Positions 1 to 41,635 of a stretch of DNA of 41,635 bases are shown in pieces. This DNA is from Acidobacteriota bacterium (lineage in GTDB: Bacteria; Acidobacteriota; Holophagae; Thermotomaculales; Thermotomaculaceae). The stretch lies in assembly GCA_013152385.1 (NCBI GenBank), contig JAADGL010000014.1:1-41635 (forward strand), in the 5' to 3' direction. Made by a program: the position numbers and the translations under genes. Within the stretch, counting starts at the first letter, position 1. Every line of letters begins with the position of its first letter. Below the pieces are notes generated by a model that saw only the letters and a list, made by a program, of their open reading frames with translations, searched no databases and was not told where the DNA came from.

Positions 1-55
1 AATAAACTCTAACAAAATTTTCAAGTTCCTCTTCCGAGGCCCTCTTTACAAGCAT
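1..55 (-). CDS. 5' end of a gene leaving the window, possibly a GNAT acetyltransferase
   Basis: Only the first 18 codons are present. The ATG at 53-55 follows a purine-rich ribosome-binding site (GAGGAAAGG) on the minus strand, and the frame stays open to the window edge. The peptide starts MLVKRASEEELENF, which resembles the first strand and helix of GNAT N-acetyltransferases (basic-Arg-x-Ala, then acidic residues and Leu). The frame is also open upstream to about position 155, so a longer protein from a TTG start is possible. The family guess rests on very few residues and should be treated as weak. Confidence 0.35.
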   Translation of the reverse strand, partial: MLVKRASEEELENFVRVY

Positions 56-119
56 CCTTTCCTCTATCCAGTTGTCAAAGACCCAAAAAACGGGACCAAT
101 CTGCAAGCCCCATTGACTG

Positions 120-193
120 TGCCTGCTGTTCTCAACCGAGCTTTCACTCTACTTTCCAAAAGAACTTCGCATTACCGCTGTATTCAGCAGGCA
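120..193 (-). other. Foldable 74-nt RNA leader element, possible cis-regulatory RNA
   Basis: Read on the minus strand, the ends TGCCTGCT and AGCAGGCA form an 8-9 bp closing stem. Directly stacked inside it is GTTCT paired with AGAAC, and within that GAGT-GAAA-GCTC forms a GAAA-tetraloop hairpin. About 20 bases between the first and second stems are left unpaired. The element begins at the predicted transcription start and ends 64 bases before the ATG at 55. I do not recognise a known riboswitch class. The 74-nt length and closing stem recall a tRNA, but no TTCGANT loop or cloverleaf is present. Confidence 0.4.
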
Positions 194-200
194 AGAATGG

Positions 201-228
201 ATTCTACTAAACCTGACAGGGAAGTCAA
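201..228 (-). promoter_or_regulatory. Sigma70-type promoter for the gene at the window edge
   Basis: On the minus strand TTGACT (223-228) is followed after 16 bases by TAGAAT (201-206), matching the -35 and -10 consensus at 5 of 6 positions each. The predicted transcription start is near 194, which coincides with the first base of the foldable element at 120-193. It would drive the partial gene at 1-55 with a leader of about 140 bases. Confidence 0.55.
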
Positions 229-287
229 CAGTTTTTTATCGAAAATATGATATTTTCTTTCCGAAAGAAAATCAGAAGAAAATACTG

Positions 288-1634
288 TTATATTCTGCCG
301 AGTTTTCCCTTCAATACGTTGGCCGCAACCAGCACGGGATCCCACACCGGAGCAAACGGCGGGGCGTATGCCAGATCGAACATGGAAAATTCATCTACTG
401 TGTTTCCATTGAATATTGCCGCCGCGATGATGTTAATCCGTGCTGCCACTCCAGCCTCGCCGATCATCTGGGCCCCCAACAGCCGGCCGCTTTCTTTATC
501 TCCGGTCATTGCAATTTGTATGGGAGAACTTTCCGGATATCCGTGGGCGGCGGAAGATGCGGTAATGACAATTTCTTCTGCGTCAAATCCATTTTCAGCT
601 GCTTCGTGAAGGGTCATTCCGGTACGGGCCACTTCCATTTCAAAGAGTTTAAATTCGGCACTGGATATGGCACCGGGGAATCTTACAGATTGACGGGCAC
701 AGTTCAATCCGGCTACCCGGCCATGTTTGTTTGCAACGGTTCCGAGGGGCACGTATATTTTTTTGTTGTTAATGCGATGAAAGGATTCCGCACAGTCCCC
801 GGCCGCAAAGATGCCCGCAACTGAGGTTTCCATCCGCTGATCCACCGCGATGGAACCGGCAACACCCAATCGGATTCCGGCATTTTCCGCAAGTTCGCTG
901 TTGGGCCGGATTCCTTTTGCCATGAGAACAAGGTCCGCTTCCACCAGACGGTCATTCAGCCGGACTCCTTTTTCCGTAATTCTTTCTACCCCCGCGTTAA
1001 CAATCAAATTTATTTTGTTCTTTTTCAGTGTTTCAATGACGGTGGCAATGATTTTTTCATTCCACCCGAACATGGGCATGGCCCGGGCGGAAATCAGTGT
1101 GACTTCAATTCCGCATTTTCCAAGAGATTCGCACATTTCAAGGCCCACGTATCCGGCACCGAGGATGGTTGCTTTGCGGATTTTGCCGCCGGTTACCATT
1201 TCTTTGATTTTTTTCCCGTCTTCCAGATTCCGCAATACCACGACATGGGGTTGATCCGCTCCGGGAATCGCAGGGACATACGGGGCGGCGCCTGTGGCAA
1301 TAACAAGACGGTCATAGGTGTAACTTCCCTCTATTCCGGACGGCAGTTTTGCATATTCAATTCGCCGCTGTGCCGGCAGAATCCGTGTCACCATGTGCCG
1401 GATACGAACGTCTATCCTGCGTTTATTTCTGGCATTTTCCACGCTGAGAACGATGAGGTTTTCCAATGTGGTGTTCGGGTTGGAGATGTAGTACGGCATA
1501 CTGCACGCACTGTATGAGATGTATTGGCCTTTTTCAAAGACAACAACCTCAGAATCAGGATCCGCTTTTCTTATCCGGCTGGCAGCGCTCATCCCGGCCG
1601 CCACCCCGCCAATCACCGCGTAACGGTTTGTCAT
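288..1634 (-). CDS. CoA-disulfide reductase / NADH oxidase-type flavoprotein
   Basis: A 448-residue FAD-dependent pyridine nucleotide-disulfide oxidoreductase of the single-cysteine group. The N-terminal FAD fold has GGVAAG at 9-14, the redox-active cysteine is C44 in SYSACSMPYY, the NAD(P)H-binding glycine motif GAGYVG is at 159-164, and the second FAD motif FAAGD is at 276-280. Length fits the family. Members reduce CoA disulfide, persulfides or oxygen with NAD(P)H through a cysteine that cycles between thiol and sulfenate or mixed-disulfide forms; which substrate applies here cannot be read from sequence. No rhodanese domain follows, unlike some Npsr/CoADR-Rhd enzymes. Its ATG overlaps the stop of the upstream gene in an ATGA junction, so the two are translationally coupled. 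A cytosolic thiol-redox or oxygen-defence role is likely in an anaerobe. Confidence 0.85.
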   Translation of the reverse strand: MTNRYAVIGGVAAGMSAASRIRKADPDSEVVVFEKGQYISYSACSMPYYISNPNTTLENLIVLSVENARNKRRIDVRIRHMVTRILPAQRRIEYAKLPSGIEGSYTYDRLVIATGAAPYVPAIPGADQPHVVVLRNLEDGKKIKEMVTGGKIRKATILGAGYVGLEMCESLGKCGIEVTLISARAMPMFGWNEKIIATVIETLKKNKINLIVNAGVERITEKGVRLNDRLVEADLVLMAKGIRPNSELAENAGIRLGVAGSIAVDQRMETSVAGIFAAGDCAESFHRINNKKIYVPLGTVANKHGRVAGLNCARQSVRFPGAISSAEFKLFEMEVARTGMTLHEAAENGFDAEEIVITASSAAHGYPESSPIQIAMTGDKESGRLLGAQMIGEAGVAARINIIAAAIFNGNTVDEFSMFDLAYAPPFAPVWDPVLVAANVLKGKLGRI

Positions 1635-2254
1635 TTTTTTACCACCTTGCTTTTAATCTTTACCTTTCCATTTTCTTCAACAAGTTTGCATTCCAGTTCT
1701 TTCCCCCGTCCGCTCTTTTTTGCTTTTTCAAGCCTGTCGGACACACGGGAAACAAAATCATCATAGGAAAGTGTGACCATTCCTTCGTAAATGGTTTTCA
1801 TCTCCACGTAGCGCTCATAAAATTTTTCAAGATCATTTTCCTGGCTTTCGGGCTGGAATAATCTGAAAGCATTTCCGGCTTTTTTCCCGGAAATGTTTCC
1901 TCCCGATGCAGGTGATGCCTGCTGAAGGTTTTTCCCGCCGGTAAGTGAGTCCCTTCCCTTACCAAATAGCATGTCTTTAACTTTTTCCTTATTTTTTTCC
2001 CGGATACCGGACATTCGATGAAAATTTATTTTCAAAATGTTAAACCGGGCCACCAGGTTCTCAAACCGGAATTTCGAAGCATATTTCTTAAAAGTTGTTT
2101 TATGAAGAAGTTTGATCAGGTCTGTTACCCGTTTTTCACAAAAATCAATATTCACGTCCGGCGCGTTGGCAATAAAACGGTTATATTCCATTCTCAACCG
2201 CTTAATATCACGCTCCAGATTGTCCAGGAGCATGCGAACTTCTTCCTGCTGCAT
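1631..2254 (-). CDS. MXAN_5187 C-terminal-domain-like protein
   Basis: A 207-residue soluble protein with no signal peptide or membrane segment. Residues 1-90 are helical and charged and probably form a coiled coil. A low-complexity Gly/Ser linker lies at about 100-125. The last 65 residues carry a conserved-looking pattern (LSYDDFVSRV, then basic residues, then KLVEENGKVKIKSKVV). From memory of the family this pattern resembles the C-terminal domain of Myxococcus MXAN_5187-type proteins, whose function is unknown. It is the middle gene of a three-gene operon, 6 bases after the zinc-ribbon gene and overlapping the flavoprotein gene by 4 bases. The family assignment is tentative; the reading frame itself is secure from context. 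Confidence 0.75.
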   Translation of the reverse strand: MQQEEVRMLLDNLERDIKRLRMEYNRFIANAPDVNIDFCEKRVTDLIKLLHKTTFKKYASKFRFENLVARFNILKINFHRMSGIREKNKEKVKDMLFGKGRDSLTGGKNLQQASPASGGNISGKKAGNAFRLFQPESQENDLEKFYERYVEMKTIYEGMVTLSYDDFVSRVSDRLEKAKKSGRGKELECKLVEENGKVKIKSKVVKK

Positions 2255-2260
2255 TCAGAA

Positions 2261-2956
2261 TCAACCTTTTTTAAACAGTGAAAGGAGTTTATTCAGAAAA
2301 CCATTCCCGGTTTCTTTGGTACCGCGCTGTTCTTCCCGCTCTTTAAAACGGAGGTAGGGATTGTCTTCCTCATCAAAACGTTTCCGCTGTTCATAGATAT
2401 GCATTTTGAAGGTTTTCATCAGTTCCGGCACCCGTTCCGCGGGAACCCATACTTTTGAACCTTCTCTGCTGACTTCATCTACTTCCAGCAATCTGTCCTC
2501 GGAAATCCATTTCTTCAGTTCATCCAGGGTCAGCCCGGTAAATTCATTCCCCTCCACCCGCACAACATAGCGGACGGCATCAGGGTCTGCTTTATCAACC
2601 GCATCATCACGGGTAAAGTTTTTTTCGTCGGACTTGTATTCAAGGTCCAGTTCAATTCCCGGGGACTCCGCTTCTTCAGTTGAGTCTTCCGATTTTTCTG
2701 TTTTTGCAGCTGCTTTTCGAATTGACGCGTCGATTTGTTCCTGAGAAATTTTGATTGTTCCGCCACCTGCAGGTGATGACGGAGATTCAAAATCAAGGTC
2801 CAACTGAAAACCGGTTTCCGGCTCCGGTTCAGGCTGTTCGCGGCGAACCAGAAAAACATGGCCGCATTTTCTGCATTTTACCTTCCGGCCTTTCTCAGGA
2901 ATCAAACTGTCATCAACCCGGTATTTTTTTGAACAATTCGGACAGCTGATTTCCAT
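2261..2956 (-). CDS. Zinc-ribbon (MJ0042-type) protein with GYF-like domain
   Basis: A 231-residue protein. Residues 1-39 form an MJ0042-type zinc ribbon with two CxxC pairs (CPNC at 5-8 and CRKC at 28-31). An acidic, poorly conserved linker follows. Around residues 125-185 there is a segment (YVVRV..., then TLDELKKWI, ending in KVWVPAERVPEL) that resembles GYF_2 domains, which bind proline-rich peptides. The C-terminus is highly charged. Proteins with this zinc-ribbon plus adaptor-domain layout are common in Myxococcota and Acidobacteriota and are mostly uncharacterised. The start is strongly supported by a near-perfect Shine-Dalgarno GGAGGTGAT five bases upstream. It is the first gene of its operon. 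A regulatory or scaffolding role is an inference only. Confidence 0.8.
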   Translation of the reverse strand: MEISCPNCSKKYRVDDSLIPEKGRKVKCRKCGHVFLVRREQPEPEPETGFQLDLDFESPSSPAGGGTIKISQEQIDASIRKAAAKTEKSEDSTEEAESPGIELDLEYKSDEKNFTRDDAVDKADPDAVRYVVRVEGNEFTGLTLDELKKWISEDRLLEVDEVSREGSKVWVPAERVPELMKTFKMHIYEQRKRFDEEDNPYLRFKEREEQRGTKETGNGFLNKLLSLFKKG

Positions 2957-3000
2957 TTATCACCTCCATATGCGGATGAAACAAACCCGTTTGGTTTTCC

Positions 3001-3006
3001 ATTATA
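3001..3006 (-). promoter_or_regulatory. Candidate -10 box for the zinc-ribbon operon
   Basis: In the 67-base gap between the dinG-like gene and the zinc-ribbon gene, the minus strand has a perfect TATAAT at 3001-3006, 44 bases before the ATG. No convincing -35 hexamer is found 16-18 bases upstream, so only the -10 is proposed. Confidence 0.35.
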
Positions 3007-3023
3007 TTTATCATAAGCAATTT

Positions 3024-4868
3024 TCAGGATTGGGCAAGGAATTTTTTGACTTCATCCAGAGAGCGGGTCAGCGGAACCGGGTAGAAACTTTCCAGAAAGA
3101 TTTTTCCATATCTTTTTGTCAGTACGCGGTTATCAAGGACACAAAGTATTCCTCTATCTTCGTTGCTTCGAATCAACCGCCCCAGGCCCTGCTTAAACTG
3201 CAATACCGCAAGCGGAACAGAATAGCCAAAGAAACCGTTTTCCATTCTGTCCGCCCTTGCTTTGAAAACCGGTTCGTCCGGCTGCGGAAACGGGAGCCGG
3301 TCAATGATGACACAGCTGAGAGCCTCCCCTTTGACATCTATCCCTTCCCAGAAAGAAAAAGAGCCGACGAGAACCGAATTTTGTTCCATGATAAATCGGC
3401 CGACGAGGCCGGGCGCGGAACTTTCCCCCTGTTTCAGGATATTTAATTCGGTACGCGCCCGCAATTCATCCGCGAAACAGCTGACATTGCGATGGCTGGT
3501 GCAAAGCAGGAAGGCCCTGCCTTCCGTTAAATTCAATATGCGGATAATTTCTTCAACCGCAGCAGGCCGGAACGCATCCTGATTCACATCCGGAAGCGTT
3601 TTCGGAACATAGAGGATTGTGTTGTTTTTGAAATCGAATGTTGAAGCCAGTAAACAGCTTTTCGCATCTTTCAATCCTACACGGTTTTTAAAAAAGTCCA
3701 GTTTCTTCCGAACGGATAATGTTGCGGAAGTCATGATAATTGTTTCAAAATTTCCGGAAAATGCCTGTTCAATTTTTGATGAAATATCAATGGGAACCGA
3801 TCGAAACTGACGGGCACCGCTATTGGAATCATAGTATTTTACAAAGTCCTGGTTTTCCAGTGTGTCCAGAAAGTCAAAAAAGGAACCGATTCTTCGAATC
3901 AGGTTATCCCGCATCTCAAAAGTGTCATCGTCCAAAGCGGTTAAATCTTTCCGCAATGTTTCCAGTCCCGGTTTCAGGGCCAGCAGCTTTTCCTTCATTT
4001 CTTCCGAAACCACCCCGCGCTGGCGAAATTTCATGTCCGAGTCAAACACCGGATCCTCCAGCAGTTCTCTGAATTTTTCCGTATGACGGAATTTCAGTTC
4101 TCCCGGCAATTGGCCAAGAAGAACGGCTATCATTCTCGCGGTGAGCATTTCGCCGAACTGGCTGGTAGCGATGTCTTCCAGCTTATGCGCCTCATCCACG
4201 GTCAATACAGGGTGCAGGGGCAGAATTGTGGCAAAATTCGTTTCCTTTACAGATAAATCAGCAAACAGCAAATGATGATTCACCAGTACGATTTGAGATT
4301 TTTGCGCTTTTTTACGGGCACGGTAGAAGTAACATTCCCGGTAGAAGGGGCATTTTGAACCGGTGCAGTAATTCCGGTCCGCATTCAGAGAAGTTAAGAT
4401 GGGATGATTTACCGGCACTTCCTCCATTTCACTGAAATCACCGGCTTCGGTGAAACTGAGCCATGCCTTCACTTCCGCCCAGACCGGGATATCCCGTTTT
4501 GATCTGAACAGGGGATTTAACATAAACTGCTCTTTACGGAGCAGGCAGAGGTAGTTGGAGCGGCCTTTCAATATGGACACATCCGGATTTAATCCCGTTA
4601 CTTTCTTTATCACCGGAATGTCTTTTTCCAGTAATTGATGCTGCAATACCTTTGTTGCGGTTGAAATTACGGCAGATTTTCCGGACTCAAAAATGGGTAT
4701 CAGATAGGCAAGGGTCTTGCCGACACCGGTACCGGCCTCAACAATCAGGTTTTGTCCGGTGTTAATGGCATCAAACACCGCCTCTGCCATTTCATTTTGC
4801 GGCCCACGGACCTCATAATCGGCAAATGATTGTGAGAGCTTTCCGTTGGGGCCGAAATAGTGCTTCAT
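3024..4868 (-). CDS. dinG: DinG/XPD-family ATP-dependent DNA helicase
   Basis: A 614-residue superfamily 2 helicase of the DinG/Rad3/XPD group, which unwinds DNA 5' to 3'. Walker A is EAGTGVGKT (44-52) and the Walker B box is DEAH (225-228). Between them are four cysteines (C108, C168, C173, C179) spaced as expected for the iron-sulfur cluster of this family. The C-terminal half has the expected TSATLS segment, SFWEGID and the QGLGRLIRS motif VI. There is no N-terminal exonuclease domain, so it is the DinG/YoaA type. The start overlaps the rex stop by 4 bases (ATGA), making it the last gene of the long nuo unit. Exact equivalence to E. coli DinG or YoaA is not resolved. Confidence 0.9.
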   Translation of the reverse strand: MKHYFGPNGKLSQSFADYEVRGPQNEMAEAVFDAINTGQNLIVEAGTGVGKTLAYLIPIFESGKSAVISTATKVLQHQLLEKDIPVIKKVTGLNPDVSILKGRSNYLCLLRKEQFMLNPLFRSKRDIPVWAEVKAWLSFTEAGDFSEMEEVPVNHPILTSLNADRNYCTGSKCPFYRECYFYRARKKAQKSQIVLVNHHLLFADLSVKETNFATILPLHPVLTVDEAHKLEDIATSQFGEMLTARMIAVLLGQLPGELKFRHTEKFRELLEDPVFDSDMKFRQRGVVSEEMKEKLLALKPGLETLRKDLTALDDDTFEMRDNLIRRIGSFFDFLDTLENQDFVKYYDSNSGARQFRSVPIDISSKIEQAFSGNFETIIMTSATLSVRKKLDFFKNRVGLKDAKSCLLASTFDFKNNTILYVPKTLPDVNQDAFRPAAVEEIIRILNLTEGRAFLLCTSHRNVSCFADELRARTELNILKQGESSAPGLVGRFIMEQNSVLVGSFSFWEGIDVKGEALSCVIIDRLPFPQPDEPVFKARADRMENGFFGYSVPLAVLQFKQGLGRLIRSNEDRGILCVLDNRVLTKRYGKIFLESFYPVPLTRSLDEVKKFLAQS

Positions 4869-5530
4869 TCCCCGACTTTGATTTTGGAAACGTAGTACGC
4901 CAAGACCTCCAACTGCGACTTGAAATCGGCACTGATTGTTTTGATGTAAGACGGCAGCTGAATCCTTACCGGTGCAAAGTTCATAATTCCCCGAACGCCG
5001 GCGGAAACAAAACGGTCTGCAATCCCCTGGGCCGCATCTGCCGGAACAGAAATGATCCCCATACGCACATTTAATTCCCGAACCCTGTCTTCAAGTCCGG
5101 AAATATGGTAAATCGGTATTCCTGTTCGGGTTTTGGCACCGACTTTGCGGTTATCCCGGTCAAATAATGCCACAATTCTGAAAGAATCCCGGTTAATACG
5201 AGGATAATCCGCCAGAGCGGTTCCAAGGTTTCCCGCTCCGGCAATTGCAACATTGTAAACCTGTGTCAGGCCAAGAACCTCTTTCAGTTTTACAATGGTA
5301 TCTTCAATGTTATATCCCACTCCCCGCTTCCCAAATGTCCCGAAATAAGAAAGGTCTTTGCGGATCTGATCTGCATTCAAATGATAGCGCTCCGCCAACT
5401 CTTTGGAAGAGATATAATCATCCCCTTCCCTGTTTACCATCAGGAGACACCGGAGATAAAGGGATAAACGCCTTGTAACAATCTCGGAAACACAAGGACA
5501 GTGTTTCTTGATTTCTTTGTCTTCTCTCAA
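4865..5530 (-). CDS. rex: Redox-sensing transcriptional repressor Rex
   Basis: A 221-residue Rex protein. Residues 10-85 form the winged helix that reads the operator, including YLRCLL, SSKELAERYHLNADQIRKDL-type helices and SYFGTFGKRGVGY. Residues 90-200 form the Rossmann domain with the dinucleotide-binding GAGNLG (98-103). Rex represses fermentation and respiration genes when NADH is low and leaves DNA when NADH rises. Here it sits at the very end of the complex I genes, overlapping nuoN by 4 bases at its 5' side and dinG by 4 bases at its 3' side, so it is cotranscribed with the NADH-oxidising enzyme whose substrate it senses. I found no full palindromic Rex box (TTGTGA-N6-TCACAA) upstream of the unit. 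Confidence 0.95.
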   Translation of the reverse strand: MREDKEIKKHCPCVSEIVTRRLSLYLRCLLMVNREGDDYISSKELAERYHLNADQIRKDLSYFGTFGKRGVGYNIEDTIVKLKEVLGLTQVYNVAIAGAGNLGTALADYPRINRDSFRIVALFDRDNRKVGAKTRTGIPIYHISGLEDRVRELNVRMGIISVPADAAQGIADRFVSAGVRGIMNFAPVRIQLPSYIKTISADFKSQLEVLAYYVSKIKVGE

Positions 5531-6966
5531 TTCATGAACCTCGCCGCCACATTTGCAATGTCCGCAATTTTTGCCGGGAATAAACCGGCTGCAATTACCA
5601 GCACAGAGCAGATTGCCAATACCGTCATACTCAGGAAATTCAAATTAAACTTCCGCTCTTCCGGGTTTTCTTTCATGTACATGTGAACCACTACCCGCAG
5701 GTAATAGTACACGGATACCAGAGAACCGCCGATTCCAACCAGTGCCAGACTCATGTAATTGGCATGAATCAGTGCTTTGAATACATAGAATTTCCCCATG
5801 AAACCCACTGTGGCCGGGATTCCGGCAAGGGAAAACATGAATACGGACATGAAAATACCCAGCAGGGGATAACGATAGCCGATTCCGCGGATATCATCAT
5901 AACTGACAAAGTCATCGTCCCCGATTTTTAACAGGGAAAGAACACCGAAAGCACCGGTGTTAATCAGCATATAGCCGGCAAGATAGAACAGGATACCGGA
6001 AACCCCTTCCACAGAGTAGGCAACAATTCCCATCAATAAATAACCGGCATGGGAAATGCTGGAATAAGCCAGCATTCTCTTTACCGACTGCTGAACAATG
6101 GCGGCAAAATTCCCGACAATTACGGTCAGAATGGAGAGTACCAGAACCGCTTCCCGCCAATAATCAACCATTTGAGGAAAAACGGAATAAAGAATTCGAA
6201 TCAGAACCCCGATTGCCACCGCTTTCGGTGCAATGGACATGAAAGCCGTTACCGGCGTGGCTGCCCCTTCGTAGGCGTCCGGTGCCCACATGTGGAATGG
6301 AACCGCCGCTGCCTTAAATGCCAGGCCCATCAGAATAAACAGCAGGCCAAGGCGGAACAGGGAGTCTGTTTTTACGGTTTTAACGATGGTAATAAAGTCG
6401 AGGGAACCGCTGGCACCGTAAATCATTGCAATGCCATACGCAAGAAAACCGGATGCAATGGCACCGAGAATGAAGTATTTCAGGCCGCCTTCGACCGATT
6501 CCGGTTTGTAGCGCAGGTAGGCGACAGATGCGTAAAGGGGAATTGAAAGAAGTTCCAGCCCGATAAAGATGTTGACAAAGTTCGATGTATTGAGCATTAC
6601 CATCATTCCGGTAATGGACGCCAGTAAGATGGCATAGAATTCCGGATGGGAAAAATCTTCTTCCAGCAGGTAGTGCTCAGACAATGCAAATGCCGCAACC
6701 GCGGTGATGAGAACAATGCCACTGAGAAAAACGCTGTAATAACTATAGGTCAGCATTCCGGATTGAGATTCCATGGCAGCTGTGCCGATTGCCGGCAGAA
6801 TTCTCTCCATCACCCACCAGAAAGCAAATACTACCGATATACTGGCAACCAGGCCTGCCAGACGTTTCACAGAGTCTTTCATGGTTCCCATAAGAGCTGT
6901 CAGGGAAATACCTGCAAACAGAATTATCAAGGGCATAAGAGCGGTCATATTTACTGTCACATTCAT
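5527..6966 (-). CDS. nuoN: NADH-quinone oxidoreductase subunit N
   Basis: A 479-residue antiporter-like membrane subunit of complex I with about 14 membrane helices, close to the usual length (E. coli 485). The proton-channel core is visible: ELLSIPLYASVAYL with its conserved glutamate near residue 140, a broken helix around FILGAIASGFLAYGI, the lysine-bearing segment around FKAAAVPFHMW, and the second half-channel QQSVKRMLAYSSISHAGY. It acts in the inner membrane as one of three ion-pumping modules. It starts at an ATGA overlap with nuoM and ends at an ATGA overlap with rex, giving continuous coupling from nuoM to dinG. Confidence 0.97.
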   Translation of the reverse strand: MNVTVNMTALMPLIILFAGISLTALMGTMKDSVKRLAGLVASISVVFAFWWVMERILPAIGTAAMESQSGMLTYSYYSVFLSGIVLITAVAAFALSEHYLLEEDFSHPEFYAILLASITGMMVMLNTSNFVNIFIGLELLSIPLYASVAYLRYKPESVEGGLKYFILGAIASGFLAYGIAMIYGASGSLDFITIVKTVKTDSLFRLGLLFILMGLAFKAAAVPFHMWAPDAYEGAATPVTAFMSIAPKAVAIGVLIRILYSVFPQMVDYWREAVLVLSILTVIVGNFAAIVQQSVKRMLAYSSISHAGYLLMGIVAYSVEGVSGILFYLAGYMLINTGAFGVLSLLKIGDDDFVSYDDIRGIGYRYPLLGIFMSVFMFSLAGIPATVGFMGKFYVFKALIHANYMSLALVGIGGSLVSVYYYLRVVVHMYMKENPEERKFNLNFLSMTVLAICSVLVIAAGLFPAKIADIANVAARFMN

Positions 6967-8504
6967 TTCTGCACCCCCTCATCAACAGCAGCAGTCGGAT
7001 CCGGGACCACAAGTTGGGTCGTCGGCTGAATCAGTTTGATGTAGTGTTCAACCGATTTGTCCATTCTTTTCAAAAAGAAGCTCGGATACAAACCAATCCA
7101 GAAAACCATTACCAGCAGAGGTAGAAGGTAGATTCTTTCCCTCAGGCTGGCATCTTTTAATTTTAAATTTTTCTCCGAAGGTTCCACGTTAAAAAAGACC
7201 CGTTGGTACATCCACAGCATGTACACAGCTCCGAGAATTACCCCTACAGCCGCAAAAGCAGCGTACCAGAAGGCATAGGGATAGGCGGATTTGAATGTTC
7301 CCATCAGAATCAGAAATTCCCCGACAAAGCCATTGGTCAGGGGAAGGCCGATACTGGACAGGGTAAAAATCATAAATAAAACGGCATAAACCGGCATCAC
7401 CTTTGCGAGGCCGCCGTATTCTGAAATCAACCGGGTATGTCTCCGTTCATAAATGATTCCCACCAGCAGGAACAGAGCGCCGGTTGAAATACCGTGGTTA
7501 ATCATCTGAAGCATCGCGCCCTGCACACTGTACAGGGTCAGGGCAAAAAGGCCGACCATCACGTAACCCAAGTGGGATACGGACGAATAGGCCACCAGCT
7601 TTTTCACGTCTTTCTGAACCATGGCAACCAGTGCGCCGTAGATGATTCCGATGATTCCAAGTACGATAACGTAAGGGGCAAAGATCTTGACTGCGGAAGG
7701 AAACAGCGGCATGGCAAAGCGGATAAACCCGTAGGTTCCCAGTTTCAGCAGTACACCCGCCAGAATAACGGAGCCGGCTGTCGGGGCTTCGGTGTGGGCA
7801 TCGGGCAGCCAGGTATGAAAGGGAAAAATCGGCACTTTAATTGCAAAGGCGATTGCAAAGGCGGCAAACAGATAAACCTGCTCCCGCCCTGAAAAGGTAT
7901 GGGCATACAGGTCAAAGAGCTCAAAACTGCCGGTTTGCAGGTACATGTAAATGATTGCCACCAGCATCAGTAGAGAACCGGCCATGGTGTATATGAAAAA
8001 TTTAACCGCCGCATAAATCCGTCGTTCTCCGCCCCAGACTCCGATAATGAAGTACATGGGAATCAACATTACTTCCCAGAACAGGTAGAAAATAAATGTG
8101 TTCAGAGAAACCAGCGAGCCCAGTATCCCCACTTCAAGGAGAAACATGTTAATCAAAAATGATTTATGTTTCTTTGTGACGGAAGAATAAACGGAAAGAA
8201 AGATAATCGGAGCAAGGAAGGTTGTCAGCATGACAATCCAGAGATTGATTCCATCCAGTCCGATGTGATAATTCACTGCCGCGAAACGGGTGGAAAACCA
8301 GGGAATAATTTCTTCAAACTGAACTTTGTACACGGTTGAATCAAATCGGACAACCAGCAGCAGCGAAACCAGAAAATGAACCAGAGAGAATCCGACCGCA
8401 AACTGTTTCAGGGTTTTTTCCTGTCTGCCCGGAATTATCGCGAGCACAACCACAGCAAGCAGGGGAAGAAAAGTCACAATGGAAAGCAAGTGTGTATTTA
8501 ACAT
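6963..8504 (-). CDS. nuoM: NADH-quinone oxidoreductase subunit M
   Basis: A 513-residue antiporter-like membrane subunit (E. coli 509) with about 14 helices. Diagnostic segments are LEVGILGSLVSLNTFIFY-like helices, FWEVMLIPMYFIIGVWGG with the conserved glutamate, FPFHTWLPDAHTEAP, and QKDVKKLVAYSSVSHLGY. It forms one ion channel of the membrane arm between NuoL and NuoN. A GAGGT ribosome-binding site lies six bases before the ATG, in the 9-base gap after nuoL. It overlaps nuoN by 4 bases. Confidence 0.97.
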   Translation of the reverse strand: MLNTHLLSIVTFLPLLAVVVLAIIPGRQEKTLKQFAVGFSLVHFLVSLLLVVRFDSTVYKVQFEEIIPWFSTRFAAVNYHIGLDGINLWIVMLTTFLAPIIFLSVYSSVTKKHKSFLINMFLLEVGILGSLVSLNTFIFYLFWEVMLIPMYFIIGVWGGERRIYAAVKFFIYTMAGSLLMLVAIIYMYLQTGSFELFDLYAHTFSGREQVYLFAAFAIAFAIKVPIFPFHTWLPDAHTEAPTAGSVILAGVLLKLGTYGFIRFAMPLFPSAVKIFAPYVIVLGIIGIIYGALVAMVQKDVKKLVAYSSVSHLGYVMVGLFALTLYSVQGAMLQMINHGISTGALFLLVGIIYERRHTRLISEYGGLAKVMPVYAVLFMIFTLSSIGLPLTNGFVGEFLILMGTFKSAYPYAFWYAAFAAVGVILGAVYMLWMYQRVFFNVEPSEKNLKLKDASLRERIYLLPLLVMVFWIGLYPSFFLKRMDKSVEHYIKLIQPTTQLVVPDPTAAVDEGVQK

Positions 8505-8513
8505 CGTTCTACC

Positions 8514-10469
8514 TCACCCTACAAAAATCCAGAACAGGATTAATATTCCGGTCAACATCGAAAAGGCATACATTTTCACCGAGCCGTTCTGGAACAGGGT
8601 TATCACTCTTCCGCAGCAGGTGGCCAGCATGCCGGCCAAATTCACCGTACCATCAATGAGAATCACATCAATGTAATACCAGAGAAACTCCCCAATCCGT
8701 TTCACCGGATGAACGACAAGGGCAAAATAGATTTCATCCACATAATATTTGTTCAGCAGGAGTTTGTGAATGTATGAAAAGGTATTTGAAAGCCCTTCCA
8801 CAAGTTTGGCGGATTCTCCGGCATAGAATGTGCGTGCAATCAGCCAGCCGAGAATCGCGATGGCAACTGATATTCCCATCATGGTCCACTCTGTGGAAAC
8901 GTTGTGGAGATAGTGAACCGGATTGACAGCCGGTATCATCGGTTCCAGCACCTCTTCCAGGATATTCGGAAGATGAAAAATACGGGGAAATCCGATGAAA
9001 CCGCCGACAGCGGCCAGAATGCCGAGAATGGTCAACGGCACCGTCATGCTGCGCGGAGATTCATGGAGCCCTTCCTCTTCTTTTTCACCGCCCCGGAAAT
9101 TCCCGAGAAAGGCAACATAAATAAGACGAAACATGTAAAAGGATGTCAGTAATGCGGCAAATGCGCCGATGGCCCACAGTGTTTTGTGGCCGGAAGCAAA
9201 TGCTTTCCACAGAATTTCATCCTTTGAGAAAAATCCGGAAAAGACCGGGAAACCGGAAATCGCCAGTGTTGCCACCAGAAATGTCCAGTAGGTTACCGGC
9301 ATGTATTTGCGTAACCCGCCCATGTTCCGAATATCCTGCGGGTCTTTATCATGGATTCCCGCATGATGGTAGGCGTGATGCATGGCATGAATCACCGACC
9401 CGGAACCGAGGAAAAGCAGCGCTTTGAAAAAGGCATGGGTAATGATGTGAAAGAAGCCTGCGACAAAGGCGCCGACACCAAGGCCCAGAAACATGTATCC
9501 CAACTGGGAAACCGTTGAATACGCCAATACTTTTTTTATGTCGTTTTGTACGGTTCCGATGGTTGCCGCGAACAGAGCCGTAATTCCGCCGACCCAGGCC
9601 ACAATCAACAGCGTGTTGGGGGCAAGCTGGAACAGGAAATTCAACCTGACAATCATATACACCCCGGAAGTAACCATTGTCGCCGCATGGATCAGAGCGG
9701 AAACCGGTGTCGGGCCTGCCATGGCATCCGGCAGCCACACATAGAGAGGCAGCTGAGCAGATTTTCCCACCGCACCCACAAACATCAGCAAAGTGGCAAT
9801 GGTAATTAACCCCGTTGTCAGCTCGGGTAAAATATGATGGCTCAGGATAATTTCTTTCATTTGCGGGAATTGCAGGGTTCCGAAGAGGTAAAACAGCAGA
9901 AACATTCCGAGAAGAAACCCGAAATCACCGATTCTGTTTACCAGAAACGCCTTTTTGCCGGCATCGGAAGCAACTTTTGTGGTGTAGTAGAATCCGATCA
10001 GCAGATATGAACAGAGCCCGACACCTTCCCAGCCCACAAACATCAGCAGGAGATTGTCCGCAAGAACCAGTGTCAACATGGCGAACATGAAAAGGTTCAG
10101 GTACGCAAAATAACGGAAGTACCCATCCTCCTCCGCCATATATCCAACCGAATAAACATGAATCAGAAAACCGACACCCGCCACCATCAGGGTCATGGTG
10201 CCTGAAATCCGATCGAAAAGAAATGCGAAGTTTATATGGAAGGCACCCACGTTCAGCCAGGGGAAAAGAATGTTATGAATTCCCTCCTCGGACAGAGCCG
10301 GTGTGCCCAGCATGTGGATGTAAAGGACTAGGGCAAATACAAAAGACGCAAAAATAGTTAAATTCGCAATCCACGAAACAACTTTCCTGGACATTCGGGA
10401 ACCGAAAAGCCCGTTGACCAGAAATCCTGCCAGGGGAAGTACAGGTATTAACCAGACGTAGTTTGTCAT
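8514..10469 (-). CDS. nuoL: NADH-quinone oxidoreductase subunit L
   Basis: A 651-residue distal antiporter-like subunit (E. coli 613). The N-terminal NADH-Ubi-oxred half has FVGWEGVGLCSYLLIGFYY with the conserved glutamate, the middle has QLPLYVWLPDAMAGPTPVSALIHAATMVTSG split here as two motifs, QLPLYVWLPDAM and TPVSALIHAA, and the second channel has QNDIKKVLAYSTVSQLGY. The C-terminal part from about residue 480 matches the long lateral helix region that clamps the membrane arm, ending in a final membrane helix. A GGGGTGA ribosome-binding site precedes the ATG. It sits between nuoK (4-base gap) and nuoM. Confidence 0.97.
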   Translation of the reverse strand: MTNYVWLIPVLPLAGFLVNGLFGSRMSRKVVSWIANLTIFASFVFALVLYIHMLGTPALSEEGIHNILFPWLNVGAFHINFAFLFDRISGTMTLMVAGVGFLIHVYSVGYMAEEDGYFRYFAYLNLFMFAMLTLVLADNLLLMFVGWEGVGLCSYLLIGFYYTTKVASDAGKKAFLVNRIGDFGFLLGMFLLFYLFGTLQFPQMKEIILSHHILPELTTGLITIATLLMFVGAVGKSAQLPLYVWLPDAMAGPTPVSALIHAATMVTSGVYMIVRLNFLFQLAPNTLLIVAWVGGITALFAATIGTVQNDIKKVLAYSTVSQLGYMFLGLGVGAFVAGFFHIITHAFFKALLFLGSGSVIHAMHHAYHHAGIHDKDPQDIRNMGGLRKYMPVTYWTFLVATLAISGFPVFSGFFSKDEILWKAFASGHKTLWAIGAFAALLTSFYMFRLIYVAFLGNFRGGEKEEEGLHESPRSMTVPLTILGILAAVGGFIGFPRIFHLPNILEEVLEPMIPAVNPVHYLHNVSTEWTMMGISVAIAILGWLIARTFYAGESAKLVEGLSNTFSYIHKLLLNKYYVDEIYFALVVHPVKRIGEFLWYYIDVILIDGTVNLAGMLATCCGRVITLFQNGSVKMYAFSMLTGILILFWIFVG

Positions 10470-10473
10470 GCCA

Positions 10474-10776
10474 TCACCCCTTCAACAGCTTCATGTCATC
10501 CACCTGGATGCTTTCTTTCAGTTTAAACCATGCGACAACCAGCGCCAACCCCACAGCCGCCTCTGCCGCGGCAACGGCAAATATAAAAAAGACGACAATC
10601 TGGCCATCCATGTTCCCGAGGAAACGGGAAAAAGCCACAAAGGCAAGGTTCACGGAATTCAGCATAATTTCAATACTCATAAATATGGTAATGATGTTCC
10701 GGCGAATCAGAATTCCGATGATACCGATTGTAAACAGCACGGCACTTAAAATCAGATAATCAATTAACGGTACCAT
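10474..10776 (-). CDS. nuoK: NADH-quinone oxidoreductase subunit K
   Basis: A 100-residue membrane subunit with three helices, the exact size expected for NuoK. The second helix carries the conserved glutamate in [14 protein letters not shown], which forms part of the charged axis of the membrane arm; a second acidic residue is in the third helix ([13 protein letters not shown]). It starts one base after the nuoJ stop and ends four bases before nuoL. Confidence 0.95.
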
Positions 10777-10777
10777 G

Positions 10778-11278
10778 TCACACCCTCTTCTTGGAAATAA
10801 ACACGGCAGAGATTATCGCCGCGATGAGCAGAACTGAAATCACTTCAAACGGAATAAAATACCGTGAAAACAGAACATCTGCAAGTTGCTCCACATTGCC
10901 CTTCATCCCTCCGACGGGAGACATTTTTGTATGGCTCAAAACAACCTTACTGGTAATGAAGGTCAAATAAACGCCCCAGCCGATTACAATCGCCGCCACA
11001 GTCGAAAGCGCCGTTACCCATTTCGGACGCCTGCTTTCTTTTTCCCGGTGTTGATTCAACAGCATAATGACAAAAAGAATCAGAACGATGATCGCTCCCG
11101 AATACACAATCAACTGCATCGCAGCCACAAACGGTGCGGACAGTGTAATGTATATGCCGGCCACCGAGATGAAACACAGGAGCAGATAAAGGCCGCTCAC
11201 AATGGGCCGCTCACTGGCCACCACCATTATGGCTGAGAATATGGCCAGAAAACCCAGAACATAAAATGCAATTACCAT
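10778..11278 (-). CDS. nuoJ: NADH-quinone oxidoreductase subunit J
   Basis: A 166-residue membrane subunit with five predicted helices, a usual NuoJ length. The helix that carries the pi-bulge region is visible as [20 protein letters not shown] near residues 75-95, the strongest NuoJ signature. It links the quinone-site module NuoH to the pumping subunits. It begins 12 bases after nuoI with a GGGGTGG-type ribosome-binding site. Confidence 0.95.
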
Positions 11279-11290
11279 TTTTCCACCCCG

Positions 11291-11785
11291 TTAATCCATC
11301 TTCTTTTTCGGCGTTTTCACCAGCTCTTCCAGGGGAATCAGCCCCTGTTCCCGGGAAAGCTGTGTAATTTCATATTCGTTGGTCAGCACAATGGCATCCT
11401 TGGGGCATGCCTCCTGGCAGAATCCACAGAAAATACAGCGGTGAAGGTCAATAATAAATTGTTTCGGGCGTTTTTCCACCGGATATTCACTATCCAAATC
11501 GTCAATATCTTCCGCTTCGATAAAAATCGCGTCCGCCGGGCAGGCGGTTGCACAGCAGTAACAGGCAACACATTTCACCGAACCGTCTTCATGTGTATTC
11601 AGGCGGTGAAGCCCCCTGTACCATTCCGGTACATCTTTTTTTCTTTCGGGAAACTCCACCGTGTACCGCTTTGAAGGCGGTGTGAAAAGCGTTTTGAAAA
11701 AATGCTTGATGGTTATCCCCATCCCCTTGACAACAGCCGGCAGATACAGGCGGTCCCAGAATGACAGTTTTACTTCTTTCTTCAT
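11291..11785 (-). CDS. nuoI: NADH-quinone oxidoreductase subunit I
   Basis: A 164-residue peripheral subunit with two [4Fe-4S] ferredoxin motifs: C72, C75, C78, C82 (CVACYCCATACP) and C117, C120, C123, C127 (CIFCGFCQEACP). These hold clusters N6a and N6b, which pass electrons from NuoG to NuoB. The N-terminal amphipathic part (GMGITIKHFFKTLFTPP) is the family's membrane-surface helix. It follows nuoH by 3 bases and precedes nuoJ. Confidence 0.96.
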   Translation of the reverse strand: MKKEVKLSFWDRLYLPAVVKGMGITIKHFFKTLFTPPSKRYTVEFPERKKDVPEWYRGLHRLNTHEDGSVKCVACYCCATACPADAIFIEAEDIDDLDSEYPVEKRPKQFIIDLHRCIFCGFCQEACPKDAIVLTNEYEITQLSREQGLIPLEELVKTPKKKMD

Positions 11786-11788
11786 GCC

Positions 11789-12820
11789 TTACCCCCTGTA
11801 CGCCAGAAATACCGCGACCACAACCATGTTTAACAGTGACAACGGTATCATCACTTTCCAACCCAGCCGCATCAATTGATCATAACGGAACCGGGGCAGT
11901 GTCCACCTTACCCATACAAAAATCCACAGAATGAATGCGATTTTTAACAGAAATACCAGTATGGACCCCCAGATAAACTGGTCAAGCCACGGGAAATGCC
12001 AGCCGCCGAGATAGAGGGTGACAAACAAAGCCGAAGCCGTAATCATGTTGGCATACTCTGCCAGCGCAAACATGGAAAATTTCATACTTCCGTATTCCAC
12101 GTGATAGCCGATGATCTCCGACTCCCCTTCCGCAAAGTCAAAAGGAAGACGGTTGGTCTCAGCGAACATGGCAACAAAGAATACAAGGGCTCCGAGAAAC
12201 TGCGGAACAATGTTCCAAAGCCCCGTCTGAGCGGAAATTACTTTGTCCAGCCTCAGGCTGCCGGTTGACAGTACAACTCCGACAACCGCCATTGTCATGG
12301 CCAGTTCATAAGAAATAACCTGAGCGGAAGCCCGCATTCCGCCGAGAATGGACCATTTGTTATTGGAAGCCCATGCGCCGACAATAATACCGTACACCCC
12401 CATGGAACCAATGGCAAAGATATACAGAACACCAATATTGGTTGCCGGGGGGAGTATGCTCAGAAAATAATGCACACCGTTGAATTCAAATGGACGGCCG
12501 AACGGAATCGCCGCAAAGGTCATGGTCGCCGGTATAAACGCAATAATCGGAGAAAGCACGAAAAGCACCCGGTCCACGTTTTTCGGAATGACATCTTCTT
12601 TGAAAAAGAATTTGATGCCGTCCGCAACCGGCTGCGTCAGGCCCATAATCCTGAATTTACCGAATAAAGCAACCCGGTTGGGGCCGACACGGTCCTGAAT
12701 AAATGCCGCTCCCCGACGCTCCACCCAGGTTCCCACCGCAACCATTGTCAGCACAACGAAGAAAACCAACACAACTTTTACAATCATGAATACTTCCGGG
12801 GTTAAAAGTTTTGCCATCAT
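11789..12820 (-). CDS. nuoH: NADH-quinone oxidoreductase subunit H
   Basis: A 343-residue membrane subunit with eight to nine helices that forms the quinone tunnel and the link to the membrane arm. Signatures include ERRGAAFIQDRVGPNRV near the N-terminus, ADGIKFFFKEDVIP, the acidic loop ETNRLPFDFAEGESEI-GYHVEYG, and FVWVRWTLPRFRYDQLM near the C-terminus. Length is typical. The ORF opens with ATGATG; the first ATG overlaps the nuoG stop, and the second is three bases later, so either may be used. A ribosome-binding site AAGGGGTGG lies inside the end of nuoG. Confidence 0.96.
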   Translation of the reverse strand: MMAKLLTPEVFMIVKVVLVFFVVLTMVAVGTWVERRGAAFIQDRVGPNRVALFGKFRIMGLTQPVADGIKFFFKEDVIPKNVDRVLFVLSPIIAFIPATMTFAAIPFGRPFEFNGVHYFLSILPPATNIGVLYIFAIGSMGVYGIIVGAWASNNKWSILGGMRASAQVISYELAMTMAVVGVVLSTGSLRLDKVISAQTGLWNIVPQFLGALVFFVAMFAETNRLPFDFAEGESEIIGYHVEYGSMKFSMFALAEYANMITASALFVTLYLGGWHFPWLDQFIWGSILVFLLKIAFILWIFVWVRWTLPRFRYDQLMRLGWKVMIPLSLLNMVVVAVFLAYRG

Positions 12821-14340
12821 AGTTCCACCCCTTCTTGTCCGAGCTTTTCATAATCCAGCTCTATCGCCAGTTTCTCTTTGGCAAATTGTTTTAACAAACC
12901 CTCCGGGCCGGAAAAACGCTTTCCGAAAAACCACTTCCAGAGAGGGCGAACCCCCTGCGGGTACCCGAGGCTTCCGGTTGAATGCTGGATTCTTTTCCCC
13001 GAATTGATGTAACAGCCGTCTTCTTCCAGAAACATGGGCGCAGGAAGTGAAAGTTTTGAATTTTCACTGAATTCCGTATGTTCCGTTTCAAAGGTAATGC
13101 TGTATTTTACCCGTTTCAGCAAAGAAAGAATTTTCACCAGGCTGTTGTCCCGGATTGAACCGATATTATGCAGCACAATCACAACATCATAGTCTGAAGA
13201 TTCCATATCTGTTACCTTCGGAATCTCCAGTAATTTCATCATCCTGTGATTCGGCGCCTTCACTTTTTCGATAAACAGCGCGGGTTCCGGAAGCTCTTTC
13301 CTGAAAGGAGAGGGACGAAAAATATCATATCCTTTCTCCTCGGCAAATAGAATCGCCGCGTAGTTTTCCTCCACCGAGACAAGGGGAGAAAGTACAACGG
13401 CACCGGTCAAACCACTGTCCGTTGCCTCTTTAAGAAAGGTTAACGCCTCTTCTTCATTGACCTCATTTCCATTGAGCACGGGGTTCAGCAGCCGCCCTTC
13501 CATATTGTTGTAATTTTTGTATGAATAACGTCCTTCATCACAGATGAAATAACGCTGCATGGAATAATTATCCGCCGATGAAAAACGGACAACCGGGCCG
13601 ACATTCGGGTCAAGGGGCGTATGCCGGGTATGCAGGTCAACGGTAAGATTGCAGCCGGCCTCGCATCCCTGGCAAACCGCACGGACATGGTCTGTAAGCC
13701 AGACTCTCTTGCGGAAACGGAATTCATTCAGCCCCAACGCACCAACCGGACACAGATCCGCAATGTTTGAAGAAAAGGGATTTTTATCAAGGCCGTCCGG
13801 GTCCACACATGCGATATGGGTATGAGATCCCCTCTCAATGGTTGTAAATTCATGGGTTTTTGTCACTTCATTGAGGAAACGGCCACAGCGTGTACAAAGG
13901 ACACAGCGGTTATCATTTTTATAAATCTTTTCCGAGATTTTTTCCACTTTGTGCCGTTCTTTGGGAAAAATACTCCGCCGTTTGGAAATTCCGTAATCGA
14001 AATTGTAATCCTGCAGAACACACTCCCCTGATTTATCACAGATGGGGCAGTCCACAGGATGATCCAGCAGAATAAATTCCAGAACACCTTTTCTGGCCTC
14101 TTTCACCGTATCCGAATCGGTCAAAATTTCCATTCCGTCCTGAACCACGGTGGAGCACGCCGTCATCAGCTTCGGCATCCCCTTTATTTCCACAAGACAC
14201 ATCCGGCAGTTTCCGGCAATGGAAAGCCCCGGATGATAACAGAAATGCGGAATATCAATCCCCAATTCCCTGCACACTTCAAGGATTGTCCGACCTTCTT
14301 CCACAGCGTGATCCGCTTCATTTATTTTTATATTTATCAT
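12817..14340 (-). CDS. nuoG: NADH-quinone oxidoreductase subunit G, short form
   Basis: About 507 residues, well below the 700-900 of many NuoG proteins. Numbering from a GTG at 14349, the [2Fe-2S] ligands are C37, C48, C51 and C65; the His-Cys [4Fe-4S] site is H97, C101, C104 and C110; the next [4Fe-4S] site is C149, C152, C155 and C200; and a further CxxCxxxC set (C226, C229, C233, with C270) matches the extra N7-type cluster. The molybdopterin-oxidoreductase-like C-terminal domain is cut down to roughly 240 residues. The ATG at 14340 is preferred because GGGTGA lies five bases upstream, but the GTG at 14349 overlapping nuoF is possible. It carries electrons from NuoF/NuoE to NuoI. Confidence 0.93.
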   Translation of the reverse strand: MINIKINEADHAVEEGRTILEVCRELGIDIPHFCYHPGLSIAGNCRMCLVEIKGMPKLMTACSTVVQDGMEILTDSDTVKEARKGVLEFILLDHPVDCPICDKSGECVLQDYNFDYGISKRRSIFPKERHKVEKISEKIYKNDNRCVLCTRCGRFLNEVTKTHEFTTIERGSHTHIACVDPDGLDKNPFSSNIADLCPVGALGLNEFRFRKRVWLTDHVRAVCQGCEAGCNLTVDLHTRHTPLDPNVGPVVRFSSADNYSMQRYFICDEGRYSYKNYNNMEGRLLNPVLNGNEVNEEEALTFLKEATDSGLTGAVVLSPLVSVEENYAAILFAEEKGYDIFRPSPFRKELPEPALFIEKVKAPNHRMMKLLEIPKVTDMESSDYDVVIVLHNIGSIRDNSLVKILSLLKRVKYSITFETEHTEFSENSKLSLPAPMFLEEDGCYINSGKRIQHSTGSLGYPQGVRPLWKWFFGKRFSGPEGLLKQFAKEKLAIELDYEKLGQEGVEL

Positions 14341-14345
14341 AAGGT

Positions 14346-15626
14346 TCACCCGTAAATCGCCACTTTGTTTTCAACCAAACATTTTTTGTGCTGAATGTGA
14401 TACTCAAATTCGTCCCGGAAACGGTCCAACGCACCCTTTATGCAGAACACAGCGGCATCTCCAAGGGGACAGACTGTCCGGCCGATAATCTTTGTACAGA
14501 TATCGTACAGAAGCTCAATGTCGCCTTCCCGACCGTCCCCGTTTTCAATATTCCGGATAATCCTTGCCATCCAGGGTGTGCCCTCACGGCACGGCGTACA
14601 TTGCCCGCAGCTTTCATGCGCATAAAACTCCGCAAGCCTTGCAAACGCTTCCACAATGCAGGTATCTTCGTGCATCACAATAATGGCGCCGGAACCCAGC
14701 ATGGAACCCGCCTCTTTCAGAGAGTCAAAATCCATGGCAATGTCAAGATGCTCCGGGCCGAGAACGGGAGCGGAAGATCCACCCGGAATAATTGCTTTTA
14801 CTTTCTTACCGTCCAGAATTCCCCCGGCATGCTCAAAAATGATTTCCCGCAGGGATGTCCCCATGGGGAGTTCGAAAACACCGGGATTATTCACATGGCC
14901 GCTGACTCCGTAAATTTTCGTTCCGTTATTCCGGTCTGGCCCGATTGTCAGAAACCAGCCCGCCCCTTTGCGGATAATATCCGGGACACAGGCAATGGTT
15001 TCGACATTATTTACAGTGGTGGGCTGGCCGAAAACACCAACCTGCGCGGGGAAAGGCGGTTTCAGCCGCGGTTTCCCTGTATGCCCTTCCAGAGACTGAA
15101 TCAGGCCGGTCTCTTCTCCGCAGATATAAGCACCGGCACCGAGATGCAGATACAAATCAAAATCAAAACCGGAACCCAGAATATTTTTACCGAGATAACC
15201 GGCCTCATACGCCTTGTCTACCGCTTTCTGGAACTCATCGGCAATAAATTTGAATTCGCCCCGAATATAAATATATCCGACAGTAGCGCCCATCGCAAAC
15301 CCGCCAATCACCATTCCTTCAATTAACTGGTGGGGATTTTCGGACATGATATAACGATCTTTAAACGTACCCGGTTCTCCCTCATCGGCATTACAGACAA
15401 AATACTTCTGCCGGTCATCTTTCGGCATAAAGCTCCATTTCAATCCGGTGGGGAAACCGGCACCGCCCCGGCCCCGTAAATTGGACTTTTTGACCTCCTC
15501 CACCACAGCTACCGGTTCCATTTTAAGTGCTTTTTTCAGCCCCTCATACCCTCCGAGCTGCGTGTAGTGATCCAATTCGCGAACTTCCGGGTCAATCAGG
15601 TGCTTGAACAGAACATATTCAGACAT
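14346..15626 (-). CDS. nuoF: NADH-quinone oxidoreductase subunit F
   Basis: A 426-residue NADH-binding subunit. The glycine-rich NADH site is [13 protein letters not shown] (from residue 52), the FMN-binding stretch includes [13 protein letters not shown] and [13 protein letters not shown] (163-175), and the [4Fe-4S] cluster N3 is held by C340, C343, C346 and C386 ([11 protein letters not shown] and CPLGD). Here NADH is oxidised and hydride passes to FMN. The ATG overlaps the nuoE stop by 8 bases. Gene size and all cofactor ligands are complete. Confidence 0.97.
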
Positions 15627-16110
15627 CGATTTCCCCCTTTTTTAACGATTCCACAAGCTTATCAACTTTCTCAACCGTCATATTTTCAAAATATTTTTCA
15701 TTTATCTGAATCGTCGGAGCGGTACCGCAGGAACCCAGACACTGTACTTCCTGAAGTGTAAATAAATTATCTTCTGTTGTTTCACCGGCTTTGATTCCGA
15801 GCTTCCGGCTCAAATGCCGGAATATTTCACGGGATCCCAGAAGAGCGCACGAAATATTGGTGCAAACCTGAATATGATATTTTCCCACCGGTTTCTTGTT
15901 GTACATTGTGTAGAAAGTGGCCACGCCCAGCACATGCGCCACAGGCAGCCCCAGGCTCTCCGCAACCACCCGGACCGCATCATCCGAAATATAACCGAAT
16001 TTCTTCTGGGCAAAATGGAGCGTCGGCAGGGTTGCCGCCTTTCTGTCCGGATACCGGTGGCAAATGGCCTCAATTTCTTTCAAATCCTGTTCGGTAAATC
16101 TTAATGCCAT
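15619..16110 (-). CDS. nuoE: NADH-quinone oxidoreductase subunit E
   Basis: A 163-residue thioredoxin-fold subunit with the [2Fe-2S] cluster N1a ligands C83, C88, C124 and C128 (CTNISC and CLGSC). The N-terminal helical part (residues 8-75) and length are typical. Together with NuoF and NuoG it forms the NADH-input module. A strong ribosome-binding site AGGAGG lies upstream of the ATG in the 9-base gap after nuoD, one of the few non-overlapping junctions of the operon. Confidence 0.96.
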
Positions 16111-16119
16111 TTCCGCCTC

Positions 16120-17316
16120 CTACCTGTCCAGCTCACCGGCAATAATGTTCAAACTGCCGAGTATTGCCACCGCATCCGCCACCATATGGCCCTGAACCTG
16201 CTCATCAAAGGATGAAAAAATCGGGAAGCAGGGGGGCCGAACCCGGATCCGGTACGGTTTCGTTTCGCCGTCGGAAACAATATAAAATCCCAATTCTCCA
16301 TTGGCAGCTTCTGTCGCACAGTAAATCTCACCGGCAGGAACCCGTACGCCTTCCATGATCAGTTTCATATGGGAAATTAATCCTTCAATGGTGTTATAAA
16401 CATCCTCTTTCGGAGGTAACGCAATTTTCGGGTCTTCAATAATTACAGGCCCTTCCGGGATGTTTTCAATTGCCTGTTTCAAAATCCGGACCGACTGCCT
16501 CATTTCCTCCACACGGACCAGATACCGGTCATAAACATCGCCCCGGGTACCGGTGGGAACCTCGAATTCATAATTTTCATAACCAAGATAAGGCATTTTT
16601 TTACGCAAATCCCATTCCAGCCCCGCAGCTCTGAGACAGGGGCCGGTGTAGCCATATTGAATGGCATTTTCAAGGGTAAATTCGCCGATGCCCCTTGTCC
16701 GGTCATAAAAAATCCTGTTTTTCGTCAGTAGTGCCTCCAGCTCGTCAATTGCCGGAGGAAACTCTTTTAGAAAATCCCGAATCAAACGAATCGTTTCATC
16801 ATCAAGGTCACGGGAAACACCACCGATTCTTGTATAGGAAGTTGTCAGGCGTGCTCCGCACATCCGGCTGAAAATATCATAAATCAGCTCACGATATTTA
16901 AAGATATACAAAAAAGCGGTGAACGCTCCGATATCCACAGCGTTAATCCCGATGCAGACAATATGGTCGGCAATTCGTCCCAGTTCGCAGGCTATCACCT
17001 CCAGAACCTGCGCCCGGGGAGGAGATTGTATCCCCAGCAGCTTTTCCACCGCCAGCGTGTATCCGACATTGTTATTGATGGATGAGGTGTAATTCATCCG
17101 GTCGGTAAACGGGATAAATTTTTGATATGTCCGGTTCTCACCCAGTTTTTCCACACCCCGGTGAAGATAGCCGATGTTCGTATGGCTCGCGACTATCGTT
17201 TCCCCGTCAAGTTCCAGAACAATGTGCAGTGTTCCGTGGGTAACCGGGTGGGAAGGCCCCATGTTCACAATCATTCGGTCGGTTTTAATGTCAATTTCTT
17301 TTTTTATATCAGTCAT
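16120..17316 (-). CDS. nuoD: NADH-quinone oxidoreductase subunit D
   Basis: A 398-residue peripheral subunit from the 49-kDa family, descended from the large subunit of [NiFe] hydrogenases. Signatures are MGPSHPVTHGTLHIV near the N-terminus, HTNIGYLHRGVEKL, and the C-terminal segments GEIYCATEAANGELGFY and RVRPPCF. With NuoB it frames the quinone-binding site. The frame is open further upstream to 17373, but the family N-terminus (MTDIKKEIDIKTDRM) and the 8-base overlap with the nuoC stop support the ATG at 17316. NuoC and NuoD are separate genes here, not fused. Confidence 0.96.
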   Translation of the reverse strand: MTDIKKEIDIKTDRMIVNMGPSHPVTHGTLHIVLELDGETIVASHTNIGYLHRGVEKLGENRTYQKFIPFTDRMNYTSSINNNVGYTLAVEKLLGIQSPPRAQVLEVIACELGRIADHIVCIGINAVDIGAFTAFLYIFKYRELIYDIFSRMCGARLTTSYTRIGGVSRDLDDETIRLIRDFLKEFPPAIDELEALLTKNRIFYDRTRGIGEFTLENAIQYGYTGPCLRAAGLEWDLRKKMPYLGYENYEFEVPTGTRGDVYDRYLVRVEEMRQSVRILKQAIENIPEGPVIIEDPKIALPPKEDVYNTIEGLISHMKLIMEGVRVPAGEIYCATEAANGELGFYIVSDGETKPYRIRVRPPCFPIFSSFDEQVQGHMVADAVAILGSLNIIAGELDR

Positions 17317-17773
17317 AACAGTGCAGATTATCCCCCTCAAGCGGGAATTCCTTCCGGAGAGGATGCCCCTCATAATCTTCCCACATGAGAATACGTTTCA
17401 GGTTCGGATGGTCTTTGAACCGGATTCCAAACATATCAAACACTTCCCGCTCATACCAGTTCGCCGTTTTAAACACGGAACTGACAGAATCCACCTCGGG
17501 ATATTCTCCCTCCAATGGAACCTTCAGCAATAAACGCAGCAAAGGCTCCATTGCCAGCATGTTGTACACCAATTCAAATTGCTTTTCCCGGCCGGGGTAG
17601 TGAACCGCAGTAAGATCAATCAGCATGGAAAAACCGTTGTCCCGCAGCAGTTCCATTGCCTCTTTGATTCGGGATGCATCTTTTAAAAGGATGAAAGTCT
17701 CATCCCGCAACCCGGTCTGAACTTCGATACCCTCACCGAAGTATTTTGTCAGCAGGCCGATAGTCTGTTTCAT
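17309..17773 (-). CDS. nuoC: NADH-quinone oxidoreductase subunit C
   Basis: A 154-residue 30-kDa-type subunit. The diagnostic C-terminal motif is NWYEREVFDMFGIRFKDHPNLKRIL, seen here as NWYEREVFDMFGI followed by HPNLKRILMWEDYEGHPLRK. The frame is open to 17827, but I chose the ATG at 17773 because GGAG stands about ten bases upstream and because the longer form would overlap nuoB by 95 bases. The chosen form still overlaps nuoB by 41 bases. It helps assemble the connecting module with NuoB, D and I. Confidence 0.92.
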   Translation of the reverse strand: MKQTIGLLTKYFGEGIEVQTGLRDETFILLKDASRIKEAMELLRDNGFSMLIDLTAVHYPGREKQFELVYNMLAMEPLLRLLLKVPLEGEYPEVDSVSSVFKTANWYEREVFDMFGIRFKDHPNLKRILMWEDYEGHPLRKEFPLEGDNLHCYD

Positions 17774-18293
17774 AGTCCATTTTCTCCAATTGTTCATAAA
17801 AAGCGGCAATTCTCTCTTTTCTGTCAATCAGGGATTCCTGTTCAACCAGTTTTTGAATTTCCATCACACCGCGAATCATGTTTTCCGGGCGCGGGGGGCA
17901 CCCGTTCACATAAACATCCACCGGCAGAATTCTGTCAATTCCCTGCTGAACAGCATAGGAACGAAAAAAACCGCCCGAACAAGTACAGGCCCCCACGGCA
18001 ATCACCCACTTGGGCTCTGCCATCTGCGCGTAAATCTTCTTCAGCACCGGAACCATTTTCCGGGTTACCGTTCCCATTACCATCATCATGTCAGACTGAC
18101 GGGGAGAAAAGCGCATGGCTTCCGCCCCGAATCGGGAAAGGTCAAAATGAGATGCCTGCATGGACATAAACTCGATGGCACAGCAAGCGGTACCGAAGGG
18201 CATGGGCCACAAAGAATATTTCCGGGCCCAGTTTACAATTTTACTGAGCTGAGTCGTCAGTACCGTATTCCCCAGTGCGGTTTCTATTCCCAT
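17733..18293 (-). CDS. nuoB: NADH-quinone oxidoreductase subunit B
   Basis: A 186-residue subunit that binds the terminal [4Fe-4S] cluster N2, the direct donor to quinone. The ligands are the adjacent pair C37-C38 (GTACCAIEFM), C103 (GACTCSGG) and C132 (NGCPPRPE). The N-terminal stretch and the RQSDMMMVMGTVT segment are standard. The start overlaps the nuoA stop by 10 bases. About 40 C-terminal residues after the last ligand are charged and variable. Confidence 0.97.
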   Translation of the reverse strand: MGIETALGNTVLTTQLSKIVNWARKYSLWPMPFGTACCAIEFMSMQASHFDLSRFGAEAMRFSPRQSDMMMVMGTVTRKMVPVLKKIYAQMAEPKWVIAVGACTCSGGFFRSYAVQQGIDRILPVDVYVNGCPPRPENMIRGVMEIQKLVEQESLIDRKERIAAFYEQLEKMDYETDYRPADKILR

Positions 18294-18661
18294 TCCAGAG
18301 CTCCTTTCCGCCAGACATAGGCATATCCAATCAGCAGAACAACAACGAAAACACCCATCTCCGCAAGAATGAATTTTCCTCCGGAAAGATATTTCCGATA
18401 CACAACCGCCCAGGGATACATGAACGCCACTTCAATATCAAAAAGGATAAAGAGCATGGCAAGAACGAAATATTTTACAGAATAGCGCTGCCGCGCCGTT
18501 CCCTGCAAAAGCGGCGCACCGCACTCATAGGTATCCAGTTTCTCTGAATCTTTACGCCGGGGGCCGAGAAGCGCGGAAAACCCCACAATCACCGCCGCAA
18601 CCACGAGAGAAAGCCCGAGGAGCAGTACAATCGGTGAAAAAAGATAAAGTTCACCCTCCAT
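18284..18661 (-). CDS. nuoA: NADH-quinone oxidoreductase subunit A
   Basis: A 125-residue membrane subunit with three helices. The loop after the first helix has the family motif KLDTYECGAPLLQGTARQRYSVKY, recognisable from YECG and RYSVKYF, and the second helix begins AMLFILFDIEVAFMYPWAV with the conserved acidic pair. It starts 16 bases after the stop of the secreted TPR protein, with AAGGGGAA as ribosome-binding site, and no terminator or promoter separates the two. Confidence 0.96.
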   Translation of the reverse strand: MEGELYLFSPIVLLLGLSLVVAAVIVGFSALLGPRRKDSEKLDTYECGAPLLQGTARQRYSVKYFVLAMLFILFDIEVAFMYPWAVVYRKYLSGGKFILAEMGVFVVVLLIGYAYVWRKGALEWE

Positions 18662-18677
18662 TAATCCGTTCCCCTTT

Positions 18678-20009
18678 TTAGAAATTCAGCTGGCCGTACA
18701 GCTTCTTGTACTGTGCAATCGTATTTTCAAGATCCTTCTTGTCATTCTCATAATTGGCCGGGTACATCCCCTGCTTTCTTTTCAGTTCTTCCGCTTTCCG
18801 GATACGTTCCTGAAGTTTCAGAATTCGGGCCTTCATGTTACGCTTATTTGCCTGATCCGCAGCTTTGTTCTTCTTAACAATCTCAAGGTTTTTCTGAATC
18901 GAAGCGATCATCTTGTTGGCTTCGCCTATTTTTGAACGAATTCCTCTGTTCCCCGGAAATTTCGAACGTCCGGATTTCAATGTGGCAAGCGCAGTCTGAG
19001 CCTGACGCAATTGCTGTTTTAAATCTTTAGTTTTGGTGGCTAAAGCCAATTGGGCCGTTGCCATGTAGGTATAGATAACCGGTTCTTTCGGCATCTTGCT
19101 CCTCAATTGTTTCAAAACAGGAAGTGCTTTTCCAAATTCTTTATTTCCTACATAACTGGAAGCAAGGCCAAACAGAATCATTTTGTCATTTCCATAATTG
19201 CGCTTCATTTTTTCAAAGATACTGATTGCCGCGACATACTGACGGAGCCCAAGGTAAGAATTCCCAAGATTCAGCATCAAATCCTTGTTTTTCGGGAAAT
19301 ACCGTAAACCGGTCTGACTCCAATTGGCTGCCTTTTGATACATGGAGTTCTTTTTGCCCGCCGGCATTGTCCTCGCACGGTTCAAACAAACGTCCGTCAA
19401 CAGATTCAACACCATCGAATTCCTCGGGTTCAATTTTGCGGATTGTTCAAGTGCTTTAATTGCGCCATCCAGATTATTGTTTTTGACATATGCATAGCCC
19501 AATTCATAATATGCCTGGGAAAATTTCGGATTCAGCGCCACGGCCTGAAGCAAGTCATTCACCGCTTTGGAAGTCTGCCCGATCTTGTTTTCGGCAAATC
19601 CCTTAACAAAATAAAGCTGCCCCTGAACACTGGACGGAGACTGGGGGATATATTTGTTTGCAAGGTTAATCGCTTCCTTATATTTTTTCTCATTTACCAG
19701 TACCTGGGCTTCCAATGCTTTAATCTTTGCAATATCCAGCACCTTGGTTTCTGACTTTGCTGTTGCGGATTCAGCTTCCCGAAGCATCTGCATCGCAGAT
19801 GAATAATCTTTCATCTTCATATAGCAAACAGCCGACATATAAGCCGGGAAATACCAGTAAGAGCCGTAAATTTCAACATCCTGCTGAAACTCATTCAAGG
19901 CCTTTTTAACTTGGCCCTTTTTCAGATATTTAAGTCCGGCTTTGTATTCAGCAGTTGCCGTCCCCCAAAGTAAAAACAACGCAATTGAAACTGCAACAAA
20001 CCTTTTCAC
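18678..20009 (-). CDS. Secreted TPR protein upstream of nuoA
   Basis: About 443 residues. An N-terminal signal peptide (MKRFVAVSIALFLLWGTATA) targets it to the periplasm. Residues 25-330 are built from tetratricopeptide-type helical pairs, for example QAYYELGYAYVKNNNLDGAI and the repeats before and after it. From about residue 370 the chain is a charged coiled coil (KARILKLQERIRKAEELKRK). The frame is open from a GTG at 20015, but the GTG at 20009 is better placed, six bases after GAGAGGT. TPR proteins act as protein-binding scaffolds; the partner is unknown. It lies between the PATAN gene (about 20-base gap) and nuoA (16-base gap), so cotranscription with complex I is likely. Confidence 0.85.
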   Translation of the reverse strand: MKRFVAVSIALFLLWGTATAEYKAGLKYLKKGQVKKALNEFQQDVEIYGSYWYFPAYMSAVCYMKMKDYSSAMQMLREAESATAKSETKVLDIAKIKALEAQVLVNEKKYKEAINLANKYIPQSPSSVQGQLYFVKGFAENKIGQTSKAVNDLLQAVALNPKFSQAYYELGYAYVKNNNLDGAIKALEQSAKLNPRNSMVLNLLTDVCLNRARTMPAGKKNSMYQKAANWSQTGLRYFPKNKDLMLNLGNSYLGLRQYVAAISIFEKMKRNYGNDKMILFGLASSYVGNKEFGKALPVLKQLRSKMPKEPVIYTYMATAQLALATKTKDLKQQLRQAQTALATLKSGRSKFPGNRGIRSKIGEANKMIASIQKNLEIVKKNKAADQANKRNMKARILKLQERIRKAEELKRKQGMYPANYENDKKDLENTIAQYKKLYGQLNF

Positions 20010-20035
20010 AATCACACCTCTCTATCATAAGATTT

Positions 20036-20851
20036 TCAGGAACCCGAATTTCCTTTTAGAATCGCCTTAAAACGGACAGCCAAGTCACGGGAAGCCTCTC
20101 TTCCCATTCCCAGCATCACCGCCTGAAGCACCGCATTTGCCGTCTCAATTACGGCTTTTTTATCATTCATGTCAATATTTAAACGAGTCAAACCATCCTG
20201 AAGGATTTTATCTATCTCAACAAGTAACCCCGCATCCACCTGCTTCCGGGTTTCATCCTGAATCTTCAGCAGTTTTGTAACCAGCGGGGGCACCTCTTTT
20301 TCTATCTTTTTTTCGGCAGGGAATCGATTTAATGTTATCAGACCGTTAATCAACAATCCATAAATCAGTTTCGAGGTTCGAAAGGGGGTAATTCCGCATT
20401 CATGGGCAATATCCCGAATATTCTTGGAACCGTCTATATACCGCAGAATATCCCATTCCGCAGTATTTAAAGTTTTCTTTCCATTATTCTCGGAAATAAT
20501 CGGAAAATACGAAAAAGACGGAATTTTACGGGAAAGTACCCGCCATTCATCCAGCCGCCTTGCCGATTCCATCAGCAGACTGGTTAAATTTCCCCGGACA
20601 TTCTGTGTGTATTCTTTGTCAAGGGGGACAAACCGGAAAGCCCCGTCAAACCAGATGGCAATTTCATAAACCGCCTCATCACCGGCCAAGTCGCCGACCC
20701 GAGCGTGAATAACCTCTCCGTCTTTCAGAACGACTTTGCCGATTACGCCCTCATTATTCCGGAATTCAATAATTCCGGTCTCCTGGGACATGTTGGCCAG
20801 CTGCAGAATATCCGGAAGTTTCAGTTCAGCCAACGAGCCCTGAAGTTTCAT
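20036..20851 (-). CDS. DUF4388 (PATAN-like) domain protein
   Basis: About 271 residues, cytosolic. The first 100 residues match the DUF4388/PATAN pattern: LQGSLAELKLPDILQLANMS, TGIIEFRN, a glycine turn, VVLKDGEVIHA, GDEAVYEIAIWFDGAFRF. In Acidobacteriota, Myxococcota, Cyanobacteria and others this domain is found in two-component and motility-linked adaptor proteins. Residues 140-195 look like a winged-helix-type repeat (WDILRYIDGSKNIRDIA followed by TSKLIYGLLINGLI), common after PATAN domains. The C-terminus is helical. The ATG at 20851 is chosen since AAAGGTGG lies just upstream; a GTG at 20860 is in frame. The function here, next to complex I genes, is unknown. Confidence 0.85.
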   Translation of the reverse strand: MKLQGSLAELKLPDILQLANMSQETGIIEFRNNEGVIGKVVLKDGEVIHARVGDLAGDEAVYEIAIWFDGAFRFVPLDKEYTQNVRGNLTSLLMESARRLDEWRVLSRKIPSFSYFPIISENNGKKTLNTAEWDILRYIDGSKNIRDIAHECGITPFRTSKLIYGLLINGLITLNRFPAEKKIEKEVPPLVTKLLKIQDETRKQVDAGLLVEIDKILQDGLTRLNIDMNDKKAVIETANAVLQAVMLGMGREASRDLAVRFKAILKGNSGS

Positions 20852-20868
20852 AGTCCCCACCTTTCAGC

Positions 20869-20896
20869 AAAAATCTTGCCGGCCGAAGCCGGCAAG
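20869..20896 (-). terminator. Rho-independent terminator after tonB
   Basis: On the minus strand a 9-bp GC-rich stem (CTTGCCGGC with GCCGGCAAG) closes a TTCG tetraloop and is followed by ATTTTTG. It stands 4 bases after the tonB-like gene and 18 bases before the PATAN start. No separate promoter is visible between the two, so read-through or a promoter inside tonB must feed the PATAN-nuo unit. Confidence 0.85.
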
Positions 20897-20899
20897 TAT

Positions 20900-21625
20900 T
20901 CAGCGTCTCAATCGGAAATTCACAGTTAATGTCAATACAACATCAACCGGCTGTCCCCGCAGTTTACCGGGGGTAAATTTCATCTTCTTCACCGCTCTGA
21001 TTGCAGCTTCAGGAAAGCCCAATGCCCTCAGGGAGCCGCCCAGTACACGGATTCTCCCGACCTTTCCGTCTTTCTTCAGAACAACTTCCAGGAGAACATA
21101 TCCCTGCATACCGGCCTTTTTTCCCAATTCGGGATACACAACATTGGACTGTAACTGCGCCAGGTCATATACCGGACGGGTCAAGCCCAACGTACCGTCC
21201 CGAATCGGCCCGGTCGGCGCAGGAGGCGCATCCGGAACCCCGATAATGTAATCGTTATCGTTGATATTCAGCTGGGTCTGATCATTTGTTGTAATGGGCA
21301 CAATGGGTTCCGGTTTATCCGGAGTCGGATCCGGAACCGGAATTTTCTGCATTTTTTTCTGCAGTTTCAACTGCTTCATCTGCTGTTCGGGCGGCGGCCT
21401 CAGAATTACCCGCCGCATAATTTTTTCATTTTTTTTCTCTTCCACAAAGTTTTTGTTCCCGAAATCCGGGATTGTAACCCAAATCAGAATAATGTGGAAG
21501 ACCAGCGCAATCAAAAGCGCAATCTTGTACGTTCTTTTGTCCTCTTCCGCTTCCCATGCCAAGTCTACCGCGAGGCTGTGGTCATCAGCAGCAAAAAGGG
21601 CTGAACGATTTACTTCTTCTGCCAT
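20900..21625 (-). CDS. tonB: TonB-family energy transducer
   Basis: About 241 residues. A single membrane anchor lies near residues 34-55 (ALLIALVFHIILIWVTI, with the conserved histidine), preceded by a cytosolic tail. A periplasmic Lys/Pro-rich linker follows (VPDPTPDKPEPIVPI). The C-terminal domain is a clear TonB fold: YPELGKKAGMQGYVLLEVVLKKDGKVGRIRVLGG in outline, then FPEAAIRAVKKMKFTPGKLRGQPVDV. It carries proton-motive energy from ExbB/ExbD to outer-membrane transporters or other envelope partners. The ORF begins ATGATG; the second ATG (21625) is better spaced from GAGGTGA. It is last in the exbB-exbD-exbD-tonB operon. Confidence 0.9.
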   Translation of the reverse strand: MAEEVNRSALFAADDHSLAVDLAWEAEEDKRTYKIALLIALVFHIILIWVTIPDFGNKNFVEEKKNEKIMRRVILRPPPEQQMKQLKLQKKMQKIPVPDPTPDKPEPIVPITTNDQTQLNINDNDYIIGVPDAPPAPTGPIRDGTLGLTRPVYDLAQLQSNVVYPELGKKAGMQGYVLLEVVLKKDGKVGRIRVLGGSLRALGFPEAAIRAVKKMKFTPGKLRGQPVDVVLTLTVNFRLRR

Positions 21626-21637
21626 CATTCACCTCGC

Positions 21638-22105
21638 TTATTGATAGCCCCACGTCTCCGCCTCAGCCTGAGTCGGAATCGTGATGGTCAGGTTCGGAAT
21701 ATTTTTTTCCTTCTGCAACTGTTTCTCAAGCTGCTTCACCACATCCAGAACCGCAATCATGGATTCGTATTTGGCCTCGGGGTTGACATAAATAATAATC
21801 GGCTTTTTCCAGTTGTTGCTCAATTTCGGATACAGATAATCGTGGAGCATCCCCACCGCGTCAATTGAAGCGGGCGCTTCTTTATCCACGGTAAAAGTAT
21901 TGTCCGCGTTTACCTTAATGTAAACCGAATCTTCCTTTTCAATATTTTCAGTTGTTTTCTTGTCCTGTTGCGGTAACTGATGTTCAATTCCCTTCGTCGC
22001 GCTGATAACGGTTGTGAGCATGAAAAACACAATCAGCAGGAAGGCGATATCCGCCATTGAAGCGGTAGGGATTTCGGGATTCTGTTTCTTTTTTTCAAGT
22101 TTCAT
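21638..22105 (-). CDS. exbD: ExbD/TolR-family biopolymer transport protein (second copy)
   Basis: A 155-residue ExbD-type protein. A short cytosolic start leads into one membrane helix with the proton-relay aspartate (SMADIAFLLIVFFMLTT, D about residue 19), and a periplasmic domain with VKVNADNTFTVD-like strands and VDPEAKYESMIAVLD-type helix, here written from its own sequence as VNPEAKYESM. With ExbB it forms the proton-driven motor that energises TonB. It is the downstream of two ExbD genes and differs most in its periplasmic domain and C-terminus. It starts 10 bases after the first ExbD gene. Confidence 0.93.
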   Translation of the reverse strand: MKLEKKKQNPEIPTASMADIAFLLIVFFMLTTVISATKGIEHQLPQQDKKTTENIEKEDSVYIKVNADNTFTVDKEAPASIDAVGMLHDYLYPKLSNNWKKPIIIYVNPEAKYESMIAVLDVVKQLEKQLQKEKNIPNLTITIPTQAEAETWGYQ

Positions 22106-22115
22106 CTCACTCCCC

Positions 22116-22547
22116 CTACTCGAACTTCTCTTGTTTGACCTTCATATCGGTCAGAAACTGAAGGTTTTTCGCGTGTGCCTGTTCCAGCTGGTCCAGAATC
22201 TGGTCCACAACATGCCACTTCACGTTTTTATCCACCTTCAAAACAATGGGCTGCTCGGCGTTTTTTGACATCAGGTCTACAGCAAAGGAAAGAATATCGG
22301 ACTGATCAATGGGATGCGTGTCCTCTTTACCGTCGGAGACTTTGATGAAACCTCCTTCGGTCACAACAATAAATGCGGATCCCTTCACCACCTCGGACCG
22401 AACCTGCGACTGCGGTAACGTCAGGACGGTTTTGTCCACCTGAAACACGGTTGTGATCATAAAGAACACAATCAACAGGAAGGCAATGTCCGCCATTGAC
22501 GCGGTGGGGATGTACGCATCAATTGTTTTTGTCTTTCCAAGTTTCAT
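22116..22547 (-). CDS. exbD: ExbD/TolR-family biopolymer transport protein (first copy)
   Basis: A 143-residue ExbD-type protein with the same N-terminal membrane segment as its neighbour (PTASMADIAFLLIVFFMITT, relay aspartate near residue 20). The periplasmic domain ends in QAHAKNLQFLTDMKVKQEK. Tandem exbD genes after one exbB are known from Bacteroidota, Acidobacteriota and delta-type proteobacteria, where the two proteins may form mixed dimers inside the ExbB ring. It follows exbB by 15 bases and precedes the second exbD by 10. Confidence 0.93.
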   Translation of the reverse strand: MKLGKTKTIDAYIPTASMADIAFLLIVFFMITTVFQVDKTVLTLPQSQVRSEVVKGSAFIVVTEGGFIKVSDGKEDTHPIDQSDILSFAVDLMSKNAEQPIVLKVDKNVKWHVVDQILDQLEQAHAKNLQFLTDMKVKQEKFE

Positions 22548-22562
22548 TATAACTCCCCAGCT

Positions 22563-23192
22563 TTACTGAATGGTTTCGATTTCCCCGAAAGTCTCCACCA
22601 AAACGTTTGAAGCAGACTCAATGTCACGGATAAACCCACCGATTTTTGCGGTGTAATAGTTATAAAAGAGCAGAACCGGAGCCGCAACAATCAGACCGCC
22701 GGCAGTGGTAATCAAAGCAGTGGAAATTCCTTCCGCAACCTTTGCCGGGTCATTCAATTTGGACATGGCGTCAAAAGAAGCAATCATACCGACAACGGTT
22801 CCGAGGAAGCCGAGCATCGGTGCCAGGTTGGAAACAGATGCCAGAATGCCAAGCCCTCTCTCCATCCGGGCAATCTCGTGAACAGCCGCGTTTTCCATGG
22901 CTTTTTCCACATCTTCTTTCGGACGGCCGTATTTCAGCAGGCCCGCTTTCAAAATAGCGGAAATGGGAGAACGGTAGGACTCGCAGATTTCAATTGCGGC
23001 TTTGACGTTTTTCTTTTTCAGCGCGCTTCTCAGTTTACCGAGAAGTTCGGAGGTATTGATTTTAGCTTTGTAAAACGTAATTCCTCTTTCAATGATTACC
23101 ACCAATGCCGCAATTGAGAATGCAGCCAGCACCCACATAATCCATCCACCCTGATCCATGTATTTCATGATCGAGTTAGTAAAAACACCCAC
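22563..23192 (-). CDS. exbB: MotA/TolQ/ExbB proton channel protein
   Basis: A 209-residue protein with three membrane helices: GGWIMWVLAAFSIAALVVII near the N-terminus, then a large cytosolic part, and a pair toward the end (LAPMLGFLGTVVGMIASF and GISTALITTAGGLIVAAPV) that carries the family signature. It forms the pentameric channel around ExbD. The start is GTG at 23192, set by AGGAGGT eight bases upstream. It is first in its operon with a promoter about 130 bases upstream. Confidence 0.94.
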   Translation of the reverse strand: MGVFTNSIMKYMDQGGWIMWVLAAFSIAALVVIIERGITFYKAKINTSELLGKLRSALKKKNVKAAIEICESYRSPISAILKAGLLKYGRPKEDVEKAMENAAVHEIARMERGLGILASVSNLAPMLGFLGTVVGMIASFDAMSKLNDPAKVAEGISTALITTAGGLIVAAPVLLFYNYYTAKIGGFIRDIESASNVLVETFGEIETIQ

Positions 23193-23221
23193 AGAACCGT
23201 ACCTCCTGTTCTTTAATTTCG

Positions 23222-23238
23222 TAATTCAAACTTGAATT
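23222..23238. repeat. Short inverted repeat in the exbB leader, possible operator
   Basis: A near-perfect 16-base dyad (AATTCAA, two bases, TTGAATT) at 23223-23238 lies about 30 bases before the exbB start. It could be a protein-binding site or a small hairpin in the leader; no regulator is known. Confidence 0.35.
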
Positions 23239-23325
23239 TGATTCCAATTGCTGAACCCCGTTGCCGGGATTCGGATTTTGAAGCCGCCTCACCTCCTTAT
23301 GCTGTTTCTGCACAAAGCAACATAC

Positions 23326-23354
23326 TTTCTACCATAGCGGAAAGGGCAAATCAA
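23326..23354 (-). promoter_or_regulatory. Candidate promoter of the exbB-exbD-exbD-tonB operon
   Basis: On the minus strand TTGATT (23349-23354) and TAGAAA (23326-23331) are separated by 17 bases, just after the stop of the lipoprotein gene. The leader to exbB would be about 127 bases and contains an orphan Shine-Dalgarno-like stretch at about 23288-23297. Confidence 0.45.
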
Positions 23355-23360
23355 GCGATT

Positions 23361-24038
23361 TTACTTCTTCACACCCGAGGGCTTTAGTTCTTTGGTACCC
23401 TTCGGCCATTTTGTCGCCCAAACCTGCCCGTTATCGTCAAACCAGATTGCCACAGCCTTGTTCATGCTGGGCTCTTTATAGAACCACCCGTGAACAATTC
23501 GGCCAAGTTTATCTTTTTTTGTCTCCTTTGTCAGAGGGTAGCCCACCAGCTTCTCCACCTCATCCATGTACATATGTTTTTTGATTTTCTTGAATTCATC
23601 ACGGGTCATGAATTCCCAGTCTTTAAACTGAGCCAGCATGTCCTTGGCCTTCTGGTTGTCCGGAGAAAACTGAAGTACATTTGTAACAATCTCAATCGCC
23701 TTCTGATATTTTCCCTGTTTTGCCCATTCCGTAGCGTAATACATCTGAGCATCATCCATCATGGCATTGGCATCCGGATTATTCGGTGCTTTGGAAAGAA
23801 GCAGTTGAACTTTACCGGAAAAGTCATTCATGATATCGTCTTTTTCTTTCTTTGTCTTCGCAGCATCAAATTTGGCTTTCAATGCTTTCAGTTCTGCCAG
23901 CGATTTGCTTAATTCTTCCGGAGAAATTTTGCTTGCCTGTTTTTCTGCCGACTGCCCCTTCTTCGCACCATTGTTATTACACGCCATCCATCCCCCAACG
24001 CTCAAGATTAGAAGCAGTATCACAAAAAGTTTCCGCAT
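23361..24038 (-). CDS. Lipoprotein with TPR segment and BamE/SmpA-like C-terminus
   Basis: About 225 residues from the ATG at 24038, chosen because GGAGGG stands five bases upstream; the frame is open to 24071. A signal peptide with a lipobox-like end (GGWMAC) suggests a lipid-anchored envelope protein. Residues 30-70 form a charged helical segment (SPEELSKSLAELKALKAKF), residues 80-135 a TPR-like pair (YATEWAKQGKYQKAIEIV, then FSPDNQKAKDML). The last 75 residues follow the SmpA/OmlA/BamE pattern: FKKIKKHMYMDEVEKLVGYP, WFY, and VAIWFDDNGQV. BamE belongs to the outer-membrane assembly complex, but many unrelated lipoproteins share this fold. It lies upstream of the exbB operon in the same direction. 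Confidence 0.8.
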   Translation of the reverse strand: MRKLFVILLLILSVGGWMACNNNGAKKGQSAEKQASKISPEELSKSLAELKALKAKFDAAKTKKEKDDIMNDFSGKVQLLLSKAPNNPDANAMMDDAQMYYATEWAKQGKYQKAIEIVTNVLQFSPDNQKAKDMLAQFKDWEFMTRDEFKKIKKHMYMDEVEKLVGYPLTKETKKDKLGRIVHGWFYKEPSMNKAVAIWFDDNGQVWATKWPKGTKELKPSGVKK

Positions 24039-24168
24039 AAATTCCCTCCATCTTAATTTCCTCAATTTCAACTATATCAAAAAGCCGTTCCGGGGGATAG
24101 GAATTTCTGTTCAATTCTTCCAAATGCCGGCACGGTATCTGTCACACAAAATTTCACAAAAACTTCCA

Positions 24169-24206
24169 GAAAGCGGGTTCACGCTTTCCGTTACATCTGT
24201 TAGAAT
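24169..24206 (+). promoter_or_regulatory. nifJ promoter with overlapping inverted repeat
   Basis: TTCACG (24178-24183), a 17-base spacer and TAGAAT (24201-24206) form a sigma70-type promoter, 28 bases before the nifJ start. An inverted repeat GAAAGCG-N6-CGCTTTC (24169-24188) is centred on the -35 hexamer, a typical place for a repressor operator. No full Rex box is seen; only a TTTCACAA half-like stretch at 24152-24159. Confidence 0.5.
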
Positions 24207-24233
24207 GTTACCGCTTTTGAAAGAGGAGGGATT

Positions 24234-27200
24234 ATGTCTGAAAAAACCATCACAAAAGCTTCTATCGACGGCAACACTGCTGCGGCGAGAGTAGCCCACG
24301 CAATGAATGAAGTCATTGCGATTTATCCCATCACCCCGTCTTCCCCCATGGGAGAAATTTCCGATGCGTTGTCTTCCCGGAATCAGAAGAACATTTTCGG
24401 CCAGATTCCCCGGGTTTATGAAATGCAGTCGGAAGGCGGTGCCTCCGGTGCGGTTCACGGCGCATTGACGGCCGGCTGCCTGACCACAACCTTTACAGCT
24501 TCTCAGGGCCTGCTGCTGATGATTCCGAATATGTTTAAAATCGCCGGTGAACTGACCCCGGCTGTTTTTCATGTATCTGCGAGAACAGTCGCAACAAATG
24601 CCCTGAGCATCTTCGGAGACCATTCCGATGTCATGGCAACCCGGGAAACGGGATTTTCTCTGATGGCATCCGCCAATCAGCTGGAAATTCAGGATCTGGC
24701 ATGTATCGCACAGGCAACAACACTGGAAGCCATGGTTCCGGTTCTCCATTTCTTTGACGGATTCCGTACCAGTCATGAAATCCGCAGAGTTGAACTCCTG
24801 CAGGAAGATGTAATGCGGTCAATGGTGGAAATGAAATACGTCCACCGGATGCGGAAACGGGCCATCAACCCCGACTCCCCTACCCTGCGGGGAACCGCCG
24901 AAAACCCGGATATCTTCTTCCAGAACCGGGAAGCCCAGAACCCTTATTACGACAAATTTCCGGCAATTTTTGACAAATACTGCGAACGGTTTGAAAAACT
25001 GACCGGGCGCCGCTATCACGCATTCGACTATGTGGGAGCAAAAGATGCGGAAGCTGTGGTGGTTATCATGGGTTCCGGAAGCGACACAGCGGAAGAAACC
25101 GTCAACAAGCTGAACAAAGAAGGCTATAAAACCGGCGTGATCAAAGTCCGCCTGTACCGCCCCTTTGACAGGGAAAGGTTCTTCCGGGCACTTCCAAAAA
25201 CCGCCCGTAAAATTGTCGTTCTGGACCGGACAAAAGAACACGGCTCCATCGGCGAACCGCTGTACCTTGATGTTGTGGCCGCTGTGGACCAGCAGATAAA
25301 ACTCGGACTGATGAAAACAGCTGACAAACCGGTGATTCTCGGCGGTATTTACGGGCTTTCATCAAAAGAATTCACACCGGCAATGCTGAAAGGTGCTTTT
25401 GACCACATCTCAAACACCCCGGCTGATAAACTGATACACCATTTCACGCTGGGAATTGAAGATGATGTCACCCACCGTTCTCTGCCGTATGACGAATCTT
25501 TTGATGCCGAACCGGCATCAGTTTATCGGGCAAAATTTTTCGGGCTGGGTTCGGACGGAACCGTCGGCGCCAACAAAAACTCCATTAAAATCATCGGTGA
25601 TGTCGCGGGAAAAAACGCCCAGGGCTATTTTGTGTACGACTCCAAAAAAGCCGGCGGCATTACGGTCAGCCATCTTCGTTTCTCCGATGAGCCGATTCAG
25701 TCTCCCTACCTCATCACCAAGCCGGATTTTGTCGCAATCCACAAAAAGGAATATATCGGCACACTGGACGTACTGAAAGGAATCAAAGAGGGCGGTACTG
25801 TTCTGATCAACAGTATTGAAACCCCGGACAAGGTATTGGGCCGGTTCCCGAAAAAAGATGTTGAAACAATTATCAACAAAAAGCTGAAAGTGTATGTCAT
25901 CAACGCCCACAAACTGGCGGCTGAAATCGGACTGGGAGAACGGATTAACGTTATCATGCAGACCGCGTTCTTCAAATTAACCGGTATTCTCCCGGAAGAT
26001 GTTTTCACCAAAGCTATTGAAGATTCCATCCGGAAAACCTACTCCAAAAAGGGTGAAAAAATCGTAAACCTCAACATTGAAGCCATGCACAAAGGGCTGG
26101 AAGAAGTACACGAAGTGCCGGTACCGGAAAAAATCGAAGCGTTTACCGATTCCGACTGGCATATTGAAGTGGCACCGGAAGATAAAGATCACGAAGATTT
26201 TATCAACGATGTAATCAAGCCGGTTATGCACTTTGACGGCGACACGGTTCCGGTTAGCAAAATACCGGTTGACGGCGTTTTCCCCACAGGGAGCACCCGT
26301 TATGAGAAACGCTCCATCGCCGTCCGGCTTCCGGACTGGAATCCGGATAATTGCATCCAGTGCGCCCAGTGCGCTTTTGCCTGCCCCCACGCGGCGATTC
26401 TCGCCACCGTGGATCATGAAGATGACATTCAGCTGCCGGAAGACAAGTATCAAACCCTCAAATTCAATCATAAAGACAACAAAGAAGGAAAATTCCGCTT
26501 CCGCATTCAGGTCGCCCCGGATGACTGCACCGGCTGCGGCGTCTGTTTCACTGTCTGCCCCGGAAAGAAGGGAAACAAAGCACTGACGATGGTCCAGAAA
26601 GAAACCATTCTGGAACCCCTGCGGGAAACGTACGCGGAATTTATGAAACACCGGTACTCACCGGAAGAATTCATCAGCGATAAAACAATCCGGACAACCA
26701 TGCTGGAACAGCCGCTCCTTGAGTTTTCCGGCGCCTGCCCGGGCTGCGGAGAAACACCCTACGTAAAACTGATGACCATGCTTCAGGGTGACCATGCAAT
26801 TCAGGCAAATGCCACCGGCTGTTCCTCAATCTGGGGCGGAACGGCTCCCACCATCCCATTTTGCAGAAACAGCCGCGGTGAGGGCCCGGCATGGGGAAAC
26901 TCCCTGTTTGAAGACAATGCCGAATACGGCCTGGGCATGCGCCTTTCAGTGGACCACCTCAACGGCATTGCATTTGAACTGAGGGAAAAACTCCTCGCGG
27001 CAGACAGCACCAAAAGAGAAATTAAAGACGCGTTAAACGAAGTGGCGCCGCTGGATGAACAGCGGGGGAACCGTGAAAAATTCAATCAGACACGGAACGC
27101 CGTGGACAAACTGAAAAAACACCTTGCAGGATACCCGGAAGACAGCCTGGAAGGGCAGCTTCTGGAAAATATCAGTTACCTGAAATATAAAGCGGTATGG

Positions 27201-27851
27201 ATTGTCGGCGGTGACGGATGGGCCTATGACATCGGCTACGGCGGCCTGGACCACGCTCTGGCATCCGGCCAGGACATCAATGTCCTTGTTCTGGATACCG
27301 AAGTGTATTCCAACACCGGCGGACAGCGCTCCAAATCCACTTTCATGGGTGCTGTGGCGAAATTCGCCGCCCTGGGGAAAGAAGTTCAGAAAAAAGACCT
27401 CGGCATGATGGCCATGTCCTATGGCAACGTCTATGTGGCCTCCGTATCCTTTGGCGCCAACATGAACCAGACGCTGAAAGCCATGAGGGAAGCGGCCTCT
27501 TACCCGGGCGCATCCATTATCATTGCTTATTCCAACTGTATTGAGCACGGATTTAACATGGAAAAAGGCCCCGAACATGCCAAACTCGCGGTGGAATCCG
27601 GTTATTGGATGCTCTACCGCTACAACCCGCTTCTCGCTGCGGAAAAGAAAAATCCGCTGCAGATCGACAGCAAAGAACCCACGAAATCACTGAAAGATTT
27701 CTATGCCGGACAGCGGCGGTTCAAAACCCTGATGGAAACTCACCCGGATATCGCGGAAAAATATCTTGAAGATGCTTCCCGCTTCGTCCGGAACCGGTAC
27801 CGGTATTACAAACACCTTGCCGAAATGTCCTACGAGGATTTTGAGGCATAA
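24234..27851 (+). CDS. nifJ: Pyruvate:ferredoxin (flavodoxin) oxidoreductase
   Basis: A full-length 1205-residue homodimeric-type PFOR, which converts pyruvate and CoA to acetyl-CoA, CO2 and reduced ferredoxin or flavodoxin. All domains are present in one chain: domain I with IYPITPSSPMGE (about 30-42), the gamma-type domain near 420-620 (FFGLGSDGTVGANKNSIK), a two-cluster ferredoxin domain (from C707, CIQCAQCAFACP, and C765, CTGCGVCFTVCPG), and the C-terminal thiamine-diphosphate domain with GACPGCGET (from 834), ATGCSSIWGG, GGDGWAYDIGYGG and DTEVYSNTGGQRS. AGAGGAGGG precedes the ATG. It has its own promoter and terminator, so it is expressed alone. It points to anaerobic fermentative or acetyl-CoA metabolism. 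Confidence 0.98.
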   Translation: MSEKTITKASIDGNTAAARVAHAMNEVIAIYPITPSSPMGEISDALSSRNQKNIFGQIPRVYEMQSEGGASGAVHGALTAGCLTTTFTASQGLLLMIPNMFKIAGELTPAVFHVSARTVATNALSIFGDHSDVMATRETGFSLMASANQLEIQDLACIAQATTLEAMVPVLHFFDGFRTSHEIRRVELLQEDVMRSMVEMKYVHRMRKRAINPDSPTLRGTAENPDIFFQNREAQNPYYDKFPAIFDKYCERFEKLTGRRYHAFDYVGAKDAEAVVVIMGSGSDTAEETVNKLNKEGYKTGVIKVRLYRPFDRERFFRALPKTARKIVVLDRTKEHGSIGEPLYLDVVAAVDQQIKLGLMKTADKPVILGGIYGLSSKEFTPAMLKGAFDHISNTPADKLIHHFTLGIEDDVTHRSLPYDESFDAEPASVYRAKFFGLGSDGTVGANKNSIKIIGDVAGKNAQGYFVYDSKKAGGITVSHLRFSDEPIQSPYLITKPDFVAIHKKEYIGTLDVLKGIKEGGTVLINSIETPDKVLGRFPKKDVETIINKKLKVYVINAHKLAAEIGLGERINVIMQTAFFKLTGILPEDVFTKAIEDSIRKTYSKKGEKIVNLNIEAMHKGLEEVHEVPVPEKIEAFTDSDWHIEVAPEDKDHEDFINDVIKPVMHFDGDTVPVSKIPVDGVFPTGSTRYEKRSIAVRLPDWNPDNCIQCAQCAFACPHAAILATVDHEDDIQLPEDKYQTLKFNHKDNKEGKFRFRIQVAPDDCTGCGVCFTVCPGKKGNKALTMVQKETILEPLRETYAEFMKHRYSPEEFISDKTIRTTMLEQPLLEFSGACPGCGETPYVKLMTMLQGDHAIQANATGCSSIWGGTAPTIPFCRNSRGEGPAWGNSLFEDNAEYGLGMRLSVDHLNGIAFELREKLLAADSTKREIKDALNEVAPLDEQRGNREKFNQTRNAVDKLKKHLAGYPEDSLEGQLLENISYLKYKAVWIVGGDGWAYDIGYGGLDHALASGQDINVLVLDTEVYSNTGGQRSKSTFMGAVAKFAALGKEVQKKDLGMMAMSYGNVYVASVSFGANMNQTLKAMREAASYPGASIIIAYSNCIEHGFNMEKGPEHAKLAVESGYWMLYRYNPLLAAEKKNPLQIDSKEPTKSLKDFYAGQRRFKTLMETHPDIAEKYLEDASRFVRNRYRYYKHLAEMSYEDFEA

Positions 27852-27874
27852 CCCGATCTGTTCGGAATCACCGA

Positions 27875-27903
27875 CGGGGCCGGAAATCCGGCCCCGTTTT
27901 TTT
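27875..27903 (+). terminator. Rho-independent terminator after nifJ
   Basis: A 9-10 bp GC-rich stem (CGGGGCCGG with CCGGCCCCG) with a short A-rich loop is followed by seven T residues, 24 bases after the nifJ stop. It separates nifJ from the PHP-domain gene. Confidence 0.9.
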
Positions 27904-27928
27904 AGCACCTGATGGGGAGGCCTGCTTT

Positions 27929-29179
27929 ATGAAAATTGCCGTTGATCTTCATTCCCATTCCGGCTATTCCGGCGGTGTCGGGAAAATCAGACTGGAAAAT
28001 ATTGCCGAAACAATGAAATTGAAAGGAATTGATATTTTCGGCACCGGAGACTGCCTCCACCCGGCCTGGAATGCCAAACTTAAAGAAGAATTAACAGAAA
28101 CGGCTAATGGAATTTACCGGCTATCCGGATTTCCGAAAGCCGGATTCGTCCTCCAGAATGAAATGGTGCTCACGGCAGCACTGTCTCCCGCTTCCAAAAC
28201 CCGGAAATCGGTTCATATGGTCTTCCTGTATCCGAACTTTCACAGCACAGAAATTGTAAGCCGACTGCTTGATAAATATGGCGTTAAAAACACCATTGGG
28301 CGCCCTTTTGTCAAACTGGAATCCCCGGCTGCCGTCAGCCGTTTCCTGAAAAATGTCATGGATGCCGCTCCCGGCACACTGGCATTTCCCGCCCACGCCA
28401 TGACACCGGACGGAATCTACGGTTCTCACAATCCCGTAACATACCTTGAAGAATTTTTCGGTGATTACGCAAAGGAAATCCGGCTCATTGAAACCGGGCT
28501 CAGCGCGGACCCGGAAATGCTGGACCGAATTCCCGAATGCCGATCCCTGAATTTTATCAGCAACAGTGACTGTCATTCGGCAGCATTAAACCGAATCGGA
28601 AGGGAATTTACCCTGCTTAACGTAGATACGCCGGATTATTCCGGAATCCGGAAAGCGCTCACCGAAACCGGCATCTCCGCAACTTTTGAGTTTAACCCCC
28701 GGGAAGGAAAGTTTTTTGCCACCGGGCACCGGAAAGGCAAAGAAGGCCATTCACATGAAAGTTTCCGCCTTGAAACAGGTAAAATCCCGGACCGCTGCCC
28801 CGTCTGCGGCAAAGCGCTGACAATCGGCGTTGCTGACCGGGTTAGTCAATTGTCAGCATCCCAGAAAAAACAGTTTACGTCCAAAATCCTTCACCGGGAT
28901 TTTCATCATCTGATTCCGCTGGTTGAAGTCATTTCAGCGGGATTGGGACAAAAATCCGTGTCGGGGAAAAAAGTACTCAGCCTGTACCGCATCTGTGTGG
29001 AAAAATGCGGAAATGAAGTATCTCTCTGGCAGATGAAGCTGCCGGAACTGGCCCAACGGCTTCAAAAGCTTCCGGACTCCGTATTGGCCTCAATTTTATC
29101 GGTTCACGAAGGGAAATTTACTTTCGACCCGCCGGGCTATGACGGAGAATACGGAAAACTTAAAATCCTGCGGGATTGA
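27929..29179 (+). CDS. Endonuclease Q-like PHP-domain protein
   Basis: A 416-residue protein that I match, from pattern memory, to the EndoQ family (formerly TIGR00375). EndoQ nicks DNA 5' of deaminated bases (uracil, hypoxanthine, xanthine) and abasic sites. The PHP metal site starts with DLHSHSGYSGG (D6, H8, H10), followed by GTGDCLHPAW, QNEMVLTA, FPAHAMTPDGIYG, LIETGLSADPEM and NSDCHSA. A metal-binding insert begins at C290 (CPVCGKALTIGVADRV), a hallmark of EndoQ over other PHP proteins, and a second pair of cysteines occurs later (RICVEKCG). EndoQ is best known from Thermococcales and some bacilli. It follows nifJ after a terminator and is convergent with the next gene. GGGGAGG precedes the ATG. 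Confidence 0.8.
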   Translation: MKIAVDLHSHSGYSGGVGKIRLENIAETMKLKGIDIFGTGDCLHPAWNAKLKEELTETANGIYRLSGFPKAGFVLQNEMVLTAALSPASKTRKSVHMVFLYPNFHSTEIVSRLLDKYGVKNTIGRPFVKLESPAAVSRFLKNVMDAAPGTLAFPAHAMTPDGIYGSHNPVTYLEEFFGDYAKEIRLIETGLSADPEMLDRIPECRSLNFISNSDCHSAALNRIGREFTLLNVDTPDYSGIRKALTETGISATFEFNPREGKFFATGHRKGKEGHSHESFRLETGKIPDRCPVCGKALTIGVADRVSQLSASQKKQFTSKILHRDFHHLIPLVEVISAGLGQKSVSGKKVLSLYRICVEKCGNEVSLWQMKLPELAQRLQKLPDSVLASILSVHEGKFTFDPPGYDGEYGKLKILRD

Positions 29180-29203
29180 TTTTTCCGGAAAACAACTCCG
29201 CCA

Positions 29204-30259
29204 TTATGCCAAATACTGACGCAGCATCTGTGGCTGATCCGAATAAATCCGTACTGTCATCATTCCACTGTAACGGATAAAGCGGCTCCGAATTTGAATC
29301 AGCTCTTCAGCCGGAGCCACAACCTGAAAATAGCGGCCGCCGAACCAGCCCCGGCCCACCCGAACTTCCCGCTTTCCGGGAACCTTCCCCGGAATGTCAA
29401 TCCACAACCGGCCAAAGCGGAAAAGTTGAATTCCCCGGCCATTCACCACCAAACCGAGACTCATAATCTGGCTTCTTCCCTTGAGTTTCAACATTACAGA
29501 CGCATTGGCCTCTGTATAAAAAGGCAACAGTGTATTCAGCGTTTCCAGATCCGGTAACCGCCCCATTCGCCTGCTGACCGCCCCGGAAATCAAAAGAATC
29601 GGCAAACCGACTACAAAAGGAATCAACAGAAACAGTAACACCGGCTGACAGAAAACAAAATATCCCTCCCGGCAGACCCTCTGCAATGCTTCTCCGAATG
29701 CCGGCCCGTGAAAGCTTCGTCCCTCAAGACTGAGAGAAGAAATTACTTTAAAAAAAAGTCCGGCATAGGTGGCAAGCGAATGGCCGGTGGAAAAAGAAAG
29801 CCAGTAAGACGTATTATGATAATTGAAAAAATACGTAAAAACACGCCCCCTCCCCCGGGTGCGTATAACCAGCACACCGGGAACACGGGCACTCATATTC
29901 TTTGCAAAGCGGAAACTGCCCCCGGCATGGTAAAACACTGTGTGAACCGGAAAATTTTTTAAAGAAAAATAGCGGACGGCGGCTTTTTGAAAATCAGAGG
30001 ATGCGGCGCTGGCAGTGGCCAGCTCAAGGGTGCCGATTTGACGGTTCATGAAGGTTTTGATATGCCAGCCGTTTTTCTCTTTCAAAATCGGCGGGTCAAA
30101 TGACCGGGGAATTCCGACCGTAAACACCCCGAAAGAAACCGGCCGGAAGCCCGATTTAAGCGCCCGCGCCTCAATCCGATGAAAAATCAAATACAAAGAC
30201 CCTGTCACCAGCAATATGATGCCCATTGCCAGAATTTGTATCTTTTTTTCAACTTTCAT
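29204..30259 (-). CDS. Unknown protein with two membrane segments
   Basis: A 351-residue protein I do not recognise. One membrane helix is at 10-27 (ILAMGIILLVTGSLYLIF) and another at about 208-230 (LLFLLIPFVVGLPILLISG). Between them lies a mostly beta domain of about 170 residues (VSFGVFTVGIPRSF, then GSFRFAKN), and after the second helix a smaller, basic beta-rich domain in which aromatic and glycine residues recur (GRGWFGGRYFQVV). The N-terminal domain is therefore probably periplasmic and the C-terminal one cytosolic. GGGGAAG stands before the ATG. It is the last of the XRE-DUF1573-TPR-LolA-like series, after a 101-base gap. Confidence 0.75.
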   Translation of the reverse strand: MKVEKKIQILAMGIILLVTGSLYLIFHRIEARALKSGFRPVSFGVFTVGIPRSFDPPILKEKNGWHIKTFMNRQIGTLELATASAASSDFQKAAVRYFSLKNFPVHTVFYHAGGSFRFAKNMSARVPGVLVIRTRGRGRVFTYFFNYHNTSYWLSFSTGHSLATYAGLFFKVISSLSLEGRSFHGPAFGEALQRVCREGYFVFCQPVLLFLLIPFVVGLPILLISGAVSRRMGRLPDLETLNTLLPFYTEANASVMLKLKGRSQIMSLGLVVNGRGIQLFRFGRLWIDIPGKVPGKREVRVGRGWFGGRYFQVVAPAEELIQIRSRFIRYSGMMTVRIYSDQPQMLRQYLA

Positions 30260-30360
30260 CTCTTCCCCATTTCAATTGGCAAAAGAAAATACCCATTCCC
30301 CCGGAATAAAATCAGTATCCCGCACATACACGGTAACTACCCGGGAAGAGACACTGTTAT
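30260..30360. other. Intergenic gap, nothing assigned
   Basis: The 101 bases between the LolA/DUF4412-like gene and the unknown membrane protein hold no ORF with a usable start, no clear terminator and no convincing promoter pair. The downstream gene may be cotranscribed. Confidence 0.4.
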
Positions 30361-31074
30361 TCAAAAACGCTTCAGGGGAACTCCGGCCGGAGCCGCTTTT
30401 TGTATTTTTATTCCCCCGGGCAACACAAACATATCAGCTTTACAGCTTATTTTTTTCAGGTTCACCAGCGTCTGACGGTTCACCGTCACACTGTTATTCA
30501 ACCGGACCGTAGCAGTAATCCGACGGGGAAATCCCGTCGCGTGACGAATCAGATCCAGAAAATCTTCATTCTTCGTAAAAAAAGACATAAAGTGAGAAAA
30601 TCTGTCTCCACCACCTTTTACCGATTTTTCCGGCATCCATACAGTGGTTGTGGAATTCATGAATTCACCGGGCAGTTTCGCCTCAAAACAGGGAACTCCG
30701 CTCACAACCTTCCGGTTTCCGGTCCGCTTAAAAACCACCTGCGGGAAAATCAACTGTCCGGCATCGTCCATCAGGCCATATGGAATCAGAAACTGCTGAT
30801 AAAACGGCTGATTATCCTGAAAAGAATAGGCAATGGCAGTTTTCTCTTTCATGTTCACTTTCCAGGCAAGACCTTTTTTCCGGTTGAAGATAAGAAAAGA
30901 ATCCGAAGACAACTGAAAACGCATAAAGTCACCGCAAACTGTAATTTTCTCTTCATAACCGTAGTGATTCCCGGGAGATGTCACTTTCACGGAATACGTT
31001 GCCTGAAACCCTTCTCCGGCAAAAGAGAAGGCTGTCAAAACAAAAATCGCGATAAAAAAATAAAATCTTTTCAT
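30361..31074 (-). CDS. Secreted LolA/DUF4412-like protein
   Basis: A 237-residue protein with a cleavable signal peptide (MKRFYFFIAIFVLTAFSFA). The mature part has the strand pattern of DUF4412 or LolA-like half-barrels: FQATYSVKVTSPG, KITVCGDFMRFQL, SFLIFNRKKGLAWKVN, KTAIAYSF, and later VVSGVPCFEAKLPG and TVWMPEKS. LolA-like folds hold lipids or hydrophobic ligands in the periplasm, but the match here is by outline only. Its ATG overlaps the stop of the TPR gene (ATGA), so the two are coupled. A function in lipoprotein or lipid handling is speculative. Confidence 0.72.
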   Translation of the reverse strand: MKRFYFFIAIFVLTAFSFAGEGFQATYSVKVTSPGNHYGYEEKITVCGDFMRFQLSSDSFLIFNRKKGLAWKVNMKEKTAIAYSFQDNQPFYQQFLIPYGLMDDAGQLIFPQVVFKRTGNRKVVSGVPCFEAKLPGEFMNSTTTVWMPEKSVKGGGDRFSHFMSFFTKNEDFLDLIRHATGFPRRITATVRLNNSVTVNRQTLVNLKKISCKADMFVLPGGIKIQKAAPAGVPLKRF

Positions 31075-32063
31075 ATCTTGAATTTTACTCCCCGAATATA
31101 GACGGAATCCAACTTCATTGTTTTCAGCTTCGGCATTTCTTTAAATGCAATGGCAAACTGCTCTTTCGCACCTTTTTTGTCTCCCAGTTTCATCAGGCAA
31201 AGTCCCATATTGTAATGGGCCTTCGGAGAATATCTGGAATACTTAAACTCCTCCGAATAATATGCCAATGCCTGATTATAGCGCTTCAGGAGATAGCACA
31301 GATTGCCCAGATCCAACCCCTGCCCGGGATCCGGATGGATGGTATGCTGCTCCTCCAGTGCCCGCAGTGCGCCGCCCAGCTTTTTCTGTTTCACAAGGAA
31401 AGTTGCATAAGTCTCATAGACAAAGGGGCTGATAATAGAAAGGGTAAATGCATTCTGAAACAAGGTCCAGGCCTCCGCCACCCGGCCTTTGTTGTAAGCA
31501 CCGAGGGCATCCTGAGAAAGAACAATCGCCTTTTTGGTCGCCTCATCCAACTGCTGAGTGTAGGTACTCCTCGCAAGTTGAGTAAGGGGATTTGAAGGCG
31601 CATTCTGAATCGCCTTATTTACCGCAATTCTGGCATTTGAATAATCCTTTAACCCGATATAAACAAACGCAAGAGTAACATAATTCTGACCGTTATCCGG
31701 GTTCTTGTCTATTTTCGCCTGCAACTCCCGAATCCGGGCGTTGATTTTTGCGAGGTTCTTTTTGATGTTCTCCAGCCGTTTTTCAGTCTGTGCGCGGTCG
31801 GGTTTCATATTCAGAATCCGTTCACAGACCGCCTGCGCCCTCGGCAGTGCACCTATCATCTCCAGGCCCTCCGCAGTGGCATCGAGAAGGTCCAGATTAT
31901 CCGGTGCCTGGGCCAATGCCATAAAAGCTGTGCTGTAGTATTCGTTAATCCTGTGTTGTTCCTTCAATTGTTTCAATTTTGCCATCACCCCGTTGGGCAC
32001 TCCGGCAGCCAGGACGCCACAGGTGAACATCAGTACCACGATTATTCCGGTAAACCGCTTCAT
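31071..32063 (-). CDS. Secreted TPR-repeat protein
   Basis: A 330-residue protein with a signal peptide (MKRFTGIIVVLMFTCGVLA). Residues 30-300 are helical pairs of TPR type, clear in NYVTLAFVYIGLKDYSNARI, FVYETYATFLVKQKKLGGAL and KAHYNMGLCLMKLGDKKGAK. A charged coiled-coil stretch lies at about 85-120. It is probably a periplasmic scaffold. GAGGAGG precedes the ATG in the 28-base gap after the DUF1573 gene, and it overlaps the next gene by 4 bases. Its partner is unknown; the coupled LolA-like protein is the obvious candidate. Confidence 0.82.
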   Translation of the reverse strand: MKRFTGIIVVLMFTCGVLAAGVPNGVMAKLKQLKEQHRINEYYSTAFMALAQAPDNLDLLDATAEGLEMIGALPRAQAVCERILNMKPDRAQTEKRLENIKKNLAKINARIRELQAKIDKNPDNGQNYVTLAFVYIGLKDYSNARIAVNKAIQNAPSNPLTQLARSTYTQQLDEATKKAIVLSQDALGAYNKGRVAEAWTLFQNAFTLSIISPFVYETYATFLVKQKKLGGALRALEEQHTIHPDPGQGLDLGNLCYLLKRYNQALAYYSEEFKYSRYSPKAHYNMGLCLMKLGDKKGAKEQFAIAFKEMPKLKTMKLDSVYIRGVKFKI

Positions 32064-32091
32064 GTCTTCCTCCTCAATTGGTTATTTTCAA

Positions 32092-33021
32092 TTAGAATAA
32101 ATTATATGCGACAGGGACTAACACATTTTCAACCTTTCCGGCAGATGTTTTCATCCGTAGCTTCAATTTGCCGGTACCATAGCCCTTTTTCATCTTCCCG
32201 GGAATACTCTCCAGGTTTATACGGAGTCCGTCTTCCAACGATTCACTGCCGGCAATCCGGATAAAAGGAACGTCACAACTCATCTTTTCAAGCTTATACC
32301 CCCCCATCTTCCATTTCAATGTGACAGAACGAAGTGCTTTTGTTCCCGCATGAATTCCCATGAATAGAATATGGGAAGGCTCAACCCTGATTTCCCGCAA
32401 GAGATGTACCACAACATGATAATAAACCGGGTCTTTGAGTCCGGACAGATAAAACAGAACCGTATGATCCCCTTCACAGACATCACCGACAGCGGTAATT
32501 TCCACTTCTGTCGGGGAATTCTTTTTCAACTTAATACAGGAATCCCGGCACTCCACCCGTTCAATCGTAAACTTTTTACTTTTGATATTGCTGGAAAGAT
32601 CCACTTCCCGTACCGCCTTTCCATCAAAATTCCGAATTTCCATTACCCCCGGTGTAAAGGAATATTCCTTTACAACATTCACATTAATCAATAGGAAGTA
32701 CGTGTAGGGTTCATCTGTCTTCACCGTCACAACTTTTTCCTGGGGCCCCTGAAACATTCCGCTGTCAAAGCTAATTTTGATTTTCATGCTTTCCCCGGGG
32801 GACAGCTGCACTTTTTCCGGTACCGGTACGGTACATCCGCAATTTGCCCGTACCTGCAGCAACTTAATGGTATGCTTACTTGTATTGGTTACCTCGGTGA
32901 CCCAGTGAACGGTTTTATGTTGCAGCAGTTTCCCGAAATTATGTGACATGCTGTCAAACTTCAACCCCCGGGCACAAAGAGGCATTGTCGCAAACAGAAA
33001 CAGAAAAACCCAATGACGCAT
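32092..33021 (-). CDS. Secreted DUF1573-domain protein
   Basis: About 309 residues from the ATG at 33021. That start is fixed by AAGGAGAG a few bases upstream and by the signal peptide that follows it (MRHWVFLFLFATMPLCA); the longer frame to 33165 would overlap the XRE gene. Residues 20-130 match DUF1573, an Ig-like beta-sandwich: FDSMSHNFGKLLQHKTV, VTNTSKHTIKLLQVRANCGCTV and the closing strands up to VKTDEP. The hallmark CGCT is present. The rest continues as two to three further Ig-like sandwiches. DUF1573 proteins are exported, common in Bacteroidota, Planctomycetota and Acidobacteriota, and mostly of unknown role. Confidence 0.85.
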   Translation of the reverse strand: MRHWVFLFLFATMPLCARGLKFDSMSHNFGKLLQHKTVHWVTEVTNTSKHTIKLLQVRANCGCTVPVPEKVQLSPGESMKIKISFDSGMFQGPQEKVVTVKTDEPYTYFLLINVNVVKEYSFTPGVMEIRNFDGKAVREVDLSSNIKSKKFTIERVECRDSCIKLKKNSPTEVEITAVGDVCEGDHTVLFYLSGLKDPVYYHVVVHLLREIRVEPSHILFMGIHAGTKALRSVTLKWKMGGYKLEKMSCDVPFIRIAGSESLEDGLRINLESIPGKMKKGYGTGKLKLRMKTSAGKVENVLVPVAYNLF

Positions 33022-33043
33022 TCCACTCTCCTTATGTTCGTTC

Positions 33044-33463
33044 CTAAAATAAGAATTTAATCTGCTCATAAATATGCTTCGCGAGATCCGTTTTGGAAAT
33101 CTTGCCGGCAATTTCCGGCTCATGAACATTGAAATAATCCGCAACGGCAAAAGAAATATGGTCAATCAACACCTCGTCCACATTCATATTCACCAACTTT
33201 TCCGGCTGATGTGCTTTAATCTGATCCCGGATCTCATCCAGCATCTCTTCATATTTGTCAGAAATCCCCAAAGAACCGGAAGCGTTCCTGATTCTTTTGT
33301 AAACACGGAGTTTCATACTCACATCCGCAAGAAAACGGGCGGTTTCACCATCCGGCTCAGCTGCCCCTCTCTCCCATTTCTCCACATCCGCAGCGGGAAC
33401 ACCAATCAGGTTTGCAAATTCTTCCACTGACAATCCCAGTTCTTTCCGTACTTCCGAATACAT
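33044..33463 (-). CDS. XRE-family helix-turn-helix regulator
   Basis: A 139-residue protein. Residues 1-50 form an XRE/Cro-type helix-turn-helix (VRKELGLSVEEFANLIGV, then ADVEKWERG), with the usual Trp-Glu-x-Gly end as in toxin-antitoxin and MqsA-like regulators. The C-terminal 80 residues are helical and may serve in dimerisation; no ligand domain is recognised. GAGGAGG lies six bases before the ATG. The gene is divergent from the antiporter gene and shares a compact promoter region with it, and is first in line for the DUF1573-TPR-LolA-like series. It may therefore control both sides; that is inference. Confidence 0.85.
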   Translation of the reverse strand: MYSEVRKELGLSVEEFANLIGVPAADVEKWERGAAEPDGETARFLADVSMKLRVYKRIRNASGSLGISDKYEEMLDEIRDQIKAHQPEKLVNMNVDEVLIDHISFAVADYFNVHEPEIAGKISKTDLAKHIYEQIKFLF

Positions 33464-33509
33464 AAAAGCCTCCTCGTTTCTCTATTAATGACGTTTCTCT
33501 GCCGACAAT

Positions 33510-33538
33510 AGTTTAATCGGATTGTTATCAGTTTACAA
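33510..33538 (-). promoter_or_regulatory. Candidate promoter of the XRE gene series
   Basis: On the minus strand TTGTAA (33533-33538) and TAAACT (33510-33515) are 17 bases apart, four of six consensus matches each. The -35 overlaps that of the divergent antiporter promoter almost exactly. Confidence 0.4.
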
Positions 33539-33560
33539 CAGGCAAAATATCCCTTACCAT
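33532..33560 (+). promoter_or_regulatory. Candidate promoter of the nhaD-like gene
   Basis: TTTACA (33532-33537) and TACCAT (33555-33560) are 17 bases apart on the plus strand, 31 bases before the ATG. The -35 coincides with the -35 of the opposite promoter, so a single bound protein could block both. Confidence 0.45.
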
Positions 33561-33591
33561 AGGCAGGGAAAATTGAGAAAAGGGGTACAGC

Positions 33592-35127
33592 ATGATCAGA
33601 AAAAGAATTCAACTGGCGCTCATTGCAATGATAATTCTCATAAACATGCCGATTTCCGCTTTGGCACAGGGCACAAACCCGGAACCTTCCACAAGCCGAG
33701 CCACTGTAACAGAAACAGTTCAAAAAAGCGGGCAATCGGAATCGCAAGAAACAAAAGCACTCAAAGCCGCAGAAGAAGAGGGAGAAAAACTGGGTACCCG
33801 GCTTCCGTTATGGAGTGTCATCCCATTTATCGGCATCCTCCTGTCCATTGCCCTGTTTCCGCTTTTGGCACCCCATTTCTGGCATCACCATTTCGGCAAA
33901 GTCAGCACATTCTGGGCATTGCTTTTCGCGCTGCCGTTTCTACTGGTATTTAAAGGTGAAGGAATTCATCAGATTCTTGATATTTATTTAATTGATTACA
34001 TCCCGTTTATTATTCTGCTGTGGTCACTTTTTACCGTTGCCGGCGGCATCCTGGTACGTGGCGATCTGGTTGGAAAACCCTCCACCAACCTCATTTTTCT
34101 TCTGATCGGAACCTTTCTGTCTTCCTGGATCGGGACAACCGGTTCCGCAATGGTATTGATCCGCCCGCTGCTCAGAGCAAACGCCAATCGAAAAAATAAA
34201 ACTCACATCGTTGTTTTCTTCATCTTTCTTGTGGCCAATATCGGCGGTTCCCTGACACCGCTGGGAGACCCGCCTCTCTTTCTCGGCTTCCTCCACGGTG
34301 TACCCTTCTTTTACACATTCCATCTTCTGCCGGACCTCGGTGTGGCATCGGCAATACTGCTCTCGATATTCTACCTCATGGACCGCTACTACTACTCCAG
34401 AGAAAACCCGGAAGACATCGCTGTCACCGGAACAAAACCATTTTCCATTGCGGGGAAGCGAAACCTGATCTTTTTACTCGGCATCATCGGCGGCGTACTC
34501 CTCAGTGGATTCTGGAAAGCCGGTACCGTTCATGTCCTGGGCGTACCTATGGCGATTCAGAACATGGCAAGAGACAGTATCCTGATTATCATGGGCCTTC
34601 TCTCAATGAAATTTACACCTGACAAATGGCGGAAAGAAAACGGATTTTCCTGGTTTCCCATCCTGGAAGTCGCCCTCCTTTTTGCCGGTATTTTCATGAC
34701 CATTATTCCGGCACTGGCCATTCTGCGCGCGGGAACCGAAGGCGCACTGGCCTTCCTGATCCGTGCCGTTCAGGAACCGCACCATTACTTCTGGGTAACC
34801 GGTGCACTCTCCTCTTTCCTGGATAATGCGCCCACCTACCTGACATTTATGAACAGCGCCCTGGGCCAGTTCTACGCCGGAATCCCGGAAAACCAGGCGG
34901 TTCACATGCTCATCGCCCAGCATCATATTTACCTGAAAGCCATCTCTGTAGGTGCCGTTTTCATGGGGGCCAACACCTATATCGGCAATGCCCCCAACTT
35001 CATGGTCAAATCCATCGCGGAAGAAAACGGAGTTCCAATGCCCAGCTTCTTCGGCTACATTCTGAAATATTCTCTCCCGATTCTGATTCCGACCTTCATC
35101 ATCATTCAGCTTGTATTCTTCCCGTGA
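33592..35127 (+). CDS. nhaD: NhaD-type Na+/H+ antiporter
   Basis: A 511-residue ion-transporter-superfamily membrane protein with about 12 helices. The N-terminus looks like a cleavable signal peptide (LIAMIILINMPISALA) followed by a 50-residue charged extracytoplasmic segment, a known trait of one NhaD subgroup. Family motifs are GTTGSAMVLIRPLL, NIGGSLTPLGDPPLFLGF, SSFLDNAPTYLTFMNS and YIGNAPNFMVKSIAEE. Such proteins exchange Na+ (or Li+) for H+. AAGGGG lies before the ATG. In this genome it would link sodium and proton gradients next to a cell that also carries complex I; the direction of exchange cannot be read from sequence. Confidence 0.9.
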   Translation: MIRKRIQLALIAMIILINMPISALAQGTNPEPSTSRATVTETVQKSGQSESQETKALKAAEEEGEKLGTRLPLWSVIPFIGILLSIALFPLLAPHFWHHHFGKVSTFWALLFALPFLLVFKGEGIHQILDIYLIDYIPFIILLWSLFTVAGGILVRGDLVGKPSTNLIFLLIGTFLSSWIGTTGSAMVLIRPLLRANANRKNKTHIVVFFIFLVANIGGSLTPLGDPPLFLGFLHGVPFFYTFHLLPDLGVASAILLSIFYLMDRYYYSRENPEDIAVTGTKPFSIAGKRNLIFLLGIIGGVLLSGFWKAGTVHVLGVPMAIQNMARDSILIIMGLLSMKFTPDKWRKENGFSWFPILEVALLFAGIFMTIIPALAILRAGTEGALAFLIRAVQEPHHYFWVTGALSSFLDNAPTYLTFMNSALGQFYAGIPENQAVHMLIAQHHIYLKAISVGAVFMGANTYIGNAPNFMVKSIAEENGVPMPSFFGYILKYSLPILIPTFIIIQLVFFP

Positions 35128-35183
35128 TTCAAGTCTTTTTTCCTGAGCCGGATTTCCGGCTCGGGAAAGAATGAGGGTACAGT

Positions 35184-35216
35184 AAACGGGCCGCCGATCG
35201 GCGGCCCGTTTGTTTT
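35184..35216 (+). terminator. Terminator between convergent nhaD and the FG-GAP gene
   Basis: A perfect 28-base palindrome (35184-35211; half-site AAACGGGCCGCCGA) is followed by TGTTTT on the plus strand. It lies 57 bases after the nhaD stop and 32 bases before the end of the convergent FG-GAP gene. The minus-strand T-run is only three bases, so it terminates best from the nhaD side but may act on both. A second hairpin (35142-35165) precedes it. Confidence 0.8.
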
Positions 35217-35243
35217 ACAGGGTAACGAACAGAACGGTGCCCT

Positions 35244-38200
35244 TTATTCGCCCGCGCCGATGGCACTCATCCAGCTCCGGACATCGTCACCGGATACCGA
35301 AACCGCAGCAAGCCCCACGTCGGAGCTGAACCGGATGTAGTCTCCCGATTCCATGTCAGACAGGGAAAAGAGGTTGCCCACTACGGCGGCAGAACGGCTC
35401 ATGGGCGGGATTTTTACCTCATTTACCGCTTTCGCCACACCGTCCGCCCCCACCAGTTCAAGTGTCAGGTGCGCACTGCCCTTGTTCGGGTTGGCAAATG
35501 CCAGTCCTGTCCAGCTGCCGCCGGCGGTTTCCGTCAACGGGAAGATTCCGGTGGTCAGCATTCTGCCGTTCAGCGGGAATCCGCAGATTCCGTTGTGATA
35601 AGTGCCGAACAACTCCAACCCGATGAGTCCGGCACCGTCTGCCTGTATCGTGCCCCAGGTTGCGGTGCCGTTACTGTTCGGAAAGAGGTCGTTCAGTATC
35701 CCTTTGACCCTTGACCCGGCAGCCACTTCAAAAGGATAAGTCCCCACCACATTGCCGGCATTGTCGTACAGTGTGGCAGTGGCATTCACCGGGGTATCAG
35801 ACGGGTTCAGGAATGCAAACCCGGTCCAGAAAATGTCCGTCTCCGTGGGGATGTGAGGGATGTACAGTGTGGTTGAGCTGTGGCTGGTCAGTGCGATGGC
35901 GGCGCCATCGGAGCCTTTCCGCAGGAATGCCTCTATCCCGGTCAGTGATTTGGTGCCCCCAAAGGGATTATCGGAGCGGCCCTGGAACATTCCCCAGCAG
36001 AACGCGCTGTTTACTGTTTCCGGAAGGTAGGGGGTCAGATCCATGTCAAAATGAAGGGCCGGATCCAGTGCGGTCAGTTGGTTGTGAACCGTCATATCCA
36101 CTGCCACTTTCTTACAATCGGACAGGAAAGCCAGTGAATCCCACTGCTCCACTTCTTCCGCCACATGGGGCGCATAAAGGAGCGAAGCTGTTTCAAGGGG
36201 CTGGTAACTGGTAAAGCGGAATGCGTCCCCGTGAACGTCCGCAACCACCAGCAGGTAGTGGTCGGCTGTCAGTGTAATGTCCCTGTAGTCCTGTTTCGCA
36301 AAACCGGATAAATCCACCGCCTGTTTCCCGTGCCCCGGCAGTGTAAATGAACTGGAACCGGTATCTGTGCCGTTTTCGTCTTTTGCCGTCAGTGTTCCGG
36401 ACAGCGGTTCCGGGAATGGGTTCACCATCCAGATTGTCATTGTTGTATCTGTTTTGCCCCGTACATTATTCAGCAGTGCCGGCAGGCCCACCGGCAGCAT
36501 CAACGGCGCCGCATCGGTTATGGTTATAGTCAGGGGTGATGATGTGGCAGACAGGCCCTGGGCTGTGGAAACCGTAACTGTGGCACCATAAATACCGGCA
36601 ACCCGGTAGTGGAAGGCGACACTGCCGACGGTAGTGGTCTGATCCACTGTGCCGTCCCCGTCAAAGTCCCATTTGTAGGAGACGATAGCTTCTCCGTCCG
36701 GGGTATTGGCTTCACAACTGAATGTCACCGGTACCGGCAGGTTGCCGGAGACCCGATCGGAGATAAAAGACGTAATGACCGGCGGCATATCCGCCGCAAA
36801 ACTGGCGTGGATGGAATGGTCTGCCGTAACGGTGTAGAAGGTGTAGGTGGCAGCCGGGCTTACCAGCCCGCCGTCCACCTGGAGATAGCCCACATGAAAG
36901 CCGCTGTCCGGCATGATCGTGAACGATTGATCTGCTCCGTGTGCCACCTGGATAATGCCGGAAGGTGAAATCACACCGTTGGGCCCCGCGGTGGCTGTAA
37001 TGCTGTGATGGGCAATGTTCCCCACAAAGTCATTGCCCCCTGAATCCGCTGTGAGGTTGGCAAGGGGAAGCATGTCCGGGGTAAAGGTGTAGTTGGCGAG
37101 GGAGGGTGTCACCACTGTGCTGGTGCCGTAAGGAACAACGTAGCTGTATGTTCCCGCACTGCCGGTTACCACTGTTCCCCCGTCATGGGAAAAGGAGATT
37201 GTTACACCCGGAATCGGAGTTGAACCGTCAGTGACGGTTCCGGATATTGTTACCCCGTTCAGGATGGCGGTGAAGTCCTGCCCTGTCCGGTTGGACGCGA
37301 TGTCTGTGATGGTACGGGAAGGCGGAGACCAGTTGGAGTAGCCTGCCGCAGACGGGGTGATGGTGGTGGTGGTACCGTAGGGAACGGTGGCGCTGTAAAC
37401 ACCGGCAGTGTTGGTGTATATCACTGACCCGTCATGGGAAAAGGTTATTGCCGCCCCGGAAATGGGATGGGTGCCGTCGGTGACGGTACCGGAGATGATG
37501 TATTTATTGACCGTTCCCACAAAGTCCTGATTCGGCTGGTCGGAAATGATGTTGTTCAATGCCCGAAACGGAGGAGACCAGTTGGAATAACCTGCATGGG
37601 ACGCCGAAATCGTCGTTGTGGTGCCGTAGGGAACAATGTAACTGTACTGCCCGACAGCATCGGTCACCACCGTTCCCCCGTCATGAGAGAACGTCAGCGT
37701 GACGTCCGGAATCGGAGCTGAACCGTCGGTGACGGTTCCGGATACCGTGTAGCTGGGGCCGGATGTTCGAAATTCCACATCATTCCATCCCTTATTCTGA
37801 ATGGAATACCAGGGGCTGACAATCTGGCCAAAACCGCATACCGAATCATACAGGAGCCGTACCCGCCAGTGATAGGGAGTATTAAGCTGAAGGCCGGTAA
37901 CCGTTTCAGAAATCATAGTGGTGCCATCCCCTGTGTCAATCCAATCGCTGCTCTCTCCGGTAACAGAGAGAGAAGATACCGGCCCGAGTCCGAAAGGCAC
38001 CCACAGAGAACAGAACTGCCACTGAAGTCTGATCTTTGTCCGGCCCATTGGACTATGCGCACGAAGCTTAACTGTAATGGCATTCCCGGAATCAGACGTC
38101 AAATACAGACAAATAGGCGTGATTCCGTCGGATCGGAACTGACCCGGTGTCATAGAAAAGCCGGGGCCATCGTTTCCGAGGTATACATAAACTTTCCCCT

Positions 38201-41200
38201 CATTCGTCTGGCCATCCTTATACAGAGGTGCTCCGACAATAATATCGGAATAGCCGTCTCCGTTCACATCACCTGCTGAAGACACGGAAGAGCCAAATTT
38301 TGCATACTGCTGATTAGACGTCGCTGTCCAGGCAACCGTGCTATTCAGTCCCGAAGCCGAACCGAGGTAGACATACGCACGGCCTTCATCCGACAGGGTA
38401 TTGTCGAAAAGATATGCCCCGACAATGATATCGGAATAGCCGTCTCCGTTCACATCCCCGGCGCAAGATACCGAATAACCGAAATAAGCAAATGCCTGAT
38501 TGCCTTCTGCTGTCCAGGCAGCGGTGCTGTTCAGCCCCGGAATCGAACCGAGATACACATACACACGTCCGGCACTTGTTTGGCTGTTATTATAAAAGAC
38601 TGCTCCGACGATGACATCGGAATAGCCGTCACCATTCACGTCCCCCGCAGAAGAAACGGACCAGCCGAATTGTGCCTCTGCCTGATCAGATTCCGCAGTC
38701 CAGGCAGCCTTGCTATTCAGCCCCGAAGACGAACCGAGGTATAAATACGCACGGCCTTCTTTCGTCTGGCCATTGCTATAATCAGGTGCGCCAACAATAA
38801 TGTCGGAATAGCCATCTCCGTTCACATCACCCGCTGAAGATACGGAATAGCCAAATTCTGCATATTCCTGATTGGATTCCGCCGTCCAGGCAGCAGTGCT
38901 ATTCAGCCCCGAAGACGAACCGAGGTATAAATACGCACGGCCTTCTTCCGTCTGGCCATTGCTATAATCAGGTGCACCAACAATAATATCGGAATAGCCA
39001 TCCCCGTTTACATCACCCGCAGAAGAGACGGAATAGCCGAATTCTGCATATTCCTGATTGGATTCCGCCGTCCAGGCGGCGGTACTGTTCAGCCCCGAAG
39101 CCGAACCAAGATATACAAAGGCACACCCCTCTTCCGTCTGGCCATTACTGTAATAGGAAGCTCCGACAATGACATCGCCATAGCCGTCCCCGTTTACATC
39201 ACCCGCTGAAGATACGGACCAGCCAAAACGTGATCGCTCATGATTGGATTCAACAACCCAGGCCGGGGTACTATTCAACCCCGAAGCCGAACCGAGATAT
39301 ACATACGCACGGCCCTCATCCGGCTGGCCATTGTTGTAATAGGGAGCTCCAATAATAACATCGGCATAGCCATCCCCGTTTACATCACCCGCTGAAGATA
39401 CGGACCAACCGAATTCTGCATCTTCCTGATTGGATTCCGCCGTCCAGGCGGCGGTACTGTTCAGCCCCAAAGCCGAACCCGGATATACAGATGCACGGCC
39501 TTCATCTGTCTGGCCATTGTCGTAACCGTCTGCCCCGACAATGATGTCGGCATACCCATCCCCGTTTACATCACCTGAGGAAGATACGGACCAGCCCAAA
39601 TGAGCATCTGCCTGATCCGATTCATCGGTCCAGGCTGCGGTGCTGTTCAGTCCCGAAGCCGAACCGAGATACACATACGCACAGCCTTCATTTGTTTCGC
39701 CGTTACTGTAACTGGGTGCTCCAACAATAACATCGGCGTATCCGTCCCCATTCACATCTCCCGCAAAAGATACGGAAGAACCAAATTGTGTATTTGCCTG
39801 ATTGGATTCAGAAGTCCAGGCTGCAGTACTGTTCAGCCCGGAAGGGGAACCGAGGTAGACATACGCACAACCTTCATATGTCTGGCCATTGCTGTAATCA
39901 GGTGCTCCGATAATGACATCAGCATATCCATCCCCGTTCACATCTCCCGCAAAAGATACGGAAGAACCAAATTGTGCCTCTGCCTGATTGGATTCTGCGG
40001 TCCATGCTGCGGTACTGTTCAGCCCCGAAGCCGAACCGAGGTAAACATACGCACAACCTTCATTTGTTTCACCGTTACTGTAACCGGGTGCCCCGACAAT
40101 AACATCAGCATATCCATCTCCGTTCACATCTCCCGCAGAAGATACGGAAGAACCGAATTGCAGGCCTGCCTGATTGGATTCAACAGTCCAGTCTGCAGTG
40201 CTGTTCAGCCCCGAAGCCGAACCGAGGTAAACATACGCACAACCTTCATTCGTCTGGCCATTGCTGTAATCAGGTGCCCCGACAATGACATCGGAATACC
40301 CGTCCCCATTTACATCACCGGCACAAGATACGGAAGAACCGAATTCTGCATCTGCACGATCGCCTTCAACAGTCCAGGCTGCCGTACTATTGAGCCCCGA
40401 AGCCGAACCGAGGTAGACATACGCACAACCTGCGTTTATGTGGCTATTGTCATAATATTGGGCCCCGACAATGACATCGGAATAGCCATCCCCGTTCACA
40501 TCACCCGCTGAAGAAACGGAGCTGCCCAACTCTGCATATGCCTGATCTGATTCTATTGTCCAAACAGGGCTGGTTTTAAGCCCTGCGGCCGAACCGAGGT
40601 AGACATACGCACAGCCTTCATAAGGTTGGCCATTGTCATAACCGATTGCTCCGACAATAACATCGGCATACCCATCTCCATTCACGTCCCCGGCAGAAGA
40701 AACAGACCACCCGAAATATGCATTTGCCTGATTCGATTCTGCGGCCCAAACCGGAGTGGAAAACAGGGGGTCCACCGTAATGGGGAATGCCGCATCTTTC
40801 GTCTCTATCAAAATGGATAAGTGTTTACCCTGAAGCTTGAAATGAGAATCCAGTATCTTCCCTTCCGAGTCTTTCACCAGGAGCTTGCCGTATTCAAGAA
40901 CTCTGATACCGCCTTTGGTGAACAGTTCAATATTCTTTTTATTTTTCAGTGAAGCGGTTAAGGAGCCGGTAAAGGCCATTCGGATTTCAACTGTGCTCTG
41001 TTCTTCCGGATAGTTAATGGTAAAGCCCTGTTCAAGGCCGTCTTCCCGGTTTTCAAACCATTGTGTAATTTTATCATCCGGATAGGCTACTCTGCTTTTA
41101 TTTGCCTGCGGTGAAATGTTATTGATTCTCTCTACCTTTCCCATCGGGCCGTATCCGGTAAAACGCAGTTGAAAAGTCCATTCCGGAGATAAAATCCCAT

Positions 41201-41495
41201 CCGGATTATCTGCGTGTAACTCGTTTATTCTTTTATGGACAATAATACCTTTTTCAGTAAACCAGGTTCTAAAACCCTGTTTCCGGTTAAAGGCCTGGAG
41301 GGCTGTTCCAACACCGGGAAGTCTGCTTTTGGCTTTGGATACCGTATATTCACTTTCCAGTATCTTTTTTCGCACCGTACTCCACCAGTCGGCAGATACT
41401 CCCTGAGGCAACTCTGTTTTTTTCACATTGTTCGTTTGCGCCATCAGAGAGACACTAATCAGAAACAAAAGTAATAGTCGAACAGTCTTATTCAT
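35244..41495 (-). CDS. Giant secreted FG-GAP beta-propeller protein with PKD domain
   Basis: About 2083 residues from the ATG at 41495, which begins a signal peptide (MNKTVRLLLLFLISVSLMA). After an N-terminal beta domain (to about 255, ending PITVDPLF) come 14 tandem FG-GAP repeats of exactly 62 residues, each with FG-SVS-AGDVNGDGY and a Ca2+-type DxNxDG loop; 14 blades suit two seven-bladed propellers of integrin-alpha type. Then follow a fibronectin-III-like segment, three carboxypeptidase-regulatory-like repeats (SGTVTDG...FSHDG), an InlB-like bacterial repeat (ATAGPNGVISPSG), a PKD domain (YKWDFDGDGTVDQTTTV), and three related C-terminal beta domains. No known cell-wall or type IX sorting signal was recognised. 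Such proteins act in adhesion or matrix binding; the partner is unknown. Confidence 0.92.
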   Translation of the reverse strand: MNKTVRLLLLFLISVSLMAQTNNVKKTELPQGVSADWWSTVRKKILESEYTVSKAKSRLPGVGTALQAFNRKQGFRTWFTEKGIIVHKRINELHADNPDGILSPEWTFQLRFTGYGPMGKVERINNISPQANKSRVAYPDDKITQWFENREDGLEQGFTINYPEEQSTVEIRMAFTGSLTASLKNKKNIELFTKGGIRVLEYGKLLVKDSEGKILDSHFKLQGKHLSILIETKDAAFPITVDPLFSTPVWAAESNQANAYFGWSVSSAGDVNGDGYADVIVGAIGYDNGQPYEGCAYVYLGSAAGLKTSPVWTIESDQAYAELGSSVSSAGDVNGDGYSDVIVGAQYYDNSHINAGCAYVYLGSASGLNSTAAWTVEGDRADAEFGSSVSCAGDVNGDGYSDVIVGAPDYSNGQTNEGCAYVYLGSASGLNSTADWTVESNQAGLQFGSSVSSAGDVNGDGYADVIVGAPGYSNGETNEGCAYVYLGSASGLNSTAAWTAESNQAEAQFGSSVSFAGDVNGDGYADVIIGAPDYSNGQTYEGCAYVYLGSPSGLNSTAAWTSESNQANTQFGSSVSFAGDVNGDGYADVIVGAPSYSNGETNEGCAYVYLGSASGLNSTAAWTDESDQADAHLGWSVSSSGDVNGDGYADIIVGADGYDNGQTDEGRASVYPGSALGLNSTAAWTAESNQEDAEFGWSVSSAGDVNGDGYADVIIGAPYYNNGQPDEGRAYVYLGSASGLNSTPAWVVESNHERSRFGWSVSSAGDVNGDGYGDVIVGASYYSNGQTEEGCAFVYLGSASGLNSTAAWTAESNQEYAEFGYSVSSAGDVNGDGYSDIIVGAPDYSNGQTEEGRAYLYLGSSSGLNSTAAWTAESNQEYAEFGYSVSSAGDVNGDGYSDIIVGAPDYSNGQTKEGRAYLYLGSSSGLNSKAAWTAESDQAEAQFGWSVSSAGDVNGDGYSDVIVGAVFYNNSQTSAGRVYVYLGSIPGLNSTAAWTAEGNQAFAYFGYSVSCAGDVNGDGYSDIIVGAYLFDNTLSDEGRAYVYLGSASGLNSTVAWTATSNQQYAKFGSSVSSAGDVNGDGYSDIIVGAPLYKDGQTNEGKVYVYLGNDGPGFSMTPGQFRSDGITPICLYLTSDSGNAITVKLRAHSPMGRTKIRLQWQFCSLWVPFGLGPVSSLSVTGESSDWIDTGDGTTMISETVTGLQLNTPYHWRVRLLYDSVCGFGQIVSPWYSIQNKGWNDVEFRTSGPSYTVSGTVTDGSAPIPDVTLTFSHDGGTVVTDAVGQYSYIVPYGTTTTISASHAGYSNWSPPFRALNNIISDQPNQDFVGTVNKYIISGTVTDGTHPISGAAITFSHDGSVIYTNTAGVYSATVPYGTTTTITPSAAGYSNWSPPSRTITDIASNRTGQDFTAILNGVTISGTVTDGSTPIPGVTISFSHDGGTVVTGSAGTYSYVVPYGTSTVVTPSLANYTFTPDMLPLANLTADSGGNDFVGNIAHHSITATAGPNGVISPSGIIQVAHGADQSFTIMPDSGFHVGYLQVDGGLVSPAATYTFYTVTADHSIHASFAADMPPVITSFISDRVSGNLPVPVTFSCEANTPDGEAIVSYKWDFDGDGTVDQTTTVGSVAFHYRVAGIYGATVTVSTAQGLSATSSPLTITITDAAPLMLPVGLPALLNNVRGKTDTTMTIWMVNPFPEPLSGTLTAKDENGTDTGSSSFTLPGHGKQAVDLSGFAKQDYRDITLTADHYLLVVADVHGDAFRFTSYQPLETASLLYAPHVAEEVEQWDSLAFLSDCKKVAVDMTVHNQLTALDPALHFDMDLTPYLPETVNSAFCWGMFQGRSDNPFGGTKSLTGIEAFLRKGSDGAAIALTSHSSTTLYIPHIPTETDIFWTGFAFLNPSDTPVNATATLYDNAGNVVGTYPFEVAAGSRVKGILNDLFPNSNGTATWGTIQADGAGLIGLELFGTYHNGICGFPLNGRMLTTGIFPLTETAGGSWTGLAFANPNKGSAHLTLELVGADGVAKAVNEVKIPPMSRSAAVVGNLFSLSDMESGDYIRFSSDVGLAAVSVSGDDVRSWMSAIGAGE
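37010..37755 (-). repeat. Three carboxypeptidase-regulatory-like coding repeats
   Basis: Three copies of about 80 codons, each starting SGTVTDG and containing TFSHDG or SFSHDG and VPYGT, lie in tandem after the fibronectin-like segment. DNA similarity is high around the SHDG and VPYGT stretches. Boundaries are approximate. Confidence 0.75.
38157..40760 (-). repeat. 14 x 186-bp tandem FG-GAP coding repeats
   Basis: The codons for VNGDGY recur at an exact 186-base spacing fourteen times (anchor ends at 38270, 38456, 38642 and so on up to 40688) with no insertion or deletion between copies. Copies 10 and 11 (about 38750-39120) are the most similar, with only scattered mostly synonymous differences, suggesting recent duplication or gene conversion. 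Array edges are approximate. Confidence 0.93.
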
Positions 41496-41496
41496 A

Positions 41497-41504
41497 CCCC
41501 CCCC
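41497..41504 (-). repeat. G8 homopolymer tract before the FG-GAP gene start
   Basis: On the minus strand eight G residues stand one base before the preferred ATG and form the only Shine-Dalgarno-like sequence. An alternative in-frame ATG at 41519 would read through the tract. A length change would alter spacing or frame. Confidence 0.6.
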
Positions 41505-41586
41505 TTTTTTGAAAGACAATTACTTCAAGCTATTTCAATCGGCAACTGCCGAACAAACACACATAACTTTTGCCATACACCATAAC

Positions 41587-41614
41587 ATTATCACTCTTAA
41601 CTGTATAGTATAAA
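41587..41614 (-). promoter_or_regulatory. Weak candidate promoter of the FG-GAP gene
   Basis: On the minus strand TTTATA (41609-41614) and GATAAT (41587-41592) are 16 bases apart, about 90 bases before the start. The -35 match is weak. The rest of 41520-41635 shows no ORF. Confidence 0.3.
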
Positions 41615-41635
41615 ACCTCATTCCCCCAGAGAATA

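Follow-up and report, generated by a model that had tools for sequence, protein, structure and literature searches.

The gene and its repeat array

The window, which is the whole stretch of 41,635 nucleotides that was analyzed, contains on its minus strand a gene for a large repeat protein; its features are listed in Table 1. A TTG eight codons 5' of the ATG is a possible alternative start of this open reading frame. The Pfam families found in the protein were FG-GAP, CarbopepD_reg, and PKD. Comparison of the N-terminal domain with DUF7948 (PF25778) gave 14.0 bits against a cut-off of 27, and weak matches to the same family were found in 5 of 46 N-domain members, the best with an E value of 0.0015; these scores weakly suggest a DUF7948-like domain that falls below the Pfam cut-off. 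The C-terminal region may possibly be the surface-sorting part of the protein.

Table 1. Positions of the gene and its features in the window
Feature	Position	Strand	Remark
Whole coding sequence	35244..41495	-	2083 aa from ATG
Hydrophobic N-terminus	41439..41495	-	Signal-peptide-like, judged by eye
Conserved N-terminal domain	40770..41396	-	About 210 aa; in relatives of many phyla
Fourteen FG-GAP units	38148..40751	-	62 aa/186 bp each; D-x-N-x-D-G calcium-loop motif in each
Units 10 and 11	38706..39077	-	Near-identical pair, 176/186 nt
Predicted propeller 1, units 1-7	39468..40730	-	Model residues 223-643 vs integrin alpha propellers
Predicted propeller 2, units 8-14	38157..39470	-	Model residues 643-1080 vs whole integrin alpha propellers
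Conserved post-array domain	37785..38147	-	Adjoins array; also in relatives; matches reach query residue ~1240
Three carboxypeptidase-regulatory-like domains	37050..37763	-	PF13715
PKD domain	36519..36743	-	
C-terminal region	35247..36482	-	Common to many other large proteins of the genome and family

The first-pass annotation had described fourteen copies with an exact 186-bp period at 38157-40760. The number and the period stood, but the limits of the array were 38148-40751. The sequence GDVNGDG, which fits the calcium motif D-x-[DN]-x-D-G, was present in 14/14 units, with every adjacent pair 62 residues apart. Pfam FG-GAP (PF01839) matched 14 stretches (E 8e-134), and Tandem Repeats Finder reported 13.7 copies with a period of 186 at 38200-40739 (78% matches), while scoring a 372-bp period higher than the 186-bp period. 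Units were numbered in protein order, the gene being on the minus strand. Pairwise identity within the array ranged from 35 to 60 of 62 amino acids and from 111 to 176 of 186 nucleotides. The near-identity already seen between copies 10 and 11 was confirmed: they were the top pair by both measures, and their near-identical tract extended over ~203 nucleotides. Unit 14 was the most diverged, and its end deviates from the repeat consensus.

AlphaFold models gave two abutting integrin-type seven-bladed propellers, in agreement with the earlier reading of fourteen as twice seven. No open solenoid was predicted, and both halves matched integrin propellers. The best VIA alignments to integrin alpha propellers had a Z of 41.8 and an rmsd of 2.6 for propeller 1, and a Z of 44.4 and an rmsd of 2.5 for propeller 2. 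The junction between the propellers was at residue ~684 of P0001, model confidence dipped at the border of units 7 and 8, and the full model had a pTM of 0.65. The models predict a closed seven-bladed fold, with low confidence in the closing strand of propeller 1, where the pLDDT was <50 near model residues 210-221; in most alignments of this propeller integrin residues 1-13 were unaligned. The match lists of VIA-align were filled by integrins.

Repeat numbers and likeness of blades in relatives

Because the loci of an initial count had been found with a 14-repeat query and that count was biased, relatives were sampled by searches that used only the neighboring N-terminal domain and took no account of repeat number. 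One such search gave 98 match rows. The 80 regions that were fetched covered 84 of them; the other rows were 13 weaker ones and the window itself. From two further searches, 15 of 17 and 9 of 13 rows entered the evenly drawn set, and the paralog set took in two more of those 13 rows. The counts leave out arrays that ran off a contig or a fetched region or that contained runs of N (4/63 evenly drawn, 2/27 paralogs, 8/67 seeds, and some without the N-domain).

Relatives across many phyla nearly always had 7, 14, 21, or 28 blades. Of the 59 complete arrays in the evenly drawn genomes, 51 held 7 (13 arrays), 14 (34), or 21 (4) units, a result that does not support the earlier suggestion of copy number varying in steps that could break closure. 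Multiples of seven accounted for 145 of all 153 complete arrays of at least seven units, as for the 14 in the window, and for 24 of 25 paralogs in the seed genomes. FG-GAP arrays without the N-domain and with other spacing served as controls and gave 42/48, about 40 of these open reading frames having been hand-picked among the best matches listed. The non-multiples were five arrays of 11 or 13 units in the evenly drawn set, a 12-unit array among the paralogs and another among the seeds, and the second array of L040, with 8. Three evenly drawn arrays were scored 3, 4, and 5 by the count model; one of them has seven units by Pfam FG-GAP_2.

On the N-domain tree the count states changed at least 20 times, and its starred branches force at least nine changes for '14' and at least six for '7'. 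Comparison of the array DNA with plasmids gave no match. Within the genus, a related N-domain was found only in G002, the nearest congener, whose copy ends at a contig edge after one repeat.

The blades of the window array resembled one another (0.75) more than they resembled the blades of other arrays, for which the best value was 0.716. Same-position identity to other arrays was no higher than off-position identity. Both observations support the first-pass proposal of exchange or conversion between copies. Greater likeness inside than to any other array was found for 14 of 102 arrays, the window's included. Among 276 pairs of 14-unit arrays whose N-domain identity was at least 0.45, 203 had no positional signal. 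In homogenized arrays position-by-position correspondence was lost even between paralogs of one genome, and these arrays still had 14 units.

A recent whole-ring duplication as the origin of the 14 units was rejected, because no lag-7 peak appeared when similarity profiles were averaged over 114 arrays of 14; none was found in the window array, and no clear one in 21- and 28-unit arrays. Near-identical tracts in 13- and 14-unit arrays lay at a distance of seven units in 5 of 42 cases, compared with none at five, one at six, and two at eight units, a post hoc tally that is a lead only.

Forces that could hold the number at multiples of seven

Our preferred explanation, which we consider likely, is that the 14 blades of this gene form two propellers, and that blade recombination together with ring closure holds the number to sevens. 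The protein would be a large exported one, in which the 14 FG-GAP units fold, with no linker, as two calcium-binding seven-bladed propellers between the conserved N-terminal and post-array domains, with lineage-specific CarbopepD, PKD, and C-terminal parts following. The N-terminus, the calcium motifs, and the accompanying domains point to export and ligand binding, and the protein would most likely serve as a scaffold for binding or adhesion outside the cell. Blades would recombine by gene conversion or unequal exchange, which would keep them alike and erase their positional history. Since seven blades are required to close a ring, purifying selection on closure would let arrays persist only as complete rings, so that the number would move in sevens. 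Survival of a given repeat number thus seems to be decided by the ring itself.

The predicted fold, the counts, the changes on the tree, and the loss of positional signal speak for this explanation, as does the finding of odd counts in the most homogenized arrays. Against it stand the non-multiples, which may be assembly products, the low-scoring arrays of the evenly drawn set, the pTM of the full model, and the weakly modeled closing strand. In the number-blind sample, clear odd counts (11, 12, or 13) were found only in the most homogenized arrays (6/15, compared with 0/67 in the others), and all were deficits; the 12-unit seed array L070, with a within-array identity of 0.58, lies outside the most homogenized class. 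We tentatively suggest a ring-quantized concerted evolution, in which recombination of blades is rapid enough to wipe out positional ancestry. Single-blade gains and losses would arise, as seen in the 11- to 13-unit arrays, which would be the youngest and most alike, and would then be purged, so that older arrays would have only whole rings, and whole propellers would be added or lost.

A slightly better than even chance must be given to another source of the odd counts, namely that they are collapses in short-read assembly and say nothing about evolution. Because all are deficits, collapse is possible; the exact internal repeats of the odd arrays (49 to 132 nucleotides, compared with 24 to 71, and one of 115, in 14-unit arrays of the same class) also include some of the longest, and runs of N or contig ends interrupt some arrays. 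However, each of three paralogs of one genome has 13 units, and the exact repeats of L235 (12 units) and L212 (13 units) are no longer than those of many 14-unit arrays. Odd counts do occur among relatives and may be assembly losses.

It is also conceivable, at rather less than even odds, that gene conversion alone homogenizes the blades and cannot alter their number, in which case the constant 14 would reflect mechanism and not selection for closure. The near-identical tracts were mostly short and did not form seven-unit blocks, adjacent units were slightly more alike than distant ones, and some recent tracts linked a blade of one ring with its equivalent in the other (units 1-8 and 2-9), all of which speaks for this view. 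Against this, odd numbers were present in the most homogenized arrays, and 7, 14, 21, and 28 interchange on the N-domain tree; therefore, numbers do change.

Inheritance is an unlikely explanation. According to it, an ancestral 14-unit gene spread and hardly changed its number, with no filter for closure. Fourteen is indeed the count of most arrays, and Dyadobacter-like blades keep their positional correspondence (for example, 0.946 at the same position and 0.545 off-position); however, the count has to switch many times between 7, 14, 21, and 28 on the N-domain tree, positional correspondence is lost in homogenized arrays, and sevens also prevail in FG-GAP arrays that lack the N-domain and have other spacing. 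A single open solenoid or 14-bladed ring, which units 7 and 8 with no linker between them might suggest, was rejected as highly improbable, because the models align as two seven-bladed propellers and relatives with 7 units alone exist.

Relation to known propellers

The protein shares its fold and its FG-GAP and calcium-loop motifs with the beta-propeller of the integrin alpha subunit, but has two tandem propellers with the calcium motif in 14/14 blades. No integrin leg family from Pfam was found in the whole protein at E values up to 1, which sets it apart from an integrin alpha subunit. Similar proteins are the bacterial tandem integrin-type propellers with 7 or 14 FG-GAP repeats described by Chouhan et al. 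(2011; PMC3192720), which likewise consist of units of seven repeats, each blade bearing a single calcium motif, and among which some 14-repeat proteins were read as two tandem propellers. The present family differs in being set by its flanking domains across many phyla, and here 7, 14, 21, and 28 were tallied and positional correspondence was found to be lost between homogenized arrays.

Pereira and Lupas (2022; PMC9218822) described highly repetitive beta-propellers that arose by recent amplification of single blades. These are similar in their ongoing blade amplification and homogenization and in the independent amplification of close homologs. Their blade numbers form a continuum biased to the family median, whereas in the FG-GAP arrays intermediates were nearly absent. 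For WD40 repeats, 7 and 14 are frequent (PMC5587647, PMC9218822), and prokaryotic arrays of 14 are read as two seven-bladed domains (PMC5587647). The Podospora het-d/het-e WD40 arrays also have blade repeats that vary by recombination; their alleles differ between strains, with 10-12 repeats in reactive alleles (PMC12222747). Among the titles and abstract openings listed in literature searches, we did not find a rule of sevens stated for FG-GAP arrays.

The protein is of a known kind, an FG-GAP propeller protein; the part that deserves attention is the strict rule of sevens under homogenization. The general idea that a closed ring limits repeat number becomes a rule that can be counted, and its exceptions can be checked. 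In homogenized arrays, which are natural replicates, a drift of copy number would be possible but seems to be rare. Odd arrays, if real, would represent intermediates that selection has yet to remove, and the strength of selection for closure would be measurable from genomes alone.

The array gene and its predicted fold

The first-pass annotation had proposed fourteen FG-GAP copies of exact period, with copies 10 and 11 nearly identical, and both proposals held. A motif scan of the ORF found GDVNGDG 14 times, with all 13 gaps exactly 62 residues, and Pfam also gave 14 FG-GAP stretches. In pairwise comparison the largest difference between units was 27 of 62 residues; copies 10 and 11 differ at only 10 of 186 nt and sit in a near-identical tract of approximately 203 nt. 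The CarbopepD_reg domains themselves resemble a small tandem repeat family. The C-terminal region, whose sole match (DUF5719) is weak, may be specific to the lineage and serve for sorting or anchoring.

Features of the array gene and of the strand opposite it
Feature	Position	Strand	Remark
Whole ORF, 2083 aa	35244-41495	minus	holds 14 FG-GAP units
Conserved domain, ~210 aa (N-domain)	before array	minus	
Conserved domain, ~120 aa	after array	minus	
Three CarbopepD_reg domains	37050-37763	minus	follow ~120-aa domain
PKD domain	after CarbopepD_reg domains	minus	
C-terminal region	35247-36482	minus	common to many large proteins of the same genome and its family
Open frame, 303 aa	39600-40511	plus	opposite array; simplest explanation is a side effect of codon usage in the repeat

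A first model, consisting of the N-domain and all 14 units, was built on a 38-row alignment (mean pLDDT 87.9, pTM 0.65); most repeat blocks exceeded 90, but the block at model residues 641-650, where unit 7 ends, reached only 69. Its residues 643-1080 matched whole integrin alpha propellers in VIA-align (best Z 44.4, rmsd 2.5, 388 aligned). A second model, of the N-domain and units 1-7 (mean pLDDT 89.5, pTM 0.71), matched the same propellers over residues 223-643 (best Z 41.8, rmsd 2.6, 375 aligned). The strand that closes propeller 1 is uncertain: pLDDT is low around residues 210-221, where most rows also leave integrin residues 1-13 unaligned. Because both halves align to integrin propellers, with ranges that meet at residue 643, the predicted fold is best read as two closed seven-bladed rings, in line with the two complete integrin-like propellers suggested earlier; an open solenoid is not supported by the models.

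The N-terminus resembles a signal peptide when read by eye, a calcium-loop motif is present in every blade, and secreted proteins typically carry partner domains of this kind. Together these features suggest that the protein is exported and likely acts in binding or adhesion, as a scaffold stabilized by calcium. The neighboring genes (a citrate-type transporter, a DUF1573 protein, and TPR proteins) gave no further hint of function.

Repeat number with and without the N-domain

A whole-protein search returned 79 loci, spread over many phyla; almost all of them held 14 units. Because that query itself had 14 units, the search was repeated with the N-domain only (alignment A2). Matches were found in 49 of 297 genomes of the window's phylum, in 13 of 296 and 8 of 251 genomes from the phyla surrounding two further relatives, and in 29 of the 30 seed genomes. 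Among complete arrays in the evenly drawn sets, 51 of 59 had multiples of seven (7 units in 13, 14 in 34, and 21 in 4); the others had 11 (one), 13 (four), and 3, 4, and 5 (once each). Pfam found seven FG-GAP_2 stretches in the array counted as 5 (L270), and 1 and 5 FG-GAP stretches in those counted as 3 and 4. Paralogs in the seed genomes gave 24 of 25 (7 in 5, 14 in 19, 12 in 1), and the seed loci, a biased set found with the 14-repeat query, gave 57 of 59 (14 in 52, 21 in 3, and 7, 28, 8, and 12 once each). Of all complete arrays with at least 7 units, 145 of 153 had multiples of seven; no complete array in this tally had 9, 10, or 15-20 units.

Control arrays lacking the N-domain were hand-picked from the matches obtained when 118 genomes were searched with PF01839. 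Forty-two of the 48 that were complete and free of large gaps had multiples of seven (7 in 34, 14 in 5, 21 in 3); 6 occurred three times, and 3, 4, and 5 once each. The rule of sevens therefore looks general to FG-GAP propellers. Three large proteins from this control set (L301, L307, and L315) have three or four runs of seven FG-GAP-like units with linkers between the runs, whereas the window array has two rings fused without a linker.

Since 30 listed ORFs (among L141-L220; some truncated) have an N-domain without a detected FG-GAP unit, this domain is a module that also combines with other partners; it resembles DUF7948 weakly. Further copies stop at contig ends, two in the genome of the window (L199, end of G000:C14; L219, start of G000:C24) and one in a congener (L279, G002:C53), and the reading frame of one of the three is broken. 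Such arrays seem to be points where assemblies break.

Probable exchange among blades and changes of count

Positional correspondence was compared in 276 pairs of 14-unit arrays whose N-domains had an identity of at least 0.45. The signal, same-position minus off-position identity, was absent (<0.03) in 203 pairs and present (≥0.05) in 56, many of them within the Dyadobacter clade. The clearest case was three 14-unit paralogs in one candidate division FCPU426 genome (L032, L035, and L081), with N-domain identity of 0.63-0.77, inside-array identity of 0.78-0.81, and differences of only −0.005 to +0.010. In 14 of 102 arrays the units resembled one another more than those of any other array. The window array is among them (0.75 inside, at most 0.716 outside), which supports the exchange or conversion among copies that the first-pass annotation had suspected. 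Because only 14-unit arrays were used, these comparisons show homogenization, not a lock on number.

Neighboring units were slightly more alike than distant ones. No lag-7 peak appeared in the average unit-similarity profile, so the 14 units here do not stem from a seven-blade ring that doubled recently. When near-identical DNA tracts were collected from arrays of 13 and 14 units, spacings of one unit (15 of 42) and, weakly, of seven units (5 of 42) stood out. Tracts linking blades exactly seven apart occur in L032, L221, L263, and L273; in four of the strongest, the partners are units 1 and 8 or units 2 and 9, a pattern that would fit preferential exchange between corresponding blades of the two rings. 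It was spotted post hoc and serves only as a lead.

On a quick-search tree of 133 N-domains, count states change at least 20 times; when only well-supported branches are considered, the minimum is 9 changes for 14, 6 for 7, and 2 for 21. Some of these could be mimicked by the swap of an N-domain in front of another array. Because the tree needs many changes of count and blades do not stay in place, we conclude that the multiples of seven are probably more than inheritance alone.

The number-blind sets (evenly drawn sets plus paralogs) contained six clear odd arrays (11, 12, and four of 13), all with inside identity of at least 0.65: 6 of 15 arrays in that class vs. 0 of 67 below it (p 1.4e-5, gappy L270 left out), or 4 of 13 when counted by genome (p 4.5e-4). 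The odd arrays L146, L212, L235, L257, L263, and L264 are among the most homogenized; L070, a further odd array of 12 units from the biased seed set, falls below that class with an inside identity of 0.58. There are two candidate readings. In one, arrays that recombine actively would lose and gain single blades and later be purged; such real change is favored by three paralogs of 13 units each in a single genome and by two odd arrays whose exact repeats are not unusual. In the other, short-read assembly would drop copies where repeats are nearly identical; assembly loss, or a deletion bias, is favored by exact internal repeats of up to 132 nt in odd arrays and by every odd array being a deficit.

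Bacterial proteins with 7 and 14 FG-GAP repeats were read as one and two integrin-type propellers in 2011 (PMC3192720). A 2022 survey describes blade amplification and homogenization and finds that blade numbers form a continuum (PMC9218822), whereas intermediates are near-absent in the FG-GAP arrays studied here. Our literature search found no report of near-absent intermediates in FG-GAP arrays combined with lost positional ancestry. The tandem two-propeller type is thus already known, and the regularity of sevens with lost positional ancestry appears to be new; the interest lies in the regularity of the counts.
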